Shown piece by piece: positions 1-64,000 of a DNA stretch of 64,000 nucleotides; positions within the stretch are counted from its first letter, which is position 1; every line of letters starts with the position of its first letter. A program made the translations under genes and the position numbers. Source of the DNA: Desulfobacter postgatei 2ac9 (GTDB lineage Bacteria > Desulfobacterota > Desulfobacteria > Desulfobacterales > Desulfobacteraceae); contig NZ_CM001488.1 of assembly GCF_000233695.2 (NCBI RefSeq), forward strand, positions 3,315,453 through 3,379,452, given 5' to 3'. The notes beneath the pieces were generated by a model, which worked only from the letters and a program-made list of their open reading frames with translations, was not told the DNA's origin and did no database searches.

Positions 1-1
1 G

Positions 2-274
2 CCTTTGCGCGGCTCAAAAAGAATCTGGCGGCAAAGAAAGTCGTGGTCCGATATCCAAAAAACGAATAAACATTTGCAAACTGTTCTGGTTGAGGCGGCA
101 AAACTTGCACCACATTGGAATCCTCAATTGGCTGAAATTCATGAAAGGGAATTGAGAAAGGGAAACAAGAATAGAGCGACCCTGGCCGTAGCAAGAAAGC
201 TTGTAGCCTATATGCTGGCTGTTGAAAAATCCAAAAAGGATTTTGAGGTGACAGCTCCATATCAGGCTGCCTGA
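2..274 (+). CDS. IS110-family transposase, C-terminal part (cut by window edge)
   Basis: The reading frame is already open at the first complete codon and runs to a stop at 272-274, so this is the C-terminal part of a longer gene. The residues resemble the end of IS110/IS116/IS902 transposases: a K-x-N-x-x-L-Q-x-x-L-V-E-A-A-K segment followed by K-G-N-K-N-R-A-T-L-A-V-A-R-K-L-V, the conserved tail of the transposase_20 region. IS110 enzymes are DEDD recombinases that move circular intermediates without long terminal repeats. The catalytic part lies outside the window, so intactness cannot be judged. A TTG at position 5 is an internal codon, not a likely start. Confidence 0.75.
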   Translation, partial: PLRGSKRIWRQRKSWSDIQKTNKHLQTVLVEAAKLAPHWNPQLAEIHERELRKGNKNRATLAVARKLVAYMLAVEKSKKDFEVTAPYQAA

Positions 275-654
275 TACGGTCGCATTGATACATTAATAGC
301 ATTGCATTTACAATAGATCTTCCCGCTGGTCCTTGCTTTCTGGGGACTATGTGATCGGCAACCGCCGTGATACATCATTTATAGTGTTTCAAGGTCAGCG
401 GGTTTACCCAAACTTAATCTTCTGTGATGGTTCCTTTACAAAAGGACCTGATACAGCAAATAGATGTCTGGTCAAAAGATCTTTATCTTTTTGGCACTTA
501 AATGAAATAGATTAAAAAGATCAGGAGTTAATGCAATGGGCCATTTAACGCTTTTGGAGAATGTCTTTAAAAAGTGAAGGGAAATCTACATTTTCCCCTT
601 GACAAAACTTATCATAGATGTGACAATTACGTCACACCTCACCCTCCAGAAATA
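275..654. other. Intergenic stretch without a convincing gene
   Basis: This follows the IS110 transposase tail and precedes the tRNA terminator. A 60-codon frame at 333-515 lacks a ribosome binding site and family features, and I do not accept it. The right end of the IS110 element presumably lies here, but I cannot place it because IS110 elements lack long inverted repeats. Confidence 0.4.
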
Positions 655-656
655 AC

Positions 657-688
657 AAAGGCTCCCGGCGAAACCGCCGAGAGCCTTG
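657..688 (-). terminator. Rho-independent terminator of the initiator tRNA gene
   Basis: Read leftward, an AAGGCTC-TCGGCG arm pairs with CGCCGG-GAGCCTT around a short GTTT loop, and T-rich sequence follows. It begins 8 bases after the CCA end of the tRNA, so it is the terminator of that single-gene transcript. Confidence 0.8.
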
Positions 689-695
689 ATATACT

Positions 696-772
<77 letters not shown>

Positions 773-784
773 ACAACATTTAGC

Positions 785-813
785 AATATAGATCAAAGAA
801 GCTTTCGAGTCAA
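785..813 (-). promoter_or_regulatory. Sigma-70 promoter of the initiator tRNA gene
   Basis: On the minus strand a TTGACT -35 box (808-813) and a TATATT -10 box (785-790) are separated by exactly 17 bases. Predicted transcription start falls a few bases before the mature tRNA 5' end at 772. Confidence 0.8.
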
Positions 814-831
814 GTTAAATTTTCATATAAT

Positions 832-1797
832 TCAAACATTAACCATAACACACTGTTTTAGCTCATCAATTGATGCGGTTGCGGTACCGACTTTAGCCAC
901 GACAATACCTGCCGCAAGATTGGCCAGCCCGGCAGCCGCTTTAAACGTGGCACCTGATGCCAACCCCAGGCCTAAAATAGAGATAACCGTATCTCCGGCC
1001 CCGGACACATCAAAGACCTGCCTTGCTTTGGATGCAATAGCGACAGCCGGTTTTCCGGTTTCATAAAGGACCATACCGGCCTTTCCGCAGGTAATAAGAA
1101 GTTTTTCAAGCCCGGCCAAAGCCATGATCTTTGCTGCAGCCGCTTCCATCTCTTCGGGAGTTTGAATCTGCATACCCGCGGCAATTGCAGCTTCTCTTTT
1201 ATTAGGGGTCAAAACGCTTACCCCCATGTATTTGGAAAAATCCATGGACTTGGGATCGGCCAGGGTCATTACGCCTGATTTGTTTGCCAGTTCAACAATA
1301 CGTGCTACAAGCTCACGGGTTACCAAACCCTTATCATAATCTGAAATGATAACAAGATCCATTTTGTCTATGTAACCGGCAAGAATCCGAGTTAATTCCT
1401 CAAGCGTATGGGCACTGATCCGGTGCATGACTTCCCTGTCAATGCGCAGCATTTGCTGACTGGCTGCAATGATTCTGGTTTTACGTGTTGTAGGCCGGTC
1501 CGATTCACTGATCACCCCTGTGACATCAACGTTCAAGGCTCCAAGCATTTTTAAAACATCACGGCCGGCCGGCCCCTTACCCACGGTACCCATGGCGAAG
1601 ACCGTTGCCCCCATAGCTGAAAGGTTATTTATCACATTGCCGGCTCCGCCCAGTGTATGGCTGGTCTTTTCCACGGCCACCACAGGCACAGGCGCCTCCG
1701 GTGAAATTCTGTCTACCCTTCCCCACAGGTACTCATCGAGCATTAAGTCCCCGATGACAAGCACCCGCAGCGCTTTAAAGTGATCAATGTTTATCAT
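832..1797 (-). CDS. rfaE1: D-glycero-beta-D-manno-heptose-7-phosphate kinase (RfaE1)
   Basis: A PfkB/ribokinase-family sugar kinase of 321 residues. It phosphorylates heptose 7-phosphate at C1 in the cytoplasmic pathway to ADP-heptose for the LPS inner core. Visible marks are the N-terminal glycine-rich segment G-G-A-G-N-V near residue 50 and the C-terminal catalytic G-A-G-D motif near residue 267. E. coli HldE is about 477 residues with a nucleotidyltransferase domain fused behind the kinase. Here that second domain is absent, so the adenylyltransferase should be a separate gene elsewhere. The start ATG follows directly after the thrH stop codon (TGA-ATG), which implies translational coupling. 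Confidence 0.93.
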   Translation of the reverse strand: MINIDHFKALRVLVIGDLMLDEYLWGRVDRISPEAPVPVVAVEKTSHTLGGAGNVINNLSAMGATVFAMGTVGKGPAGRDVLKMLGALNVDVTGVISESDRPTTRKTRIIAASQQMLRIDREVMHRISAHTLEELTRILAGYIDKMDLVIISDYDKGLVTRELVARIVELANKSGVMTLADPKSMDFSKYMGVSVLTPNKREAAIAAGMQIQTPEEMEAAAAKIMALAGLEKLLITCGKAGMVLYETGKPAVAIASKARQVFDVSGAGDTVISILGLGLASGATFKAAAGLANLAAGIVVAKVGTATASIDELKQCVMVNV

Positions 1798-2403
1798 TCA
1801 GTTCGCCAGAAGAGTGGTAAGCATGACTTGAAGCTCATCATAGGAGCGGGTAATGGGAATATCAGGAAAATCCTTGGTAATGGACTCAGGGGGCTTAAAG
1901 AAAAAGCCCTGGTCTGCAGATAGGATCATCCCGGTATCATTGTAGGAATCTCCAAACGCAATAACATGATAATTCAAACCTTGAAGGGCTTTGACGGCCC
2001 GGGCTTTCTGATTGTCAATTCTCAAATTGTATCCGATAATCCGGTTTGTTGCGTCCACGGTAAGATTATGGCAGAGAAGTGCAGGAAAGCCTAATTTTTC
2101 CATAAGCGGCCCTGCAAACTCTTCAAAGGTATCGGACAGGATAATGATCTGAGTGCGTTTCCGGATCCAGTCCAACATCTCCTTTGCGCCATCAAGGGGG
2201 TCAAGGCCTGCAATGACATCCTGAATATCCTTAAGTGTCAGATTATGCTCATCAAGTATGGATAGACGCTTGGTCATAAGCACATCATAATCGCTGATAT
2301 CCCGGGTGGTGAGTTTAAGTTCCTCAATCCCCGTTTTTTTCGCCACATTAATCCAGATTTCAGGCAAAAAGACCCCTTCCAGATCTGCAACAAGTATTTT
2401 CAT
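1798..2403 (-). CDS. thrH: ThrH: phosphoserine phosphatase / homoserine phosphotransferase
   Basis: A HAD-superfamily enzyme of 201 residues matching ThrH over its full length. Motif I is D-L-E-G-V at residues 7-11, in which the usual second Asp is Glu as in ThrH. Motif II is I-L-S-D-T near residue 90 and motif III is G-D-S-Y-N-D-T near 155. ThrH of Pseudomonas removes phosphate from phosphoserine and can transfer it to homoserine, bypassing homoserine kinase. Its place between hom and rfaE1 on one strand suggests it supplies the step after homoserine dehydrogenase in threonine synthesis. That role is inference from context; the family assignment is clear. Confidence 0.92.
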   Translation of the reverse strand: MKILVADLEGVFLPEIWINVAKKTGIEELKLTTRDISDYDVLMTKRLSILDEHNLTLKDIQDVIAGLDPLDGAKEMLDWIRKRTQIIILSDTFEEFAGPLMEKLGFPALLCHNLTVDATNRIIGYNLRIDNQKARAVKALQGLNYHVIAFGDSYNDTGMILSADQGFFFKPPESITKDFPDIPITRSYDELQVMLTTLLAN

Positions 2404-2493
2404 TCCTTTAACCCTTTTTCTCTTATTTATTCTATTTATGCTGCAACCTTTATCCCGGATATCGGGATATAAATACCCCAGAACAACCGAACC

Positions 2494-3807
2494 CTACTCA
2501 GTCTCATCATCTTCAATACGGATAAGAACGGGTTGTCCCACCACGCAGTCGGTTTGAACAATTTTAGCAAGGGCCGCCTGAATCCTGCTTTCCTTGGCCA
2601 GGTGAGTCAGCATCACAATGGGCACCTGCCCATTGGCATTGCGCCCTTTTTGATGAACAGATTTAATACTGATATCGTTTTCACCTAGAATTCCTGAAAT
2701 GGTGGATAGAACACCCGGATGATCCTGGGCTTCAAAGCGCAGATAATACCGGGTGGACAACTGCGCCATGGGTAGAATTGGTATTTTTTGAATATTTTCC
2801 TCGGGATATCCAAGGGTAGGAACCCTGCGCCGGGTGCCGGCAATGATATTCCTGGCAATATCAGCAATATCCGAGAGTACAGCGGAGGCTGTGGGCATCA
2901 TGCCTGCACCGTGACCGTAAAGCATGGTTCTGCCGGTGGCGTCTGCATCAATGGCAATGGCATTCATGGAGTGATCCACATGAGACAACGGATTGGAGTT
3001 GTGAATCATGGTGGGATGCACCCGGGCTTCAACATGGTTCTCATGTTTTTTCCCGATGGCAAGCAGTTTAATGGTATAACCAAAATCTTTTGCAAACCCG
3101 ATATCAGCCGGACCTATGTTCCGGATACCTTCCACATGAATATCATCAAGGTTGATTTCCATACCATAGGCCAGGGCACTTAAGATGGCAAGTTTATGGG
3201 CCGTATCATATCCATCCACATCCAGTGATGGTTCAGCCTCGGCAAAACCCAGCTCCTGTGCCTTTTTTAGGGCATCCTCAAATAGAGAGCCATCCTGGGA
3301 CATCTTGCTTAAGATATAATTGCAGGTACCGTTAAGGATTCCGCACATGCCATGGATGTCATTGGCGACCAAAGATTCCCGCAGGCTTTTGATGACGGGC
3401 ATACATCCCCCGCAGGAGGCTTCAAAAGCCAAATCCACCTGATTTTTTCCGGCAACGGCGACCAGCTCATTACCAAAATTTGCCAGAAGCGCCTTGTTTG
3501 CAGTCACCACATGTTTTTTATTTTCAAGGGTCTTAAGGATGAAATCCCTGGCTATGGTTTTCCCGCCGATAAGCTCCACAATAATGTCAATGTCAGGGTC
3601 ATTGATAACCGTTACAGCATCGGTTATTAATTGGGTGCCTGTCAATTCAACACCCCGGTCCGTTGTAATATCAAGGTCAGCAATGGTTTTCAGATTCAGA
3701 CTGGCACCGATCCGGGCTTCAAGCAAGTCTTTTTTCTCCTTGAGCAATTTTGCCACGCCTGCCCCTACTACACCGAATCCAAGTAGGCCGATATGGATTG
3801 TTTTCAT
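2494..3807 (-). CDS. hom: Homoserine dehydrogenase
   Basis: Reduces aspartate semialdehyde to homoserine, the branch point to threonine and methionine. The 437-residue protein has an N-terminal Rossmann motif G-x-G-x-V-G-x-G-V near residue 9, a catalytic middle with V-T-A-N-K-A near 110, L-N-G-T-C-N-Y-I near 160 and E-x-D-V-D-G-Y-D-T-A-H-K near 195. A C-terminal ACT domain from about residue 355 (H-P-G-V-L-S-T-I-S) is the usual threonine feedback site. It is the monofunctional form without aspartokinase. It is the first gene of the hom-thrH-rfaE1 run and has a promoter in the 3808-3971 gap shared with purM. Confidence 0.96.
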   Translation of the reverse strand: MKTIHIGLLGFGVVGAGVAKLLKEKKDLLEARIGASLNLKTIADLDITTDRGVELTGTQLITDAVTVINDPDIDIIVELIGGKTIARDFILKTLENKKHVVTANKALLANFGNELVAVAGKNQVDLAFEASCGGCMPVIKSLRESLVANDIHGMCGILNGTCNYILSKMSQDGSLFEDALKKAQELGFAEAEPSLDVDGYDTAHKLAILSALAYGMEINLDDIHVEGIRNIGPADIGFAKDFGYTIKLLAIGKKHENHVEARVHPTMIHNSNPLSHVDHSMNAIAIDADATGRTMLYGHGAGMMPTASAVLSDIADIARNIIAGTRRRVPTLGYPEENIQKIPILPMAQLSTRYYLRFEAQDHPGVLSTISGILGENDISIKSVHQKGRNANGQVPIVMLTHLAKESRIQAALAKIVQTDCVVGQPVLIRIEDDETE

Positions 3808-3852
3808 GAAGGTATTTTCTCCAAAATAGTCCCGTGTTTAAAATCACCCAAC

Positions 3853-3882
3853 TTAATACTTCATCCAGGCATCCCTTGTCAA
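3853..3882 (-). promoter_or_regulatory. Predicted promoter of hom
   Basis: On the minus strand TTGACA (3877-3882) and TATTAA (3853-3858) are separated by 18 bases, with predicted initiation about 35-40 bases before the hom ATG. Its -35 box lies back to back with that of purM, 7 bases apart. Confidence 0.55.
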
Positions 3883-3889
3883 AAAGCTT

Positions 3890-3919
3890 TTGACTTTTTA
3901 CGGCCTTTGGGCGTATGAT
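3890..3919 (+). promoter_or_regulatory. Predicted promoter of purM
   Basis: TTGACT (3890-3895) and TATGAT (3914-3919) are separated by 18 bases, giving a start site about 45 bases upstream of the purM ATG. The -35 region is part of a small inverted repeat (GTCAAAA-AGC-TTTTGAC) that also contains the opposing hom -35 box. Confidence 0.5.
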
Positions 3920-3971
3920 TGATGATTTTAAAGGGATTGACAGATCTACTATATTCCACAGGTGAGATGAA

Positions 3972-5015
3972 ATGAATGACTCTTTAACATATGCGGATTC
4001 CGGCGTTGATATTGATAAAGCCACCCGGCTGGTGGACCGGATAAAAGACATAGCCAAATCTACCCCACGTACCGGTGTTATGGGTGAAATCGGTGGTTTC
4101 GGCGGACTTTTTTCCCTAAACCTGGCCAATATTTCCAACCCGGTGCTGGTCAGCTCCACAGACGGGGTGGGTACCAAGCTGAAAATCGCATTCCAGATGG
4201 ACAAACATGACACCATAGGTATAGACCTTGTGGCCATGTGCGTCAACGACATCATTGTCCAGGGAGCTAAGCCATTATTTTTTCTGGATTATCTTGCCAT
4301 GGGAAAACTGGACAACAGTGTGGCTGAAAAAATTATTAGGGGTATTGCCGAAGGCTGCACAGAGGCTGGATGTGCGCTGATCGGCGGAGAAACCGCTGAA
4401 ATGCCCGGCATGTACCAGGGTGGTGAATATGATCTGTCAGGTTTTTCCGTCGGTATCGTTGACAATAACAAAATCATCGACGGCTCCTACATTCGTCCCG
4501 GGCACAAACTTATCGGCATAGCCTCTTCAGGTGTTCACTCCAATGGCTTTTCTTTAGTGCGCAAGGTTTTTTTTGACAAATGCGGGTATGACGTCAATAC
4601 CCGGCTGGCTGACTTGGATACCACCCTTGGGGAAGAACTGCTCAAACCCACCATCATCTATGTATCCACGATCTTAAGCCTGCTGCGTGACCTGCCTATT
4701 CACGGCCTGGTTCATATCACAGGCGGCGGCATAGATGAAAACATCATCCGGGTCATCCCCCAGACATGCAAGGCCGTCATCCACAAAGGGTCATGGCAGA
4801 TTCCCCCAATATTCAACATTATCCAGCGGGAAGGCAATGTGCCGGAACATGACATGCACCGGACATTTAACAACGGCGTCGGCATGGTGATGGTGGTCCC
4901 TGAAAAATCCGCCCAGGAGGTCATGGATAGACTGGTTGCCATGGACGAAAAAGCGTATTTTATCGGTGAAATCCTGGAAAGGGAAAACCACGAGACCCAG
5001 ACCCAGTACGTCTGA
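3972..5015 (+). CDS. purM: Phosphoribosylformylglycinamidine cyclo-ligase (AIR synthetase)
   Basis: Closes the imidazole ring in purine synthesis, making aminoimidazole ribonucleotide from FGAM with ATP. The 347-residue length is typical. Recognisable blocks are the Gly-rich G-E-I-G-G-F-G-G-L segment near residue 37, S-T-D-G-V-G-T-K near 62, G-G-E-T-A-E-M-P-G-M near 138 and the C-terminal H-I-T-G-G-G-I-x-E-N. The ATG is preceded by GGTGAG at 3961-3966. It is followed 23 bases later by tsaD on the same strand, so the two probably share a transcript. Confidence 0.97.
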   Translation: MNDSLTYADSGVDIDKATRLVDRIKDIAKSTPRTGVMGEIGGFGGLFSLNLANISNPVLVSSTDGVGTKLKIAFQMDKHDTIGIDLVAMCVNDIIVQGAKPLFFLDYLAMGKLDNSVAEKIIRGIAEGCTEAGCALIGGETAEMPGMYQGGEYDLSGFSVGIVDNNKIIDGSYIRPGHKLIGIASSGVHSNGFSLVRKVFFDKCGYDVNTRLADLDTTLGEELLKPTIIYVSTILSLLRDLPIHGLVHITGGGIDENIIRVIPQTCKAVIHKGSWQIPPIFNIIQREGNVPEHDMHRTFNNGVGMVMVVPEKSAQEVMDRLVAMDEKAYFIGEILERENHETQTQYV

Positions 5016-5038
5016 TTACCCTTCAGGCAGGTAAACCC

Positions 5039-6037
5039 ATGCTCATTCTCGGGATCGAATCCTCCTGCGACGAAACGGCAGCTGCCGTCGTTGAAGACGG
5101 TGTGCGTATTCGCTCTTCTGTTGTGGCCTCCCAGGTATCCACCCATGCCATTTACGGCGGCGTAGTGCCTGAACTTGCATCGCGCATGCACCTTGAAGTC
5201 ATAGATCCGATTGTGGTTCAGGCCCTGGCACAAGCCGGTGTGAGCTTAGATGACATTGACGGCATTGCCGCCACCCGGGGTCCGGGACTGATAGGCGCTC
5301 TTCTGGTGGGGTTTTCCTATGCCAAGGCCCTGGCCTGGGCACGGAACCTGCCGTTGGCCGGTGTTAACCATCTTGAAGCCCATATCTGCTCTTTACAACT
5401 TTTGGACAATCCCCCCAGGTTCCCATTCATTTCCCTTGTGGTGTCAGGCGGACACACCAATATTTATCATGTCAAAGGCCCCGGCGCATTCACCCTTATG
5501 GGCCAAACACGGGATGATGCGGCAGGAGAAGCCTTTGACAAGGTGGCCAAAATGATGGGGTTAAGCTATCCGGGCGGACCTGCCATTGAAGCTTTGGCAA
5601 AAAAAGGGGACCCTGAAAAAATCAAATTTCCCCGAAGCATGCTTGGGAAAGACAACTTTGACTTCAGTTTCAGCGGACTTAAATCCGCGGTCGCCAGGCA
5701 CCTGCATGAAAACCCTGATATGAGCGAAAACCGACCTGCCCATGTGGCAGCCGGATTCCAAATGGCTGTCATTGATGTGCTCTCCACCAAACTGCTTGCT
5801 GCAGCCAGGGATAGAAACTGTTCAAGCATAGGTATTGCGGGCGGGGTATCCGCCAACCGCACCTTTGTCAACACCCTTTCTGAAAGGGCCGGCCAGCATC
5901 AAATAAAAGTGTTTTATCCCCCCTTGTCCCTGTGCGGAGATAATGCGGCCATGATTGCAGCCAGGGGCTGGGAAATGATACGGGACAACCAGGTTTGCGG
6001 CCTTGGCGATGATGTGTATTCCCGGGTAAAATTTTAA
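5039..6037 (+). CDS. tsaD: tRNA N6-adenosine threonylcarbamoyltransferase
   Basis: Transfers the threonylcarbamoyl group to A37 of ANN-decoding tRNAs together with TsaB and TsaE. The 332-residue Kae1/Gcp/ASKHA protein begins with G-I-E-S-S-C-D-E-T. The metal-binding histidines are in N-H-L-E-A-H near residue 110, and the nucleotide site includes S-G-G-H-T near 135. Also visible are F-S-F-S-G-L-K and G-G-V-S-A-N near 265. The start is supported by CAGGTAAACCC before the ATG. Its stop overlaps the convergent nagZ stop by 4 bases, leaving no room for a terminator between them. Confidence 0.96.
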   Translation: MLILGIESSCDETAAAVVEDGVRIRSSVVASQVSTHAIYGGVVPELASRMHLEVIDPIVVQALAQAGVSLDDIDGIAATRGPGLIGALLVGFSYAKALAWARNLPLAGVNHLEAHICSLQLLDNPPRFPFISLVVSGGHTNIYHVKGPGAFTLMGQTRDDAAGEAFDKVAKMMGLSYPGGPAIEALAKKGDPEKIKFPRSMLGKDNFDFSFSGLKSAVARHLHENPDMSENRPAHVAAGFQMAVIDVLSTKLLAAARDRNCSSIGIAGGVSANRTFVNTLSERAGQHQIKVFYPPLSLCGDNAAMIAARGWEMIRDNQVCGLGDDVYSRVKF

Positions 6038-7032
6038 ACAAGAAACCTTTCCTTTGCCGCTAAAATCCTTTTCACACAAGCGCAACCCGATTCAAACAGC
6101 TCCCCGTCCTTTTCAAGATATCGCATCATCGCCTCTCTGGCTTCGGTGATATTGGGTCCGGCGTGGCATACAAGCGCCATGTCGATTTGTGCAATCAAGA
6201 TCCTGTGAATACAGGTATCCATATCGTGACTGATGGCCTTCATATCAAGATCGTCGGTCATGACAAGGCCCTGGTATTCCATATCCTGTCGCAATAGATC
6301 GTATGCAATGGTCTTTGACAGACTGGCCTGCCAGTCCGGATCCAGTTTTGGATACAAAATATGGGACAGCATAATCCCTGAAACCTGTGCTTTTTTTGCA
6401 GCTTCAAAAGGGACCAAATCTGTCTGTTTTAAATCGGACAGTTCCGCATTCAGTTCAGGCAGAAAAAAATGGGAATCTTTTAGTGTTCTGCCAATACCGG
6501 GAAAATGTTTGGCCACAGCCATGACCCCACCCTTTTGAAGCCCCTGGATCACCGCAGTACCCAGTCGGGACACACGGTTTGCCCCCCCTGAAAACACCCG
6601 GTCTTTCATGATGGAATCCACATCCGGCGGCGCTACATCCATAACCGGAGCCATATTCATGTTAATACCCATGTCAGAAAGCTCTGATGCTGTAATCCGG
6701 GCAAATTCACGGGCATCATCAATGGTCTTGATATGGGGATTGCCGGGAAATTCAGTAAAGGGTTTTCGCAGTCTTGCCACCTGGCCACCTTCCTGGTCCA
6801 CGGCAACAAACAAATTCGGCAAACCTTGATCCAGTGCATATTTTCGGGCATTCATACACAAACGGCGCAACTGGTCTGCAGATTCAATATTGGACCGGAA
6901 CAGGATAATCCCCCCGACCCTGTATTCCTTTATCAGATATTTTAATTCAGAATTAAGGCTCTGACCCTCAAACCCGAAAATCAAACGCTGGCCGGCCAGA
7001 TCCGATAATGATTTAAAATCAAATTGAGTCAT
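6034..7032 (-). CDS. nagZ: Beta-N-acetylhexosaminidase, glycoside hydrolase family 3 (NagZ)
   Basis: A cytoplasmic GH3 enzyme that removes N-acetylglucosamine from muropeptides in peptidoglycan recycling. The 332-residue protein has an A-V-D-Q-E-G-G-x-V-x-R-L segment near residue 80 that contacts substrate. The K-H-F-P-G-x-G-x-x-x-x-D-S-H block near 175 carries the catalytic Asp-His pair, and V-M-T-D-D-L-D-M near 250 holds the nucleophile Asp. The usual His in F-P-G-H-G is Ile here, while the catalytic D-S-H is kept. It ends against tsaD and starts 9 bases after the following leftward gene. Confidence 0.93.
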   Translation of the reverse strand: MTQFDFKSLSDLAGQRLIFGFEGQSLNSELKYLIKEYRVGGIILFRSNIESADQLRRLCMNARKYALDQGLPNLFVAVDQEGGQVARLRKPFTEFPGNPHIKTIDDAREFARITASELSDMGINMNMAPVMDVAPPDVDSIMKDRVFSGGANRVSRLGTAVIQGLQKGGVMAVAKHFPGIGRTLKDSHFFLPELNAELSDLKQTDLVPFEAAKKAQVSGIMLSHILYPKLDPDWQASLSKTIAYDLLRQDMEYQGLVMTDDLDMKAISHDMDTCIHRILIAQIDMALVCHAGPNITEAREAMMRYLEKDGELFESGCACVKRILAAKERFLV

Positions 7033-7041
7033 AACAGTTCA

Positions 7042-8484
7042 TCATATCTGCACACCATGCAAATGCTCTTTAAGAGTTAATATTTCCGGCATATACTGAT
7101 AAATGGGTTTCCATCTGGATATTCCGTTCAATTCAATGCCGTTATATATGATTGAAATAGGTCTGTCGGCAGAAACGACAATCACAATCACTTTTGATGT
7201 TGTGGCGGAAAATCTCAATGCCGAGTTGTATCTGGCACCCCGGGCCATATTTTCCCAGGTAACGGACTGCCCGTCCAGAAGACAGCCAAATCCGCGAATT
7301 TTAGCATCCGGTGTTATTTGAACTGCCCCGTCAATGCGCATGAATGCCGAAGCCAGGTCATAATTATCACGATCCATAAGAGTTAAAGGCGGATCCAGCA
7401 CATGGCCGGACAGCACCAGTGGGACTTCGTTCATATCAATCACCACGGTACTGCCGTAATGTGAATGTCCTGCCTTGTGTATCAACCCGGAAACGATACT
7501 GAACAAGGTGCCGGCAGCTTCGATATCAAGCTGTGAATCCAAAAGCAATTCCTCCAACTCCACCAGCTTGTTTTCCCTGGTGGTGGAATAAAAATTGCCG
7601 TCACAAAATGAGGCTATTTTCTGGGTACCCAGACTCAAAAAACCGTGATCGCCCCTGAAATCGGCAACAATAGCATACTCGGGCACAGGGGCTAATGTGA
7701 TCCCCACAACATAATTGCCGTCGGAAACCAGTTTACGATTTGAACGCTCTACACTGACAAGAAGTTTTCTGATGTGTTTGATATTTGAAATGACCGGCCT
7801 TTCATTACGCTGGAACATGGTCAAAAAATCAATGGTGTCGATATTGACCGGGTCCGTAAAAAAAAGATGCCCCCTTGCCCAGGACCCCTCTTCCCTAGTT
7901 TTTGAAATGGAAAGAATATGGTCTAGGATCGTGGGTATCTGAATTTTAGTATCATACCCGAGATGACTGTTGCGCTCATCCACCATGTAATCGGCTATGG
8001 CCTGGAGCGCATAGTTCTTAACCACATAATCCGAACAGTTGATAGGCGGATTACCCGAGGTATAATCATGGGCAAGCAGGCAAGCAGCCTGTTCCAGCCA
8101 CTTTTCTGTCGGTTTGATGGAACATATGTCAGGATGGTGCTCGGTGAACCAGACCTGGTAAAAAAAGTCACTACTTGCGCCTGCAAACACAATAAGCCCT
8201 GACAAGTCCAAATTTTCCTGGGGGATAAGATAACCTTTGGGCTGATTTTCAATCTGCTCTCCGATATGCTGCCGCCAACGGTCTTCGTGAATAACAAATA
8301 TTTCCTCAAGCACGGTTTCATGCCCGAACAAAAGATCCTGGGGGTCAAATATCTGAACCGGATCATCCGCCCCCGGAGCAAACAGCAGGGCAACGCGGCT
8401 GGGATTTGAATATTTGCGCAACCCGTCAGACACCCCGTTAAGGATATTTGCAATACACAATTTCTTGAAAGAGTCCAGGTTCAT
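7042..8484 (-). CDS. DisA_N / diadenylate-cyclase-domain protein with altered RHR motif
   Basis: A 480-residue protein. The C-terminal part, about residues 345-450, resembles the diadenylate cyclase (DAC, DisA_N) domain that makes c-di-AMP from two ATP. It has a G-S-T-V-V-I-D strand, the D-G-A motif at residues 385-387 and a V-x-V-V-S strand near 433. The second catalytic motif, normally G-T-R-H-R-A-A, reads G-A-R-Y-N-S-A at 416-422, so only the first Arg is kept. The N-terminal 300 residues are not recognised; they have no signal peptide or membrane helix. It may be a divergent cyclase, or a nucleotide-binding protein that has lost activity. It sits immediately upstream of nagZ on the same strand. 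Confidence 0.65.
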   Translation of the reverse strand: MNLDSFKKLCIANILNGVSDGLRKYSNPSRVALLFAPGADDPVQIFDPQDLLFGHETVLEEIFVIHEDRWRQHIGEQIENQPKGYLIPQENLDLSGLIVFAGASSDFFYQVWFTEHHPDICSIKPTEKWLEQAACLLAHDYTSGNPPINCSDYVVKNYALQAIADYMVDERNSHLGYDTKIQIPTILDHILSISKTREEGSWARGHLFFTDPVNIDTIDFLTMFQRNERPVISNIKHIRKLLVSVERSNRKLVSDGNYVVGITLAPVPEYAIVADFRGDHGFLSLGTQKIASFCDGNFYSTTRENKLVELEELLLDSQLDIEAAGTLFSIVSGLIHKAGHSHYGSTVVIDMNEVPLVLSGHVLDPPLTLMDRDNYDLASAFMRIDGAVQITPDAKIRGFGCLLDGQSVTWENMARGARYNSALRFSATTSKVIVIVVSADRPISIIYNGIELNGISRWKPIYQYMPEILTLKEHLHGVQI

Positions 8485-8643
8485 ACGCCAACCGTTTTAA
8501 TTCAACAGACTGTAATCAATGACAGGAAGTAATGATTGATCCCATGTTCCATGCGGTTTGGCAAGTTTTTTTTACATGCCGGGTGTTGTAAAAACAGGGA
8601 AGGACTGATAATTAACTAAAAACCGTTAAGGAGGCAATTAATA

Positions 8644-9300
8644 ATGCTAAAACTATTTCCACGAATTTGTGCGGTTGTTCTAATTGTTATCGGGATCACA
8701 GGGTTATGCCGCGCCCAGACCGCTTATGTCTCTGATATGCTCATTCTTACATTCAGGAAGGGACCCGGCCCCAACTACCCTTTGATCTCCGCTTTAAAAA
8801 GCGATACCCCTTTAACCATAATTGAAGAAAGCAACGGCTACCTTAAGGTGGCACTTTCATCCGGGGAGCAGGGATGGGTCGACAAAAATTATGTTGTAAC
8901 CGATCTACCCAAACCAATGATCATAGACCAGTTAAAAAAAGAAAATGCCGCCCTTGAAGAAAAAATCAGGGCATTGACGGAACAGGCAGACCACGCCGTC
9001 ATGGAGCAGCTGAAAAAAGAGAACCAGGTCCTGATTCAAAACCTTGAAACCTTAAAGTCACAATATACTGCGCTTAAGGCTGCCTCTGCCACCGATACGT
9101 TAGAAGAGAACAAACGCCTTAAAACCCAGAACACATCTTTGCCGGACACACTTGCCCAGCAAAAGGGTAACTACGAATTCATGTTTAAAACCGGCATGAT
9201 TAAATGGTTTCTGGCCGGTGTGGGCGTGCTTCTCCTTGGCTGGGTTATAGGTCTGAGTGTATCTTCCAGGCAGGGTGGCTCAAGCTCATTGCTGGACTGA
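8644..9300 (+). CDS. SH3-domain protein with coiled coil and C-terminal membrane anchor
   Basis: A 218-residue exported protein of the SH3-and-anchor (YgiM/TIGR04211-like) type. A signal peptide ends near A-Q-T-A-Y-V (residues 24-29). A bacterial SH3 domain follows, with the typical L-x-x-R-x-G-P-G-x-x-Y segment near 37 and G-W-V-D near 77. A Glu/Lys-rich coiled coil runs from about 95 to 160, then one membrane helix near 185-207. The likely position is periplasmic, tethered to the inner membrane and possibly binding cell wall. A strong ribosome site AAGGAGG (8629-8635) supports the start. The role is not known; the next gene encodes a TolC-family protein. Confidence 0.82.
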   Translation: MLKLFPRICAVVLIVIGITGLCRAQTAYVSDMLILTFRKGPGPNYPLISALKSDTPLTIIEESNGYLKVALSSGEQGWVDKNYVVTDLPKPMIIDQLKKENAALEEKIRALTEQADHAVMEQLKKENQVLIQNLETLKSQYTALKAASATDTLEENKRLKTQNTSLPDTLAQQKGNYEFMFKTGMIKWFLAGVGVLLLGWVIGLSVSSRQGGSSSLLD

Positions 9301-9328
9301 CTTTAACCTTCGACCCCCAAAAGTTATA

Positions 9329-10642
9329 ATGTTAAAGATAAACAAGATTCATCTCTTCGTTCTGGTATCATTGTTACTGCTTTTCGGATTTTCAGCACAA
9401 GCTTTTTGCAAGCCGTCATATACCCTGAAACAATTATGCCGAATCGCCAATAAAAATGCAGAAAGCATCCAGATTGCCAGGGAGCAGACCTATATTGCCG
9501 AACAGGATAAAAAACGTGCCCAGTCCGTGCTTATTCCTGCAGCTACGCTATACGCCAGTTACCTGAATTATAAAAACGACGACTATTACACGCCTGATGT
9601 AAATACCTTAGGCGGCAAACTCACCCAGTCATTTACCCTGAACGGCAGGGAACTGATCGCCTATGATATCAGTAAAAAAGATATTGAAAAGGCAAAATAT
9701 TCAGAACAAAACATTAGAACTGATTACATTTTCCAGGTGGCTCAGGCCTATATCCAGGCATTGAATTTGAAACGTCTGGTGGAGGTGGCGGATGCCGAAG
9801 TTGAGCGCTTGACCACATACACAGATTCGATAAATGAAAAACTTAGGGTGGGTAGTGTGACAAAAACAGCGATTTACAGGGCCCGGGCTGAATTGTCAAA
9901 GGCTAAAACCGATCAGATTGTGGCGATCAATAATGTTCAGACAGCCAAGGCAGGTATTGTCAGGCTCACCGGTATCGAAGACCAGTTCTCCATTGCATCG
10001 GGGGATATCAAAGAGATTGAAAATTTTTCAATCACCCTTGAAGAGATAAAATTAAAGGCCCTTGAAAACCGTTATGAAATCAAGGAAGGTAAAAAGGGGG
10101 TTGAAATTGCCCGGCGAAGCATAGCCTATGAAAAAGGTGACTATTGGCCCCGTTTTGAGATTGAAGGCGGCTACCGGGAAAAAGATATCACCTATGATAC
10201 AGGAAACGGGGCACAAGGCGGATATGATACCGCAGAGGCATATATCCAGGCCCAGCTGGTCGTTACCCTGTATGACGGCGGATTGCGAAGTGCTCAGGTA
10301 CGCCAGGCCATGGCAAAGTATCGCCAGGCCATGCAGGCACTTGCCAATGAAGAAAAGGCCATAATCCTTGAATCAAAGCAATCCTTTCTGGAATTTAACA
10401 CCTCAAAAGCGACCCTGATCAACCTTGCTGATGAAGTGAAATCTGCCGAAGAAAATTTCAACGCCGTTCAAATGCAATTCAAATACGGCATGGCTGACAG
10501 TATAGATATCATGGATGCCAATACGTTGCTTGTTGAGGCCCAGCGGCGCATATCCAATGCCCGTTCCTCCTTTTATCTGTCCATTTTGAAAATTATTTAC
10601 ACCCAGGGGGATATCCTATATTATTTTTTAAACAAAAAATAA
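9329..10642 (+). CDS. TolC-family outer membrane efflux protein
   Basis: 438 residues from the ATG at 9329. A longer frame exists from 9257, but this start directly precedes a signal peptide (M-L-K-I-N-K, then a hydrophobic stretch ending A-Q-A-F-C). Two repeats of the OEP/TolC type follow, with long amphipathic helices and the Y-D-G-G-L-R segment typical of the second repeat near residue 310. TolC-family proteins form the outer-membrane channel of tripartite export systems. No membrane-fusion protein or pump is adjacent in this window. It follows the SH3 protein by 28 bases with no obvious terminator between. Confidence 0.87.
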   Translation: MLKINKIHLFVLVSLLLLFGFSAQAFCKPSYTLKQLCRIANKNAESIQIAREQTYIAEQDKKRAQSVLIPAATLYASYLNYKNDDYYTPDVNTLGGKLTQSFTLNGRELIAYDISKKDIEKAKYSEQNIRTDYIFQVAQAYIQALNLKRLVEVADAEVERLTTYTDSINEKLRVGSVTKTAIYRARAELSKAKTDQIVAINNVQTAKAGIVRLTGIEDQFSIASGDIKEIENFSITLEEIKLKALENRYEIKEGKKGVEIARRSIAYEKGDYWPRFEIEGGYREKDITYDTGNGAQGGYDTAEAYIQAQLVVTLYDGGLRSAQVRQAMAKYRQAMQALANEEKAIILESKQSFLEFNTSKATLINLADEVKSAEENFNAVQMQFKYGMADSIDIMDANTLLVEAQRRISNARSSFYLSILKIIYTQGDILYYFLNKK

Positions 10643-10655
10643 AGGAGTACAACCT

Positions 10656-10982
10656 ATGTACGAAATCATCGCCACCCCCGAGGAGTACCAGATTGACCAC
10701 CTGATTAACGGCACTGACAACGCAAATATAGACCTGACAAGAGAAGAAAGGGACAAATGGGCAAAACAGATCGTTCAATTTAGTCAACGTTTGGCCGATT
10801 TTGCCCAAAAAGCAGACTTGTTTTCGTCGCTTCTTGCATCAGAAGAAAAGATTTCGGCGACCCCGGCCTCATTGAAAACACTGAAAATTCAGCTTTTCAT
10901 GATTAACGATGCCTTGAATTCCGCCTTAGATATTGCTGACATGATGGAAAACGATATGATCAAAACGCCCCAGGAGGCGTAA
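10656..10982 (+). CDS. Small hypothetical protein
   Basis: 108 residues, acidic and predicted largely helical, with no signal peptide, metal site or family motif that I recognise. A good ribosome site (AAAGGAG, 10642-10648) supports the start at 10656. It follows the TolC-family gene by 13 bases and is closed by a strong terminator at 11039-11085, so it is probably the last gene of that transcript. A cytoplasmic accessory role is possible but nothing shows it. Confidence 0.6.
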   Translation: MYEIIATPEEYQIDHLINGTDNANIDLTREERDKWAKQIVQFSQRLADFAQKADLFSSLLASEEKISATPASLKTLKIQLFMINDALNSALDIADMMENDMIKTPQEA

Positions 10983-11038
10983 AATCGGATACTTCGAATA
11001 GTTTGAGCGCATTCACGGCTATTTTCCATTGAATGTAT

Positions 11039-11085
11039 ATTCCAAGCACCATGTTTTGATAAGAGATGGTGCTTGGAATTTTTTT
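11039..11085 (+). terminator. Strong rho-independent terminator
   Basis: A 14-bp arm ATTCCAAGCACCAT (11039-11052) pairs perfectly with its complement at 11066-11079, followed by a run of seven T. It ends the 8.6-11 kb rightward transcript. Its T run reaches into the stop of the convergent thioesterase gene. Confidence 0.9.
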
Positions 11086-11467
11086 ATTCAAGGACATGTT
11101 TTTCCAGGATAAAACAGGAAAAATCCCCTTTGAAAACCACTTCATCTTCACGTTTAACCACAACACCGACCATCTGTTTTTTACCTGACACGGATGATAC
11201 ACTAGCCTCGGCACAGACCGATTCCCCTGCTTTGACAGGTTTCAGGAATTTAACATCCGCTCCGCCAAGCACAACATTGGGATGATTCACTGCAAGCATA
11301 GCCGCATAGTCGGCAAGTCCGAAAATAAATCCGCCATGCACCAGCCCTGAGTCATCTGTCGCCATTCTGGGCGTAGTCGTATATTCCACACGGCTCTTAC
11401 CGGTTTCAACCATGACCGGCGTTCCGCACAATTCATTGTCTATTAATTGATGGGTTATGATATCCAT
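11084..11467 (-). CDS. Hotdog-fold thioesterase family protein (PaaI/4HBT-like)
   Basis: 127 residues with the single hotdog domain. The central helix segment is V-H-G-G-F-I-F-G-L-A-D-Y-A, where H-G-G and the following Asp are the positions that serve catalysis in PaaI-type acyl-CoA thioesterases. The strand segment V-K-F-L-K-P-V-K-A-G-E is also typical. The substrate is unknown. A consensus ribosome site AAGGAG lies 8 bases before the ATG. It stands downstream of aroK on the same strand and may be the last gene of the aromatic cluster, but no functional link to that pathway is evident. Confidence 0.82.
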   Translation of the reverse strand: MDIITHQLIDNELCGTPVMVETGKSRVEYTTTPRMATDDSGLVHGGFIFGLADYAAMLAVNHPNVVLGGADVKFLKPVKAGESVCAEASVSSVSGKKQMVGVVVKREDEVVFKGDFSCFILEKHVLE

Positions 11468-11557
11468 TAAAAATTCTCCTTTTTTTTAGTGTTTGGACGA
11501 AAAGTTGCCCACCTGCGGCGTTGCAAAAAAACAATTTTATTGGGTTACTTTGCAAAC

Positions 11558-12097
11558 TTATGAAATTTCGGTCCGACTCCCTGGATCAAGTTGGGCCTTG
11601 ATCTCTAGTGCCGCGGCTTTCGGAGTGTATTTTTCGGTGTCAATCGAGACACCCGCAAGCTCCTGGTACAAGGGGGTTCTGATTTCAAGCATTTTTTCTG
11701 TTTCAAGGGAAAGGCTGTCACGGGTTAAATCCGGTCTTCGGTCAGTGTTGTTTTCATCTTTGCTGATTCTGTCCGTCAGAACGGATGCTGTGGCATAAAG
11801 ATATACAACAATCCCGTTTTCTTTTAAAAACTGTCTGTTTTCTTCTGCAAGGATGATCCCCCCGCCCGTAGCTATGACGGGTGAATTCTTCAAATCCAGA
11901 TTCATAAGTGTTTGAGTTTCTTTTGCCCTGAAATAGGCCCAGCCGTGCCGGCCCACCATCTGTGCAATGGTTGTACCGTAAGTTGATTCCAAAACCAGAT
12001 CCGTATCCAGAAACGTTTTATTCAAAAGATCGGCAAGGTACTTTCCGGTACTGGTTTTGCCGGTACACCGGTATCCGATAAGAAAAATGGGACCCAT
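11558..12097 (-). CDS. aroK: Shikimate kinase
   Basis: Phosphorylates shikimate with ATP, the fifth step to chorismate. The 179-residue P-loop kinase shows Walker A G-Y-R-C-T-G-K-T near residue 7, the shikimate-binding D-T-D near 33, R-x-K near 59, the G-G-G segment near 80 and the lid T-D-R-R-P-D near 118. The ATG follows AAGGAGG by 4 bases. The last eight codons (P-G-S-R-T-E-I-S) are encoded by a GGGAGTCGGACC element that recurs near 28.57 kb, so the C-terminus may have been rewritten by a repeat. It is the last biosynthetic gene of the pheA-aroE-aroA-aroK run. Confidence 0.94.
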   Translation of the reverse strand: MGPIFLIGYRCTGKTSTGKYLADLLNKTFLDTDLVLESTYGTTIAQMVGRHGWAYFRAKETQTLMNLDLKNSPVIATGGGIILAEENRQFLKENGIVVYLYATASVLTDRISKDENNTDRRPDLTRDSLSLETEKMLEIRTPLYQELAGVSIDTEKYTPKAAALEIKAQLDPGSRTEIS

Positions 12098-12109
12098 GGT
12101 ACCTCCTTT

Positions 12110-13366
12110 TTAGAGGGCGTCAAAAAGCTGCCAAAATGTGGGAAATGATTTCTCCACGCACACGGGATTTTCAATTTTAATATCGTCCACCCTAAGACCG
12201 GCAACCGCAAAGGCCATGGCAATGCGGTGGTCGTTAAAGGTTTCAATGAGTGCGCCATGGGGTGTGCCCCCCGTAATTTCCATAAAATCCGGTCCCTGCA
12301 CCGCTTTAATTCCCATTTTTGTGAGCTGGGAACAAACCGCATCAATGCGGTCGCACTCCTTGACCCGAAGATGTCCAATATTACGAATCCGGGTGGTGCC
12401 TTCGGCAAACGCGGCTGTTACAGCCACAGCAGGCACGGCATCGGGGGTATCGGACATATCCACATCCACGCCGTGCAGGGGATGGCCCTTTACCCGCAGG
12501 ACCCGGCCATCATGATTTACCGTACAGCCCATCTTCTCAAATATATATGCCTGTTTCAGATCGCCCTGCAAAGAGGCTGTGCCGATATTATCCACCCCGA
12601 TATCCGCACCTGTTACAGCCCCTGCTGCCCAAAAATAGCCGGCATTGGAAAGATCCGGCTCCACGGTTCTGCTTCCGGATGAGTAAGTCTGGCCCCCCGG
12701 GACCTCATAGCAGGTGTCGGATACCTGGAAGGCATTGACCCCAAACTGCTTCATCACATCCAAAGTCAAATCAATATATGGCTGGGACACGGCAGGCCCT
12801 GTCAAATCAATCACGAGGCCCTGATCAAAAAAAGCACCGGCCATGAGCAGGGCGGACAGGTACTGGCTTGACCTGGAGCAGTCAAGAAGCGTTCGCCCCC
12901 CTGCCCTGTCACCGCCCTGGATCACTACCGGCGGTGTACCTTCATTGTTTTGGGAAGCCGCACTGATCCGGATACGGCCAAGAGCGTCTAAAAGCTCTCC
13001 CATGGGGCGTTGACGCATGCGCTCATCCCCGGTCAGAGTATATGGGGTGCTGCCAAGGGCGGCAATGCCTGCTAAAAGGCGCATGGACGTGCCTGAGTTA
13101 CCAAGGTGGATGGGATCCGGCCAGGGTTTGGGCCTGCCGCCGAAACCTGTAACCGACAGGGTACCGTCTTGTCTGCTTTCGATTTGAGCCCCCATACACT
13201 CCAGGGTTTTGCGGGTAAGAGAAATATCCTGGCTGTCGAGCACATTATAAATTTGAGATATGCCGTCGGCCAGCGCGGCACAGATCAACATCCTGTGTGA
13301 AATGCTCTTGGAACCCGGAATTTTGACCACCTGGTCATGGATCTTTCTGGAAATTACCAGTTTCAT
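12110..13366 (-). CDS. aroA: 3-phosphoshikimate 1-carboxyvinyltransferase (EPSP synthase)
   Basis: Joins shikimate 3-phosphate and phosphoenolpyruvate to give EPSP. 418 residues, normal for the family. Signature segments are I-P-G-S-K-S-I-S-H-R near residue 16, L-G-N-S-G-T-S-M-R near 87 (the PEP-binding block) and N-D-H-R-I-A-M-A near 385. The N-S-G-T-S-M-R form, with Ser after Thr, is a variant of the more common N-A-G-T-A-x-R block. AAAGGAG lies before the ATG. It sits between aroE and aroK in the aromatic operon with gaps of about 12-15 bases. Confidence 0.95.
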   Translation of the reverse strand: MKLVISRKIHDQVVKIPGSKSISHRMLICAALADGISQIYNVLDSQDISLTRKTLECMGAQIESRQDGTLSVTGFGGRPKPWPDPIHLGNSGTSMRLLAGIAALGSTPYTLTGDERMRQRPMGELLDALGRIRISAASQNNEGTPPVVIQGGDRAGGRTLLDCSRSSQYLSALLMAGAFFDQGLVIDLTGPAVSQPYIDLTLDVMKQFGVNAFQVSDTCYEVPGGQTYSSGSRTVEPDLSNAGYFWAAGAVTGADIGVDNIGTASLQGDLKQAYIFEKMGCTVNHDGRVLRVKGHPLHGVDVDMSDTPDAVPAVAVTAAFAEGTTRIRNIGHLRVKECDRIDAVCSQLTKMGIKAVQGPDFMEITGGTPHGALIETFNDHRIAMAFAVAGLRVDDIKIENPVCVEKSFPTFWQLFDAL

Positions 13367-13381
13367 AAAGTTCTCCTTTAA

Positions 13382-14182
13382 TCAGTCGTTAATAATGGTG
13401 TTTCGCATCAGATCCGTATCAGGGATTATACCTGTCCATAATTCAAACTGGGCGGCTGCCTGGGCAATGAACATGGACAGGCCGTCAATGGTTGTGCAGC
13501 CCTTTTGTTCTGCAGCTTCAAGCAGCCGGGTTCTCAACGGGGTATATACCACATCCATTACCACCATTTCCGATCTTAATGCTTCGGGCGGAAAGCTGAT
13601 TTCATTCTCTTTGGGTGTCATGCCGATGCTTGTGGTGTTGATAATCACATCCGCCTGGATATTTTCCATCTCTTCGGCAGGTATAAACCGAGCATTAACC
13701 GTCTCAGCAAGGGCCCGGCCTTTTTGTTCCGTCCGATTGGTGATGATGATATCCCCATTTTGGGCTTCAATACCGTGGGCCACGGCCCGGGCTGCCCCGC
13801 CTGCACCCACAATACAGACGGTTTTTCCTGAAATGCCAAAGGGGACAAGAGGCGCAACAGCGGCTTGACAATCGGTATTATATCCTTTTAATACGCCGTT
13901 TTCATTCACTATAGTGTTTACGGCACCAATGGCCCGGGCTGTGGGATCGATCCAGTCAATATGTTCCATGATGGATTCCTTGAAAGGAATGGTTACGGAA
14001 GCTCCCTTGATATCGAGCGTACGCACAGCCTGTGCCGCTCCTGCCGCATCCTGCACCTCAAAAGCAAGGTAAACGGCATTGATGTCCTTATCTTTAAACG
14101 CTGCATTATGAATCACAGGACCTTTAGAGTGCCTGGCAGGATTGCCGAATAGACAATATAGCCGGGTGGCAGCGTCAATCAT
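13382..14182 (-). CDS. aroE: Shikimate dehydrogenase
   Basis: Reduces 3-dehydroshikimate with NADPH. The 266-residue protein has the substrate domain G-N-P-A-R-H-S-K-G-P near residue 13, V-T-I-P-F-K-E near 63 with the catalytic Lys, and N-T-D near 104. The Rossmann motif G-A-G-G-A-A-R near 128 is followed by N-T-T-S-I-G-M near 188. The first position after the conserved H-S is Lys instead of the usual Leu/Lys-Ser pair, which is a small change. The ATG overlaps the pheA stop (ATGA), so translation is coupled to pheA. Confidence 0.94.
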   Translation of the reverse strand: MIDAATRLYCLFGNPARHSKGPVIHNAAFKDKDINAVYLAFEVQDAAGAAQAVRTLDIKGASVTIPFKESIMEHIDWIDPTARAIGAVNTIVNENGVLKGYNTDCQAAVAPLVPFGISGKTVCIVGAGGAARAVAHGIEAQNGDIIITNRTEQKGRALAETVNARFIPAEEMENIQADVIINTTSIGMTPKENEISFPPEALRSEMVVMDVVYTPLRTRLLEAAEQKGCTTIDGLSMFIAQAAAQFELWTGIIPDTDLMRNTIIND

Positions 14183-15318
14183 TGTAATATCTCCTGTTTT
14201 TCAAAAATCGGGTACGACCCCAGCACCTTTAAATACAGGGCCTGGCTTCGAATCTGTTCAATGGTTTGAAATACGATTTCATCCTGGATATGCCCTTCAA
14301 TATCCATGAAAAAATGATAGCTCCAGTTATAGTGACGCGTGGGTCTGGATTCAAGTTTAACCATGTTCAGGCCGGATCTGTTCACAGGCGAAAGCGCCCT
14401 GAAAAGTGCGCCCGGGGTGTGGTTCGTGGCAAACATAATAGATGTTTTATCATTCCCTGTTCTCTCCGGACGATCACCCCCAATCACAAGGAACCGCGTA
14501 ATATTTCCGGCACGATCCTGTATTTTTGATGCCACCGGCAGCAGGTTATAAAAATGTGCTGCTTTGCCGGATGCAATGGCGGCAATCTGTTCATCCTTCG
14601 AGGCCAGAAGAGCCGCATTTGATGTGGAGCTGGTCTCCATGACTATGGCATGGGGCAGATGTTTCTTCAACCAGTTTTTGCACTGGGCAATGGCCTGGGG
14701 ATGGGAATAAACGGTTTTAACGTCTTTGAGTTCCCCTGTAATGGATAACAGATCATGGGAAACAGGCTCATAATGCTCTGCCGTAATTTCAAGATCAAAC
14801 TCGGCAAAAAGATCAAGGGTATAGTTGACAGCCCCTTCAATGGAGTTTTCAACGGGAACAATGCCGAAATGCAGCTCTTTTCGCTCGATATTGTTGAAAA
14901 TATCAAAAAAACCGGCTTGTTCTACAAATTCCCCGCAGTGGTTGAAATAATGAAGGGCGGCAATATGGGAATGGCTGGCAAGGGGCCCTAAATAACCAAT
15001 GGTCTTAGGCTTCTGGATTTCCCGTGTAGCCGTGATGATCACATTGAAAATATACTGAATCAGGCTTTCGTCCGCAGGGCCGGGGTTCAGCCGGGAAAGC
15101 CGCTCAATCACCATGCGTTCCCGGGTTCGATCCAGAATTTGACTGCCTTTTTGTTTTTTAATCTCCCCTACTTTTTTGCCGATCTCAAGGCGCTGATTGA
15201 TCAGTTCAAGAATGCGCTCATCAATACGGTCAATTTCGCCACGAAGCGGAGACAGGGGCGAAGAATCATCTTCTGCCTGCTTTTGATTGTCCTTGTCTTT
15301 AATCTCATGGTCAGTCAT
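14179..15318 (-). CDS. pheA: Bifunctional chorismate mutase / prephenate dehydratase
   Basis: Converts chorismate to prephenate and then to phenylpyruvate. A 10-codon longer frame starts at a TTG (15348), but AAGGAAA stands 7 bases before the ATG at 15318, which I prefer (379 residues). An AroQ-type mutase helix bundle covers about residues 25-105. The dehydratase follows, with G-Y-L-G-P-L-A-S near 110 and V-E-N-S-I-E-G-A-V near 160. A C-terminal ACT domain includes the Phe-binding E-S-R-P near 320, indicating feedback inhibition by phenylalanine. It is headed by a Phe-rich leader ORF and terminator, so transcription is also probably attenuated. Confidence 0.95.
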   Translation of the reverse strand: MTDHEIKDKDNQKQAEDDSSPLSPLRGEIDRIDERILELINQRLEIGKKVGEIKKQKGSQILDRTRERMVIERLSRLNPGPADESLIQYIFNVIITATREIQKPKTIGYLGPLASHSHIAALHYFNHCGEFVEQAGFFDIFNNIERKELHFGIVPVENSIEGAVNYTLDLFAEFDLEITAEHYEPVSHDLLSITGELKDVKTVYSHPQAIAQCKNWLKKHLPHAIVMETSSTSNAALLASKDEQIAAIASGKAAHFYNLLPVASKIQDRAGNITRFLVIGGDRPERTGNDKTSIMFATNHTPGALFRALSPVNRSGLNMVKLESRPTRHYNWSYHFFMDIEGHIQDEIVFQTIEQIRSQALYLKVLGSYPIFEKQEILQ

Positions 15319-15349
15319 GTCAATTTCCTTTTTTATAATCAGCTTCAAA

Positions 15350-15386
15350 TAAAAAAACCGCCTCAGGTTTTGCCTGCTGCGGTTTT
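15350..15386 (-). terminator. Attenuator terminator hairpin upstream of pheA
   Basis: On the minus strand AAAACCGC pairs with GCGGTTTT, with an inner CAGG/CCTG stem, and a run of T follows directly. It lies between the leader ORF stop (15416) and the pheA start (15318). The 5' arm contains GCAGGC (15372-15377), which is complementary to GCCTGC (15430-15435) inside the end of the leader ORF. Two alternative structures are therefore possible, as in the phe, trp and his attenuators of enteric bacteria. Confidence 0.82.
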
Positions 15387-15415
15387 AGTGATTTAGTTAA
15401 AATTTATGGGAAAAA

Positions 15416-15493
15416 TCAGTTGTCCACAGGCAGGCTGTCCTTTCTATAAAATCGAGTGCTAAAATAAAAATTTTTGCTGAAGCTAAAGATCAT
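15416..15493 (-). CDS. pheL: Phe leader peptide (25 aa) of the pheA-aroE-aroA-aroK operon
   Basis: A 25-codon ORF with a ribosome site (GGGGAG about 12 bases before ATG 15493). Phe is at positions 3, 5, 9, 11 and 15, and Tyr at 10 and 16, so 7 of the first 16 residues are aromatic; in a random short ORF this is very unlikely. The sequence begins M-I-F-S-F-S and ends V-D-N. It is followed by the attenuator hairpin and then pheA. By analogy with E. coli pheL, ribosomes stalling at Phe codons when charged tRNA-Phe is scarce would prevent the terminator from forming. The arrangement is seen directly; the regulation is inferred. Confidence 0.85.
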   Translation of the reverse strand: MIFSFSKNFYFSTRFYRKDSLPVDN

Positions 15494-15509
15494 TAAACTA
15501 TTTCTCCCC

Positions 15510-16340
15510 TTATATTTTTTTAAGACCATATACGTTGGATCTGTTTCTGTCAATAGATTCAGACTCAATCTCCAGGCCAATCGCATGTAAACATATCCTG
15601 GAAATTAATGGGTTGGGTGCTATACCCACAAACGGAACACACCCAAAATGTTTAAAAACAATGGGAGAAGCGGACCGAACGGCGGCAGCAACAATTTTGC
15701 CGGGTTCGGGGCGCCATTGGAAAAACTGCCACATGGGGTCGGCCCGACCGGTATCACGGAAGGTGATTTGAATGCCAGTTTCATTTACATTAAATGAAAA
15801 ACTGTTTAGAGGGATGGATAATCCCTTGCCAACCGCCTTGATATAGGCCTCTTTCAAAGTCCAGATATCAAAAAACAGCTTTCGTTTTTCAGCCTCTGGT
15901 GCCTGTGAGACAAGCGCTGCCTCACAAGAAGAAAAAAAGCGTTTGGCAATGGAAAAATCCGTGTGCCGCCCCACATCTTCCACATCCACACCCACGGCAG
16001 CATTCCGGCACAGGGCGCAGACTGCCACACCATGGCTATGGGAAAGGTTAAAATGCATATCCGGCAATTCAGCAAGAAAGGGTTTGCCATGTTCATTAAC
16101 CGAAAAGTTAAGGGATCGCGGATCCTGTCGGGTCGTTTCGGCGATCAAATAGCGCAATAGGGCCCTGGACACCAGGCTGAGGTGCCGGTCTGATTGTTTC
16201 ATATACCGATCCGCCTTCCGGATTTCAGGGGGGGAAAGACAGGCCCTGTATTGTTCTAAAAGACAGGGATCTGATATCCGGTCTGCCCGGGTGTAGTATA
16301 CATAAACATGACCGGAATCCGGAGAAGGCGGTTTTTTCAT
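15510..16340 (-). CDS. 4'-phosphopantetheinyl transferase (Sfp/Gsp type)
   Basis: Transfers phosphopantetheine from CoA to carrier proteins. Motifs are V-G-V-D-V-E-D near residue 110 (Mg-binding Asp and Glu) and W-T-L-K-E-A-Y-I-K-A-V-G-K-G-L near 160. These are the signature of the Sfp superfamily. I place the start at 16340 (M-K-K-P-P-S, 276 residues). A longer frame begins at 16436 with 32 extra residues of low similarity to the family, and neither start has a strong ribosome site. The stop lies 17 bases before the Phe leader ORF, so the leader promoter may lie inside this gene, or the two may be cotranscribed. Confidence 0.85.
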   Translation of the reverse strand: MKKPPSPDSGHVYVYYTRADRISDPCLLEQYRACLSPPEIRKADRYMKQSDRHLSLVSRALLRYLIAETTRQDPRSLNFSVNEHGKPFLAELPDMHFNLSHSHGVAVCALCRNAAVGVDVEDVGRHTDFSIAKRFFSSCEAALVSQAPEAEKRKLFFDIWTLKEAYIKAVGKGLSIPLNSFSFNVNETGIQITFRDTGRADPMWQFFQWRPEPGKIVAAAVRSASPIVFKHFGCVPFVGIAPNPLISRICLHAIGLEIESESIDRNRSNVYGLKKI

Positions 16341-16436
16341 AACTGAGACCTGCTGTTCTTTAATTTTTCGTATCCTCAGGTTTAAAAAGGATACTAGCAT
16401 ACCATAAAAAAGATCCTTTTTAAGCTTTAAATCCAT

Positions 16437-16738
16437 TTCAAAATCAGATCTTTTCCGGGAAATTTTAAAACTTTCTATTCCTGTCCTGAAATTTTTTTGG
16501 CAAAAAAAGCCTTAAATATGCCGGCATGTACACCAGACGAATGAGGGCGAGAAAAATATTTCTGGTCTCTGATTCAGGTCTTGAAAAATACTGAGGAGAA
16601 TAGTGTCACCGCGTCTATCAGTTTCAATACCGCAACACACTTGACAATGTTCCGCGAAATCCGGCCACCTCTGCGGAGAAGCTCCTTGATGGGATGAGAG
16701 TCTTTGTGTATAAGGAATCGCCCAGGGCCGGCCGTCTG
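16437..16738. other. Intergenic stretch, no gene seen
   Basis: About 300 bases between the PPTase region and the FapA-like gene, both leftward. Frames that cross it have no ribosome site or family signature. AT-rich sequence near 16430-16515 could hold the PPTase promoter, but I see no convincing -35/-10 pair. Confidence 0.4.
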
Positions 16739-18898
16739 TCAAAGATTGTCCACCTGCATCTGGTAAATGACTTCAGATTGTTCCTGATCCTGGCATTTAA
16801 CGGGCCGCTCCGTAATCCGGACATGACAGAGTTCAGTATCAGGAACAAATCTGCTGTGCAGGCCCACAAATACAGTGCCGGACACGATTTCACCGTCCAC
16901 AACCACCCGGGCCTTTCCCGGAGTATGTTCCGACCAGCGGAGCAAATTTTTTTTCTCATGCACCAGTCCCTTTTGGGATGCCACGGCTCCAGAGAACTGC
17001 CGGTCCACTTTTGTTGCCTGTTTTACAAGGTCTTTGATTTGTGCCGCACACATCTGCATTTTGCTTTCTGCAGCCTTTAAATTTTTTTTAAGTCCGGTTA
17101 AATGGCTGTGCAAGGATTCCCGGTCACCCGGAGAGCGTGCCCTCCGGGATTCAATTTTCCGGCATTTAACCAGGAGACGTTCCTTGACCCGCTCCAGTTC
17201 GGTCATCTGTTTTTTAATACCTGCCGCCTGTCTGAGGATCGTATTCTTTTTCTTCCCAAGGTTATGGATTGCCTCTTCCACCTGCATTGTCCCGGCACTG
17301 TTTTTTTCCAGTTCCCGTGCAGCAAACGCATCATGCCCGACCCTGATTCTGGAAGGGCCGGCTGTTCCGCCGGAGCCGATACTGCGGGCCATCAGCCCCA
17401 TTTTGGCGAACACCCGGCTTGAAACCAGCATACCGGTGATAATCGAACAGGCCCCGGAGCATTCAATTGTTGAATCCACAATCTTCTTTTTAACAAACAC
17501 ATCACCCATACAGACAATTTCGCTATTGGTAATGTAGTTCGCATAGACATTGCCCCGGGCGTACACCCGGGCGGCATTGATGCCGCGGGTAACAGTCAGA
17601 TCTCCGTTGGCCTCTACAGTGCCCTTGTCCACTTCCAGTGCGGAAATATCAACGCCGCACACCCTGGCACCGGATTTTATGCTCCCGCAGACACGGATGT
17701 TGCCGTCAAATTCAACGGGCTCGGTTTCATTGTCAATATCTCCCTTAACGACAGATTCTTCATGGACCACAATCGACCCGGCCAGGGTGATCCTAGGGGT
17801 TCCCCGAACCGTGGCCAGCACCTTCTGACCGTCCTCGGACAACACTGTGCCGCCGCCGACACGACACAGATCATCCATTCCGGCAATCGCCTTAATGGTA
17901 TTGCCGTAGACATCCTTGCCCGGCTGGGGTGTACTCCCTGCAATTTTTTCAGCCAGCACGGTGCCTTTTTCCACCAGCGGCCTTGGGCGCCTGCGTTTAA
18001 AATCAATATTTCCAAAATCATCCATACCACCGGTTTTCAGATAATCCGTATTAAAAAAAAACTCTATTTTGCTATCTTTGCCCGGGGAAGGAGGCACCCC
18101 CTGGGCCACAATGAAAAATGTGGAATCCGCAATGGGGGATCTGATAAATCGCTCTATCCGCTCATCGGATGCCAGACCAAAAACAACCCCCTTTTCGGCC
18201 AAAGTCGCACGAATAACCACGGCCGGGATATCCGGATCCATGTCACAGGTTTTTGATAAAAATGCATATAAATGATCGCAGGTGATCTGGAGTAAAAGCC
18301 CGCCGCATATCTGCGCCACCTGTCCCATACGGTCAAGGACCTGATCTCCATCAGATTCCAGGGTTTGCCCCGGAATATTGTTGGCCGAAGTGTAATGCGC
18401 ATCATGGGCGATGGCCAGCCCCTTCACGAGACGTTCTGCGTTTTCCGGCGGTTTGTGGGCCCCGTCAGGCGGCTTGCAGGGCCGGTTCTGAAGTTTAAGT
18501 ATATCATCCCGTTGTTTTACTGTAATCAGGCCGGCTTCCACCATCAGGTCCCCAATGCGCCGGGGTTTTTTCCCCTTTTCAAGCTGCTCCTTTTGCTCCT
18601 CTAAGGCCAAATCCAGAACGCTTTTATTCACAATACCCATGGCAAGCGCGATGGCGCCAAACCGATATTCCTTCTGATGGATGCTCACGGCCTTGGCCGC
18701 CATGGTCAGCCGGTGGAGATTCTGGGATGAAATCAGGTTTTCTGCAAGAAAGTATGCGGTGAGTTTTTCTTCTATATCGTTATCATCACTGCATTGGGCA
18801 AGGGCCTTTTGCAACTGTTCCTCACTGATAAGTTGCTTTTTAACAGCCAGGGTGCCTATCAGCGGAACTGTATTGTCTTGTTTTGACCCATTTGCCAT
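16739..18898 (-). CDS. FapA/DUF342 polymer-like beta-helix protein with N-terminal MshEN-like repeats
   Basis: 719 residues. The N-terminal 140 hold two short helical repeats, L-I-G-T-L-A-V-K-K-Q-L-I near residue 13 and R-I-G-D-L-M-V-E-A-G-L-I near 113. They resemble the N-terminal domain of type II secretion ATPases (MshEN, T2SSE_N), some of which bind c-di-GMP. From about residue 185 a DUF342/FapA domain follows, with Val/Gly-rich strands forming a right-handed beta helix (K-G-D-I-D-N, G-S-I-K-S-G-A-R). A coiled coil spans about 540-640. DUF342 proteins link to flagellar or surface functions, but the precise role is unclear. It is separated by 36 bases from the upstream IspH-UbiA gene. Confidence 0.8.
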   Translation of the reverse strand: MANGSKQDNTVPLIGTLAVKKQLISEEQLQKALAQCSDDNDIEEKLTAYFLAENLISSQNLHRLTMAAKAVSIHQKEYRFGAIALAMGIVNKSVLDLALEEQKEQLEKGKKPRRIGDLMVEAGLITVKQRDDILKLQNRPCKPPDGAHKPPENAERLVKGLAIAHDAHYTSANNIPGQTLESDGDQVLDRMGQVAQICGGLLLQITCDHLYAFLSKTCDMDPDIPAVVIRATLAEKGVVFGLASDERIERFIRSPIADSTFFIVAQGVPPSPGKDSKIEFFFNTDYLKTGGMDDFGNIDFKRRRPRPLVEKGTVLAEKIAGSTPQPGKDVYGNTIKAIAGMDDLCRVGGGTVLSEDGQKVLATVRGTPRITLAGSIVVHEESVVKGDIDNETEPVEFDGNIRVCGSIKSGARVCGVDISALEVDKGTVEANGDLTVTRGINAARVYARGNVYANYITNSEIVCMGDVFVKKKIVDSTIECSGACSIITGMLVSSRVFAKMGLMARSIGSGGTAGPSRIRVGHDAFAARELEKNSAGTMQVEEAIHNLGKKKNTILRQAAGIKKQMTELERVKERLLVKCRKIESRRARSPGDRESLHSHLTGLKKNLKAAESKMQMCAAQIKDLVKQATKVDRQFSGAVASQKGLVHEKKNLLRWSEHTPGKARVVVDGEIVSGTVFVGLHSRFVPDTELCHVRITERPVKCQDQEQSEVIYQMQVDNL

Positions 18899-18934
18899 AT
18901 ATTTTCCTGCATTTGCCGTAAGAAAGGATAATTA

Positions 18935-20641
18935 TCAGCTCAGAGCAGCAATAACGCCTGCAAACAGCAAGGGGAACTCGAACCAGAACTCATAAAAGTT
19001 GGCGGAAAGATCTCTGTCAATTTTATACCGTAAGGTCAATATAAGCATGAAAGCCGGTATAAGGGCAAGGCCGCAGACGGCAGGAGAGACCCAAACGGTT
19101 AAAATTAAAGGAATAATAATTGCGGCCACAAGGGTGTAACGAACAAATTTTAGGCTCTTCTTTTTGCCCAGAAGGATGGGAAGCGTTTCCCGGCCTGCAA
19201 TCCTGTCACCCTGAACAGCCAGGATATCCATAAAGGTGGTCCTGGCAAACGAAAGCACTGTGGCAAACACAAAGGCCACCAGGGTCAGGCCGGGGTTTGC
19301 CTTAAGGCTGATCCCGGGCATCAGGCTTGTAACAATACCCCATGCCGCTGCAATCAGAATGGTCTTTGACCCGGGAACATCCTTGATCCGGTACATTTTT
19401 CGTCCGGAGAAAAAGGAGGGGACAATGGTGCGGGTGTAGGACATGCCTAACAGCATCATGATGAGCAGCATGCTAAAATACCCCCATCCCCTTGTCCATG
19501 CCAGGTAAAGCCCGGCCGCACCGGACAGGAACGCCACAAGCAAAAGCCATTGCTTGTTTCGCTTATAAAGGGCTGCCCGGTCAGGTTTGTTGTAGGTATC
19601 GGCCCCGATGGTCATCATGTTGTTCATGATCTGCATGGACAGGATATAAAACATGGCAATGACCGCTGGTACACCAGGATTTTGTGCGCCGGAAATCATG
19701 GCTGTCCCCAGGGTCAGGCAACCTGCGCCTGCGGCCAGAATCATGTTGGTTTTCATCAGCACATCCAGCACGGCCATAACTTTTTTTAGCCCGGGCCGTT
19801 TCTCTCTCAAGGCCTGTTCCACCCTGCTGCAGGTATCATTGATGATCCAGTTGGGCGTTGAAGCGCCTGCGGTAATGGCAATGGATTGTACATGGGAAAT
19901 GGATGCATAATCGATTTCCGATGCCTGTTCAATGTGCATGGACGGTTTACCGGTTTCAGCGGCTACCTGGGCAAGGCGCTTTGTATTTCCGGAAAATTTT
20001 CCCCCCACAACAATAACGGCATCATGGGTAACGGCCATTTCCCGGACCTCATTCTGCCGTTTTTCCGTGGAATCGCAGATGGTATTAAAAATTTCGTAAT
20101 GGGGGGTATTGGTACTGCACCACTCCTTGATCTGCGCAAAAATCTTGGTGTTCTGCGTGGTTTGGGCCACGACCACAGCCTTTTCAAACCTGGGAAGTGA
20201 TTTAAGCTGATCCAGATTGGTGATGGTATGTCCTTTCCCCCGGGCATATCCCAGAAGGCCGATAACCTCCGGATGCTTTTCATCCCCAAGGATAATGGTG
20301 TCGTAACCTTTTTTTGAATATTTATCGATGATCACCTGGACCCTTACCACCCGGGGACAAGTGGCGTTCAGCACAGTGAATCCCGCATCAGCCAGGGCCT
20401 TTTCATCTTCGGGCGGCACCCCGTGGGCCCGGATGAGTACGATGCCTTTTCCGGATTCGGGAATCGTATCCATCCTAAAAATCTGTTTGCTTTCGAGCAT
20501 CTCCAGGACCTGGGGATTATGGATTAAAGGCCCATAGGTATAAATCGGTTCCTTGGCCTCATTGGATGCATCCAGTACCATGTCCACGGCCCGACGGACA
20601 CCCATACAAAAACCTGCGGTTTTAGCAATTGAAATTTTCAT
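18935..20641 (-). CDS. ispH: IspH (HMBPP reductase) fused to a UbiA-type prenyltransferase domain
   Basis: 568 residues in one frame. Residues 1-280 are a complete IspH: the cluster cysteines C12, C95 and C189, and the substrate residues H41, H73, H123 and E125, are all present. IspH makes IPP and DMAPP from HMBPP, the last step of the MEP pathway. Residues 290-568 form about eight membrane helices with UbiA-superfamily marks: A-D-T-Y-N-K-P-D at 347-354 in place of motif I, and M-D-I-L-x-V-Q-G-D-R-x-x-G-x-x-T-L-P near 480 as motif II. The second domain would make this a membrane-bound enzyme attaching prenyl chains to an unknown acceptor. Its ATG overlaps the parB stop by 4 bases. Confidence 0.9.
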   Translation of the reverse strand: MKISIAKTAGFCMGVRRAVDMVLDASNEAKEPIYTYGPLIHNPQVLEMLESKQIFRMDTIPESGKGIVLIRAHGVPPEDEKALADAGFTVLNATCPRVVRVQVIIDKYSKKGYDTIILGDEKHPEVIGLLGYARGKGHTITNLDQLKSLPRFEKAVVVAQTTQNTKIFAQIKEWCSTNTPHYEIFNTICDSTEKRQNEVREMAVTHDAVIVVGGKFSGNTKRLAQVAAETGKPSMHIEQASEIDYASISHVQSIAITAGASTPNWIINDTCSRVEQALREKRPGLKKVMAVLDVLMKTNMILAAGAGCLTLGTAMISGAQNPGVPAVIAMFYILSMQIMNNMMTIGADTYNKPDRAALYKRNKQWLLLVAFLSGAAGLYLAWTRGWGYFSMLLIMMLLGMSYTRTIVPSFFSGRKMYRIKDVPGSKTILIAAAWGIVTSLMPGISLKANPGLTLVAFVFATVLSFARTTFMDILAVQGDRIAGRETLPILLGKKKSLKFVRYTLVAAIIIPLILTVWVSPAVCGLALIPAFMLILTLRYKIDRDLSANFYEFWFEFPLLFAGVIAALS

Positions 20642-21507
20642 GAAACTCTACTCAGCAACTCCACAAGACGGTTAAATTCGGCCCCGGATGAGAATTTAAT
20701 CTCGATTCGTCCACGGCCCCCGCTTTTCTTGATGGAGACCGGAGAGTTGATCCGGGAGGATATCTGAAACGAGGTCTCTTCCAGAAACTGTGTTTCGTCT
20801 GCATTAATGTTTTTTGCGATTTTTTGAGGCTCTTTTTTATCCTGATTTACCAATCGTTCGGTTTCCCGCACCGACAGATGTTGCGCCACCACCTGTTCGA
20901 ACAGATAGAGCTGATTTTCAACAGTACCTGCCCCCAACAATGCCCTGGCATGTCCCATGGTGATCTCTTCGGCAACCAGACTCTCCTTGATCTTTTCGGG
21001 CAGACTGCGCAGACGCAGCAGATTGGCAATGGTGGACCGATTCTTGCCGATTTTTTCGGCCACCTTTTCCTGGGTATATCCAAACTCATCGATGAGCCGG
21101 AAATAAGCTTCGGCCTCCTCAAGCACGTTGAGATTTTCCCTTTGAACATTTTCGATAATCGAAACCTCAAGAACCTGCTCATCCGTAAGATCCAGGATAA
21201 TGACGGGAACCTGGGCAAGCCCGGCCGCCTTTGCTGCCCGCAAGCGCCGCTCTCCGGCAATCAATTCATAGGCACCATCAATTTTCCTGGCCAAAAGGGG
21301 CTGGAGCACACCCTGTTCGGCAATGGACTGGGTAAGCCGCTCCTGTTCCTCTTCACTGAACCGGGTTCTGGGCTGATAGCGGTTAGGGCTTAACTGTTCA
21401 ATATTACAAAAGAAAAAATCCGAATTGGCTTCGGGTTCTTCCATATCGGGGATCAGCGCAGATATTCCCCGGCCCAGACCGGTATTTTTTCGTTTCTTGT
21501 TCATCAT
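20638..21507 (-). CDS. parB: Chromosome partitioning protein ParB
   Basis: 289 residues. An N-terminal G-L-G-R-G-I-S-A-L-I patch (ParA-contacting region) is followed by the ParB/Srx CTPase fold with N-R-Y-Q-P-R near residue 37 and G-E-R-R-L-R-A near 86. An E-N-V-Q-R-E segment near 117 precedes the helix-turn-helix that reads parS. A C-terminal dimer domain completes it. ParB loads on parS and helps segregate the origin region. Its start overlaps the parA stop by 4 bases and its stop overlaps the ispH-ubiA start, so all three genes are translationally coupled. I found no perfect 16-bp parS consensus nearby. Confidence 0.95.
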   Translation of the reverse strand: MMNKKRKNTGLGRGISALIPDMEEPEANSDFFFCNIEQLSPNRYQPRTRFSEEEQERLTQSIAEQGVLQPLLARKIDGAYELIAGERRLRAAKAAGLAQVPVIILDLTDEQVLEVSIIENVQRENLNVLEEAEAYFRLIDEFGYTQEKVAEKIGKNRSTIANLLRLRSLPEKIKESLVAEEITMGHARALLGAGTVENQLYLFEQVVAQHLSVRETERLVNQDKKEPQKIAKNINADETQFLEETSFQISSRINSPVSIKKSGGRGRIEIKFSSGAEFNRLVELLSRVS

Positions 21508-22262
21508 CGTTTTAGAAGTTCCCTGGCAAAGGAGATATAACTTTTAGCACCTGGTGACGTTTTATCATACAGAAGAACCGGCAGACCATAGCTTGGCGCC
21601 TCTCCAAGCTTCACATTACGGGGAATTTTTGTCTTGAACACAAGGTCTTTAAAATACTGCCTGGCCTCATCCACCACATTCTGGGATAAATTGGTCCTGC
21701 GGTCGAACATTGTCAGCAAAATGCCTTTAATTATAAGGCTCGAATTAAATGCATTCTTGATTCGCTTGATTGTATCTAAGAGCTGCCCTAATCCTTCCAG
21801 TGCAAGAAATTCACTCTGCAAAGGAATAACAACGGAATGGCTTGCGGAAAAAGCGTTCAGCGTTAAAAGACTTAACGCCGGCGGACAGTCAATAATGATG
21901 AAATCAAATTTGTCGGCCACGGGAGCCAGAAGCTCCTTGAGTCGGGCCTCTCTTTTTGGGACAGACATCATTTCCACCTCAAATCCGATGAGATCGACAT
22001 TGGCCGGTACCAGGGTCAAATCCTCGAGCATGGTGGGCAAAAGCATATTCTCAATGCCGGTTTCCCCAATCAAACCGTCATACAAAGAGGCTTGCAGGGC
22101 GGGTTTGTCCACCCCAAGTGCAGTGGTGGCATTGGCCTGAGAATCACAATCCACAAGCAGCACTTTTTTTTTCAGTTTGGCGAGGGAGGCCGCCAGATTA
22201 ACTGCTGTGGTGGTTTTACCCACGCCACCCTTCTGATTGGCAATACTGATAATCTGAGTCAT
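21504..22262 (-). CDS. parA: Chromosome partitioning ATPase ParA (Soj)
   Basis: 252 residues, typical of chromosomal ParA/Soj without the N-terminal DNA-binding extension of plasmid forms. The deviant Walker A K-G-G-V-G-K-T-T is at residues 10-17. I-I-D-C-P-P (Walker B) is near 120 and the A' D-C-D-S-Q-A motif near 38. It binds DNA non-specifically when bound to ATP and is driven by ParB. It is the first gene of the parA-parB-ispH/ubiA run. Its promoter should lie in 22263-22440, where it faces hrpA. Confidence 0.96.
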   Translation of the reverse strand: MTQIISIANQKGGVGKTTTAVNLAASLAKLKKKVLLVDCDSQANATTALGVDKPALQASLYDGLIGETGIENMLLPTMLEDLTLVPANVDLIGFEVEMMSVPKREARLKELLAPVADKFDFIIIDCPPALSLLTLNAFSASHSVVIPLQSEFLALEGLGQLLDTIKRIKNAFNSSLIIKGILLTMFDRRTNLSQNVVDEARQYFKDLVFKTKIPRNVKLGEAPSYGLPVLLYDKTSPGAKSYISFARELLKR

Positions 22263-22543
22263 AATCCAATTTTCTTATCATAATTATAGTGTATAGGCAA
22301 ACATATGACCATTCCACCTACCGGGCGATTTGGCCGTTTTTTTTTAAGGATACGGCAGGATCACAGACGTTAACAATATGCTGATGTTGCTACAGTTCTC
22401 CCCTGTTGCCCCGAGAATACCCCCAACGATAGGGTAAAGCATTGTATTCCCCTATTCCAAAATCCATGTCAATAAAAAAATGGACGGCAGTATCAAACGG
22501 TTTATTTGACATTTTCAAAACCCTGGCTACTATTGGCGGTATT

Positions 22544-25500
22544 ATGTCAATTTCAGATCAAATCAAAACGCTCATTCCAAAGGCCATGTGCCGGGACCGG
22601 TATATGTTGGCCCGCGCCTTGCGCAGCAGGCAAAAACCCGGTCAGGGACCCGGCAAAAATTTTTTAAAAGATCTTCTATCAAGAGCCCGGGCCTCGGTTG
22701 ATATCCGGCAGCAGCGCATGGACAATCTGCCCCAAAACATCCGCTTTGACCCGAATCTGCCCATCAACGCCGAAAAAGAGAGGATCATTAAGGCCATACA
22801 GGATTATCCTGTGGTGATCATTTCAGGTGAAACCGGATCCGGTAAAACCACCCAGATTCCTAAATTCTGCCTGGAAGCGGGCCGCGGGGTTTCGGGCATG
22901 ATCGGCTGCACCCAGCCCCGGCGCATTGCCGCCATGACCGTGGCCAAACGCATTGCCTTTGAGCTCAATGAATCTTTGGGGCAATCCGTGGGATATAAAA
23001 TCCGGTTTGACGACCACACGCCTGACAACGCATATATTAAGCTGATGACCGACGGCATTTTGTTGGCTGAAACCCAGCAGGACCGCTTTTTAAACCACTA
23101 TGACACCCTGATTGTGGATGAGGCCCATGAACGCAGCCTTAATATTGATTTTGTTTTAGGCATTCTGCGCAGCCTTGTCAAAAATCGTCGTGATCTCAAA
23201 CTGATCATCACCAGCGCCACCATTGATACGGAAAAATTTTCCAAAGCCTTTGACAATGCCCCGGTGATTGAGGTTTCGGGCCGGATGTACCCGGTGGAAC
23301 TGATCTACGCACCCATTGAAGAGGACAATAACAACGGGGAGAGCACCGGTGCCCCGGATGACCAGGGGTATGTGGAGGCAGCAGCCGGACACGCGGCCGA
23401 TCTGTTAATGCGCACCCGGACCGGCGATATTCTGATATTCATGCCCACAGAGCAGGATATCTCAGAGACCATGGAAATACTTAAAGGGAAAAACCTTTCC
23501 GGAGTCACGATTCTGCCGCTGTTTGCGCGGCTGTCTGCCGGAGATCAGGCAAAGATATTTGCTTCAGGTCCCGGCAGAAAGGTCGTGGTTTCCACCAATG
23601 TGGCGGAAACATCTTTGACCATCCCCGGCATCAAATATGTGGTGGACACAGGCCTTGCCCGTATCCCCGCCTATTCTCCAAGAACCCGGACCACGGCACT
23701 GCCGGTCAGCCCCGTGTCCCAGTCCAGCGCCAACCAGCGCATGGGCCGCTGCGGCCGTGTGGAAAACGGCGTATGCATCCGGCTTTACGATGAAAATGAT
23801 TTCAATGGCCGCCCTTTTTTTACAACGCCTGAAATTTTGCGCAGCAACCTGGCTGAAGTTATTTTACGCATGATGGCGTTAGGGCTTGAAGATGTATCCA
23901 CCTTTCCCTTTATTGATCCGCCTGCCGCAAAAAGCATCACGGACGGGTTTGACATCCTGTTGGAACTTGACGCCATTGCAGCTAACAAGCCTGGGCCCCA
24001 AACAGGTGCAAAAAAAAGACAAGGCAAAAAATATCGGCTTACCCCTTCGGGCCGCTTAATGGCCAGGCTGCCCATGGACCCGAAACTCTCCCGCATTCTG
24101 CTCAACGCAGGAGATACCGGGGTTCTGAAAGAAGCGGTAATCATCACCACGGCACTGACCGTCTCCGACATCCGACAGAGACCGGCAGACAAGATCCAGG
24201 CCGCGGACCAGAAGCATGCCCAATTCAAAGACCCGGCATCAGATTTCATTACCCTGCTCAATATCTGGAATGCATGCATAGACGCCCGGAACCGGTTAAA
24301 ATCACGTTCCGCCCTTCGCAAATGGTGCATTGAAAATTTTCTCTCCTTCAAGCGACTGCGCGAGTGGCAGGATATCCATGGCCAGATCACCCGGATAATC
24401 AAAGAACACGGCATTGAACAGACAGCGCCGCCAGCAGAGGACCTAAAGGCCGAAGACCTTGAGTCTGGTCAGTTTGAGCATGGCGGTCCCTTGTATGCCG
24501 CCATCCACAAGGCCCTTCTCCACGGATATCTGGCCGGCATTGCCCAAAAAAAGGAGAAAAACCTTTTCACAGCCGCCAAAGGTGGGCAGGCTGTTATCTT
24601 TCCGGGTTCCGGCCTGTTCAACAAGGCAGGCAACTGGATTGTGGCCGCCGAATATGTCAAGACCAGCCAGCTGTTTGCCCGGTGTGTGGGTAATATCGAC
24701 CCGGCCTGGATCGAAGAGATCGGCCAAAGCCTTTGCACCCGCACCTACAGTGACCCCCACTGGGAAAAGAAACGCGGGGAGGTGGTGGCATCCGAACAGG
24801 TCTCTTTGTTCGGCCTTATCCTTGCAAGCGGCAGATCCGTGGCCTATGGAAAAATCAATCCCGAAGAGTCCGGGGAGCTGTTCATCCGCCATGCCCTGGT
24901 CCAGGGGGAGATCTACCAGGAGTTCGGGTTCATGACCCACAACAAAAATCTCATCGAAGAGATCGCAACCCTGGAGGACAAAACCCGGCAGCGGGATATC
25001 CTGGCTTCGGACGATGAGATTTATCTGTTCTACCAGTCCCGGCTCCCCAAACCCTTTTACAATATCCGCACCTTTGCCAAATTCATCAAAGATAAAAAAG
25101 ATGATACCTTTCTGCGCATGACCCGTGAAGACCTGCAGAAGACAGATGTGGACGAGGCGTTGCTGGCCCGGTTTCCCGACACCCTTACCACGGACCAGGG
25201 GGAGTTTGCCCTGGATTACGAATTCAACCCCGGGGCAAAGACGGACGGGGTGACCCTGAAAGTGCCAAGTCAGGATGCGGCGCTTATCTCCCCCCACCAG
25301 GTGGAGACATTGGTGCCTGGGCTGCTCAGGGAAAAGATCGCCGCTTTGATCAAGGCTCTGCCCAAATCCCATCGGATAAAACTGATGCCCATCCAGCAGC
25401 GGGCTGATTTTATTGCCGACCACCTGCCCGACTCGGATGCGCCTTTATACTCAAAACTGTCCGGCGTCATTCAAAAGCATTTCAACCTTGTGATCCCGGC

Positions 25501-26566
25501 TTCTGCCTGGTCGGATGAAGATCTTGCGGATCACTTGAAAATGCGGATATCCATCCGGGACCACAAAGACAGGGAGATCAAATCCCTAAGGGACCTATCC
25601 AAACTCGGAACGTTTGCCACCCAACGTCCGGTCCAAAAGACCAATGCCTTTGAACGGACAAAAAAGGCCTTTGAAAAAACAGGTCTCCGGGAGTGGAATT
25701 TTCCTGACATAGAACAGGAAATCCAGTTGGACGAAGGCAACGGCACCCGGCGCAAAGCCTTTCCCGGTCTTTGCTGCGGACCAGACAGCGATTCGGTTAC
25801 CTTAACCTTGTTCAAAACAAGGGAAATGGCCTTGGAAAGCCACGCCAAAGGGGTTTGCCGCCTGTTCGAAATCATGTTCCCCGATGATATCAAGGCATTG
25901 AAAAAAGATATAAACAGAACTGAAGGCTTAAGGCGGATCGCACCCTACTTCAATGACAAACCCACCTTTGCCCGGATGGCCTACAATGCCATGGCAAAGG
26001 CCTTTTTTCAAAAGGAAATTTTCACACAAAAAGCGTTTGATGACCATGTGCAGGCGCTTCGTCCTAAACTGTACACCCTTGGCCGCCAGGCCATGGAAGA
26101 GATCCTGACCGTGGGCCGGGAATATGCCACCTGTTTTGATCTGCTGCAAAGCTTGAGTCTTGCATCCAAGGAGCGACCGCTCATTTTCGAGGCATTGACA
26201 GCAATATTCAATGAGCTGAAAAACCTGTGCCCGGCCAATTTCCTGGAACTTTACGATCTAAACCGGATTGCGCTGCTGCCAAAAAACCTGGAATGCCTCT
26301 CTATCCGCGCCAGGCGCTGGGTGGACAACCCGGCCAAAGAGGCCCAGAAAAAACAACTTGTCGTGCCCTATGAACAAAAGCTTGCCCACCTGATTTCAAG
26401 CCTTGACCCGGGCTCTTCAAAGGAAAAATCCAATGCAGTGGAAGCGTTTTTCTGGATGCTGGAGGAGTATAAAATTTCCGTATATGCCCAGGAGCTCAAA
26501 ACCCGGTTCAAGATTTCAGCCAAACGCCTGGATGAGGCTTTGTTGGATCTTTCCACCATGATATAA
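22544..26566 (+). CDS. hrpA: ATP-dependent RNA helicase HrpA
   Basis: A DEAH-box helicase of about 1340 residues, close to E. coli HrpA (1300). I place the start at ATG 22544; a frame from TTG 22442 adds 34 residues with no family match. Walker A G-E-T-G-S-G-K-T-T is near residue 95, D-E-A-H-E-R-S near 193, S-A-T near 222, and the motif VI block Q-R-M-G-R-C-G-R near 395. HA2/OB-fold regions follow, then the long DUF3418 C-terminal domain typical of HrpA. TTGACA (22506-22511) and TACTAT (22528-22533), 16 bases apart, could be a promoter just before this ATG. That would give a nearly leaderless mRNA; this is uncertain. Confidence 0.94.
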   Translation: MSISDQIKTLIPKAMCRDRYMLARALRSRQKPGQGPGKNFLKDLLSRARASVDIRQQRMDNLPQNIRFDPNLPINAEKERIIKAIQDYPVVIISGETGSGKTTQIPKFCLEAGRGVSGMIGCTQPRRIAAMTVAKRIAFELNESLGQSVGYKIRFDDHTPDNAYIKLMTDGILLAETQQDRFLNHYDTLIVDEAHERSLNIDFVLGILRSLVKNRRDLKLIITSATIDTEKFSKAFDNAPVIEVSGRMYPVELIYAPIEEDNNNGESTGAPDDQGYVEAAAGHAADLLMRTRTGDILIFMPTEQDISETMEILKGKNLSGVTILPLFARLSAGDQAKIFASGPGRKVVVSTNVAETSLTIPGIKYVVDTGLARIPAYSPRTRTTALPVSPVSQSSANQRMGRCGRVENGVCIRLYDENDFNGRPFFTTPEILRSNLAEVILRMMALGLEDVSTFPFIDPPAAKSITDGFDILLELDAIAANKPGPQTGAKKRQGKKYRLTPSGRLMARLPMDPKLSRILLNAGDTGVLKEAVIITTALTVSDIRQRPADKIQAADQKHAQFKDPASDFITLLNIWNACIDARNRLKSRSALRKWCIENFLSFKRLREWQDIHGQITRIIKEHGIEQTAPPAEDLKAEDLESGQFEHGGPLYAAIHKALLHGYLAGIAQKKEKNLFTAAKGGQAVIFPGSGLFNKAGNWIVAAEYVKTSQLFARCVGNIDPAWIEEIGQSLCTRTYSDPHWEKKRGEVVASEQVSLFGLILASGRSVAYGKINPEESGELFIRHALVQGEIYQEFGFMTHNKNLIEEIATLEDKTRQRDILASDDEIYLFYQSRLPKPFYNIRTFAKFIKDKKDDTFLRMTREDLQKTDVDEALLARFPDTLTTDQGEFALDYEFNPGAKTDGVTLKVPSQDAALISPHQVETLVPGLLREKIAALIKALPKSHRIKLMPIQQRADFIADHLPDSDAPLYSKLSGVIQKHFNLVIPASAWSDEDLADHLKMRISIRDHKDREIKSLRDLSKLGTFATQRPVQKTNAFERTKKAFEKTGLREWNFPDIEQEIQLDEGNGTRRKAFPGLCCGPDSDSVTLTLFKTREMALESHAKGVCRLFEIMFPDDIKALKKDINRTEGLRRIAPYFNDKPTFARMAYNAMAKAFFQKEIFTQKAFDDHVQALRPKLYTLGRQAMEEILTVGREYATCFDLLQSLSLASKERPLIFEALTAIFNELKNLCPANFLELYDLNRIALLPKNLECLSIRARRWVDNPAKEAQKKQLVVPYEQKLAHLISSLDPGSSKEKSNAVEAFFWMLEEYKISVYAQELKTRFKISAKRLDEALLDLSTMI

Positions 26567-26815
26567 TAGCCCGGTCCAGCTGAAAAAATATCGGTTGGCA
26601 AAAGAGCTCAAATAGGCGGATGAGGAATACTGAGAACCTTATTGTAAAGAGATGATAAAGCAAGAGCCGTTAATGAACAAATACAGGAACACATTGTGAA
26701 TAGGCAACCTGGAGACCGTAAGCAAAAAAAAATGCATTTTTATGCAAAGGGTGAAGTGTTTTTTCTTGACTTACTTTCTCATAGGCGGAATTCTTGAATT
26801 CTTCGCTCCCTTGAT

Positions 26816-27046
26816 TCAAGCGGCCACACCATACTCCACAAAACCCATACTTAATCCATCAAGTTCTAGCCGGTTTAACAGGGCTTCTACATTTCTGGCC
26901 ACATCCATATCCACATATTCCTCTCCACATTGTTCACAAATCTTTGCCGGTACATTTTGAACAACAATTACTCTGCCGTTTTTCATTTCAAAAGGAAGAA
27001 TAGTTGTTCCCATCTCCATTTTTCCTTTACAAAGAGGACAATCCAT
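26816..27046 (-). CDS. YgiT-type zinc-finger antitoxin (MqsA N-terminal-like)
   Basis: 76 residues. The N-terminus has two C-x-x-C pairs (C-P-L-C near residue 3 and C-E-Q-C near 38), the zinc-binding pattern of YgiT/MqsA antitoxin N-domains. The chain ends in a short helical region. I use ATG 27046 because AGGAAAT stands before it; a frame 10 codons longer overlaps the preceding gene. It starts 4 bases after the stop of the DUF4258 gene upstream. Together they form a toxin-antitoxin pair of a common toxin-first type. Confidence 0.8.
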   Translation of the reverse strand: MDCPLCKGKMEMGTTILPFEMKNGRVIVVQNVPAKICEQCGEEYVDMDVARNVEALLNRLELDGLSMGFVEYGVAA

Positions 27047-27050
27047 GTTG

Positions 27051-27395
27051 TTATTTCCTGTTTTTGAATTGGTCATCCCACAGTTCTATTGTAGGTTCAT
27101 ACAAAGTGATAATCCAGAGCATTTCACTATTCTGATCCAAAGCCGCCACAGCATGCAGTGGCCTTCCCAATGCTGTGAAACCAAGGATCAATGCACTAGG
27201 TAAAGGATAATCGTCCTGATAATATTCTACAATTTTTGCATGCGACATAGCCTCCTTGAACTCATCTATGGATATTCTTCTTTGCCGCATCCTTAAAATA
27301 CAGTGCTTTTTCAGGGAAACCTTTTCCAAACTGACCAGCAAACGAATTTCCTGTATCCAAGTCTCAAGTTTTTTTGGTTCATATGGGAGGTCCAT
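27051..27395 (-). CDS. DUF4258 family toxin (RelE/MqsR-like fold)
   Basis: 114 residues. It has the DUF4258 pattern: K-H-C-I-L-R-M-R-Q-R-R-I-S near residue 29, then I-V-E-Y-Y-Q-D-D, P-S-A-L-I-L-G, G-R-P-L-H-A-V and I-I-T-L-Y-E-P. DUF4258 proteins are small ribonuclease-like toxins paired with YgiT-type zinc antitoxins, and such an antitoxin gene follows after 4 bases. Toxicity is inferred from the family and the pairing. The pair begins the accessory island downstream of hrpA. Confidence 0.8.
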   Translation of the reverse strand: MDLPYEPKKLETWIQEIRLLVSLEKVSLKKHCILRMRQRRISIDEFKEAMSHAKIVEYYQDDYPLPSALILGFTALGRPLHAVAALDQNSEMLWIITLYEPTIELWDDQFKNRK

Positions 27396-27632
27396 TTTTC
27401 TGACTAATCCAAGTTTAGTATTATTTCATAGTATATTGAAATCTTGCCCGATACGCAACCCCTCCAATAACGACAATCAGGAAAAATCATTTTATTAAAC
27501 GCCTCTTTTGGGCATCGAAAAGCACACTCTAAGACACTTTCAGCCCATGATTAAAGCAACACCTTTCGTTAAAACAGAAACTTATCTGGGTCCGACCCGA
27601 AAACCAGCATTCAGTATATCCCCGAATTCGTG

Positions 27633-28103
27633 TTATTTCATCAGGGCCAGGATCTCCGAGCTGTCTTTTGCTGTTTTTATGGCTTCTTTGATTTTGACAA
27701 GTGTTTTCAAATCATCAATTTTGTTCACTTCGATCATCACTGTATCAATGTCTCCCGGAAACTTGAGGGTTATTCCCAGCTCAATGGTTTCTTTGAGCCC
27801 TTCCAATTTACCTTCCAACTTCCCCCTCTCTTCGCCTTCTTTCCGAAGTTTCTCTGCCAATGTCATGATATATTCCCCCGTCTCTTTGGAGATAGCCTGC
27901 TCAGCCATCTCTTTTATTTCCTTCAAAGACAGTTCATCCTCATCCAGCACCGATGCCAGATACCAATTAACGCACCATTCCGCCATCAAAGCCAGATACG
28001 ATTGATAGTCTTGATCGCTAAAAAATGTCTGCTGTCGTCTATTTCCCCTTTCTGTGATGTGATGTGGAAAACCAGGGGCGACCGCTCTTGCCATTCGTGC
28101 CAT
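27633..28103 (-). pseudogene. Chimera: RAYT transposase N-terminus joined to Rpn-nuclease C-terminus
   Basis: An open frame of 156 codons made of two unrelated parts. Residues 1-44 match the start of REP-associated Y1 transposases (A-P-G-F-P-H-H-I-T-E-R-G-N-R-R near residue 9, then F-F-S-D-Q-D-Y-Q-S-Y), and stop before the catalytic H-x-H and Tyr. Residues 45-156 match the C-terminal part of Rpn/PD-(D/E)XK transposase-associated proteins (S-K-E-T-G-E-Y-I-M-T-L-A-E-K-L-R, then K-L-E-G repeats and L-G-I-T-L-K-F-P-G). Neither part has its catalytic site. I read it as an in-frame deletion scar. It could still be translated. Confidence 0.75.
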
Positions 28104-28167
28104 GGTAGAATGTAAACAAATGCTTTAATCTTTGTCAATAAATAAGTAAGGTGTCCGTATATTTCCG

Positions 28168-28313
28168 AGAATAATAATCCTTCAAATCAGGTTCAATAAA
28201 GCTGTCTTTGCAGATTTCAAGGGTATCAAGCCGGGCAACGTCCAGAACCTTCCCCGGCAGGTAGTTCTGCAAAAAAGACTTTGCACTGGCAAGATCGCTC
28301 CACGTTTCTCTGT
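28168..28313 (-). pseudogene. Rpn-family nuclease/transposase, N-terminal fragment
   Basis: About 48 codons with the typical beginning of Rpn proteins: E-T-W-S-D-L-A-S-A-K-S-F-L-Q-N-Y-L-P followed by L-D-T-L-E-I-C-K-D-S-F-I-E. The frame continues a few residues as an unrelated tail to a stop at 28135. The D-L-L-Y active-site region that should follow is missing. Its C-terminal counterpart lies further on in the same orientation at 27633-27971, separated by a RAYT fragment, so an Rpn gene has lost its middle. Confidence 0.7.
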
Positions 28314-28418
28314 ATACCGTTTCTTGGCCTGATACAGCCACTGCAAATAACGATGGCGATCTTTCGAGAACTTGAGAAGAAATTCCCGCTTATGGCACCG
28401 GTGAGTTATGTGCCGAAT
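28314..28418 (-). pseudogene. Second Y1/RAYT transposase N-terminal fragment
   Basis: About 35 codons reading H-I-T-H-R-C-H-K-R-E-F-L-L-K-F, then S-K-D-R-H-R-Y-L-Q-W-L-Y-Q-A-K-K-R-Y. This is the start of another branch of Y1 (IS200-like/RAYT) transposases, in which the H-H-I-T-x-R of the first beta strand is usual. It has no start codon and breaks off into the Rpn fragment at about 28314. It differs in sequence from the RAYT part at 27972-28103, so two different transposase ends are present here. Confidence 0.65.
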
Positions 28419-28721
28419 CTAGTCTGGAATAAAATGTCGATTTGCGCGGGCCAATGATATGTGTTCTACCTTAAACGGTCTCTTTTGGGGGCTAAATAAG
28501 GCTTTTAAGAGGATTTTTGAGACGTTTTTGACTCATATCCCTCATAATTCCAATTAGTTAATTTGGTCCGACTCCCAACCAATGGCATTCGGACATCACT
28601 GACTCTGACTACACATTACGCATTAGAATCGCACAAAATTTTATAGAATTTCGAGACGTCCCAAAAAAATATTTTGCAAAAAATTTAGGCTCATGTTGCG
28701 TTTTGGGGCATTATTTCTGAG
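28419..28721. other. Intergenic stretch between mosaic and hicAB
   Basis: No gene is seen. It contains an ATTT-GGTCCGACTCCC element (28561-28576) that matches the DNA at the 3' end of aroK (11564-11581), apart from one inserted base. A related GGGTCCGACCC lies at 27588-27598. These may be REP-like elements served by the RAYT family whose fragments lie alongside. Confidence 0.4.
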
Positions 28722-28742
28722 TGCAATCATTTATTGATTGCA
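28722..28742. promoter_or_regulatory. Candidate operator of hicAB
   Basis: A perfect inverted repeat, TGCAATCA - TTTAT - TGATTGCA, ends 30 bases before the hicA ATG. HicB-type antitoxins commonly bind such operators to repress their own promoter. A weaker repeat, AATAAAT/ATTTATT, lies just downstream at 28743-28765. Confidence 0.5.
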
Positions 28743-28772
28743 ATAAATGACGAATGAATTTATTATTAAAAC

Positions 28773-29027
28773 ATGAACACAAAACATCGAAAAACACAGG
28801 CCGCTATTTTTCAAGATCCGGTAAACAGCAATTTGGAATGGAAAAAGATAGAGTCTTTGTTTGTTGTCGTAGGATGTCGGGTAATAGAGGGTTCCGGTTC
28901 AAGTGTTACATTCGAAAAAGATGGCGTTAGGGCCTACTTTCATAGGCCTCACCCCGAAAAAGAGGCCCTCAAATACCGAATTAAAGCAGCACGTGAGTTT
29001 TTGATCAAGATAGGAGTGACGCCATGA
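28773..29027 (+). CDS. hicA: HicA-type toxin (mRNA interferase)
   Basis: 84 residues with a double-stranded RNA-binding-like fold. The pattern is W-K-K-I-E-S-L-F near residue 23, G-S-G-S-S-V-T-F-E near 41, then F-H-R-P-H-P at 57-62, where the His in the strand segment is the usual catalytic residue. HicA cleaves mRNA in a ribosome-independent way. No good ribosome site precedes the ATG, which may keep toxin translation low. The gene overlaps hicB by 4 bases (ATGA). Confidence 0.9.
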   Translation: MNTKHRKTQAAIFQDPVNSNLEWKKIESLFVVVGCRVIEGSGSSVTFEKDGVRAYFHRPHPEKEALKYRIKAAREFLIKIGVTP

Positions 29028-29359
29028 ACGGAATGAAATATAAAGGCTATTGTGCCAGGATAGATTTTGATCCGGAAGATAAAATTTTTGTTGGCCGGGT
29101 TATTGGTATCAATGACGTGATCAGCTTCCATGGGGAAACGGTGTCGGAGCTTGAGTCGGCTTTTGCCGAGTCGATAGATGACTATCTTTCGGCCTGTAAA
29201 AAATTAGGCCAGAAACCCAATAAAACATATTCGGGAAATCTTATGTTAAGAATCCCTGTGGATGTCCATGCTGCGGTGGCGACAGCCGCAGAAATAAAAG
29301 GGCAAAGCATCAATCAATGGGCTGCCAGGGTGCTTGAGGAGGCTGCTCACGCGCATTAA
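29024..29359 (+). CDS. hicB: HicB-type antitoxin
   Basis: 111 residues. The N-terminal HicB fold has Y-K-G-Y-C-A-R-I-D-F-D-P near residue 5, then F-V-G-R-V-I-G and F-H-G-E-T-V-S-E-L-E-S-A-F. The C-terminal ribbon-helix-helix (L-R-I-P-V-D-V-H-A-A-V near 75, then S-I-N-Q-W-A) should bind the operator. It neutralises HicA and represses the operon. The start overlaps the hicA stop, so production is coupled to the toxin. Confidence 0.92.
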   Translation: MNGMKYKGYCARIDFDPEDKIFVGRVIGINDVISFHGETVSELESAFAESIDDYLSACKKLGQKPNKTYSGNLMLRIPVDVHAAVATAAEIKGQSINQWAARVLEEAAHAH

Positions 29360-29392
29360 CACACCCGGCTTATCCTCAGAGGTTATCAACTC

Positions 29393-29428
29393 GGGCTTTT
29401 ACAAGCCCCTTCTGAATCTCTGATTCAG
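29393..29428. repeat. Two adjacent small hairpins downstream of hicB
   Basis: GGGCTT-TTAC-AAGCCC at 29393-29408 and CTGAATC-TCT-GATTCAG at 29412-29428 are both perfect. No T run follows. They may weakly terminate hicAB or be ends of a lost element. Confidence 0.4.
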
Positions 29429-29520
29429 GATGGGTAGATGTATTCTCCTTATTAATTTGAATAACACTCGATGATCCAGTTTTTTGGGATTAGACAATGT
29501 CACAATATTGGGAAATGTAA

Positions 29521-29589
29521 AGGCTGGTCAAGTCGATGGTATAATGCCAACTATTCCAGCTGATATCTCACCCATCGGTTGGCCAGCCT
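29521..29589. repeat. Long imperfect inverted repeat
   Basis: AGGCTGGTCAAGTCGATGG at 29521-29539 is mirrored at 29571-29589 with one substitution and a one-base gap, around a 31-base loop. It lies between hicB and the insertion sequence and belongs to neither. It could be a structured RNA, a small non-autonomous element or an IS end. There is no T run after it. Confidence 0.45.
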
Positions 29590-29667
29590 CCACTGAGCAG
29601 AATAAAATAAGTTTTACTTGAATACAAGGGTTCCATTGCGATATATGCTTCATTTCTGCAAATAATA

Positions 29668-31306
29668 AGTATCTGCTGATTTTCTCCTATATGAAGAAGA
29701 TAGCCTTGACCCCCTTTTAAGACCTTCATTAAAAAATCATGGTAAAAAAAGACTTGTTAGGGGTTTAGAGCGTTTTTTAAGGCAATTTCATCGTATTTTA
29801 GCCGCAATCCACCCATCTCGATGAACTGCAGGTAGTCAGATCGCTGAATAAGGGTGATCTAAATCAGCCCAGTAAGCCGAGTCTCATCAGGCTTTCTTCA
29901 CTGATTTTTTCATCATTATAGAGCTGAAGAAATTTTTTCAGGTTATACGCGGTCTGACATAAAAGAGACCAAATACGGTTTCCATCGCTTCCCTGATAAA
30001 GGCTGCAGCCAAAACCGCGAATATTTTTTGAAATTGCGATAAAGCCTTCCGTTGCAGAACGGGCTTTTTGACAAAAGTCCCGCTTCTCTTTGCCAACATC
30101 CTGGCTTTTGCCAAGAAAGATGTGTGGACAGCCTTTGGGGATTACCTGATTTAACCGGCTGCGGTAACCTTGATCCCCGATAGCATGTTCAGGAACACCT
30201 TTCATTCTTTTTTCAAACAATTGAGCTGTCCCGGGCCATAGGGTTTTATCATTAGGCTTTCCGATAAAATTTTCCATTGTAATCATAAAACCCTGTCGGT
30301 TGAACGAAAGTTGAAGTGTACTTCCAAATTCACAGCTTGGATGTTTTTTGCCTTTTTTAATCGGGCGGGAGTCCGGTTCATCAAAGGAGACAATCCGATT
30401 TGGAATATGTCTTTCGCCCCCAAGTTTTAGTGCATTCTGATCTTGGAATAACATCAGGAGAGCCAAAAGCTGCTGAGCTTTTTTTCTGTCTTGATCAGGA
30501 CCCTCAAGGCTTTTCACTATTGTTTTAAACTTCCGCAATCCAGCGGAAAATATCAAGAGAGCATCGAAAAATAAATCTTCAATTTCAGTCTTTTTTCGAT
30601 TCAAATTATATTCGCGCCGTAGCTGCCTGAGCTCCTTCCTGTCCCACCAGATAGGAATATAATACTGTCGAGCAAACTGCTCCATTTTTCTAAAGGCTTT
30701 GAAAATCAATCCGACATCTGTTGGATAAATGATGTTATCGGGCAGTACAGTGGAATCAATCAACATGCTGTCTGTATCAATTACTTTGGCAACTCTCAAT
30801 ATATTAAAAATGATTGATTCCACGGTCTCTATCCCCTTAATATCAAAACGTTTTCGCAATTTGCTCAGGTTGCTGTGATGCATGAATGTGAATAAATTTT
30901 CATCTGGGACATTGCAAAAATATTGAATATACCGATTTTCTTTGATCTGGCTAACAATCGCCCGATCACTGAGCAACCGGAGCTTTGCGGCAATAAAAAC
31001 AGCTATAATTGTTCGGATTGGAGTTCCTGTCCGTCCCGTTTTGTCACTATAATAGTGTACCAGTTTGTCTGTAATTTTTTGCCAAGGGATAATCTTACGT
31101 AAAATAACGAATGTGTTGGTTGGATCATGAATATTGTCTTTTATCCATTCTTCACTGAGAGCCTCAGAGTTTTTTTTCTATCATTTTCAATCCTTTAGTT
31201 ACAGCTTATTAACATAAGACCATTTTTTCAAATTTTTGTACAATAGAAGTAGGGTGACATTCAATAGTTTCTATAAAGCCAACAAAATAGAAAATCAGCA
31301 GATACT
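29668..31306 (-). mobile_element. Insertion sequence, 1639 bp, 18-bp perfect terminal inverted repeats
   Basis: AGTATCTGCTGATTTTCT at 29668-29685 recurs as its exact complement at 31289-31306. The single transposase gene runs leftward between them. The transposase is a DDE enzyme with an IS5/IS1182-like (DUF772) N-terminus. I see no clean target-site duplication: AATA flanks the left side and AATT the right. The bases just inside the ends otherwise look complete, so this is probably a full-length element. Confidence 0.85.
29864..31184 (-). CDS. DDE transposase with frameshift at an A8 tract
   Basis: From ATG 31184 (AAAGGA upstream) the frame reads M-I-E-K-K-L and stops. With one A fewer in the run of eight A at 31170-31177, it continues as M-I-E-K-N-S-E-A-L-S-E-E-W for about 440 residues to 29864. 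The DUF772 N-terminus includes I-I-P-W-Q and T-G-R-T-G-T-P-I-R. The catalytic D-S-T is near residue 138, G-D-Q-G-Y is near 337 and a Glu follows in A-T-E-G-F. Either the copy is frameshifted, or slippage of RNA polymerase on A8 makes the active protein, as known for some IS families. The frame from 30976 is intact but lacks the N-terminus. Confidence 0.78.
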
Positions 31307-31375
31307 AATTATACGGCAAATGTAGCCATAAACTATAAAAATGAAAAATTCTTTGAATTATTAAGGGGTAGCTAT

Positions 31376-32032
31376 ATGTTGAAAATTAAGAAAATGGTAT
31401 GTGTATTGGGACTGATTGGGACAATTATAGCTGGTCTATCATCACCAGTTTTTGCAGTTGTCATTTATGATCAGGGTCTCAGTGATACAGATAATTACGG
31501 TTTTATTAGTAATATCGGTGGAGATCTCAGCGCTGATAACTTTGTGGTCACAGACGACACCGTTCTCCAATTAATGACATGGTATGGTATGTACGGAGCG
31601 GCAGGAGCGGGTACAGTGGATAGTTTTGATATACAAATATTCGATATGGCCGGTACTGAGCTATTTGGTAAATCTTATGTTTCCAATATTGATAAATCAT
31701 ATTCCGGGTTTGATGATGCCTATGGGGAGATGATTTATCAGTATCAGGTTTCTGTTTCTGACTGGGCAGTTTCCGCCGGTTCATATCTACTTTCAATCAG
31801 TAATTCAAACACATATTTTTCCGAGTGGTACTGGGCTGATGGGCTGGGGGGAGACGGAGCGAGCTATTATTTTGATTCAGGTGCCTGGGTAGCTGAGTAT
31901 ATTGGTATTGACATGGCGTTTACTCTGGAGGGAGAGCAGGCGGTGGCACCTGCGCCGGAACCCTCCACTTTCGTGCTTTTTGCTTTTGGGACGTTAGGGA
32001 TGGCTGCATTGGGTCGTCGAGTTAAAGCATAA
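31376..32032 (+). CDS. PEP-CTERM sorting-domain exported protein
   Basis: 218 residues. An N-terminal signal peptide has a hydrophobic core ending near A-V-V-I-Y. The C-terminus carries the PEP-CTERM tripartite signal: P-E-P-S-T near residue 193, a hydrophobic segment (F-V-L-F-A-F-G-T-L-G-M-A-A-L) and a basic tail (G-R-R-V-K-A). Such proteins are cut by an exosortase (EpsH/XrtA type) and exported to the outer surface, often with exopolysaccharide. No exosortase is in the window. The middle is Asp/Ser/Tyr-rich and not recognised. A terminator follows at 32089-32120. Confidence 0.88.
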   Translation: MLKIKKMVCVLGLIGTIIAGLSSPVFAVVIYDQGLSDTDNYGFISNIGGDLSADNFVVTDDTVLQLMTWYGMYGAAGAGTVDSFDIQIFDMAGTELFGKSYVSNIDKSYSGFDDAYGEMIYQYQVSVSDWAVSAGSYLLSISNSNTYFSEWYWADGLGGDGASYYFDSGAWVAEYIGIDMAFTLEGEQAVAPAPEPSTFVLFAFGTLGMAALGRRVKA

Positions 32033-32088
32033 GTTTTTATAAGATTTTTTATCGATCAAATTCATTAATTATGGGATACAGGAATAAT

Positions 32089-32120
32089 GAGCCGGAAGAT
32101 TCTTTTTTCGGCTCTTTCTT
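32089..32120 (+). terminator. Terminator of the PEP-CTERM gene
   Basis: GAGCCG pairs with CGGCTC at 32109-32114, with a T-rich loop, followed by TTTCTT. It lies about 55 bases after the stop codon. Confidence 0.7.
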
Positions 32121-32139
32121 GTTGTGTTTGGCCTATAAT

Positions 32140-32168
32140 CGGCTCAAGGGCAGGGTGCCCTTGAGCCG
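32140..32168. repeat. Perfect 13-bp hairpin
   Basis: CGGCTCAAGGGCA, a GGG loop, and its exact complement. CTTCTTT follows, so it could be a second terminator for the PEP-CTERM gene. It repeats the CGGCTC core of the preceding terminator. Confidence 0.55.
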
Positions 32169-32454
32169 CTTCTTTCAGTGGATGCCTGGACGTTCCTGCG
32201 CTCATGGTGATTATCTTTAGTTTTTAAATTTCCGGTTCTAAATTACTGTCAGGCTTCAGATTCTCGCATCGACATGGGCACATGGGCACGGTGAATTCAC
32301 TCCGATGGCCCACGCCCGGCTTCCTTCACCCAACGGTCCGAGCGATCGGAAATCATCACCTCGGCGTTGTCCTTGATGGCCTTTTTGCTGGTCGCTTTCC
32401 AGGCTCTGTTGGTGACGCTCTCCTTGGTACTTTTCAATTCGGGAGAAGCCAGGT
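32169..32454. other. Region with possible decayed C-terminal coding fragment
   Basis: Together with the hairpins before it, the gap after the PEP-CTERM gene exceeds 300 bases. On the minus strand a frame at about 32299-32448 has protein-like, Lys/Ala-rich composition and ends in W-V-K-E-A-G-R-G-P-S-E, but it has no start and no family that I recognise. I treat it as a probable remnant. Confidence 0.25.
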
Positions 32455-32835
32455 TTAATCCAAAGAAACAATCCAATGTTCTGGAAATTTTCCTGGAACC
32501 AAAGGTGCTGCCAGGACTTTATTAATATTTTCAAGTACAACTCTGGACAGGCCGTTTAAAAAATTCAATTGCCATTCAATGCCTTCATCGGCATCTTGTT
32601 GTTCTGCCGCAATGAAAGCGGGGCCTACTGTCATAAAAGCCCAGACGGAATAATTAAAATATTGCTCGGCTCCCAATCGTTTGGAAATTTCCAAAGTCGT
32701 GTTATACGCCTTGGTTAAGAAGATAGAATAATAATCAATAAGCTCTATGAGTTCTGGTAACTTTTCAGGGAATTCAAAAGGATCTATTGCCAGTATTGTG
32801 GTGCGTACTTTATCAATATCAAATCGGTATTCCAT
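32455..32835 (-). CDS. Hypothetical protein
   Basis: 126 residues, mainly helical and acidic, without signal peptide, membrane segment or metal motif. Sequence marks are P-F-E-F-P-E-K-L-P-E-L near residue 19 and Y-S-V-W-A-F-M-T-V-G-P near 62. A weak GGA site 8 bases upstream supports the start. I do not recognise the family. It sits in the accessory island and may be an immunity-like or remnant gene, but nothing directly shows that. Confidence 0.5.
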   Translation of the reverse strand: MEYRFDIDKVRTTILAIDPFEFPEKLPELIELIDYYSIFLTKAYNTTLEISKRLGAEQYFNYSVWAFMTVGPAFIAAEQQDADEGIEWQLNFLNGLSRVVLENINKVLAAPLVPGKFPEHWIVSLD

Positions 32836-33157
32836 AAATTTTCCAAAGATTAAGGCTGTTAAGTTTCAAAATAATAAACATAATGGGCTGCAAATGTCTA
32901 TTAAACAGGATTAAAGTTTACATTCAATCTTTATTGCAAAAAGTTTAGGCCATTCAAACGCATCTGTCACGGTCGGGCTAATTTCCCGCAGGCCGGTACC
33001 AGAAAGGTGTGCAATTGACATTGCGCTGCAGGCCGGTTATATGGTCATTGCCCTGCAGATCTGTGATAACAGGGACTGGCATTCCCCGATAAATTCTAGT
33101 ATATTATCCCACTTGTTTAAATGGTCCTGGTGGGCCTTAGTATATAAAGGATAGAAT
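32836..33157. other. Intergenic stretch upstream of the M20 peptidase gene
   Basis: 322 bases without a gene. It marks the boundary between the accessory island and core genes, and should hold the promoter of the peptidase-larC-pgpA-recA run. I see no clear -35/-10 pair. Confidence 0.4.
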
Positions 33158-34303
33158 ATGATTGATGAAGAACGCCTGGGGCAGCGGTTTGCAACCCTTG
33201 CGCGGATTGATTCCGAATCCCGAAGCGAGGCCGTGATCGCAAAGGTGCTTGAAAAGGAACTGACAGACCTTGGGGCAACTGTGGTCTTTGATGAGGCCGG
33301 TGCCAAGGTCAACGGTGACTGCGGCAATCTTGTGGCCGCATTTAAAGGCAATATAGACGTTGATCCGGTAATGCTCTCCGGACATATGGACACCGTGGTG
33401 CCGGGCAAAGGGGTTAAGGTCATATTTGAGGACGGGGTCTTCAGAAGTGACGGCACCACCATCCTGGGTTCCGACGACAAATCCGCCCTTGCCGTTATCC
33501 TTGAGGTGATGCAGGTGATCAAAGATAATAACCTGCCGTGCCCCCCTGTTGAGGTGGTCATGACGGTATGTGAGGAGCAGGGGCTTTTAGGGGCCAAGAA
33601 CCTTGACTGCTCCGGGCTTAAATCAAAATTCGGATACATTCTGGACGCCGTGGACACCCGGGGTATTGTGAACCGGGCACCTGCGGCCAACAAGATCAGT
33701 GCAAAAATTTACGGCCGGGCTGCTCATGCCGGCAGTTCTCCCGAAAACGGGATTTCTGCCATTTATGCGGCATCCTGCGCCATTGCCAAGCTTGAACTGG
33801 GGCGCATTGACCAGGAGACCACCTGCAATCTTGGGCTTATTTCCGGCGGGGCTGCCACCAATATCGTGCCCGAATATGTGGAAATTCACGGTGAAGCCCG
33901 GTCCCATGATCCTGCAAAACTGGATAAGGTCACACAGGGCATTGTCTCCACTTTTAAAAATACCATGGCCGAACTTCAGGCTGGTGGGGACGGGCTTCCC
34001 CGGGTGGAAATGATTGTGAAAAATGATTTTCCCCACACCAACATCCCCGAAGATCATATGGTAATCAAGCTTGCCCAAAAAGCTGCGGCGAACCTGGGCA
34101 CCCACCTGGTCTGTAAAACAAGCGGCGGTGCGGCTGATGCCAATATCTTTTTCGGCAAAGGCATTGCCGCAGGCGTTATCGGCACAGGCATGACGGATGT
34201 CCACACCCTTAAGGAATCCATTGCACTTAAAGATATGGTCAGTTGTGCTGAACTGGTCCTTGAAATTCTTCAAATCCATGCAACAGGAAAGGCAGCGGTA
34301 TGA
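33158..34303 (+). CDS. M20-family peptidase (PepT-like)
   Basis: 381 residues of the zinc aminopeptidase/deacylase M20 family, closest in pattern to the PepT-like group. Metal and catalytic blocks are S-G-H-M-D-T-V near residue 73, L-G-S-D-D-K near 107 and C-E-E-Q-G near 141 (catalytic Glu pair). H-A-G-S-S-P near 190 belongs to the dimer domain, and a C-terminal His lies in D-V-H-T. A cytoplasmic role in peptide breakdown is likely; the substrate is unknown. AAGGATAG precedes the ATG. Its stop overlaps the larC start by 4 bases. Confidence 0.9.
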   Translation: MIDEERLGQRFATLARIDSESRSEAVIAKVLEKELTDLGATVVFDEAGAKVNGDCGNLVAAFKGNIDVDPVMLSGHMDTVVPGKGVKVIFEDGVFRSDGTTILGSDDKSALAVILEVMQVIKDNNLPCPPVEVVMTVCEEQGLLGAKNLDCSGLKSKFGYILDAVDTRGIVNRAPAANKISAKIYGRAAHAGSSPENGISAIYAASCAIAKLELGRIDQETTCNLGLISGGAATNIVPEYVEIHGEARSHDPAKLDKVTQGIVSTFKNTMAELQAGGDGLPRVEMIVKNDFPHTNIPEDHMVIKLAQKAAANLGTHLVCKTSGGAADANIFFGKGIAAGVIGTGMTDVHTLKESIALKDMVSCAELVLEILQIHATGKAAV

Positions 34304-35502
34304 TTCTTTATCTTGATATGATGGCAGGTATTGCAGGCGACATGTTTTTAGGCGCACTGGTGGATCTTGGTGTCCCTGTGGAGTGGCTCAAGGGAAAATT
34401 ATCACCCGTTCTGGACGGTTTTGACCTGCGCACTGAAATTGTGTTCCGGCACCATCTGCGGGCCGTTAATCTTTATGTGGATGTGACCGACCATGTCACC
34501 CATCGCCATTACACCCACATCCGGCAGATGATTGAATCTGCGGATTTGCCGGACCAGGTTCGGGCCAATGCCCTGACCGCCTTTAAACACATTGCCCAGG
34601 CCGAAGCCCATATCCACGGAAAGGACATTGAAACCGTCCACTTCCATGAGATTGGCGGCATTGACAGCCTGGTGGACATCATTGGCAGCTTTCTGGCCCT
34701 CGATTACCTGGGGGTGGACCAGGTGGCGGCAACCCCGGTTCCCCTCGGATCAGGGACCATTAAGTGCGCCCATGGCACCATTCCCGTGCCGGTTCCGGCC
34801 ACTGTGGCCATACTTAAGGGCCTTGAAGTGAGGGGGTCTGACGCCAAAACCGAAATCGTTACACCCACGGGCGCAGCCATTGTGGCAACGTTGGCACCCC
34901 AGTTCGGGGGCATGCCCGACATGCAGATTGAAAAAGTGGGATACGGGGCCGGTAAACGCGACATTGGCGCATCTGTGCCCAATCTTCTGCGTCTGGTGCT
35001 GGGCACCCCTTCCGTCGTGAAGAATTCAGCGGATAACATCCTGTCGGACCAGGTTCATGTGCTCTATACCAATGTGGATGACATGAGCCCGGAGAGTCTG
35101 GGTTTTGTCATGGACCGTCTCATGGACAAAGGGGCGCTTGACGTCAGTTTTACGCCGGCATTCATGAAAAAGAACCGGCCCGCCACACGCATTGAGGTGA
35201 TCTGCCGGCCCGCGCAGCTCCAGGTGCTTGCAGATCTCCTGCTGTCAGAGACCACAACCATCGGGGTGCGATATCACCTTTGCGACAGAATGATTTTAAA
35301 ACGCGAATCCGTGGAAGTAGAGACCAGCCTTGGCCGGGTAAGCGCCAAAAAGATCACCTCCCCAAACGGCCGGGCCCGGATCATGCCGGAATATGATGAG
35401 TGCAAACGCATTGCCCTGGATCGTAATTTGCCTTTTTATCAGGTATATGAGCAGATCCTGGCTGAATCGAATCCCCTTGACAGGCAAACAGGACGGTCAT
35501 AA
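34300..35502 (+). CDS. larC: LarC, nickel insertion enzyme for the nickel-pincer cofactor
   Basis: 400 residues, DUF111 family. LarC inserts nickel with CTP into the pyridinium dithiocarboxylate precursor to make the cofactor of lactate racemase-type enzymes. The N-terminus D-M-M-A-G-I-A-G-D-M-F-L-G-A-L and the His-rich H-F-H-E-I-G-G-I-D-S-L-V-D near residue 110 are characteristic. In Lactobacillus, larC needs a programmed frameshift; here it is one uninterrupted frame. LarB and LarE are not in the window. It overlaps the peptidase gene upstream and is followed 23 bases on by pgpA. Confidence 0.92.
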   Translation: MILYLDMMAGIAGDMFLGALVDLGVPVEWLKGKLSPVLDGFDLRTEIVFRHHLRAVNLYVDVTDHVTHRHYTHIRQMIESADLPDQVRANALTAFKHIAQAEAHIHGKDIETVHFHEIGGIDSLVDIIGSFLALDYLGVDQVAATPVPLGSGTIKCAHGTIPVPVPATVAILKGLEVRGSDAKTEIVTPTGAAIVATLAPQFGGMPDMQIEKVGYGAGKRDIGASVPNLLRLVLGTPSVVKNSADNILSDQVHVLYTNVDDMSPESLGFVMDRLMDKGALDVSFTPAFMKKNRPATRIEVICRPAQLQVLADLLLSETTTIGVRYHLCDRMILKRESVEVETSLGRVSAKKITSPNGRARIMPEYDECKRIALDRNLPFYQVYEQILAESNPLDRQTGRS

Positions 35503-35525
35503 AAGATCGGGGAAGGATCCGGCTG

Positions 35526-35990
35526 ATGGGAGAAAAAGCAATACTTTTCATTGCCACGGGTTTTGGTCTGGGACGGCTGCCTTTTGCCCCCGGGACCTTT
35601 GGCACCCTTGCGGGCCTGCCGTTGATCGGTATCATGGTGTGGCTGGCAACGGCGTGTACGCCCGGTGCTGCCGCCCTGTTTCTGGTAGGCGTGATACTTT
35701 GTGCGATTTGGATTTCCCAAAAGGCTGAAGTTCTGATTGGCCAAAAAGATCCGGGGGCTGTGGTCATTGATGAGATGGCAGGGTTTTGTGTAACCATGAC
35801 CCTGGTGCCTATAAGCTTAGTCTCGTTGGTCATAGGCTTTATTGCTTTCAGATGTTTTGATATATTAAAGCCTTTTCCGATCCGCTGGTTTGAAAAAACT
35901 TTTTCCGGCGGGGCCGGTATTGTGTTGGATGATTTAATGGCAGGGGTGCTGGCCGCTTTCCTGCTTAAAGCAATATACTTTATGTTGTGA
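35526..35990 (+). CDS. pgpA: Phosphatidylglycerophosphatase A
   Basis: 154 residues with several membrane helices. It dephosphorylates phosphatidylglycerophosphate to phosphatidylglycerol at the inner membrane. Conserved blocks are G[10 protein letters not shown] near residue 17, V-I-D-E-M-A-G-F near 80, [10 protein letters not shown] near 113 and L-D-D-L-M-A-G near 138; the acidic residues are metal ligands. The stop lies 17 bases before the recA start and the recA ribosome site begins right after it. Confidence 0.92.
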
Positions 35991-36007
35991 TTGAGGAGGA
36001 AAACGTG

Positions 36008-37072
36008 ATGGAAAAAAATAAGGAAAAGGAAAAAGCCGTCCAGACCGCCATGAATCAGATTGAGCGTCAGTTCGGCAAAGGCTCGATCATGAAGCTCGGC
36101 GGCCGGGAGGTGGAAGCCGTTCCCGTGATCCGGTCCGGTTCCCTTGCCCTGGACAAGGCACTGGGCGTGGGCGGATACCCCAGGGGCCGGATCATTGAGA
36201 TTTACGGCCCGGAATCTTCGGGCAAGACAACCCTTGCACTTCATGCCGTGGCCGAAGCCCAGAGAAAAGGCGGTATTGCCGCATTCATCGATGCCGAACA
36301 CGCCCTGGACGTGGCCTATGCCAGGCGGCTGGGCGTCGACTGTGACGAACTTCTGGTTTCCCAGCCCGATACCGGTGAACAGGCCCTTGAAATTGCCGAC
36401 ATGCTGGTGCGAAGCGGCGGTATTGACATCCTGGTTGTGGACTCGGTGGCTGCCCTTGTGCCCAGATCAGAAATCGAAGGCGAGATGGGCGATTCCCACA
36501 TGGGACTGCAGGCGCGTCTTATGTCCCAGGCCCTTCGTAAACTTACCGGGACAATAGGAAAAACCGCCACCACCCTGATTTTTATTAACCAGATCCGTAT
36601 GAAGATCGGCGTGGTCTACGGCAACCCGGAAACTACCACCGGCGGCAATGCCTTGAAATTTTATGCCTCCATGCGTCTTGAGATCAGAAAGGCCGCAGCC
36701 ATTAAAAACGGTGAAGATGTGATCGGGTCCCGGACCAAGGTCAAGGTGGTGAAAAACAAACTGGCCCCCCCGTTTAAAAGTGTTGAATTCGATCTGATGT
36801 ACGGGGATGGCATTTCCAGGACCGGCGATCTTCTGGATATGGCGGTTGAGCTGGATATTGTGAACAAGAGCGGCTCCTGGTACTCGTTTGACAAAGAGCG
36901 CATCGGCCAGGGCCGGGAGAATGTAAAAGCTTTTTTAATTGACAATCCCGATATTTTTGATGCCATTGAACTTAAAGTGAGAACCGAACTTGGAATTGCC
37001 GGAGCGGATGCAGCCAAAACTGCGGCCGATACCGGAAAGGACAGTCTACCGGAATCCAAACCCAGTGCCTGA
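36008..37072 (+). CDS. recA: Recombinase RecA
   Basis: 354 residues from ATG 36008, which stands 8 bases after GAGGAGG. A GTG 3 bases earlier and another at 35987 are in frame but less well placed. RecA forms filaments on single-stranded DNA, exchanges strands and triggers LexA cleavage. Walker [10 protein letters not shown] is near residue 66. I-D-A-E-H-A-L-D near 95 and the L2 segment with N-Q-I-R-M-K-I-G-V near 195 are standard. recX, often placed between recA and alaS, is absent; a perfect 56-nt palindrome occupies that gap. Confidence 0.97.
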
Positions 37073-37083
37073 ACCGAAAACCC

Positions 37084-37139
37084 GTGTTTGAACGGCTCGT
37101 TAGAGGAGCTAAAGCTCCTCTAACGAGCCGTTCAAACAC
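37084..37139. repeat. Perfect 27-bp inverted repeat with 2-nt loop between recA and alaS
   Basis: The arms 37084-37110 and 37113-37139 are exact complements (outer GTGTTTGAACGG, inner GTTAGAGGAGCT), separated by AA. As RNA or cruciform it would be very stable. No T run follows, so it is not a standard terminator, though it could end recA transcription or protect mRNA ends. It starts 12 bases after the recA stop. Confidence 0.9.
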
Positions 37140-37178
37140 TAACCTAACCGGTACAGTTGAGCAGGAGCCAATACTACT

Positions 37179-39806
37179 ATGACAGGTAATGAAGCCAGGA
37201 AAATTTTCCTCGAATATTTTAAAAAACATAACCACCGCCATGTGCGCTCATCGTCCCTGGTACCCCAGGATGATCCCACCCTGCTGTTCGTGAACGCCGG
37301 TATGGTGCAGTTTAAGCGTGTTTTTACAGGTGATGAAAAACGTGACTACGACACAGCGGTCACCTCACAGAAATGCGTGCGGGCCGGGGGTAAACATAAC
37401 GACCTTGAGAATGTGGGCTACACGGCGCGCCATCATACTTTTTTTGAGATGCTGGGCAATTTTTCCTTTGGCGAATATTTCAAGGAAAAGGCCATTGATT
37501 TTGCCTGGGACCTGCTGACCAACGGGTACGGGTTTGATGCCGATAAACTTTACGTCTCTGTTTATAAAGATGATGATCAGGCTTTTGAAATCTGGAATAA
37601 GCAGGTTGGCCTTCCTGTCGGCCGCATCTCCCGGTTAGGCGAAGAGGACAATTTCTGGGCCATGGGCGATACCGGCCCCTGCGGTCCCTGTTCCGAAATT
37701 CATATTGACCGTGGCAAGGAGTTCGGGTGTGATGATCCCAACTGTGCCGTGGGTTGTGACTGCGACCGATGGCTGGAATTGTGGAATCTGGTGTTCATGC
37801 AGTTTGAAAGAAGTGAAGACGGCACCATGACGCCGCTGCCCCAACCCAGTATTGACACGGGGATGGGTCTTGAGCGCATTCTCTCCGTACTGCAGAACGT
37901 GCCCACCAATTTTGATACAGACCTTTTTGTCCCCATCATGGACCGGGTCGGGGAACTGGCCGGGAAAAAACGGGGGGAATCCAAGCAAGTGGAAGTGGCC
38001 ATGAAGGTCATTGCCGACCACTCAAGAGCCAGCGCTTTTTTAATCTGTGACGGGGTATTGCCTTCCAACGAGGGGCGCGGTTATGTACTTCGCAGGATCA
38101 TGCGCCGGGCCATCCGGTACGGGCGCAGCATCGGGCTGACCAAACCATTTTTACACAAAACCGTTCAGACCGTATTTACCATTATGGATGATGCCTATCC
38201 GGAACTCAAAGAGTCTGCCGCTTTTATCCTTAACGTGGTGAAAAACGAAGAAGAAAAATTCCTTGAAACCCTTGAAACCGGCATGAAGCTTTTGGAGGCA
38301 ACCATTGAGGACCTTGAAAAGAAAAAGGAGAAAATTATTCCGGGAGAGGTGATCTTCAAGCTTTACGATACGTTTGGATTTCCTGTTGACATTATCCAGG
38401 ATCATGTCAAGGAGATGGGTATTGCCCTGGATATGGAAGGATTTGATGCGGCCATGGCTGAACAGAAAGCCAGGTCCAAGTCTAAAAAGAAATTTGCCGG
38501 TGTGGGCGAGGCCTATAAACCCCTGACCTCGGCAGGTGTGAAAACCGTGTTCAAAGGTTATGATACCATTGAAATGCAAAGTGATCTGCTTATTGTGGTC
38601 AAGGATGATGCTGAAGTGGACACGGCCGGCGCGGGTGAGGAAATTGAAGTGGTCACCCCGGAAACCGTATTTTATGCTGAATCCGGGGGTCAGGCCGGGG
38701 ATCGCGGTCTGTTTGAAAATGATGCCTGCCTTATTGAAATCACGGATACGGTGAAGGACCCTTCCGGTCTTTTCATCCACAAGGGCAGAGTCGTTAAAGG
38801 ATCCTGCAAGAAAGGCGATACATTTACCCTCAAGGTGGATGCAGGGCTTCGCCGGACTACGGCTGCAAACCATTCCGCTACCCATATCCTGCATGCAGCG
38901 CTTCGCAAGGTTTTAGGCGATCATGTCAAGCAGTCCGGCTCTCTGGTAACACCGGACAGGCTGCGGTTCGACTTCACCCATTTCAGCGCGGTTACCCCTG
39001 AAGAGCTTGCTGCCATTGAAACAGAGGTCAACACCCATATCATTGAAAACCATGCGGTCACCACAAAAGAGATGGACATGGAAGAAGCGGTCCGGTCCGG
39101 TGCCACGGCCCTGTTTGAAGAAAAATACGGGGATGTGGTCCGGGTAGTCTCCCAGGGAGATTTCTCCCAGGAATTGTGCGGCGGCACCCATACCCGTGCC
39201 ACCGGCGACATCGGGTTGTTCCGCATCCTGTCCGAGGCGGGGATTGCCTCGGGTGTGCGTCGTATTGAAGCGGTGACAGGGCTTACTGCCCTTGAAGCCG
39301 TTCATGAGGATCACTCTGCCCTGGAAAAGGTGGCAGGGATTCTGAAAAGTGCCAAGGACGATGTGGTGGAGCGGCTTGAAAGCTTTGTGGCCGAGAAAAA
39401 GGCTGTGGAAAAGGAATTGGCCGCACTTAAAGCCAAGATTGCGTCCAAATCCGTTGAAAACATTGACGATGATATCAAGGAGATCAACGGGGTCAAGGTG
39501 TTGTCCAAGCGGGTGGAAATTGAAAATCCATCCCAGCTCCGGGATCTGGCAGATAAATTCAAGACCAAACTGGGCTCGGGCGTGTTGCTGTTGGGTGCAG
39601 AATCCAACGGCAAGGCATTGCTTATTTCCATGGTTACTGACGATCTGACCAAGACCTTTAAGGCCGGCAATATTGTTAAAACCGCTGCCGGTATTGTGGG
39701 TGGCGGTGGCGGCGGCCGACCGGACATGGCCCAGGCCGGCGGCACCAAACCCGAGCTTCTGGACAAGGCCCTGGCATCTGTTTTTGATACGGTATCTAAT
39801 TTGTGA
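37179..39806 (+). CDS. alaS: Alanyl-tRNA synthetase
   Basis: 875 residues with all four parts of bacterial AlaRS. The class II aminoacylation core has F-V-N-A-G-M-V-Q-F-K near residue 33 and R-x-x-E-D-N-F-W near 150. The tRNA-recognition domain follows. The editing domain has the zinc ligands H-S-A-T-H near 568 and C-G-G-T-H near 667. The C-Ala domain ends in a G-G-G-G-G-G-R segment near 845. The start is ATG 37179, with GAGCAGGAG about 10 bases upstream. Its stop overlaps the start of the permease gene by 4 bases. Confidence 0.97.
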   Translation: MTGNEARKIFLEYFKKHNHRHVRSSSLVPQDDPTLLFVNAGMVQFKRVFTGDEKRDYDTAVTSQKCVRAGGKHNDLENVGYTARHHTFFEMLGNFSFGEYFKEKAIDFAWDLLTNGYGFDADKLYVSVYKDDDQAFEIWNKQVGLPVGRISRLGEEDNFWAMGDTGPCGPCSEIHIDRGKEFGCDDPNCAVGCDCDRWLELWNLVFMQFERSEDGTMTPLPQPSIDTGMGLERILSVLQNVPTNFDTDLFVPIMDRVGELAGKKRGESKQVEVAMKVIADHSRASAFLICDGVLPSNEGRGYVLRRIMRRAIRYGRSIGLTKPFLHKTVQTVFTIMDDAYPELKESAAFILNVVKNEEEKFLETLETGMKLLEATIEDLEKKKEKIIPGEVIFKLYDTFGFPVDIIQDHVKEMGIALDMEGFDAAMAEQKARSKSKKKFAGVGEAYKPLTSAGVKTVFKGYDTIEMQSDLLIVVKDDAEVDTAGAGEEIEVVTPETVFYAESGGQAGDRGLFENDACLIEITDTVKDPSGLFIHKGRVVKGSCKKGDTFTLKVDAGLRRTTAANHSATHILHAALRKVLGDHVKQSGSLVTPDRLRFDFTHFSAVTPEELAAIETEVNTHIIENHAVTTKEMDMEEAVRSGATALFEEKYGDVVRVVSQGDFSQELCGGTHTRATGDIGLFRILSEAGIASGVRRIEAVTGLTALEAVHEDHSALEKVAGILKSAKDDVVERLESFVAEKKAVEKELAALKAKIASKSVENIDDDIKEINGVKVLSKRVEIENPSQLRDLADKFKTKLGSGVLLLGAESNGKALLISMVTDDLTKTFKAGNIVKTAAGIVGGGGGGRPDMAQAGGTKPELLDKALASVFDTVSNL

Positions 39807-40834
39807 CAGCGTATTTTATCAGACGGCTCCTTTTAGTGATTCCCACCTTCATCGGCATCACCATCATGGTGTTCACCATCACCCGCTTTGTGCCCGGCGG
39901 TCCTATTGAACGTATCATTGCCGAAACCAGGGCCATGCAGATGGGAGAGCAGGGCGGACGTTCCAGGGCCCAGGAGGTAGGTCAGGGCCAGCCATTATCC
40001 GAGGAGCAGATCAAAAACCTTGAAGCCTATTACGGATTTGACAAGCCTGTACTCCAAAGCTATGGGATTTGGCTTCTCAAGGTGCTTAAAGGCGATCTGG
40101 GGCGGTCTACCCGATACCAGGACCCGGTGTGGGAGATGGTTAAAGAGCGCATCCCCATATCCCTTTACTTCGGGGTATTGAGCCTGGTGCTCATTTACGG
40201 CGTCTGTATTCCACTGGGTGTGGCCAAGGCTGTGCGCCATAACACCGGGTTTGACAATATATCCTCTGCGGTTATTTTTACAGGTTACGCCATTCCGGGC
40301 TGGGTGGCCGGCGTCATTATGCTGGTGATGTTTGCCTCCCGTATGGATCTGTTTCCCCTGGGCGGGCTTGCGTCCGACTATTTCATTGATATGACGCTTG
40401 GGGAAAAAATAAGGGATGTGGCATGGCATACGGTGCTGCCGCTTTTCTCATATATGATCGGCGCCTTTACCGTGATGACCCTTTTAATGAAAAACACGCT
40501 CATGGACAACCTGTCCGCCGATTATGTGCGTACGGCCATTGCCAAGGGCTTAAGCTTCAAACAGGCTGTTTTTCGTCATGCCCTGCGCAATAGTTTGATC
40601 CCCATTGCCACCAGTTTCGGCAACAATATTTCCATTCTTCTCATGGGATCCTTTCTCATTGAAAAGGTGTTCAATATCGACGGCATGGGCCTTTTAGGGT
40701 ATGAGTCCATTTTGGACCGCGATTTCCCGGTGGTGATGGGGATTCTTGTGGTTTCATCCCTGCTGTTCATGGTGGGAAATATTTTGTCTGATGTGTGTGT
40801 GGCTATAGTGGATCCCCGGGTTCGGTTTCATTAA
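39803..40834 (+). CDS. yejB: ABC transporter permease, YejB/OppB type
   Basis: 343 residues with a GTG start overlapping the alaS stop. The N-terminal helix with R-R-L-L-L-V-I-P-T-F is followed by F-V-P-G-G-P-I-E-R-I and a linker including G-F-D-K-P. Five or more membrane helices and the EAA loop D-Y-V-R-T-A-I-A-K-G-L near residue 237 come after. The linker length and F-V-P-G-G-P agree with YejB, which takes up oligopeptides and microcin C with YejA, YejE and YejF. The partner permease follows, but no binding protein or ATPase gene is found here. The link to alaS is unusual and may only reflect coupling of convenience. Confidence 0.85.
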   Translation: MTAYFIRRLLLVIPTFIGITIMVFTITRFVPGGPIERIIAETRAMQMGEQGGRSRAQEVGQGQPLSEEQIKNLEAYYGFDKPVLQSYGIWLLKVLKGDLGRSTRYQDPVWEMVKERIPISLYFGVLSLVLIYGVCIPLGVAKAVRHNTGFDNISSAVIFTGYAIPGWVAGVIMLVMFASRMDLFPLGGLASDYFIDMTLGEKIRDVAWHTVLPLFSYMIGAFTVMTLLMKNTLMDNLSADYVRTAIAKGLSFKQAVFRHALRNSLIPIATSFGNNISILLMGSFLIEKVFNIDGMGLLGYESILDRDFPVVMGILVVSSLLFMVGNILSDVCVAIVDPRVRFH

Positions 40835-40845
40835 GGAGTATGGAA

Positions 40846-41892
40846 TTGAGAGTATTGAACCCGGTGACAAAGGAACAGTTCCGGCGCTTTTGCAGTGTCA
40901 AAAGAGGTTTCTGGTCACTTGTGATTATTCTGGTTCTGATGTTTATCTCCTTTTTTGCCGAAGTGTTCATTAATTCCAGGGCCCTTGTTGTCTGTTACCA
41001 GGGGGAGTTTTATTTTCCTACCTACGCAGATATGATCCCGGGAAAAACCTTTGGCCTGGGGTATTCCTATGAAACCAATTACCGGGAATTAAAGCAGAAA
41101 TTTGACAGGGAAGGGGGGAATAGTTTTGTAATTATGCCGCCGGTGCCGTATAATCCCTATGAAAATGACCTGCGCTTCAATGAATACCCGCCGTTTCCGC
41201 CATCGTTTTCCCTTCGGCATTTCCTGGGCACGGACAACGTGGGCCGGGATGTGCTGGCCCGCCTTGTGTACGGATTTCGCACGGCTATTCTTTTTTCCCT
41301 GACACTGTTGTTTCTTAACTACACTGTGGGCATATCCATGGGCTGTGCCATGGGCTATTTCGGAGGGGTGTTTGACCTGTTTTTCCAGCGGGTCATTGAG
41401 ATCTGGAGCAATATTCCGTTTCTGTATGTAATTATTATTGTTTCTTCCATTGTGGTGCCAAACTTCCTGATCCTGATTCTGATTATGGCTTTTTTCGGCT
41501 GGATTTCCATTACCTGGGTCATGCGCACCATGACCTACCGGGAAAAGGAACGTGAATATATTCTTGCCGTCCGGTCCCTGGGTGCCTCGCATATGCGGAT
41601 CATTTTCAGGCACATTATCCCTAACACCATTTCCGTGATCGTTACCTATGCACCCTTTGCCATTTCCGGCGGCATTGTGGCCTTAACCTCCCTGGATTAT
41701 CTGGGGTTCGGTCTGCCTGCACCTACGCCGTCCTGGGGTGAACTTTTATCCCAGGGCTGGCAAAATATGGAAGCCTGGTGGATTTCAGCCGCTGTGGTGT
41801 CAGCCCTTGTGGTGACCCTGATGACCGTTACCTTCATCGGAGAAGGCATCAGGGAGGCCTTTGATCCCCGGCGCCATACGGTGTATGAATAA
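40846..41892 (+). CDS. yejE: ABC transporter permease, YejE/OppC type
   Basis: 348 residues from TTG 40846, which stands 7 bases after AAGGAG. The in-frame ATG 40840 is only one base from that site, and an earlier frame from 40795 lies within yejB. The protein has a first helix, a YejE-type periplasmic segment (V-C-Y-Q-G-E-F-Y-F-P near residue 45), then L-G-T-D-N-V-G-R-D-V near 125. The EAA loop E-R-E-Y-I-L-A-V-R-S-L-G-A is near 232. It is the partner of the preceding permease and is closed by a terminator at 41894-41930. No ATPase gene follows. Confidence 0.87.
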   Translation: MRVLNPVTKEQFRRFCSVKRGFWSLVIILVLMFISFFAEVFINSRALVVCYQGEFYFPTYADMIPGKTFGLGYSYETNYRELKQKFDREGGNSFVIMPPVPYNPYENDLRFNEYPPFPPSFSLRHFLGTDNVGRDVLARLVYGFRTAILFSLTLLFLNYTVGISMGCAMGYFGGVFDLFFQRVIEIWSNIPFLYVIIIVSSIVVPNFLILILIMAFFGWISITWVMRTMTYREKEREYILAVRSLGASHMRIIFRHIIPNTISVIVTYAPFAISGGIVALTSLDYLGFGLPAPTPSWGELLSQGWQNMEAWWISAAVVSALVVTLMTVTFIGEGIREAFDPRRHTVYE

Positions 41893-41893
41893 C

Positions 41894-41930
41894 CCGGTGC
41901 CTGGAAAAGGCACCGGAAATTTTGTTTTCT
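41894..41930 (+). terminator. Terminator after yejE
   Basis: CCGGTGCC - TGGAAAA - GGCACCGG (41894-41916), followed by AAATTTTGTTTT. It lies directly after the yejE stop codon. Confidence 0.8.
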
Positions 41931-42268
41931 AAAAAAGGAACATTTCACCGTGCCTACACCATGGATGCCGAAACAGTCCAGTGTATCGTCATACCCTCTC
42001 TTCATTTTTTCGGCGTTTTCATCCACGATGGAACTTGCCTTTGTGATACCTGACAACATTTGACTAACTTTTTTGATATCCCGGGCAATTGCTGATGCAG
42101 ATTCGGAATTATCTGATGCTTCCCGAGAGGTATCAGACAATTCAACACAGACATCCTGCAGTGTATTTGACATGAGATATTTGAGCAGTGCTATTCGTGA
42201 GCGGGTCAGGTTGTTGCTGTTGATTTCATTGCTCAGATTGGTCTTCTTTGTCTTGGCACTGTATTCCT
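41931..42268 (-). pseudogene. Possible remnant of a signalling or coiled-coil protein
   Basis: A minus-strand frame of about 110 codons, with an ATG at 42173. It has Ser/Asp-rich helical heptads (S-R-E-A-S-D-N-S-E-S-A-S-A-I-A-R) and I-V-D-E-N-A-E-K-M, which resembles pieces of methyl-accepting chemotaxis proteins. Its frame runs without stop into the terminator and antisense to yejE, so its own end is missing. No ribosome site is evident. It may be the stump of a gene lost by rearrangement, or non-coding. I am not sure. Confidence 0.3.
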
Positions 42269-43057
42269 TTAATTTTCTGAATCGGAAACCTCCAGTATAT
42301 CGGAATCAGTTTTGTTTTCGATTTTAAGGATAGGCGCTTCAGGTGCAGGCAGTCTGCTTAGGTACAACTGATGCTCACGGATATGGGTTTCGGCTTCCAA
42401 AGCCTTTTTGGCCAAAAGATATCGTAAGTAAAGAAACCAGGCAAAAATTAAAAGAACAGCCATGCCGGCAATGGCAAAAAACCATCCATACCGGTTAATA
42501 ATTTCAAGACCGGTTTGACCGATAACGGAAACCAGATTGGGAAGCACCCAGAAGGCAAGCACAACCAAAAAAACGCCCGCACCAATTATAAAAATGTTCA
42601 TGCGGTTGATCTGGGCTAAAAAATGATCCACTTTCCCCTTTGGCTTGGCATCCGTATCCTTGTCCTCGGTTTCCAGGGGTTCCTCTTGCTTTTTGCCAAC
42701 AAGTGTTGAAAACGCCGATATAATAAATGCCAACAAAAGCGTAAACCCTAAAGGAAGTCCAATGGCCGTGGCAAACCAGGCCCTGAACGGAAACGGCACT
42801 GTTCGTGTGACCAGCTTTTTTTCATAATTTTCAAAAGGGCCGAAAGTTGCTTCAAAATAATATTTTTTAAACTGGGTTAAACGCGTTCCATCAGTTTCGT
42901 AAATGACGGTTCCTGAATCATTCAGAACCTGCAGGGTATTCTTTTTTCCTGATTTTGCAGCAAAAACGAAGAAAATCTGAAGTTCCACTAAAACCAGCAG
43001 CACGGTAACTATAATCAGCAGGGCCTTGTTGTGGAAAAATGAATTTTTAATGTTCAT
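42269..43057 (-). CDS. Hypothetical inner-membrane protein
   Basis: 262 residues with four predicted membrane helices, near residues 12-34, 93-115, 152-172 and 188-210. Between the first two is an extracytoplasmic segment (about 35-90) with V-L-N-D-S-G-T-V-I-Y-E-T-D-G-T. Between the second and third is a charged cytoplasmic loop rich in Glu, Asp and Lys. The C-terminal 45 residues are hydrophilic. I do not recognise a family. The genes on both sides do not suggest a role. Confidence 0.7.
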   Translation of the reverse strand: MNIKNSFFHNKALLIIVTVLLVLVELQIFFVFAAKSGKKNTLQVLNDSGTVIYETDGTRLTQFKKYYFEATFGPFENYEKKLVTRTVPFPFRAWFATAIGLPLGFTLLLAFIISAFSTLVGKKQEEPLETEDKDTDAKPKGKVDHFLAQINRMNIFIIGAGVFLVVLAFWVLPNLVSVIGQTGLEIINRYGWFFAIAGMAVLLIFAWFLYLRYLLAKKALEAETHIREHQLYLSRLPAPEAPILKIENKTDSDILEVSDSEN

Positions 43058-43256
43058 AATCCGCCTTGTTTTGATTTCAATTCTGATCTTTCACAAAAAA
43101 GCTCCCTTCAGTCTATTAGGAAGCCTTAACCCAATCGTTAAAGTTGTATAGAAATTAACCCGTCTCAGCGACCCTGTCAATTTATTAATCCTGTCATTAA
43201 TTCGGAACTGCTTGTTATTCGCACATTTGGCTCAATTATTAAAGAATTTTGGCCGG

Positions 43257-44513
43257 TTAAAAACGATATTGGATACCGATACCTCCTATATACAGGGTTT
43301 TGTCGTAGGTGACTTGGGGGCGTCCCTTGGAAAAATCTGCGGGAGCTGTGGCATCCGTGTAAAAATATCCGCTAATGCCCAAGATCAGAGTAATTTGTTC
43401 CGAGATCCTGTACCTTGTGCCGACGGCAACAGCATGACAGTCAAGGGGCGGACTCATCTGCTCAATGATGCCGAAGTTTTCAGGCTTCATGTCCACGTCG
43501 ATATAAAGATAACCTGCTGTCAGGGACCAGGCCGCGTTGAGATCGTATTGAAGGGCCATGGCCAATTCAAAGGAGTTGCCGTCCACGGCGTCATTTTGGG
43601 TGTCCCAGTCCGCATCCTTTTCAAAGTAGTAGGAAAATGAGGGCTTGAGTGTGAGCCTAGGGAGGACCTTCCACTCAAGACCGAGCGCCAGTACGGCCGG
43701 AAGGTCCCTGGCATAGCTCTGGCCGTCCACCCGGCCAAAGGCATTGAGAAGAATGAGTCCGAGCTGGTTTGATGTGTCAGTTTCAGTCTCCCAGTCCAGG
43801 TTGACCTGTGAGTCATACCGGATACCGATGTTGAGCTTGTCTGAGGGGTGGATGTCGATGCCGATCACCCCGCCGAAACCGTCTGCTTCCTGATCGTATC
43901 TGGCAAGGATATAGGAGCCGTTATAGGTTCCGTGGAGATCCACTTCTTTGTCGGTTCTCACGTACCTGATCCCGGCGGAAACCGAGACCATGGGGTGAAG
44001 ATCGAACGAGAGGCCTGTGGTGAAGGTATAGTCATAGCTTTTGGCGTAGGCATAGGGCATGGAAAGCGCGCCCCCTGAGGGGATATAGGGTGAGAACGCA
44101 CCGGCGTTCATGAGATTTTCAACGGATTCGGTGATAATGTTGCCGTTCTCATATTCGGTCTCGCCGCCGCCGCCGTTAATGGTAAAAGTGCCCCACACGG
44201 CCCATTTCTCCCGTTTGTGAACTCCGAAGGCCATGGGGGCGATCAGGTTGGGACTGGCGGTATAGGTTTCCCCGTTGAATTCATGGTCATAGTCGAAGGT
44301 AAAAGGCTGGAGATCGACTTCCAGGTAGGTCCCGTTTTTAAGCTGCATCAGGCCGGCAGGATTGTACGCTGCGGCATCCGCCCCGTCTGTTGCGGCATTG
44401 CGGCTCAAGCTGCCGACATATGCCGCTGAAAAATTTTGTTTGTTGTCAATACCGCCGCCAAACGCCGGCACGGCCGTTCCCATAATCAATACGATTAAAA
44501 ACCATTTTTTCAT
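43257..44513 (-). CDS. OmpP1/FadL-family outer membrane protein
   Basis: 418 residues. A signal peptide (M-K-K-W-F, then hydrophobic, ending A-F-G-G) is followed by N-A-A-T-D-G-A-D-A-A-A-Y-N-P-A-G near residue 37, the conserved N-terminal plug motif of FadL/TodX proteins. The rest alternates as a beta barrel and ends in G-I-Q-Y-R-F with the terminal aromatic needed for outer membrane insertion. The family carries hydrophobic compounds such as fatty acids or aromatics across the outer membrane. GGGGAAAGAG stands before the ATG. It has no functional partner nearby. Confidence 0.9.
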   Translation of the reverse strand: MKKWFLIVLIMGTAVPAFGGGIDNKQNFSAAYVGSLSRNAATDGADAAAYNPAGLMQLKNGTYLEVDLQPFTFDYDHEFNGETYTASPNLIAPMAFGVHKREKWAVWGTFTINGGGGETEYENGNIITESVENLMNAGAFSPYIPSGGALSMPYAYAKSYDYTFTTGLSFDLHPMVSVSAGIRYVRTDKEVDLHGTYNGSYILARYDQEADGFGGVIGIDIHPSDKLNIGIRYDSQVNLDWETETDTSNQLGLILLNAFGRVDGQSYARDLPAVLALGLEWKVLPRLTLKPSFSYYFEKDADWDTQNDAVDGNSFELAMALQYDLNAAWSLTAGYLYIDVDMKPENFGIIEQMSPPLDCHAVAVGTRYRISEQITLILGISGYFYTDATAPADFSKGRPQVTYDKTLYIGGIGIQYRF

Positions 44514-44792
44514 TATCTCTTTCCCCCCGATCCTGCAGTCAATTAATTTGATTTCAACGGTTATTTAACAGCGTTTTGCCCAGTTCTATCCACTCCTGTA
44601 CCCGGAAACCGATTTTTAAATTTTTAAATTTTTAAACATGATTTACGTTTTGTTTGAACGGTTGTCAACTTGAAAGCTCCCGAATTGACAAGTTCTAAGA
44701 TCAGTTCTTATGCAACTGTGTCCGGCGTTGAATTTTATCGTCAGGAGAGAAGGCTTTACGAAAAAAATCGCGAACGGAATTCAGAATAGGAG

Positions 44793-45009
44793 TTGGACTT
44801 GTGTGAGGTCTATATCCACGGGTTTTCAGCCACGCGCAAAGAAACAGCCCCTTTAAGCGACCTTGTGGCAAAAACCTTGAATGCCAATCTGTTTTATACA
44901 CGCCTTAGCGGACATGGCCGGTGATATTTTTTCCCCCGGAACAAGCGAAGAGCTGGCGGATACGATCGTTTCTTTGGTGCTGGAAGCTGATTCAAGGTTT
45001 GCAGTTTAG
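44793..45009 (+). pseudogene. Remnants of an alpha/beta hydrolase and a second coding fragment
   Basis: On the plus strand, 44796-44930 reads V-Y-I-H-G-F-S-A-T-R-K-E-T-A-P and then L-F-Y-T-R-L-S-G-H-G-R. This is the oxyanion region of an alpha/beta hydrolase, but without start or catalytic Ser. It meets a stop at 44931. In another frame, 44909-45009 reads D-M-A-G-D-I-F-S-P-G-T-S-E-E-L and ends A-D-S-R-F-A-V, like the end of an unidentified protein. The two are truncated and out of frame. They stand between the FadL gene and the disrupted radical SAM gene, and show past deletion at this place. Confidence 0.55.
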
Positions 45010-45721
45010 AATTTTTCCAAAGCCGTTGGCCGGGGTGGACGTCTGCCGTTAAAGAAATCACAGGCTTTGTAATATTGAAGGTCCTTGAGCCAGCAAGCGC
45101 CGTACTCTGGGTCTTTGGCCATTCTGGCTGCAAGGTGCCATGGTGCGCAAAAGGCTTCCATTAATGGGCCGCCAAGTTCTGTGGGGTCCCTGAAACATTC
45201 CCAGTCACAGGCCAGGCAGTATCCTGTAGGATTAATGGCATTGATGTTTAAGTCCGGAAACGCGCCTAAATTGTCAGCGCCCCTGTACCCGCATGGGTAG
45301 GTGTTTCCGTCGGTGCAGTTGACATAGAAGAAATCAATGCCGCCTCGGCAGCCGTATGGTGTGTCTGTTTTTTCGCCTGAATAGACCTTGTGGACGGTGT
45401 GCAGGCCTGCAAGGGGTGAAAAAATTCTTATTTGGGACCTGAATCGGGGGATGGTATCTGAAAGCGCTTTGAATAACAGTGCTTTTTCCGTACCCGTAAA
45501 ACAGACCACCCGGTCGGCAGACGCTGCTGCATAGACAGCATTCAGGTCACCTTTATTTTCGCTGTCCGCCATGCTCATGGGGTAGCAGGCATTGGCAATG
45601 GTGAATCCCATGTTGATCACCTTGCGATAGAAGTCGGCAAATCCCTGGGCAAAGGCCTGGTAAAAGGGGGATGATTCCGGGGCGCAAAGGTCTTTTCCGC
45701 TCGGCGATGCAATGTTCCGGG
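45006..45721 (-). pseudogene. Radical SAM/SPASM-like protein, C-terminal part (split by IS66)
   Basis: About 235 codons that continue the radical SAM gene interrupted at 48155. Joining both parts across one copy of the 8-bp duplication gives an unbroken frame through L-T-R-N-I-A-S-P-S-G-K-D. The part ends with a Cys-rich region (Y-G-C-R-G-G, then Y-P-C-G-Y-R-G, then C-L-A-C-D-W-E-C), the kind of auxiliary cluster ligands found in SPASM/Twitch domains. Alone it has no radical SAM core and its apparent ATG lies inside the IS end. It should be non-functional. The intact protein would have had about 428 residues. Confidence 0.9.
45714..45721. repeat. Left target-site duplication of the IS66 element
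   Basis: GTTCCGGG, repeated exactly at 48155-48162 on the other side of the element. Eight bases is the usual duplication made by IS66-family elements. Confidence 0.92.
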
Positions 45722-45805
45722 GTAAGCGGTTAGCAAACCCCATCTACAAATCGTTAGCGTGCCATGAGAAGATGAGCCATCTTTTAATTAGCGGAGGTTC
45801 ATCAT

Positions 45806-46138
45806 ATGTCAAAAGCAAACAAGAAAAATCAAAAGCGCACCCAATTCTGGAAGCACCATATTAAACAATGGTCTGAATCCGGCATGTCACAGAATGCATA
45901 CTGTAGGCAACATGACTTAAGGCCCAACCAGTTTACATACTGGAAAAGCAAATTCAAAAACCAGACCCTTTTTCCAGAATTCGTTCAGCTCCCTTCAACA
46001 CAAAGCACCCAGGTTCTAAACCTTTCTGAGCAAAAAGGATTAAGGCTGAATATAGATAACCGATTTCAGATCGAAATACCGGATGGATTTTCCCAGACAA
46101 CCCTGGCCCAGGTACTCCAAGTATTGGGGAGGTGCTGA
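45806..46138 (+). CDS. tnpA: IS66 TnpA-type accessory protein
   Basis: 110 residues. It has the IS66 OrfA pattern: a basic helix-turn-helix N-terminus, W-x-x-H-I-K-Q-W-S-E-S-G-M-S-Q-N-A-Y-C near residue 14, then F-T-Y-W-K-S-K-F near 46. It is needed with TnpB for efficient IS66 movement and probably binds DNA. GCGGAGG precedes the ATG. Its stop overlaps the tnpB start (TGATG). Confidence 0.9.
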   Translation: MSKANKKNQKRTQFWKHHIKQWSESGMSQNAYCRQHDLRPNQFTYWKSKFKNQTLFPEFVQLPSTQSTQVLNLSEQKGLRLNIDNRFQIEIPDGFSQTTLAQVLQVLGRC

Positions 46139-46491
46139 TGTTTTCTCCCACCCAGAATTTAAAAATTCATATTGCACTTGGGAGCACTGATATGCGTAAA
46201 TCCATTGATGGGTTATCCATACTTGTGAGTGAAACATTGAATTTAGATCCATTCTCAGGACACATGTTTGTATTCTGTAATCGGAAACAGAATATATTGA
46301 AAATCCTGTATTGGGATCGTAATGGATTCTGTCTCTGGCACAAGAGGCTGGAAAAGGATTGTTTTCAATGGCCCAAGTCAAAAAATGAGATTTTAACCAT
46401 TGGCGCAAAAGAACTTTCCTGGCTAATGGACGGGCTCTCAATTCATCAGGAAAAAGCACATAAGCCATTAAAATATTCGGCTGTTTTTTGA
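46138..46491 (+). CDS. tnpB: IS66 TnpB (Orf2) protein
   Basis: 117 residues, starting at ATG 46138 behind GGGGAGG. The IS66 Orf2 signature is clear: G-S-T-D-M-R-K-S-I-D-G-L near residue 17, F-C-N-R-K-Q-N-I-L-K-I-L-Y-W-D-R-N-G near 45, then W-H-K-R-L-E-K. A frame 6 bases longer begins at GTG 46132. It acts as an accessory protein in transposition. It overlaps tnpC by 4 bases when the longest frame of the latter is used. Confidence 0.93.
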   Translation: MFSPTQNLKIHIALGSTDMRKSIDGLSILVSETLNLDPFSGHMFVFCNRKQNILKILYWDRNGFCLWHKRLEKDCFQWPKSKNEILTIGAKELSWLMDGLSIHQEKAHKPLKYSAVF

Positions 46492-46535
46492 AGAAAAAAC
46501 TGTCAAAAACCGGGTGGTTATGGTATATACAACGC

Positions 46536-48122
46536 ATGAATCAAGAGGCTTTTGCGAACATAAATGACGTTGAGAAATTAAAAGAAATAATGGCTTCTTT
46601 TGTCAGTGATTTTTCAGACAGAGAACACAATTATAAAGCCGAAATAAAAATTCTCAACGAGCAGATTAAAAGCCTTCTGGACCGACTTTTTGGCAAAAAG
46701 ACAGAAAAAATTAATAAGGATGACGGTCAACGCTCCCTTTTCGATACTTTTGAACCGGATACTCCCATATTAGACGACGAGCCCGAAGAAATCAGTGTGC
46801 CTGCCCATAAGGGGAAAAAAACAGGGCGCAAGCCTTTGCCTGCAAACCTTCCACGGGTTGAAGTGATCCACGATCTGAGCGAGGAAGAAAAAACATGTGG
46901 CTGTGGTTGCATGAAATCGCGTTGTGGCCAGGAAGAATCTGAACAGCTTGAGATTATTCCGGCACAGATGAGAGTGATCAAGAATATCCGTTATAAATAC
47001 GCATGTAAAAACTGTGAAGGTGTTGAAGATGACGGCCCGACAGTGTCCATTGCCAGAATGCCGGAACAAATGATCCCCAAAAGCATTGCAACCCCAGGAC
47101 TTCTGGCTCATATCCTGACCGCCAAATTTGCAGATGCCTTGCCTTTCTACCGGCAGGAAAAACAGTTTCACCGAATTGGAGTAGACATTCACAGATCAAA
47201 TATGTGCAATTGGGCAATAAAAGTGGCCCAGGGCTGTGAGATCCTGCTGGAATTCATGAAGGGTGAAATCCTTAACGGTCCAGTGATCAATATTGATGAA
47301 ACAACTGTCCAAGTTCTGAAAGAACCGAAACGGTCAAAATGCTATATGTGGGTGTTCAAAGGAGGAACACCGGACAATCCCATTATTCTGTTCCAGTATC
47401 ACCCAACTCGATCCGGGGATGTTGCCCGTAATTTTTTGAACGGCTATCAGGGTATTGTCCAAACGGATGGTTATGGCGCATATGACTTTCTTGATCATAT
47501 TGAGGGAATCATTCATGTTGCCTGCTGGATACACGCACGTCGAAAGTTCATGGAGGTGGTCAAAGCTGCCGGGAATAAAGACGGCAAACCGACAGGAATC
47601 TCCGGCAAAGCCCTGAAGTACATCAGCAAATTATACAAAATAGAGAGAGAGGCCAAAGAACTTGGTTTGTCTGCTGATGGACTTTACCGGAAAAGGCAGG
47701 AACAAGCCTTGCCTATCCTTGATGAATTTAAAAAATGGTTGGATGCTCAAGTTGAGAAGGTGCCCCCCAAAAGCCTTCTTGGCAAAGCCATCAACTACAC
47801 CCTTAATCAATGGCATCGGCTGGTCCTGTATACGGAAAGTGGTCTGGTAATGCCCGACAATAATGTGGTTGAAAATGCAATAAGACCCTTTGTGGTCGGT
47901 AGAAAAAATTGGTTATTTTCGTGTACATCCGAAGGCGCCAGGGCCAGTGCCTGCATTTACAGCCTAATCGAAACCGCCAAGGCCAATGGACTTGAACCTT
48001 ATTGGTACCTCAAATTTCTTTTTGAAAATTTACCGGAAGCCATGACGGAAGACGAATTTAAAGCTTTGATGCCACAAAACGTGGATAAAAACTTGCTGGA
48101 AAACTATACAACACCCCGATAG
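46536..48122 (+). CDS. tnpC: IS66 transposase TnpC
   Basis: About 528 residues from ATG 46536; a frame from 46488 adds 16. Domains in order: a coiled-coil leucine-zipper-like N-terminus (about 20-65), a zinc-binding part with C-G-C-G-C near 127 and C-K-N-C near 170, and the DDE domain. The DDE residues are in N-I-D-E-T near 249, Q-T-D-G-Y-G-A-Y near 310 and the Glu region near N-A-I-R-P-F near 445, followed by the IS66 C-terminal segment. No frameshift is seen, so the element looks able to move. Confidence 0.95.
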   Translation: MNQEAFANINDVEKLKEIMASFVSDFSDREHNYKAEIKILNEQIKSLLDRLFGKKTEKINKDDGQRSLFDTFEPDTPILDDEPEEISVPAHKGKKTGRKPLPANLPRVEVIHDLSEEEKTCGCGCMKSRCGQEESEQLEIIPAQMRVIKNIRYKYACKNCEGVEDDGPTVSIARMPEQMIPKSIATPGLLAHILTAKFADALPFYRQEKQFHRIGVDIHRSNMCNWAIKVAQGCEILLEFMKGEILNGPVINIDETTVQVLKEPKRSKCYMWVFKGGTPDNPIILFQYHPTRSGDVARNFLNGYQGIVQTDGYGAYDFLDHIEGIIHVACWIHARRKFMEVVKAAGNKDGKPTGISGKALKYISKLYKIEREAKELGLSADGLYRKRQEQALPILDEFKKWLDAQVEKVPPKSLLGKAINYTLNQWHRLVLYTESGLVMPDNNVVENAIRPFVVGRKNWLFSCTSEGARASACIYSLIETAKANGLEPYWYLKFLFENLPEAMTEDEFKALMPQNVDKNLLENYTTPR

Positions 48123-48154
48123 GCTTAAAAAGGTGTGGTTCATACACCGCTTAC

Positions 48155-48733
48155 GTTCCGGGTGAGTTGGGACACATTGCGGTTCAGACCCAGATTCACG
48201 GAAGGGAAAATTCCTGCATGATGAAAAAAGGGTAATGCTTTTTCCATACCCCGGACAACGCCGTTAAACCCGCGCATTTGCTCATGGATGTGCGGGACGG
48301 ATGAATCCAGGCTGATCCAGAAGTTGCGCAATGGGGTATCTGCAAGTTCATCGGCAATGGCCTTTACCTTGTCTTTGAAGCCCGGATTTTCATGGTCGGC
48401 AAAAAAAAATCCGTTGCTACCTGTGCGAATATAGGGAATCCCTGCTTTTCCGGCGTGCCGGATAAGTTCGGGCAGATCCTTGCGCAGCAGCATGGGTTCC
48501 CCGCCGGTAAACGAAATGGCCTGGAATCCCTTTTCCCCTGCCGCATCAATGATTTTTTTGAGCTGATCATTGGAGAGCCGGGTTCTGTCAAATGTACTGG
48601 TTTTGCGCATGCCGCACTGGGGGCAGGTGGCATTGCACCGGTCTGTAATTTGAATAACAAGCTGGCCGGGCATCCTGCCTTTGAGGATCAGTGCGGCGGT
48701 TTTCAGTCCTGAATGGATATGGGCCATGATCAT
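48155..48733 (-). pseudogene. Radical SAM protein, N-terminal part (split by IS66)
   Basis: About 193 codons of original protein before the IS66 insertion, then a few codons of element sequence to a stop at 48140. The radical SAM core is intact at the start: I-T-D-R-C-N-A-T-C-P-Q-C near residue 28 gives the C-x3-C-x2-C iron-sulfur ligands, and T-G-G-E-P-M-L near 75 is the SAM-binding segment. The barrel is incomplete and the C-terminal Cys-rich part is at 45006-45721. The ATG overlaps the stop of the PHP-glycosyltransferase gene (ATGA), so the intact pair would have been translationally coupled. Confidence 0.9.
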
Positions 48734-51219
48734 ACCGCTTTTAAGAATTCTTCCATGGATACCGGGGGCTCCATCTCTTTGTAGAACTCCCAGGACTGTA
48801 TAAATGCATTTTCAAATGAGCGGTTTTCCATGTATTCCCTGGCCCACCGGGACATTTGAGCGCACAACCCGGGGGCGATCACAAATTCCTGCATGGCAGA
48901 TAAAAGGGCTGTGCTATCATCGCTTTTAATGATAATGCCGGTCTTACGGTCCAGCATATTTTCGCAGGGGCCGCCCAGGTCCGACACGATCACGGGCAGG
49001 CCCGAAGCCTGGGCTTCAAGCACCACATTGCCAAAAGTGTCTGTGGTGGATGGAAATACAAAGATATCTGCCGAAGCATACACCCGGCATAAGGGCTCAC
49101 CGGAAAGGTACCCTGTGAAGGTCACGGGATAATTTTTGAGCATACCTTTCATTTCATCGGCATAAGGACCGTCTCCCACAACAGTGAGATGCACCTTGTC
49201 ATTGGTCGCATAAAGCGTTTTGAACGCATCCACCAGAAGCGGCAGATTTTTTTCCCTGGAGACCCGGCCCACATAAAGAAATTTCAACGCATCCTCATTG
49301 ACCCCGAAATTGGAAGTCAGGGTGTCGCACCGCTTTGATGGATGAAAAATTTCCGTGTTAATGCCCCGGGGCATGATGCGGATTTTTTCGGCCTTGATGC
49401 CCCGTTCGGTGAGCTCGTCAAAGGAGTTCTGACTGGAAACATAGATCTGGTCCATCTGGTCGTAATACCAGATCATGAATTTCCAGGTCAGGCCTTCGAT
49501 AAAATCATCCCCGGTCAGATATTGGGCATATTGGGGAAACTGGGTATGATAGGTTGAGCTCAAGGGCAGTTTCAGGATTTTTGAAATGGCCAGGGCTGCC
49601 AAACCAATGGGGCCGGGTGTGGCGGAGTGGATATGGGTAAATCCCTGGTGGTAGCAATAATCAAGCATCTCCAGGAATGGTGGGTAATACATTTTTTGTT
49701 CCGTATATTCCGGGATCTCATAAACGCCGATGGGGGTAAAGTTTTTTACCCCGTTTCCTGTTCTTCCTGTTTGGGCATCACAGGTAATGATGGTCAGGTG
49801 TTTGTCGTTTTTCAATGCGGCTTGCACCTGCTGTTGAAGGGTCTGGGCCACACCGTTGACATCGTAAAAGGTGTCGGTAAAATGCCCAAGCTTCACCCTG
49901 GATTTAGGGGCCTGTATCCCGTTTTTGTATCCGGTAAACCGGTTAAGGACCGCCGCATTTATTTCATTGTCCTTGGCAAAGTGGACAAAAGCCAAAAAGT
50001 AGGGTGCTAAAAGAGAGTAGAGCCCGCCCACAGAGCCGATGGTCTGGAATATGTTGAACAGGTTGGCCCCGCAGGCCTGTCCTAGAAGATGGTCGCCTGT
50101 GTGGGACAAAACTTTGTTTGAGAGCTGGTTGACAAAATCGAACCATAATTTTTCCCTGTGCTGTTCCTGTTTTTCCAGGGAGGAGCCAAGGCGTATTTTG
50201 TTTGATTGGACCCTGGCGATATTCATCAGGTCCGGGTTTTCGGCAAACAGACGCTCGGTCTCCCTTCTGATCAGATCTTTTATGGAAACGAATTGGGTTG
50301 TTTCCTGGCGGTTTTTACGTTTGCTGAAGAAGGTGTAAAACTTTGATATAAGTCCGTCATCTACATTGGATACCGGCATCAGGGACTGGTCAAGAAATTT
50401 GAGCAGCTGGTCCTTGCCTGTGTGGCGCCCGAGGTTGAATCGGTTGCTGTAAAATTGGTAGGCAATGCCGTAGAGGTTGTGGGCCATGGTCTGGGGCGTG
50501 GACGGATCGGATACGGCCCGGGATTTGCCGTTAAGGATGCCGGCCATGAAATCGTCAAGATTCGTTGCATTATCCACAGCCGTGCAGGTTCTGGCGATAT
50601 TTAACCCGGAGTGATCATCGGATCCGCCGGTGAGGTTTTTTTTCCATGGTGTGTCGAACAGCGGCTGGTAATCATAAATGTTTGACAGTCGTTCAATGTC
50701 CATGGGGGTGAGCTGCTTAAGCACCTGGGAAACAATTTGATTTTGTTTGTCGTTTCTTGCACCGTTGAGCTCAAAGTTTTTAAACAGTAGAAGCATCTGT
50801 TCAAAATGGTTGATGGTCAGCCGGTCATTGACGGCGTAGAGGGGATGGGCAATAATATTGAGAATGTTCTCAGCATTGAGGTAGGCCACCAGATCAAAGA
50901 TATTCTTCCGAATTTTCTGGATCTCATTATGATGGGCTTCGGTAATGTTCTGGGCCAGTACATGCACCTTGCAACCATCTTCGGGAAAATAGGCGGTGAT
51001 CTCCTCGGAGATATATGTGTCCGGCAGATGGGCAATTTCAAGGGCCCCGTCAATGGTGTTATGGTCGGAGATCGTCACAAGGGACATGCCCTTTGCCTTG
51101 GCTGTGTTATACACCAGCATAGGTTCCGTGAAACTTTCAGGACAACTGATTTTCTGCAGGATCCACTGGGAAGGGCGCTTGGAAAACTTGGAGTGTACAT
51201 GAAGGTCTATTTTCATCAT
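48730..51219 (-). CDS. PHP-domain / family 4 glycosyltransferase fusion
   Basis: 829 residues. The N-terminus is a PHP metal-dependent phosphoesterase-like domain (D-L-H-V-H-S near residue 5, S-D-H-N-T near 54, then I-A-H-P near 128 and G-G-S-D-D-H-S near 205), with its usual metal ligands. A helical linker covers about 250-440. From about 445 a GT4 glycosyltransferase follows, with Y-D-V-N-G-V-A-Q-T near 458, H-S-A-T-P-G-P-I-G near 530 and Y-V-G-R-V-S-R-E-K-N near 640. E-A-Q-A-S-G-L-P-V-I, with the catalytic E-x7-E region, is near 736. It is likely cytoplasmic and acts on a lipid or surface sugar. The radical SAM gene behind it is broken by IS66. AAGGATAGG precedes the start. Confidence 0.92.
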   Translation of the reverse strand: MMKIDLHVHSKFSKRPSQWILQKISCPESFTEPMLVYNTAKAKGMSLVTISDHNTIDGALEIAHLPDTYISEEITAYFPEDGCKVHVLAQNITEAHHNEIQKIRKNIFDLVAYLNAENILNIIAHPLYAVNDRLTINHFEQMLLLFKNFELNGARNDKQNQIVSQVLKQLTPMDIERLSNIYDYQPLFDTPWKKNLTGGSDDHSGLNIARTCTAVDNATNLDDFMAGILNGKSRAVSDPSTPQTMAHNLYGIAYQFYSNRFNLGRHTGKDQLLKFLDQSLMPVSNVDDGLISKFYTFFSKRKNRQETTQFVSIKDLIRRETERLFAENPDLMNIARVQSNKIRLGSSLEKQEQHREKLWFDFVNQLSNKVLSHTGDHLLGQACGANLFNIFQTIGSVGGLYSLLAPYFLAFVHFAKDNEINAAVLNRFTGYKNGIQAPKSRVKLGHFTDTFYDVNGVAQTLQQQVQAALKNDKHLTIITCDAQTGRTGNGVKNFTPIGVYEIPEYTEQKMYYPPFLEMLDYCYHQGFTHIHSATPGPIGLAALAISKILKLPLSSTYHTQFPQYAQYLTGDDFIEGLTWKFMIWYYDQMDQIYVSSQNSFDELTERGIKAEKIRIMPRGINTEIFHPSKRCDTLTSNFGVNEDALKFLYVGRVSREKNLPLLVDAFKTLYATNDKVHLTVVGDGPYADEMKGMLKNYPVTFTGYLSGEPLCRVYASADIFVFPSTTDTFGNVVLEAQASGLPVIVSDLGGPCENMLDRKTGIIIKSDDSTALLSAMQEFVIAPGLCAQMSRWAREYMENRSFENAFIQSWEFYKEMEPPVSMEEFLKAV

Positions 51220-51384
51220 TTCCTATCCTTATTAAAGAGATGAACATCCTGTTTGTCCTATAACTTACCTAAATTATGTTACATCCCTGTGAAGACAGGA
51301 TTAGAAAAATGTGAAAAGAAAAGTGGACAGACAAAATCAAATCGAACAATGGCCGCTGTCTGGACAGGCCACCGTGCCTGCCCC

Positions 51385-52035
51385 CTAACGAGGGCAACCA
51401 GAAACGAGCGCAACCACGGCGGGATTGCCCCCACGAAAAATGGCCGACAATAGAATCACGCCTGGCGTGTGAAAAAAACTCGCTTTTTGTTCCGCGACAG
51501 CTGACGGCAGCAAACCCGTTACCGTCAATACTCCGGGTTGTTTCAGATGCTCGGGACGGATGATCTCCCCGGCATTTTCCCGGACCGTTTTCCTGAGTTC
51601 AACTTTCATTGTCTCATCAGCGGATGCTGCCGGTTCAGCGATATTTTTGAGATAATGCAACTGGCAGAAAGCGTGTCGGGCTTCACTGATGGTGATTCTG
51701 CCGGCTAAATCCGAGTGAATCTCTTCGAAAGTACATCTGCTGGCCTGTCGTTGCCATCCGATCGTTGTAATGACGTCAAAACCATAGGTGCAATACATCG
51801 GAGCAATTTGCTGCCATTCAGAGGATCGCCACTTTTCCCCGTAATTGGTGCAACCGGGACTGTCGCACTGCTTGGGCCAATAACCGACTTCCACTGTCGA
51901 TGACAGGTTTTGTACAATTTTATGTCCGCTTGAATAACGACTCAACTCCAGTTGTTCACCACACAACGGACATTGATCTAATTCGCAAATGTACATTTCC
52001 GATGTTTGAGGGTATAATGTACGGCGTGTTCTCAT
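51385..52035 (-). pseudogene. Transposase with internal deletion
   Basis: 217 codons from ATG 52035 (AAGGAG upstream). The N-terminus (R-T-L-Y-P-Q-T-S-E-M-Y, C-P-L-C-G-E, Q-C-D-S-P-G-C, then the G-F-D-V-I-T-T-I-G-W-Q-R helix) and the later A-F-C-Q-L-H-Y-L-K-N-I segment both belong to one family of zinc-finger-bearing transposases that I recall from sulfate reducers. Between them the chain jumps from I-T-I-S-E to A-R-H-A-F-C, where a catalytic middle of over 100 residues would be expected. I conclude an in-frame internal deletion has removed the active site. It lies next to a GC-rich imported-looking cassette. Confidence 0.65.
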
Positions 52036-52205
52036 GGCATGTTCTCCTTTGGGAGTCTTTGTTTTTGGCAAAACATTTATTGCCATGAGAACTTCCTTTA
52101 TTCAACCCTTTTCGGGGTGAGTTTTGCGGTTTTGCGAAACTAGATACAAGAAACAAGACGGCGAAGCGCCTGCGGTGCCCATTTTAGTTTCATAGGGTAT
52201 TAAAA

Positions 52206-53702
52206 ATGAATCCAGAAAACCAAAAAGGAAGAAGGATCGTGATGACAGCCATTACAAAAAATACGGGAAACAGCGGTTCCGGCCCCCCTGGAATCCCTAA
52301 GATTCCTACGGGGATCCGGGGGCTGGATGAGGTCCTTAACGGGGGCGTCCCCAAAGGCGCAATGACACTTCTCAGCGGCGGACCGGGAACAGGCAAAACC
52401 ATGCTGGGGCTTGAATTCCTTGCCCGGGGGGCCATGGCCGGGCACCCCGGCATTCTGTTGACCTTCGAGGAAACGGAGCCGGCCTTGAAAAACTATGCCG
52501 CGGGGTTCGGGTGGGATCTTCCGGAGTTCGAATCCAAAGGGCTTATAGCCGTTGTATCAGCCCGTATCCAACCGGACGCCGTGCTTTCCGGCGATTTCGA
52601 CCTGCGCGGCGTCATTGGCATCCTGCGGCAAAAGGCAGATACCATGAAGGCCGAACGGGTGGTTGTCGATGCCCCGGACGTGTTTCTTCGCCTTTTGGGC
52701 GACATCGCAAAAGAGCGGGCCGAACTCCATCTGTTGCACGAATGGCTACGCGAGGCCGGGATGACGGCCTTGATGACGGTCAAGCGCCGAACGGACCCGT
52801 CTTTGGCCTTGCATTATGATTTCCTTGATTACATGGCCGACTGCGTGATTCAACTGGACCAGCGGGTTCTTGAGCAGGTCACTACCCGGCGTCTGCGGGT
52901 GATCAAGTACCGCGGCGCCGCGTACGGCCGAAACGAGTATCCGTTCGGCTTCACGGACCTGGGCGTCTGGATCATTCCCGTAACCCAGGCCAGCCTGCAG
53001 CACGCCAGCCTCGGCGAAAACCTCTCCACCGGCGTGAATCAACTGGACGAGATTCTGGGCGGCGGTTACCGGCGCAACTCCTGCACACTGCTGACGGGCA
53101 ATTCCGGCACCGGCAAGACCACCTTCGCCTGCGCGTTTGCCCTTTCCATGGTTTCGTTGGACGAACGCGTCCTCTACCTGGATTTCGAGGAAAGCTGGGA
53201 CGCCCTGGTTTCTTGCATGCTGAGCACCAGCCTCGACCTTCGGCCGGCCAGGGAGTCCGGCAAGCTGAAATTTATTTCCCACATGCCCGAATCCCAGGGC
53301 ATCGAGGAACACCTGATCCAGGCACTTCGCGCCATCGAAGCGTTTGAACCGCATCATCTGATCATCGACGCCATTTCCGCCTGCCGCCGCATGGGCTCGG
53401 AACACGCGGCTTTCGATTTCCTCATTCGCATCATCGATCATTGCAAGCAACGCGGCATCACTACGCTGCTCACCAACCTGATTTCAGCCATGGACCCGGG
53501 CCGGGAAATCACAGGCATCGATCTTTCCTCGGTTATCGATACGGTGATCGTTTTGCGCAACGTGGAAAAAAAGGGGTGCTTCGTGCGGGACCTGGGCGTC
53601 CTCAAATCACGGGGCCGCGCCCATTCGAGCCGCATTCACGAATTCCGGATCACGGACAACGGTTTTGAGATCGGCGGAAAGGAGGGGGATCATGTCAAAT
53701 AA
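52206..53702 (+). CDS. kaiC: KaiC-like double-domain ATPase
   Basis: 498 residues with two RecA-type domains, near the 519 of cyanobacterial KaiC. Domain I has Walker A G-G-P-G-T-G-K-T near residue 62 and F-E-E-T-E near 87 (catalytic Glu pair). Domain II has G-N-S-G-T-G-K-T near 300 and D-F-E-E-S-W near 328. Outside cyanobacteria such proteins are thought to act in signal transduction and stress responses. A KaiB-like gene overlaps its end and a hybrid histidine kinase follows, so the three form one unit. The DNA is visibly richer in G+C than the neighbouring core genes, which suggests transfer. Confidence 0.92.
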   Translation: MNPENQKGRRIVMTAITKNTGNSGSGPPGIPKIPTGIRGLDEVLNGGVPKGAMTLLSGGPGTGKTMLGLEFLARGAMAGHPGILLTFEETEPALKNYAAGFGWDLPEFESKGLIAVVSARIQPDAVLSGDFDLRGVIGILRQKADTMKAERVVVDAPDVFLRLLGDIAKERAELHLLHEWLREAGMTALMTVKRRTDPSLALHYDFLDYMADCVIQLDQRVLEQVTTRRLRVIKYRGAAYGRNEYPFGFTDLGVWIIPVTQASLQHASLGENLSTGVNQLDEILGGGYRRNSCTLLTGNSGTGKTTFACAFALSMVSLDERVLYLDFEESWDALVSCMLSTSLDLRPARESGKLKFISHMPESQGIEEHLIQALRAIEAFEPHHLIIDAISACRRMGSEHAAFDFLIRIIDHCKQRGITTLLTNLISAMDPGREITGIDLSSVIDTVIVLRNVEKKGCFVRDLGVLKSRGRAHSSRIHEFRITDNGFEIGGKEGDHVK

Positions 53703-54000
53703 AGAGCCGGCCCGAAACCCCGGGATCCGCCGCTGTGTGGCCCGGCTTTTTGTCTGCGGTGATGCCCTCAACTCGCAAAGGGCCAGGGAAAATCTTCGGC
53801 GACTGCGGGAAACGCTTGATCACGTTGAATTCAAAGTAGCGGTCATCGATGTGAACCAGGCCCCCCAGACGGCCCTGGATCAGGGGGTTTTCGTCAATCC
53901 CGCCCTTCAGGTGCTCGAACCCGCACCGGGAATGCTGATTTACGGCGATTTGAGCGATTTAACGGCCTTGGCATCGCTGTTTCCGAAAGGGGATGCATAA
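53692..54000 (+). CDS. kaiB: KaiB-like thioredoxin-fold protein
   Basis: 102 residues from ATG 53692, preceded by GGAGGGGG. A 9-codon longer frame begins at 53665. The KaiB pattern is clear: R-L-F-V-C-G near residue 20, then S-Q-R-A-R-E-N-L-R-R-L, V-I-D-V-N-Q-A-P-Q-T-A near 60 and V-F-V-N-P-A-L near 74. In the clock system KaiB binds KaiC after a fold switch; here it is presumably the partner of the KaiC encoded just before. Its start lies within the end of kaiC and its stop overlaps the kinase start by one base. Confidence 0.92.
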   Translation: MSNKEPARNPGIRRCVARLFVCGDALNSQRARENLRRLRETLDHVEFKVAVIDVNQAPQTALDQGVFVNPALQVLEPAPGMLIYGDLSDLTALASLFPKGDA

Positions 54001-55595
54001 TGAGTACTTCGACATCACCGTCTTACGATGAGTTGAAGCGGCGCCTGGAGGCTGCGGAGTCGGCGCTGCAGGCCATCCGGGAGGGCCGTGTGGACACCAT
54101 TCTGGGCGAACGCGAGGCCCTGGTGGTGCGTCTGGCAAAGGCCGAGGCCCGGGAAGCCCATCTGAAGCAGGTGCTACTCGCCATCCGCAACGTCAACCAG
54201 CTTATCGTGGTCGAGGACGACCCGCTGTGCCTGATCGAGCAGGCGTGTGGGAATCTGACCGAAACAATGGGGTATCACAACGCCTGGATTGCCCTGCTGG
54301 GTGGTGAAGCGGCCCGGGGGCTGGGGCTGCAAACCGAAGGGCCGGTGGCGGCGGCCGCGGCTGCGGGGTTCGACGGCGGGTTCGAGATCCTGCGCAAGCG
54401 CCTCGAGCGTGGGCAATTCCCGGATTGTATGGCCCGCGCGATGGAAAGCGGAGAGACGCTGGTGAAGGGCAACCCGGCGGCGGATTGTCCCGACTGCCCC
54501 CTGCACGGCCAATACGGCGGCCGGGCGGGTTTGGTGCGCCGCCTGGAAGCGGACGGCGTGACCTATGGTATCCTGACGGTCTCCGTCCCTGCCGCATACG
54601 CCCGGGACGACGAAGAACAGGATCTCTTCAACGAGGTGGCCGGTGATCTGGCCTTTGCCCTGTACAAGATCACAGCGGCGCGAAAATTGGAGGAAAACCG
54701 ACAACATCTGGCTCTCGTCATCGAGGGGTCGGACGTGGGAACCTGGGAGTGGAACGTCCGGACCAATGAAACCCGCTTCAACGAGCAGTGGGCGGCCATG
54801 CTCGGATACACCATCGAGGAACTGACGCCTTACGACTATGCGACCTGGGAACGCCTGGTTCACCCGGGAGACCTTGGACAGGCGCGCCAGGCCCTGGCGG
54901 ATTGCGTTGAGGGCCGGACGACCGACTACAACTGCGAGTTCCGCATGCAGCACAAGGACGGCCGCTGGGTATGGATTCTCGATCGAGGGCGCATCATGAC
55001 CCGCGACGACGTGGGCAAGGCGCTATCCATGTTCGGCACGCATACCGACATTACGGATCTAAAACAGACTGAAGAATCGCTCAGACGGCAGCACGACATG
55101 CTGGCCCGCACCGAGGCCCTCGCTCATGTGGGCAGCTGGGCGTGGGAAGCCGAAGGCGACAAGGTCACCTGGTCGGAAGAACTGTTCCGCATCTTCGGAC
55201 TCGAACCCAGGGAACAAGCCCCCCCATTTGCCGAGCACCAGGCTTTTTATGTCCCAGCGGATCGCGCGCGCCTGGCCAAGGCGGTTGAAAACTGCCTGCA
55301 AAACGGCGTCCCTTATGCTTTGGAAGTACGTTTCACGCGCACCGACGGACAGTTGCGTCACTGCATCGTGCGGGGAATTCCAGAGCACGGTGCCGATGGC
55401 GCGGTCAACCGTCTGTATGGCAGTCTGCATGACATCACGGAAATAAAGCGCGCGCGAGAACGCATTGCCATCCTGGGCCACATGCTCGACGAGGCCCCCG
55501 CTTCGATGTCAAGCACTATCGCAAGAACGGCTCGACGTTCCCCCTTGAGGTTCTGGCCAAACAAATCGAATGGGAAGGCCGGCGAGCCGTTCTGA
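54000..55595 (+). CDS. PAS/GAF sensor histidine kinase, N-terminal part (frame broken)
   Basis: 531 codons that end at a stop within the sensor region. A short coiled-coil start leads to a GAF domain (about residues 60-225), then PAS/PAC domains at about 230-360 (G-T-W-E-W-N near 247, R-M-Q-H-K-D-G-R-W-V-W near 320) and 370-480. The beginning of a third PAS (H-M-L-D-E-A-P-A-S) follows at residue 494. At about 55495-55505 the sequence jumps from the start of that PAS into its end in a different reading frame, so the last 30 residues here are out of frame. The remaining protein is at 55814-57304. Probably an inactivated gene. Confidence 0.8.
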   Translation: MSTSTSPSYDELKRRLEAAESALQAIREGRVDTILGEREALVVRLAKAEAREAHLKQVLLAIRNVNQLIVVEDDPLCLIEQACGNLTETMGYHNAWIALLGGEAARGLGLQTEGPVAAAAAAGFDGGFEILRKRLERGQFPDCMARAMESGETLVKGNPAADCPDCPLHGQYGGRAGLVRRLEADGVTYGILTVSVPAAYARDDEEQDLFNEVAGDLAFALYKITAARKLEENRQHLALVIEGSDVGTWEWNVRTNETRFNEQWAAMLGYTIEELTPYDYATWERLVHPGDLGQARQALADCVEGRTTDYNCEFRMQHKDGRWVWILDRGRIMTRDDVGKALSMFGTHTDITDLKQTEESLRRQHDMLARTEALAHVGSWAWEAEGDKVTWSEELFRIFGLEPREQAPPFAEHQAFYVPADRARLAKAVENCLQNGVPYALEVRFTRTDGQLRHCIVRGIPEHGADGAVNRLYGSLHDITEIKRARERIAILGHMLDEAPASMSSTIARTARRSPLRFWPNKSNGKAGEPF

Positions 55596-55813
55596 GCATC
55601 GCTACGGACATTACCGAGCGCAGGCAGGCTGAAGAGGCGTTTGCCCGACAACAGCGATCCATCAAACTATCCAGTCAGATCGCCAGTGTTTTTCTGATCT
55701 CCTCCCGGAACGAGGTCTTTGCTGATGTTCTTGATGTCCTCCTGAGTGCCCTGGACAGCCGGTTCGGCTTTTTCGGGTACATTGATGAGGCCGGCGACCT
55801 GGTCTGTCCCTCC

Positions 55814-57304
55814 ATGACGCGGGAGATCTGGGATCAATGCCAGGTGCCCGAAAAGAGCATCGTTTTTCCCCGAGCCGACTGGGGAGGGCTGTGGGGTCGG
55901 TCGCTGATGGAGAAGCAGACATTGGTCGCCAACGAAAACCTCCGGATTCCCGAAGGACATGTGGCCCTGGAGAACGCCCTGGCGACGCCCATTGTGCACC
56001 ATGATAAACTGATCGGCCAGTTTGTCGTAGCCGACAAGGCGGGGGGATACAACAAGGACGACCGGGACCTTCTGGAAAGCGTGGCAGCGCAAACGGCGCC
56101 GATTCTGTTTGCCATCCAGGAAGACGCCCGCCAAAAAAAAGCGCATGAGAAACTGGAAGAGCAAATGCGCCAGGCCCAGAAAATGGAGGCCGTAGGCCGT
56201 TTGGCAGGCGGCGTGGCCCACGATTTCAACAACATGCTGGGGATTATTCTCGGGCATGCGGATATGCTCCTGGAGGAGATGGACCCGGATCAGGCATTGT
56301 ATGCCGATCTTACGGAAATCAGAAAAGCCGGTGAACGCTCCGCCGATCTGACCCGGCAACTCCTGGCGTTTGCCCGCAAACAGACCGTGGCCCCCAAGGT
56401 GATCGATCTCAACAAAACCGTGGCAGGCATGCTCAACATGCTGCAGCGGCTGATCGGTGAAGATATCGATATGGCCTGGATTCCGGGCGAGAAGATGTGG
56501 CCGGTGAAAATCGATCCCGCCCAGATCGACCAGGTTCTGGCCAACCTGTGCGTCAACGCCCGGGATGCCATTGCTGATGTCGGCAAAGTGACCATCGAAA
56601 CGGGCAACATTGTTTTTGACGAGGAATACTGCAAGGAACATGCTGGTTTTGTGCCTGGTGAGTATACCTTGCTGACGGTGAGTGACAACGGTTGCGGCAT
56701 GAACGCCGAGACGCTTGAAAATATCTTCGAACCGTTTTTCACCACCAAGGAATCGGACAAAGGCACCGGCCTGGGCCTTGCCACGGTCTATGGTGTGGTC
56801 AAGCAAAACAATGGTTTCATCAATGTCTACAGCGAGCCGGGCCAGGGTACGACCTTCCGGATCTACCTGCCGCGCCACCGGACAAAAGAGGTCCGGTGGC
56901 CGGACAAGGAAGCGATCCGACCCGCCGCGCGCGGTCGCGAAACGATCCTGCTGGTCGAAGACGAGCCGGCCATCCTGAGAATGACAACGATGATGCTGGA
57001 GCGGACCGGTTACACGGTCCTTGCGGCCGGCACGCCGGGAGAAGCCATCGCGCTTGCCCGTGAACACGCCGGCGATATTCACCTGCTCATGACCGATGTG
57101 GTGATGCCCGAGATGAACGGTCGGGACCTGGCAAAAAACCTGCTGTCGCTTTATCCGAATCTCAAGCTATTGTTCATGTCCGGCTATACAGCGAATGTGA
57201 TCGCCCACCATGGTGTATTGGATGAAGGCGTACAGTTCATTCAAAAGCCCTTCTCAAAGACGGACCTGGGCGTCAAAGTCAGAGCCGTCCTGGATCGGAA
57301 ATAA
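55814..57304 (+). CDS. Hybrid histidine kinase, C-terminal part (GAF-HisKA-HATPase-REC)
   Basis: 496 codons from the first ATG, but the true frame is open upstream to about 55500 (F-D-V-K-H-Y-R-K-N-G, then a PAS end with T-D-I-T-E-R-R). The visible order is a GAF remainder, HisKA with [11 protein letters not shown] near residue 130 (phospho-His), HATPase_c with N-A-R-D-A near 255 and G-x-G-L-G-L-A near 325, then a receiver domain from about 375. The receiver has V-E-D-E and the phospho-Asp in M-T-D-V-V-M-P. It could still be translated as a soluble kinase from an internal start. It belongs to the kaiC-kaiB cassette. Confidence 0.85.
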
Positions 57305-57364
57305 CGGATTCAATCCCGGTGGCCAGAGATTAATTGATCTCAGGCTTTTGATCATGTGAAAAAA

Positions 57365-57395
57365 TGTCCCGCATTTTTTTAAAAAAAGCGGGACA
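57365..57395 (-). terminator. Terminator of the BASS-Usp transporter gene
   Basis: TGTCCCGC and GCGGGACA are paired around a T7A7 core. On the minus strand a run of T follows. It lies just beyond the stop of the leftward gene ending at 57413 and may also stop the convergent kinase transcript. Confidence 0.8.
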
Positions 57396-57412
57396 ATAAG
57401 ATTAAAAGCGTG

Positions 57413-58948
57413 TCAGGAAGGGCGTGCCACAAGGACAGGAATCTTTGATTCATGAATAACCCCTTGGGCTGTGCTGCCTAAAAGGATATCATCAATACCC
57501 TGATCTCCGTGGGTGCCCATGATGATTAAGTCAAATTTTCCCTGGGTCGCCGCTTTGGTAATTTCTTCCACAGGATCACCTATTTTGACAATTATGCGGT
57601 GCTTTGATAAGGGACAGGCTGAGATTTCCCGGATCACCTTTTCCGACGTGGTTCGGATGCGTTCTTCAAGAATTTTTTCAGCATTTTTAATCGCCTCCCG
57701 GTTGAACGCCTCCTGTTTTTCAGGGTCCTTTATGGTAACACCGGCGTCTGCCGAATATTCTGCTAAAAGATCCGGGACCACGTGGATGGCCCACACCTTT
57801 GCGTTGAATTTGTTACCGATGCTACAGGCATAGCGGGCCGCATATTTTGCCGCAGGCGTGATGTCCGTGGCAAAAAGGATTTTTTTAATCTCTGCGACCA
57901 TGGAAACTTGGGGTTCATCCGGGGCCTCAGATACAGGTTTTGCCACTTTTTGAGGCGCTGTTTTTGAAGGCTCTTCCTCGTCCAAAGGCGCCGGTCCAAA
58001 TATTTTATCCGTCAGTTTAACATACCAGGCCGCAGATTGGACCTGAACGATATAGGCTACAGCCACTACCAGGGCCGCCGAGGCGCCTTGTTTGCCGAAT
58101 GCGTTTATGGCAATGGCCAGGGCAATGGAGAGGTTGCGCATGACTGAGCCGTAAACAAGTGCAATGGCATCTCCTCTGGGCAGAAACCGTTTGCCCACAA
58201 AGCTGCTGAAGATGAAGTTGAATCCGTAAATGATCACCAAAGGGATAAGGATGTAGGCAAGCATGCTGGGGGCTGCGGCAATGGCCCGGGCCTTAAGCGC
58301 CATGGCAATGAACACAATGCCCACGACGCCGAGGGTGGAGAGCGGCGGAAATTTGGGTGCCACCAATGTCTTGAATCTCTTTTCCCCGTGTTTTTTTACC
58401 AGGGACCGGCGGGTCAGGTAACCGGCTGCCATGGGAATGAAGACAATAACCACGATCTGTTTAAAAATAGCTGCCATGTCAATTTCAATGCTTGTGCCCA
58501 TGAGCATGCGGACATATAAAGGAGTGGCAATGGAGCCCAGGGTCAGACCGATAACCGTCATTTTTACGGCAGCCGCCAGGTTGCCCTTGGCAAATCCGGT
58601 CCAGGAGATGGTCATGCCCGAAGTGGGTACCAGCCCTGCCAGAAGCAGACCTAGGGCCATGTAGGGTTGGTCTTTAAAAAAGATCAGACCCGCACCATAG
58701 GCCAGGAAAGGGACTACGCCAAAGTTGATCGCCTGGGTAAGCACCTGGGCCTTCACATCTCCGCCTTCAAATACTTTCTGGATATTCAGGGTTACCATCA
58801 TGGGGTAGACCATTAAAAAGGTGAAGGGAATAATCAGGGATTTTAAAAAAGCGGCATCCATAAAAATGCCGAATATGAACCCGGCCAGCATCATTGTCGG
58901 AATCGCCAGGCTCAAATTTTTACTGATTTTCTGCAGCAGTTTCCACAT
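57413..58948 (-). CDS. BASS/ACR3-like transporter fused to a universal stress protein domain
   Basis: 511 residues. Residues 1-320 have about ten membrane helices like the bile acid:sodium symporter/arsenite exporter superfamily (G-L-V-P-T-S-G-M-T near 107, then N-L-A-A-A-V-K near 124; A-L-V-Y-G-S-V-M-R-N-L-S near 266). A linker at about 320-360 is followed by a UspA domain to the end, with the ATP-binding G-T-H-G-x-x-G-x9-G-S motif near 478. The substrate is unknown: arsenite, an organic anion or another solute. The Usp domain could make transport depend on nucleotide state. The start is preceded by AAGGAT. A palindromic candidate operator lies upstream at 59119-59134. Confidence 0.85.
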   Translation of the reverse strand: MWKLLQKISKNLSLAIPTMMLAGFIFGIFMDAAFLKSLIIPFTFLMVYPMMVTLNIQKVFEGGDVKAQVLTQAINFGVVPFLAYGAGLIFFKDQPYMALGLLLAGLVPTSGMTISWTGFAKGNLAAAVKMTVIGLTLGSIATPLYVRMLMGTSIEIDMAAIFKQIVVIVFIPMAAGYLTRRSLVKKHGEKRFKTLVAPKFPPLSTLGVVGIVFIAMALKARAIAAAPSMLAYILIPLVIIYGFNFIFSSFVGKRFLPRGDAIALVYGSVMRNLSIALAIAINAFGKQGASAALVVAVAYIVQVQSAAWYVKLTDKIFGPAPLDEEEPSKTAPQKVAKPVSEAPDEPQVSMVAEIKKILFATDITPAAKYAARYACSIGNKFNAKVWAIHVVPDLLAEYSADAGVTIKDPEKQEAFNREAIKNAEKILEERIRTTSEKVIREISACPLSKHRIIVKIGDPVEEITKAATQGKFDLIIMGTHGDQGIDDILLGSTAQGVIHESKIPVLVARPS

Positions 58949-59251
58949 AATTAAATTATCCTTTTGTATTAAAGGTTAAATGAATAACGTTTCGAAATAT
59001 AATACAACCAAAAATTATACCACCTGCTCAATATGAAAATAAAATTCAATTAGTATGTTGATTTCATAATGTATCTTTTTTTGTTATTTCACAAATAAAT
59101 ACTAAAAATGATAATATGCGTTACATTTGTAACGTATAAGGTTGCGAAGTAACGATACGCTGCGTTAACGTAAAAGTAACAACCACTGAGTCATAATGCT
59201 TTTCCGCTGCGTGAAGGACTTCAGTCCCTTGGATTAAATATTGACGACAAT
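58949..59251. other. Intergenic regulatory region of the BASS-Usp gene
   Basis: AT-rich stretch between two leftward genes, upstream of the transporter and downstream of cheR. The only notable structure is the palindrome at 59119-59134. I see no gene. Confidence 0.45.
59119..59134. promoter_or_regulatory. Palindromic candidate operator CGTTACA-TT-TGTAACG
   Basis: A perfect 7-bp inverted repeat with a 2-bp centre. Further GTAAC words occur just downstream (59149-59180). It lies about 170-185 bases before the transporter start. It looks like a binding site for a dimeric regulator; none is identified. Confidence 0.4.
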
Positions 59252-60070
59252 TCACTTACGATAGAGACTTGCCATGCCTTTTACAGCTTTGAATTTATGC
59301 CTCATATTCATCAAACTTTCCGCATTTCCTATAGCGAAAAAGTTATTTGGTGAAATTGATTTGTACAGTTTGTTTACAACTTTTTCGCTTGTTTGATTAT
59401 CAAAATAGATCATTACATTTCGACACAACACAAAATCAAAATCCGTTTGTTTCATTATGTCCGAAATTAAATTGAATTTTTTAAAGGTTATCTGTTGCTG
59501 TATTTTTTTTTTGATTTTTACATGATCTTTGTATTTGCCGACGCCTTTCTGGAAGAATTTATGTAAGATCGGTTTTGGCACGTTCTTGATTTTATCATTT
59601 TTATAGATTCCCCTGGCCGCAACTTCCAAAACAGAATGGGAGATATCTGTAGCAAGAATGGTGTATGACAGCCCCAAGTTTTCTAATTGAACTGCGATGG
59701 TATACGGTTCGTCCCCTGTGGAACAGGCTGCGCACCATATCTTAAACTGTTTTTTAGCTTTTTGGGGATTTCGATTGAAATGATCGACAATATACTCAAT
59801 ACTTTCATTTTCCCTAAAGAAAAACGAATGATTGGTTGTCACCGTATCAATGAATTCAATAACTTCATGTTCGTTTGATTTTAAATGAGATAAGTATTCA
59901 TGAATATTCATTTTGGTCAGTCGCATTCTTTTTGCAACCTTGGATTTTAATAACTCCAGCTTTCCCTCGTGCAAATTGATACCACAGATCTGGTACACAA
60001 GGGTTTTGAGTTCAATAAATTCATTTGATGTAAAGGTGACCGAATCCATTTTTATTAGATTTCCTTCCAA
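59252..60070 (-). CDS. cheR: Chemotaxis protein methyltransferase CheR
   Basis: 272 residues. CheR methylates glutamates of chemoreceptors with SAM. An N-terminal helical domain (about 1-80) is followed by V-T-T-N-H-S-F-F-F-R-E near residue 88, the SAM site I-W-C-A-A-C-S-T-G-D-E-P-Y-T near 110, and F-V-L-C-R-N-V-M-I-Y-F near 212. An ATG 7 codons later is also possible. It is the last gene of cheA-cheB-cheR and starts 7 bases after cheB. Confidence 0.93.
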   Translation of the reverse strand: MEGNLIKMDSVTFTSNEFIELKTLVYQICGINLHEGKLELLKSKVAKRMRLTKMNIHEYLSHLKSNEHEVIEFIDTVTTNHSFFFRENESIEYIVDHFNRNPQKAKKQFKIWCAACSTGDEPYTIAVQLENLGLSYTILATDISHSVLEVAARGIYKNDKIKNVPKPILHKFFQKGVGKYKDHVKIKKKIQQQITFKKFNLISDIMKQTDFDFVLCRNVMIYFDNQTSEKVVNKLYKSISPNNFFAIGNAESLMNMRHKFKAVKGMASLYRK

Positions 60071-60077
60071 GGTTTAA

Positions 60078-61136
<1,059 letters not shown>

Positions 61137-61163
61137 TCATCCATAATCAATATATATTGACCA

Positions 61164-63371
61164 TCAGATCTCCAATGGCCTTTGAGCAACAATGGAAAAA
61201 ATGCCGTCTACATCTAAAATCAGTCCCACTTTTCCGTCAGCCAGAATCGCACCGCCGGCTATACCTTGAATATCGTTCATACTGTTGCCCAGACTTTTGA
61301 TCACGTACTCGTCTTTACCCAGAAGCTCATCTATCAAGATTGCTTTTTTTTCCTCTTTTGATTCAACCACCACAACCAAACACACGTCTATGGATTTTTT
61401 GTTGTTACTGGTCCCGTAAATCTCATTCAATCGTATTAGAGGGATTAGATTGCCACGGTCTTTGACCATTTCACCTTTGCCTTTTACAGTAAAATACTCT
61501 CCCTGCCGTGGTTTGAAAGCTTTTTGAATAGCAATGGTGGGGATGACATATCTTTGATCATCCACTCCGATCAGCATACCGTCAATGATCGCAAGAGTCA
61601 GCGGCAGGCTGATAATGAATTTAGTGCCCTTTCCTTTTTTCGACGCAATGTTAAGATGGCCGCGAAATTTTTCAATACCATCTTTAACCACATCCATGCC
61701 CACCCCGCGACCGGATATGTCTGTTATCTCTTTTGCCGTGGAGAATCCCGGCTGCATGATCAGATCAAAAACCTGGGTATCGGTCATTTGCTCATCGCCT
61801 TTAATCAGTCCGGTTGATTTGGCTTTTTCCAATATCTTATCTTTGTCCAGGCCTTTGCCGTCATCTTCAATCTCAATGATAATATTCCCGCCTTTATGAT
61901 AGGCGCAAAGATGTATATTGCCCTGGGCAGGCTTGCCTGTTTTTGATCGTTCAGATGTTGCTTCAATTCCATGGTCGCAGGCGTTCCTGATCATATGCAC
62001 CATCGGCTCATAAAGGGCATCTACGACATTCCTGTCAATCTCAGTATCTTCCCCGGTCATGGATAAATGGATCTCTTTACCCGATTTTCGGGAAAGATCG
62101 CGGACCAGACGGATCATTTTCATAAATGTTGCCTGAATCGGGATCATACGCATGGACATGGCGATATTCTGCATATGGTTTACGATCTGTCCCAATTGGG
62201 AAACAGTCTTACTAACAATGGCATCCTCTTTAGTCTGCTGTCGGAGCATGGATTGCGCAATAACAAGTTCTCCGGCATAATCCACGAGATCATCCAGTTT
62301 CTGGGTGCTGACCCTTACTTGCACATCTATTTTCTTTTTAAGGCAAGACTGCTCCATCAGGGCTGAGGCAACCTGTTTAGGTTTCACCTTTTTTTCTTCA
62401 ACCAGAATCTCCCCGAGTTTTTTTACCGAATGTTTATTTTGAATTTCAAGTGCCTGATCAAGGTCGGATTGACTTAGCTCTTTTTTACGGACAAGGATTT
62501 CCCCCAAAGGCTCTTTTTCTCCTTTGGTAAGCGATATCTGAAGTTGCTTGAGCCGACTCCTTAAAGAATCGACATCAATATCATCATCCGACTCTCTGTA
62601 GCCTGTCTGAATACCCTGCTTTACCTTGTCAAGAAGCGCCTTAAGGGTGTCTACAGACGCCAGAATGATATCTGTGACCGTATGGTTGATGATAAAATCA
62701 CCACTTCGGGCACTGTCCAGCAAATTTTCGGTTGCGTGGGCAAGCGTGTTAATTTTAGTCAGGGATAAAAATCCGGCAACCCCTTTTATTGTATGAAACG
62801 GCCGGAATATGTCATTGATGATATCGGTATTCACTGGATCATGTTCCAGTTCAATCAAGGAGACCTCAATGGTATCCAGATTTTCTTGCGCCTCTGAAAT
62901 AAAATCAGTAAGGATTTCCATGTCATCATCGGAAATTTTTTCAGGTGCGTTTTGAATGTTATCATTGGCGTCTTTTTTTTCGACCTGCGCTGTTTGTTCT
63001 TTAACATCTCCTGACAAATTTTCTTCCAGCATCTCAAGTACATCTGCATAATCAAATGTAAATGGTTCACCTTTTTTTAAATAACACAATATGGATTTCA
63101 ACAGGGCAACGCCCTCTTCAACCGGTTTTGTATCATCAAGGTTTTTAAGGATCATCTTCTCTACATAGTTTTTGCAGCGTTTTGAAATGTCATAAAAAGT
63201 TGCAGGATCAATGCCTTTAGCAATATTGATCAGATCATCAAGATTGTTGAGCATTAGTCCCAGGTCAGGGATTTCACCTGGGCAAAAACCGGCAATCAGT
63301 ATAGATAGTTCGTTTAGCTTTACCGATAGCTCGCTGTATTCGTCAGTTGATATTATGGTTTCATAAGTCAT
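61164..63371 (-). CDS. cheA: Chemotaxis histidine kinase CheA with MshEN-like repeats
   Basis: 735 residues. An N-terminal helical region covers 1-130. The HPT domain has phospho-His H193 in F-H-T-I-K-G. Two helical repeats then begin L-G-E-I-L-V at 289 and 319, a place where a standard CheA has the P2 domain for CheY. Dimerization starts near 350 (V-S-T-Q-K-L-D-D-L-V-D), HATPase_c has H-x-x-R-N-A-C-D-H-G-I-E near 460, and a CheW-like domain ends the protein. The repeats resemble T2SS ATPase N-domains and those in the FapA-like protein at 16739. The gene starts the cheA-cheB-cheR run. Confidence 0.94.
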   Translation of the reverse strand: MTYETIISTDEYSELSVKLNELSILIAGFCPGEIPDLGLMLNNLDDLINIAKGIDPATFYDISKRCKNYVEKMILKNLDDTKPVEEGVALLKSILCYLKKGEPFTFDYADVLEMLEENLSGDVKEQTAQVEKKDANDNIQNAPEKISDDDMEILTDFISEAQENLDTIEVSLIELEHDPVNTDIINDIFRPFHTIKGVAGFLSLTKINTLAHATENLLDSARSGDFIINHTVTDIILASVDTLKALLDKVKQGIQTGYRESDDDIDVDSLRSRLKQLQISLTKGEKEPLGEILVRKKELSQSDLDQALEIQNKHSVKKLGEILVEEKKVKPKQVASALMEQSCLKKKIDVQVRVSTQKLDDLVDYAGELVIAQSMLRQQTKEDAIVSKTVSQLGQIVNHMQNIAMSMRMIPIQATFMKMIRLVRDLSRKSGKEIHLSMTGEDTEIDRNVVDALYEPMVHMIRNACDHGIEATSERSKTGKPAQGNIHLCAYHKGGNIIIEIEDDGKGLDKDKILEKAKSTGLIKGDEQMTDTQVFDLIMQPGFSTAKEITDISGRGVGMDVVKDGIEKFRGHLNIASKKGKGTKFIISLPLTLAIIDGMLIGVDDQRYVIPTIAIQKAFKPRQGEYFTVKGKGEMVKDRGNLIPLIRLNEIYGTSNNKKSIDVCLVVVVESKEEKKAILIDELLGKDEYVIKSLGNSMNDIQGIAGGAILADGKVGLILDVDGIFSIVAQRPLEI

Positions 63372-63411
63372 GTTTTTGTCCGGATTTTAAATTTTATTTT
63401 TAGGATAATCC

Positions 63412-64000
63412 CTAAGCAACGCTTTGGTTTTCATCTAATACCCTTCGGATTTCCAGCGCCATATCAGATATCACAACAGGTTTCATAAGAAGTCCTTTTA
63501 CCCCTATGGTCTCTATTGTAGCTTTGTTGATCCTTTCACTGAAGCCGGTAAGTATGATGACAGGGATATCCGGGTTAACGGCCAACAACTCTTTTGCCAA
63601 TTGATCTCCGGTCATGTTGGGCATGGTCATGTCTGTGATAACCAGATCAAATGTGTCGGCTTTTGCCTTGAACACTTCCAGGGCTTCAATACTTCCCGTA
63701 CGGGATGTTACGTGATAGCCAAGCCGTTCAAGTATGGTTTTCTCCATCTGAACAATCGGTTGTTCGTCATCAACCAAAAGAATATGTTCATTTCCCATCG
63801 GGTTGATTTTCATCTTTTTTTCGGTTGGGATTTCAACCGATGTTTCCATCAAAGGAAGATAAACATTAAACGTCGTTCCTTGTCCAATTTCACTGTACAC
63901 TTTTATTTCACCGCCATACGCATGGACAATTCCGTGAACAACAGAGAGGCCTAATCCGGTACCTTTACCTTTCTCCTTAGTGGTAAAGTACGGATCAAAT
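63412..64000 (-). CDS. Hybrid histidine kinase, C-terminal part (runs off window)
   Basis: The frame is open at the window edge. The part present has the end of a HATPase domain (T-T-K-E-K-G-K-G-T-G-L-G-L-S, then Y-S-E-I-G-Q-G-T-T-F) and a complete receiver domain. The receiver has V-D-D-E, the phospho-Asp in I-T-D-M-T-M-P-N-M and Lys in M-K-P-V. The stop is at 63412, 40 bases before cheA. It lies upstream of cheA on the same strand and may be in the same transcript. Sensor domains are not visible. Confidence 0.88.
   Translation of the reverse strand, partial: FDPYFTTKEKGKGTGLGLSVVHGIVHAYGGEIKVYSEIGQGTTFNVYLPLMETSVEIPTEKKMKINPMGNEHILLVDDEQPIVQMEKTILERLGYHVTSRTGSIEALEVFKAKADTFDLVITDMTMPNMTGDQLAKELLAVNPDIPVIILTGFSERINKATIETIGVKGLLMKPVVISDMALEIRRVLDENQSVA

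Follow-up and report, generated by a model that had tools for sequence, protein, structure and literature searches.

A predicted Phe/Tyr leader-peptide attenuator ahead of pheA-aroE-aroA-aroK in Desulfobacter postgatei and the distribution of related leaders in its order

The window analysed here, a 64-kb stretch of the genome of Desulfobacter postgatei 2ac9, carries on its minus strand a run of four aromatic-pathway genes, which a first-pass annotation had named pheA-aroE-aroA-aroK and whose naming is borne out by Pfam and NCBIfam (Table 1). The four genes presumably form a single transcript. They are preceded by a short open reading frame (ORF), whose ATG is located 175 nt upstream of the pheA start and whose 3' end lies 97 nt ahead of that gene. 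The upstream neighbour, a phosphopantetheinyl-transferase gene on the same strand, ends 16 nt ahead of the leader ATG. Phe is encoded at codons 3, 5, 9, 11 and 15 and Tyr at codons 10 and 16, and the earlier description of a 25-codon ORF with five Phe and two Tyr codons among its first 16 is thus exact on the minus strand. The ribosome site that had been claimed is found as a candidate GGGG, but at 12 nt from the ATG, a spacing above the ideal. The ORF is regarded as a candidate gene, probably translated. The probable sigma-70 promoter overlaps the end of the phosphopantetheinyl-transferase gene; promoter-like sites are not enriched in the leader region (4 versus 3.6 in shuffles), and 12 of the 15 Desulfobacter leaders inspected have a TTGACA box at most 90 nt from the ATG. 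Elsewhere in the window, positions 18935-20641 of the minus strand encode an IspH (LytB) protein fused to a UbiA-type prenyltransferase domain, and a tRNA gene (699-772, minus strand) is the only Rfam match at threshold.

Table 1. Predicted features of the leader region and the genes behind it, in window coordinates
Feature	Position	Strand	Details
Probable sigma-70 promoter	15525..15553	(-)	TTGACA 15553-15548, 17 nt, TATGGT 15530-15525; 10/12 consensus positions
Leader ORF (candidate), encodes MIFSFSKNFYFSTRFYRKDSLPVDN*	15416..15493	(-)	ATG 15493, TGA 15418-15416; 25 codons
Region 2, GCCTGCCTGTGG	15424..15435	(-)	antiterminator 5' strand, within the last third of the leader ORF
Region 3, CCGCAGCAGGC	15372..15382	(-)	strand common to antiterminator and terminator
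Intrinsic terminator (3:4), AAAACCGCAGCAGGCAAAACCTGAGGCGGTTTTTTT	15351..15386	(-)	stem -17.1 kcal/mol; arms AAAACCGC..CAGG-CAAAA-CCTG..GCGGTTTT, followed by a U tract
pheA, first gene under control (predicted)	14179..15318	(-)	chorismate mutase + prephenate dehydratase + ACT; ATG 15318; Pfam, NCBIfam
aroE, shikimate dehydrogenase	13382..14182	(-)	Pfam, NCBIfam
aroA, EPSP synthase	12110..13366	(-)	Pfam, NCBIfam
aroK/aroL-type shikimate kinase	11558..12097	(-)	Pfam, NCBIfam

The terminator hairpin previously placed after the leader ORF is present. A consensus terminator scan of the window did not list this hairpin (15386-15351), probably because of the mismatches within its stem. The GCAGGC/GCCTGC pairing proposed in the first-pass annotation is also found, as part of a longer helix than described: the antiterminator joins GCCTGC[C]TGTGG (15435-15424) with region 3 (15382-15372) over 11 bp with one bulge. 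The window leader has in addition an alternative hairpin between codons 15-16 and CTGTGGA, and its region 1 is degenerate, other leaders having CAGGCAGA at that place. The leader is unique in the window as an ORF of 16-35 codons that has 7 or more Phe/Tyr codons in the first 16 and a T-run hairpin (-11 kcal/mol or better) after it; another ORF with such codons has no terminator, and the combination of ORF and terminator arose in 0 of 60 order-2 Markov resamplings of the window. The fold of the 191-nt leader has a z score of -2.57, with 4 of 200 shuffles equally good.

A match to pheA was found in 39 of the 40 genomes searched, the window's own included, and 30 pheA loci were taken for inspection. 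The leader lies directly upstream of pheA in 22 of them, again counting the window's own genome: 18 of the 19 members of the genus Desulfobacter and representatives of four further genera of the family (L020-L023). The nineteenth genus member (G017) has both leader and terminator too, but an insertion of about 1.5 kb parts them from pheA; it carries the gene (L081, 1456-2694) for a 413-residue RRXRR-HNH protein, presumably IscB-like from its domain content. The leader at this locus carries Cys instead of Phe5 and Ser instead of Pro22. The remaining seven loci (L024-L030) have no leader directly upstream of pheA. Six of these are order-level loci; five (G025, G030, G034, G037, G039) have a related leader about 2 kb upstream, heading a longer operon, and the match in the sixth genome (G033) is unplaced.

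The codons were compared one by one in the 15 Desulfobacter leaders of the 25-codon type, with four of another type set aside. Invariant codons are Phe11, Phe15 and Tyr16; Phe3 and Tyr10 show synonymous change only, and Phe5 and Phe9 are missing in two and one of the 15, respectively. Region 2 (GCCTGCCTGTGG) is read in differing frames, as AGC CTG CCT GTG G in L001 and GCC TGC CTG TGG in L016; because its RNA is conserved while the reading frame differs by leader type, it is the pairing, and not the peptide, that appears to be kept there. An antiterminator duplex is predicted in all 22 pheA leaders, at -16.6 to -25.9 kcal/mol, and 97.7% of antiterminator cells and 93.9% of terminator cells in these leaders are paired. 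Compensatory changes occur in 4 of the 12 terminator pairs (6 cells versus 0.7 in shuffles), and two-sided changes in the antiterminator amount to 4 cells versus 0.7, all in one of its 10 pairs, a one-pair level also reached by 281 of 500 shuffles; the structures scored were in both cases drawn from the very alignments tested. As an outcome that would refute the attenuator reading, the first-pass annotation had named a lack of leader-codon conservation in relatives that keep pheA. This outcome was not observed: 22 of the 30 loci retain the Phe/Tyr tract and both hairpins directly ahead of pheA. The covariation supports terminator and antiterminator alike, and the reading is regarded as supported.

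With a covariance model built on the 22 pheA leaders (R1), matches were obtained in 65 of 86 family genomes and in 94 of the 291 genomes of an order draw, which also contained members of the family. Apart from the 22, 132 of these matches were read in context, 19 further listed ones (1 + 18) being left unread. In 130 of the 132, the first gene recognised with seven reference proteins was that of a DAHP synthase, an ADTH synthase or pheA, and in 128 of these it lay no more than 250 bases away, L102 (385 bases) and the displaced leader of L081 (1535 bases) being the exceptions; the other two matches are cut short by the end of a contig (L125) and by a stretch of N (L172). The scope given to the leader in the first-pass annotation, a pheA leader, holds as described but proves too narrow, as the group also precedes DAHP synthase and other amino-acid genes. 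A typical leader ahead of a DAHP synthase, MTIRKTDSYYFYFWYYFYTGLPVLR, is found in the window's own genome (G000:C1:1047721-1047868), and one ahead of an operon for ADTH synthase, DHQ synthase II, pheA, aroE and aroA is MTHKFSGKYFSYYWYFYNTGLPEVR (L139). R1 had no match in 21 of the 86 family genomes, 13 of which belong to one genus (g26); nine g26 genomes are listed with matches to a second model, R2, and the three g26 loci read (L258, L260, L264) precede a DAHP synthase gene. One genome (G023) matched neither model.

R2 matched, at E 0.001 or better, 248 of 291 genomes of a class draw, a minority of the matches having been read and the weak ones being mixed; these comprise 186 of 200 high-quality genomes and 114 of 123 genera, and all the class-draw genomes listed belong to the window's order, 23 without a match being outside the list. 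In a phylum draw it matched 158 of 395 genomes, again with a minority of matches read and the weak ones mixed; some weak matches show no plausible leader (L271, L292). Convincing leaders were found there in other families ahead of DAHP synthases (L228, L231, L235, L238), with further ones ahead of type I-beta DAHP synthases as judged by eye (L239, L242, L243) and ahead of a gene matching shikimate kinase (L237, L246, L250). Only 1 of 22 comparison genomes was matched by R2, a set unmatched for base composition that covers beta- and gamma-proteobacteria, Verrucomicrobia, Nitrospinaceae and four relatives of Geobacter and Desulfuromonas. Among the best 80 of 589 named pheA loci, 13 were matched with E below 1e-5, all upstream and on the pheA strand, including those of Desulfobacter latus, Desulfocicer vacuolatum and Desulfosarcina cetonica, and several of the 13 come from genomes already counted, so that this set is not independent; the other 67 gave weak matches at most (E 0.013 or worse).

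An alignment of 82 chosen leaders (A2; 43 ahead of DAHP synthase, 36 ahead of ADTH synthase, two ahead of pheA and one unplaced) displays the classical four-strand layout, with region 1 (CAGGCAGA) and region 2 (TCTGCCTG) flanking the control codons, a small GGTA:TACC hairpin inside, and region 3 pairing with either region 2 or region 4. The protector helix (1:2) is paired in 84.9% of cells over the 82 leaders. Compensatory change was found in 13 of 21 pairs of protector, loop hairpin and terminator together (98 cells versus 32.4 in shuffles) and in 7 of 10 antiterminator pairs (16 versus 6.2), cell counts that 0 of 500 shuffles reached for either set of structures, bearing in mind that related sequences can beat shuffles without any structure and that the structures were drawn from the same alignment. 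When the pairing partners were slid, the 88.6% pairing dropped to no more than 41.8% and the 90.2% pairing to no more than 47.8%.

The codon content of the leaders varies with the gene that follows. Where a genome has both a pheA and a DAHP-synthase leader (30 genomes), the pheA leader shows the higher Phe share of Phe plus Tyr codons in 27, an equal one in one and a lower one in two. Through weak R2 matches, leaders with other codons were found ahead of several more genes. In the window's own genome, a Tyr-rich leader, MVANQIYYYCGYCPYPAAVVLLS, with its terminator precedes tyrS, a gene confirmed by NCBIfam (L278, G000:C1:1371151-1371326, minus strand), and a Leu/Val/Ile leader, MINFTSRLLVLLLIEEVVLNTSGRRGS, also with a terminator, precedes a 2-isopropylmalate-synthase-like gene that scores below the family cut-offs (L279, G000:C1:360213-360389, minus strand). 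Similar tyrS leaders with GTG or TTG starts occur in G007, G013 and G015. As judged by eye, Ile/Leu/Val leaders lie ahead of ilvD or ilvB in G015, G074 and G055, and a leader with three consecutive Trp codons (WWW) precedes a trpE-like gene in G039. A Phe-rich leader ending in RSVHPV precedes a 622-residue fusion of DAHP synthase, prephenate dehydratase and ACT domains (L280:677-2542), the domains having been checked in G018 only and the DAHP synthase part by the type I-beta model; similar fusions were seen by eye in G016, G007, G055, G074 and G079 (L281, L286, L288, L289, L293), the leader of the G016 fusion containing several Tyr codons besides Phe. Phe-rich leaders also precede paaK, for phenylacetate-CoA ligase, and the gene of a paired-ACT protein, as checked in G039 and judged by eye in G075 (L287, L294), which would suggest salvage of phenylacetate into phenylalanine. 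Homology of these other-codon leaders to that of the window is not claimed; for several, the resemblance hardly goes further than the presence of a terminator and an AT-rich ORF. Two more ORFs were noted: one with a run of eight Tyr codons some 300 nt ahead of an acetate-CoA-ligase-like gene (NDP-forming type, below family cut-offs; L297, G589), and an Ala-rich one, MITIAAARAISAAANNAAGVTSAR, followed by a terminator and, by eye, an aminotransferase-like ORF (L378; G769, an Oryzomonas sp. MAG, the genome of L321).

Trp codons are frequent in the tract of the leaders preceding ADTH synthase (29 of 40 distinct leaders; at least one leader in 15 of 19 families) and DAHP synthase (26 of 66; 10 of 12 families). 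When all distinct leaders are pooled without regard to relatedness, 7 of 39 pheA leaders contain Trp, compared with 55 of the 106 others (Fisher p 0.0003); within the family the difference is weak (7/40 pheA, 14/49 DAHP synthase), and the TGG codon sits in the conserved GG of the loop hairpin in 30 of 45 ADTH-synthase, 22 of 57 DAHP-synthase and 7 of 18 pheA leaders. For these two reasons Trp sensing, which is possible judging from the codons, is not claimed.

Taken with the predicted folds, these observations indicate, with a probability of roughly 90%, that the window leader is a ribosome-mediated transcription attenuator. As the leader is transcribed, a ribosome would follow the RNA polymerase. 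With charged Phe-tRNA available, and probably Tyr-tRNA too, the ribosome would reach the stop codon and mask region 2, leaving region 3 free to pair with region 4, and transcription would stop near 15351. Were charged tRNA scarce, the ribosome would stall at codons 9-16 with region 2 just beyond its front edge; regions 2 and 3 would pair, no terminator would form and pheA-aroE-aroA-aroK would be transcribed. The charging of tRNA is the likely signal in such a scheme, to which the Tyr codons probably contribute.

The switch was modelled by folding the transcript cut before region 4 with the ribosome footprint blocked. In the window leader, the predicted probability that region 3 is held by the leader is 0.66-0.67 for A-sites from codon 4 to Tyr16 and declines to 0.41 at Arg17, 0.05 at Lys18 and 0.00-0.01 at codons 19-24, with 0.11 at codon 25 and the stop, which places the switch immediately behind the last control codon. 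Averaged across 154 leaders, the probability is about 0.6 when the stop is still 14 or more codons away and 0.21 once it is reached, and 74 of the 154 combine a value above 0.5 at a control codon with one below 0.2 at the stop. The terminators for this calculation were chosen by an automatic procedure, and the one for L023, and perhaps those for others, differs from the conserved hairpin. In full-length equilibrium folds, the terminator is favoured at every ribosome position for the window leader and for 3 of 5 further leaders inspected (L061, L139, L023); a working switch would therefore have to be kinetic. Of the features that define an attenuator, an ORF rich in codons for the end product and a terminator between ORF and first gene are seen directly at this locus; an exclusive antiterminator, freed by stalling and masked at the stop, emerges from the cut-transcript folding and not from the full-length fold of the window leader.

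Folded without a ribosome, the window leader gives a predicted 0.66 antitermination, despite the hairpin of codons 15-16 with CTGTGGA. In classical attenuators, by contrast, a leader that is not translated brings about termination. A protector function is therefore doubtful in this leader, and its predicted behaviour without translation is uncertain. Poor translation alone could then switch the operon on, and attenuation might answer a general slow-down of translation or of its initiation instead of Phe/Tyr charging specifically. We consider this unlikely, given that most pheA leaders (27 of 30) exceed the DAHP-synthase leader from their own genome in Phe share, that Tyr-rich leaders precede tyrS and that the WWW leader precedes a trpE-like gene. 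Considerably less probable still is a riboswitch, a T-box or a protein-bound leader, with direct sensing of Phe or tRNA and an ORF of no consequence. All of these classes have a terminator/antiterminator pair, and there are sub-threshold Rfam scores for the trpB motif (24.3 bits where 59 are needed; E 0.24) and, in L020, for His_leader (32.5 where 49 are needed); yet a direct sensor would not need codon identity to track the following gene, and region 2 shifts its frame between leaders while the Phe/Tyr codons stay. Rfam returned no family but tRNA at threshold in the window and 11 loci, leader, T-box and riboswitch families included, and riboswitches and T-boxes were set aside on that absence. 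The trpB motif, which parts of one source describe as a motif of Firmicutes and Fusobacteria (PMC11109978), was rejected for a score far below threshold. That the hairpin merely terminates the phosphopantetheinyl-transferase gene and the ORF is noise, a reading favoured by the closeness of that gene on the same strand, is the most improbable of all and was dropped, as leader and hairpin persist beside other upstream coding sequence in L010, L011 and L015 (by eye), a plain terminator needs neither a short Phe/Tyr-rich ORF nor an antiterminator, and the resamplings never produced ORF and terminator together.

Ribosome-mediated attenuation is known from the pheL-pheA and trpL systems of Escherichia coli and other enterics. 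Like pheL, the Desulfobacter leader is Phe-rich, precedes a chorismate mutase-prephenate dehydratase gene and has a strand common to terminator and antiterminator, a mechanism that is summarised for pheL-pheA in part of PMC11802643; it differs in its Tyr codons, in the shikimate genes after pheA and in the related leaders on other genes. The likeness to pheL is one of description; no Rfam leader family, the phenylalanine leader included, reaches threshold here. Neshat et al. (2014) reportedly described the AroR leader before aroF in Corynebacterium glutamicum. Its Phe-Tyr-Phe leader before this DAHP-synthase gene, as given in parts of PMC11802643 and PMC4046766, resembles the DAHP-synthase leaders found here. 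Compared by description, the latter belong to another phylum, have longer Phe/Tyr runs and often contain a Trp codon. The ilvGMEDA and thr leaders of enterics are multivalent, with codons for several end products. Many ADTH-synthase and DAHP-synthase leaders likewise combine Phe, Tyr and Trp, here for aromatic amino acids and on different operons. Attenuators in proteobacteria are said to have been surveyed by Vitreschak et al. (2004). Among open-licence papers judged by title and the start of the abstract, no report of such leaders in these bacteria was found; the accessible part of the main text of Naville and Gautheret 2010 (PMC2965389) contains no mention of Desulf-, pheA or aroF, nor does that of an Actinobacteria survey (PMC1262725) mention aroF or aroG.

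The proposed mechanism is of a known type, and what may be new, no report having been found among the open-licence papers, is the distribution of these leaders in the order of Desulfobacter. One ancestral leader RNA with Phe, Tyr and Trp codons may head the aromatic pathway of this order, ahead of either the ADTH synthase-DHQ synthase II-pheA operon or a DAHP synthase, and changes of codon may have adapted copies of it to single branches, as in the Phe-rich leaders of pheA; if the other-codon leaders are added, those before tyrS, trpE, paaK, the DAHP synthase-prephenate dehydratase fusion and ilv or leuA-like genes, much of amino-acid synthesis might then be under leader-peptide attenuation. 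Judged from the sequences, the odds of this broader picture are about even. With these leaders, the range of leader-peptide control over aromatic synthesis would come to include an order of sulfate reducers; the leaders also hint at the functions of the genes behind them. Related leaders whose codon content varies with the gene behind also constitute a natural experiment, which makes it testable how many codons are needed for each aromatic amino acid, whether a lone Trp codon among those for Phe and Tyr is read, and what re-tuning a leader undergoes once its operon splits.
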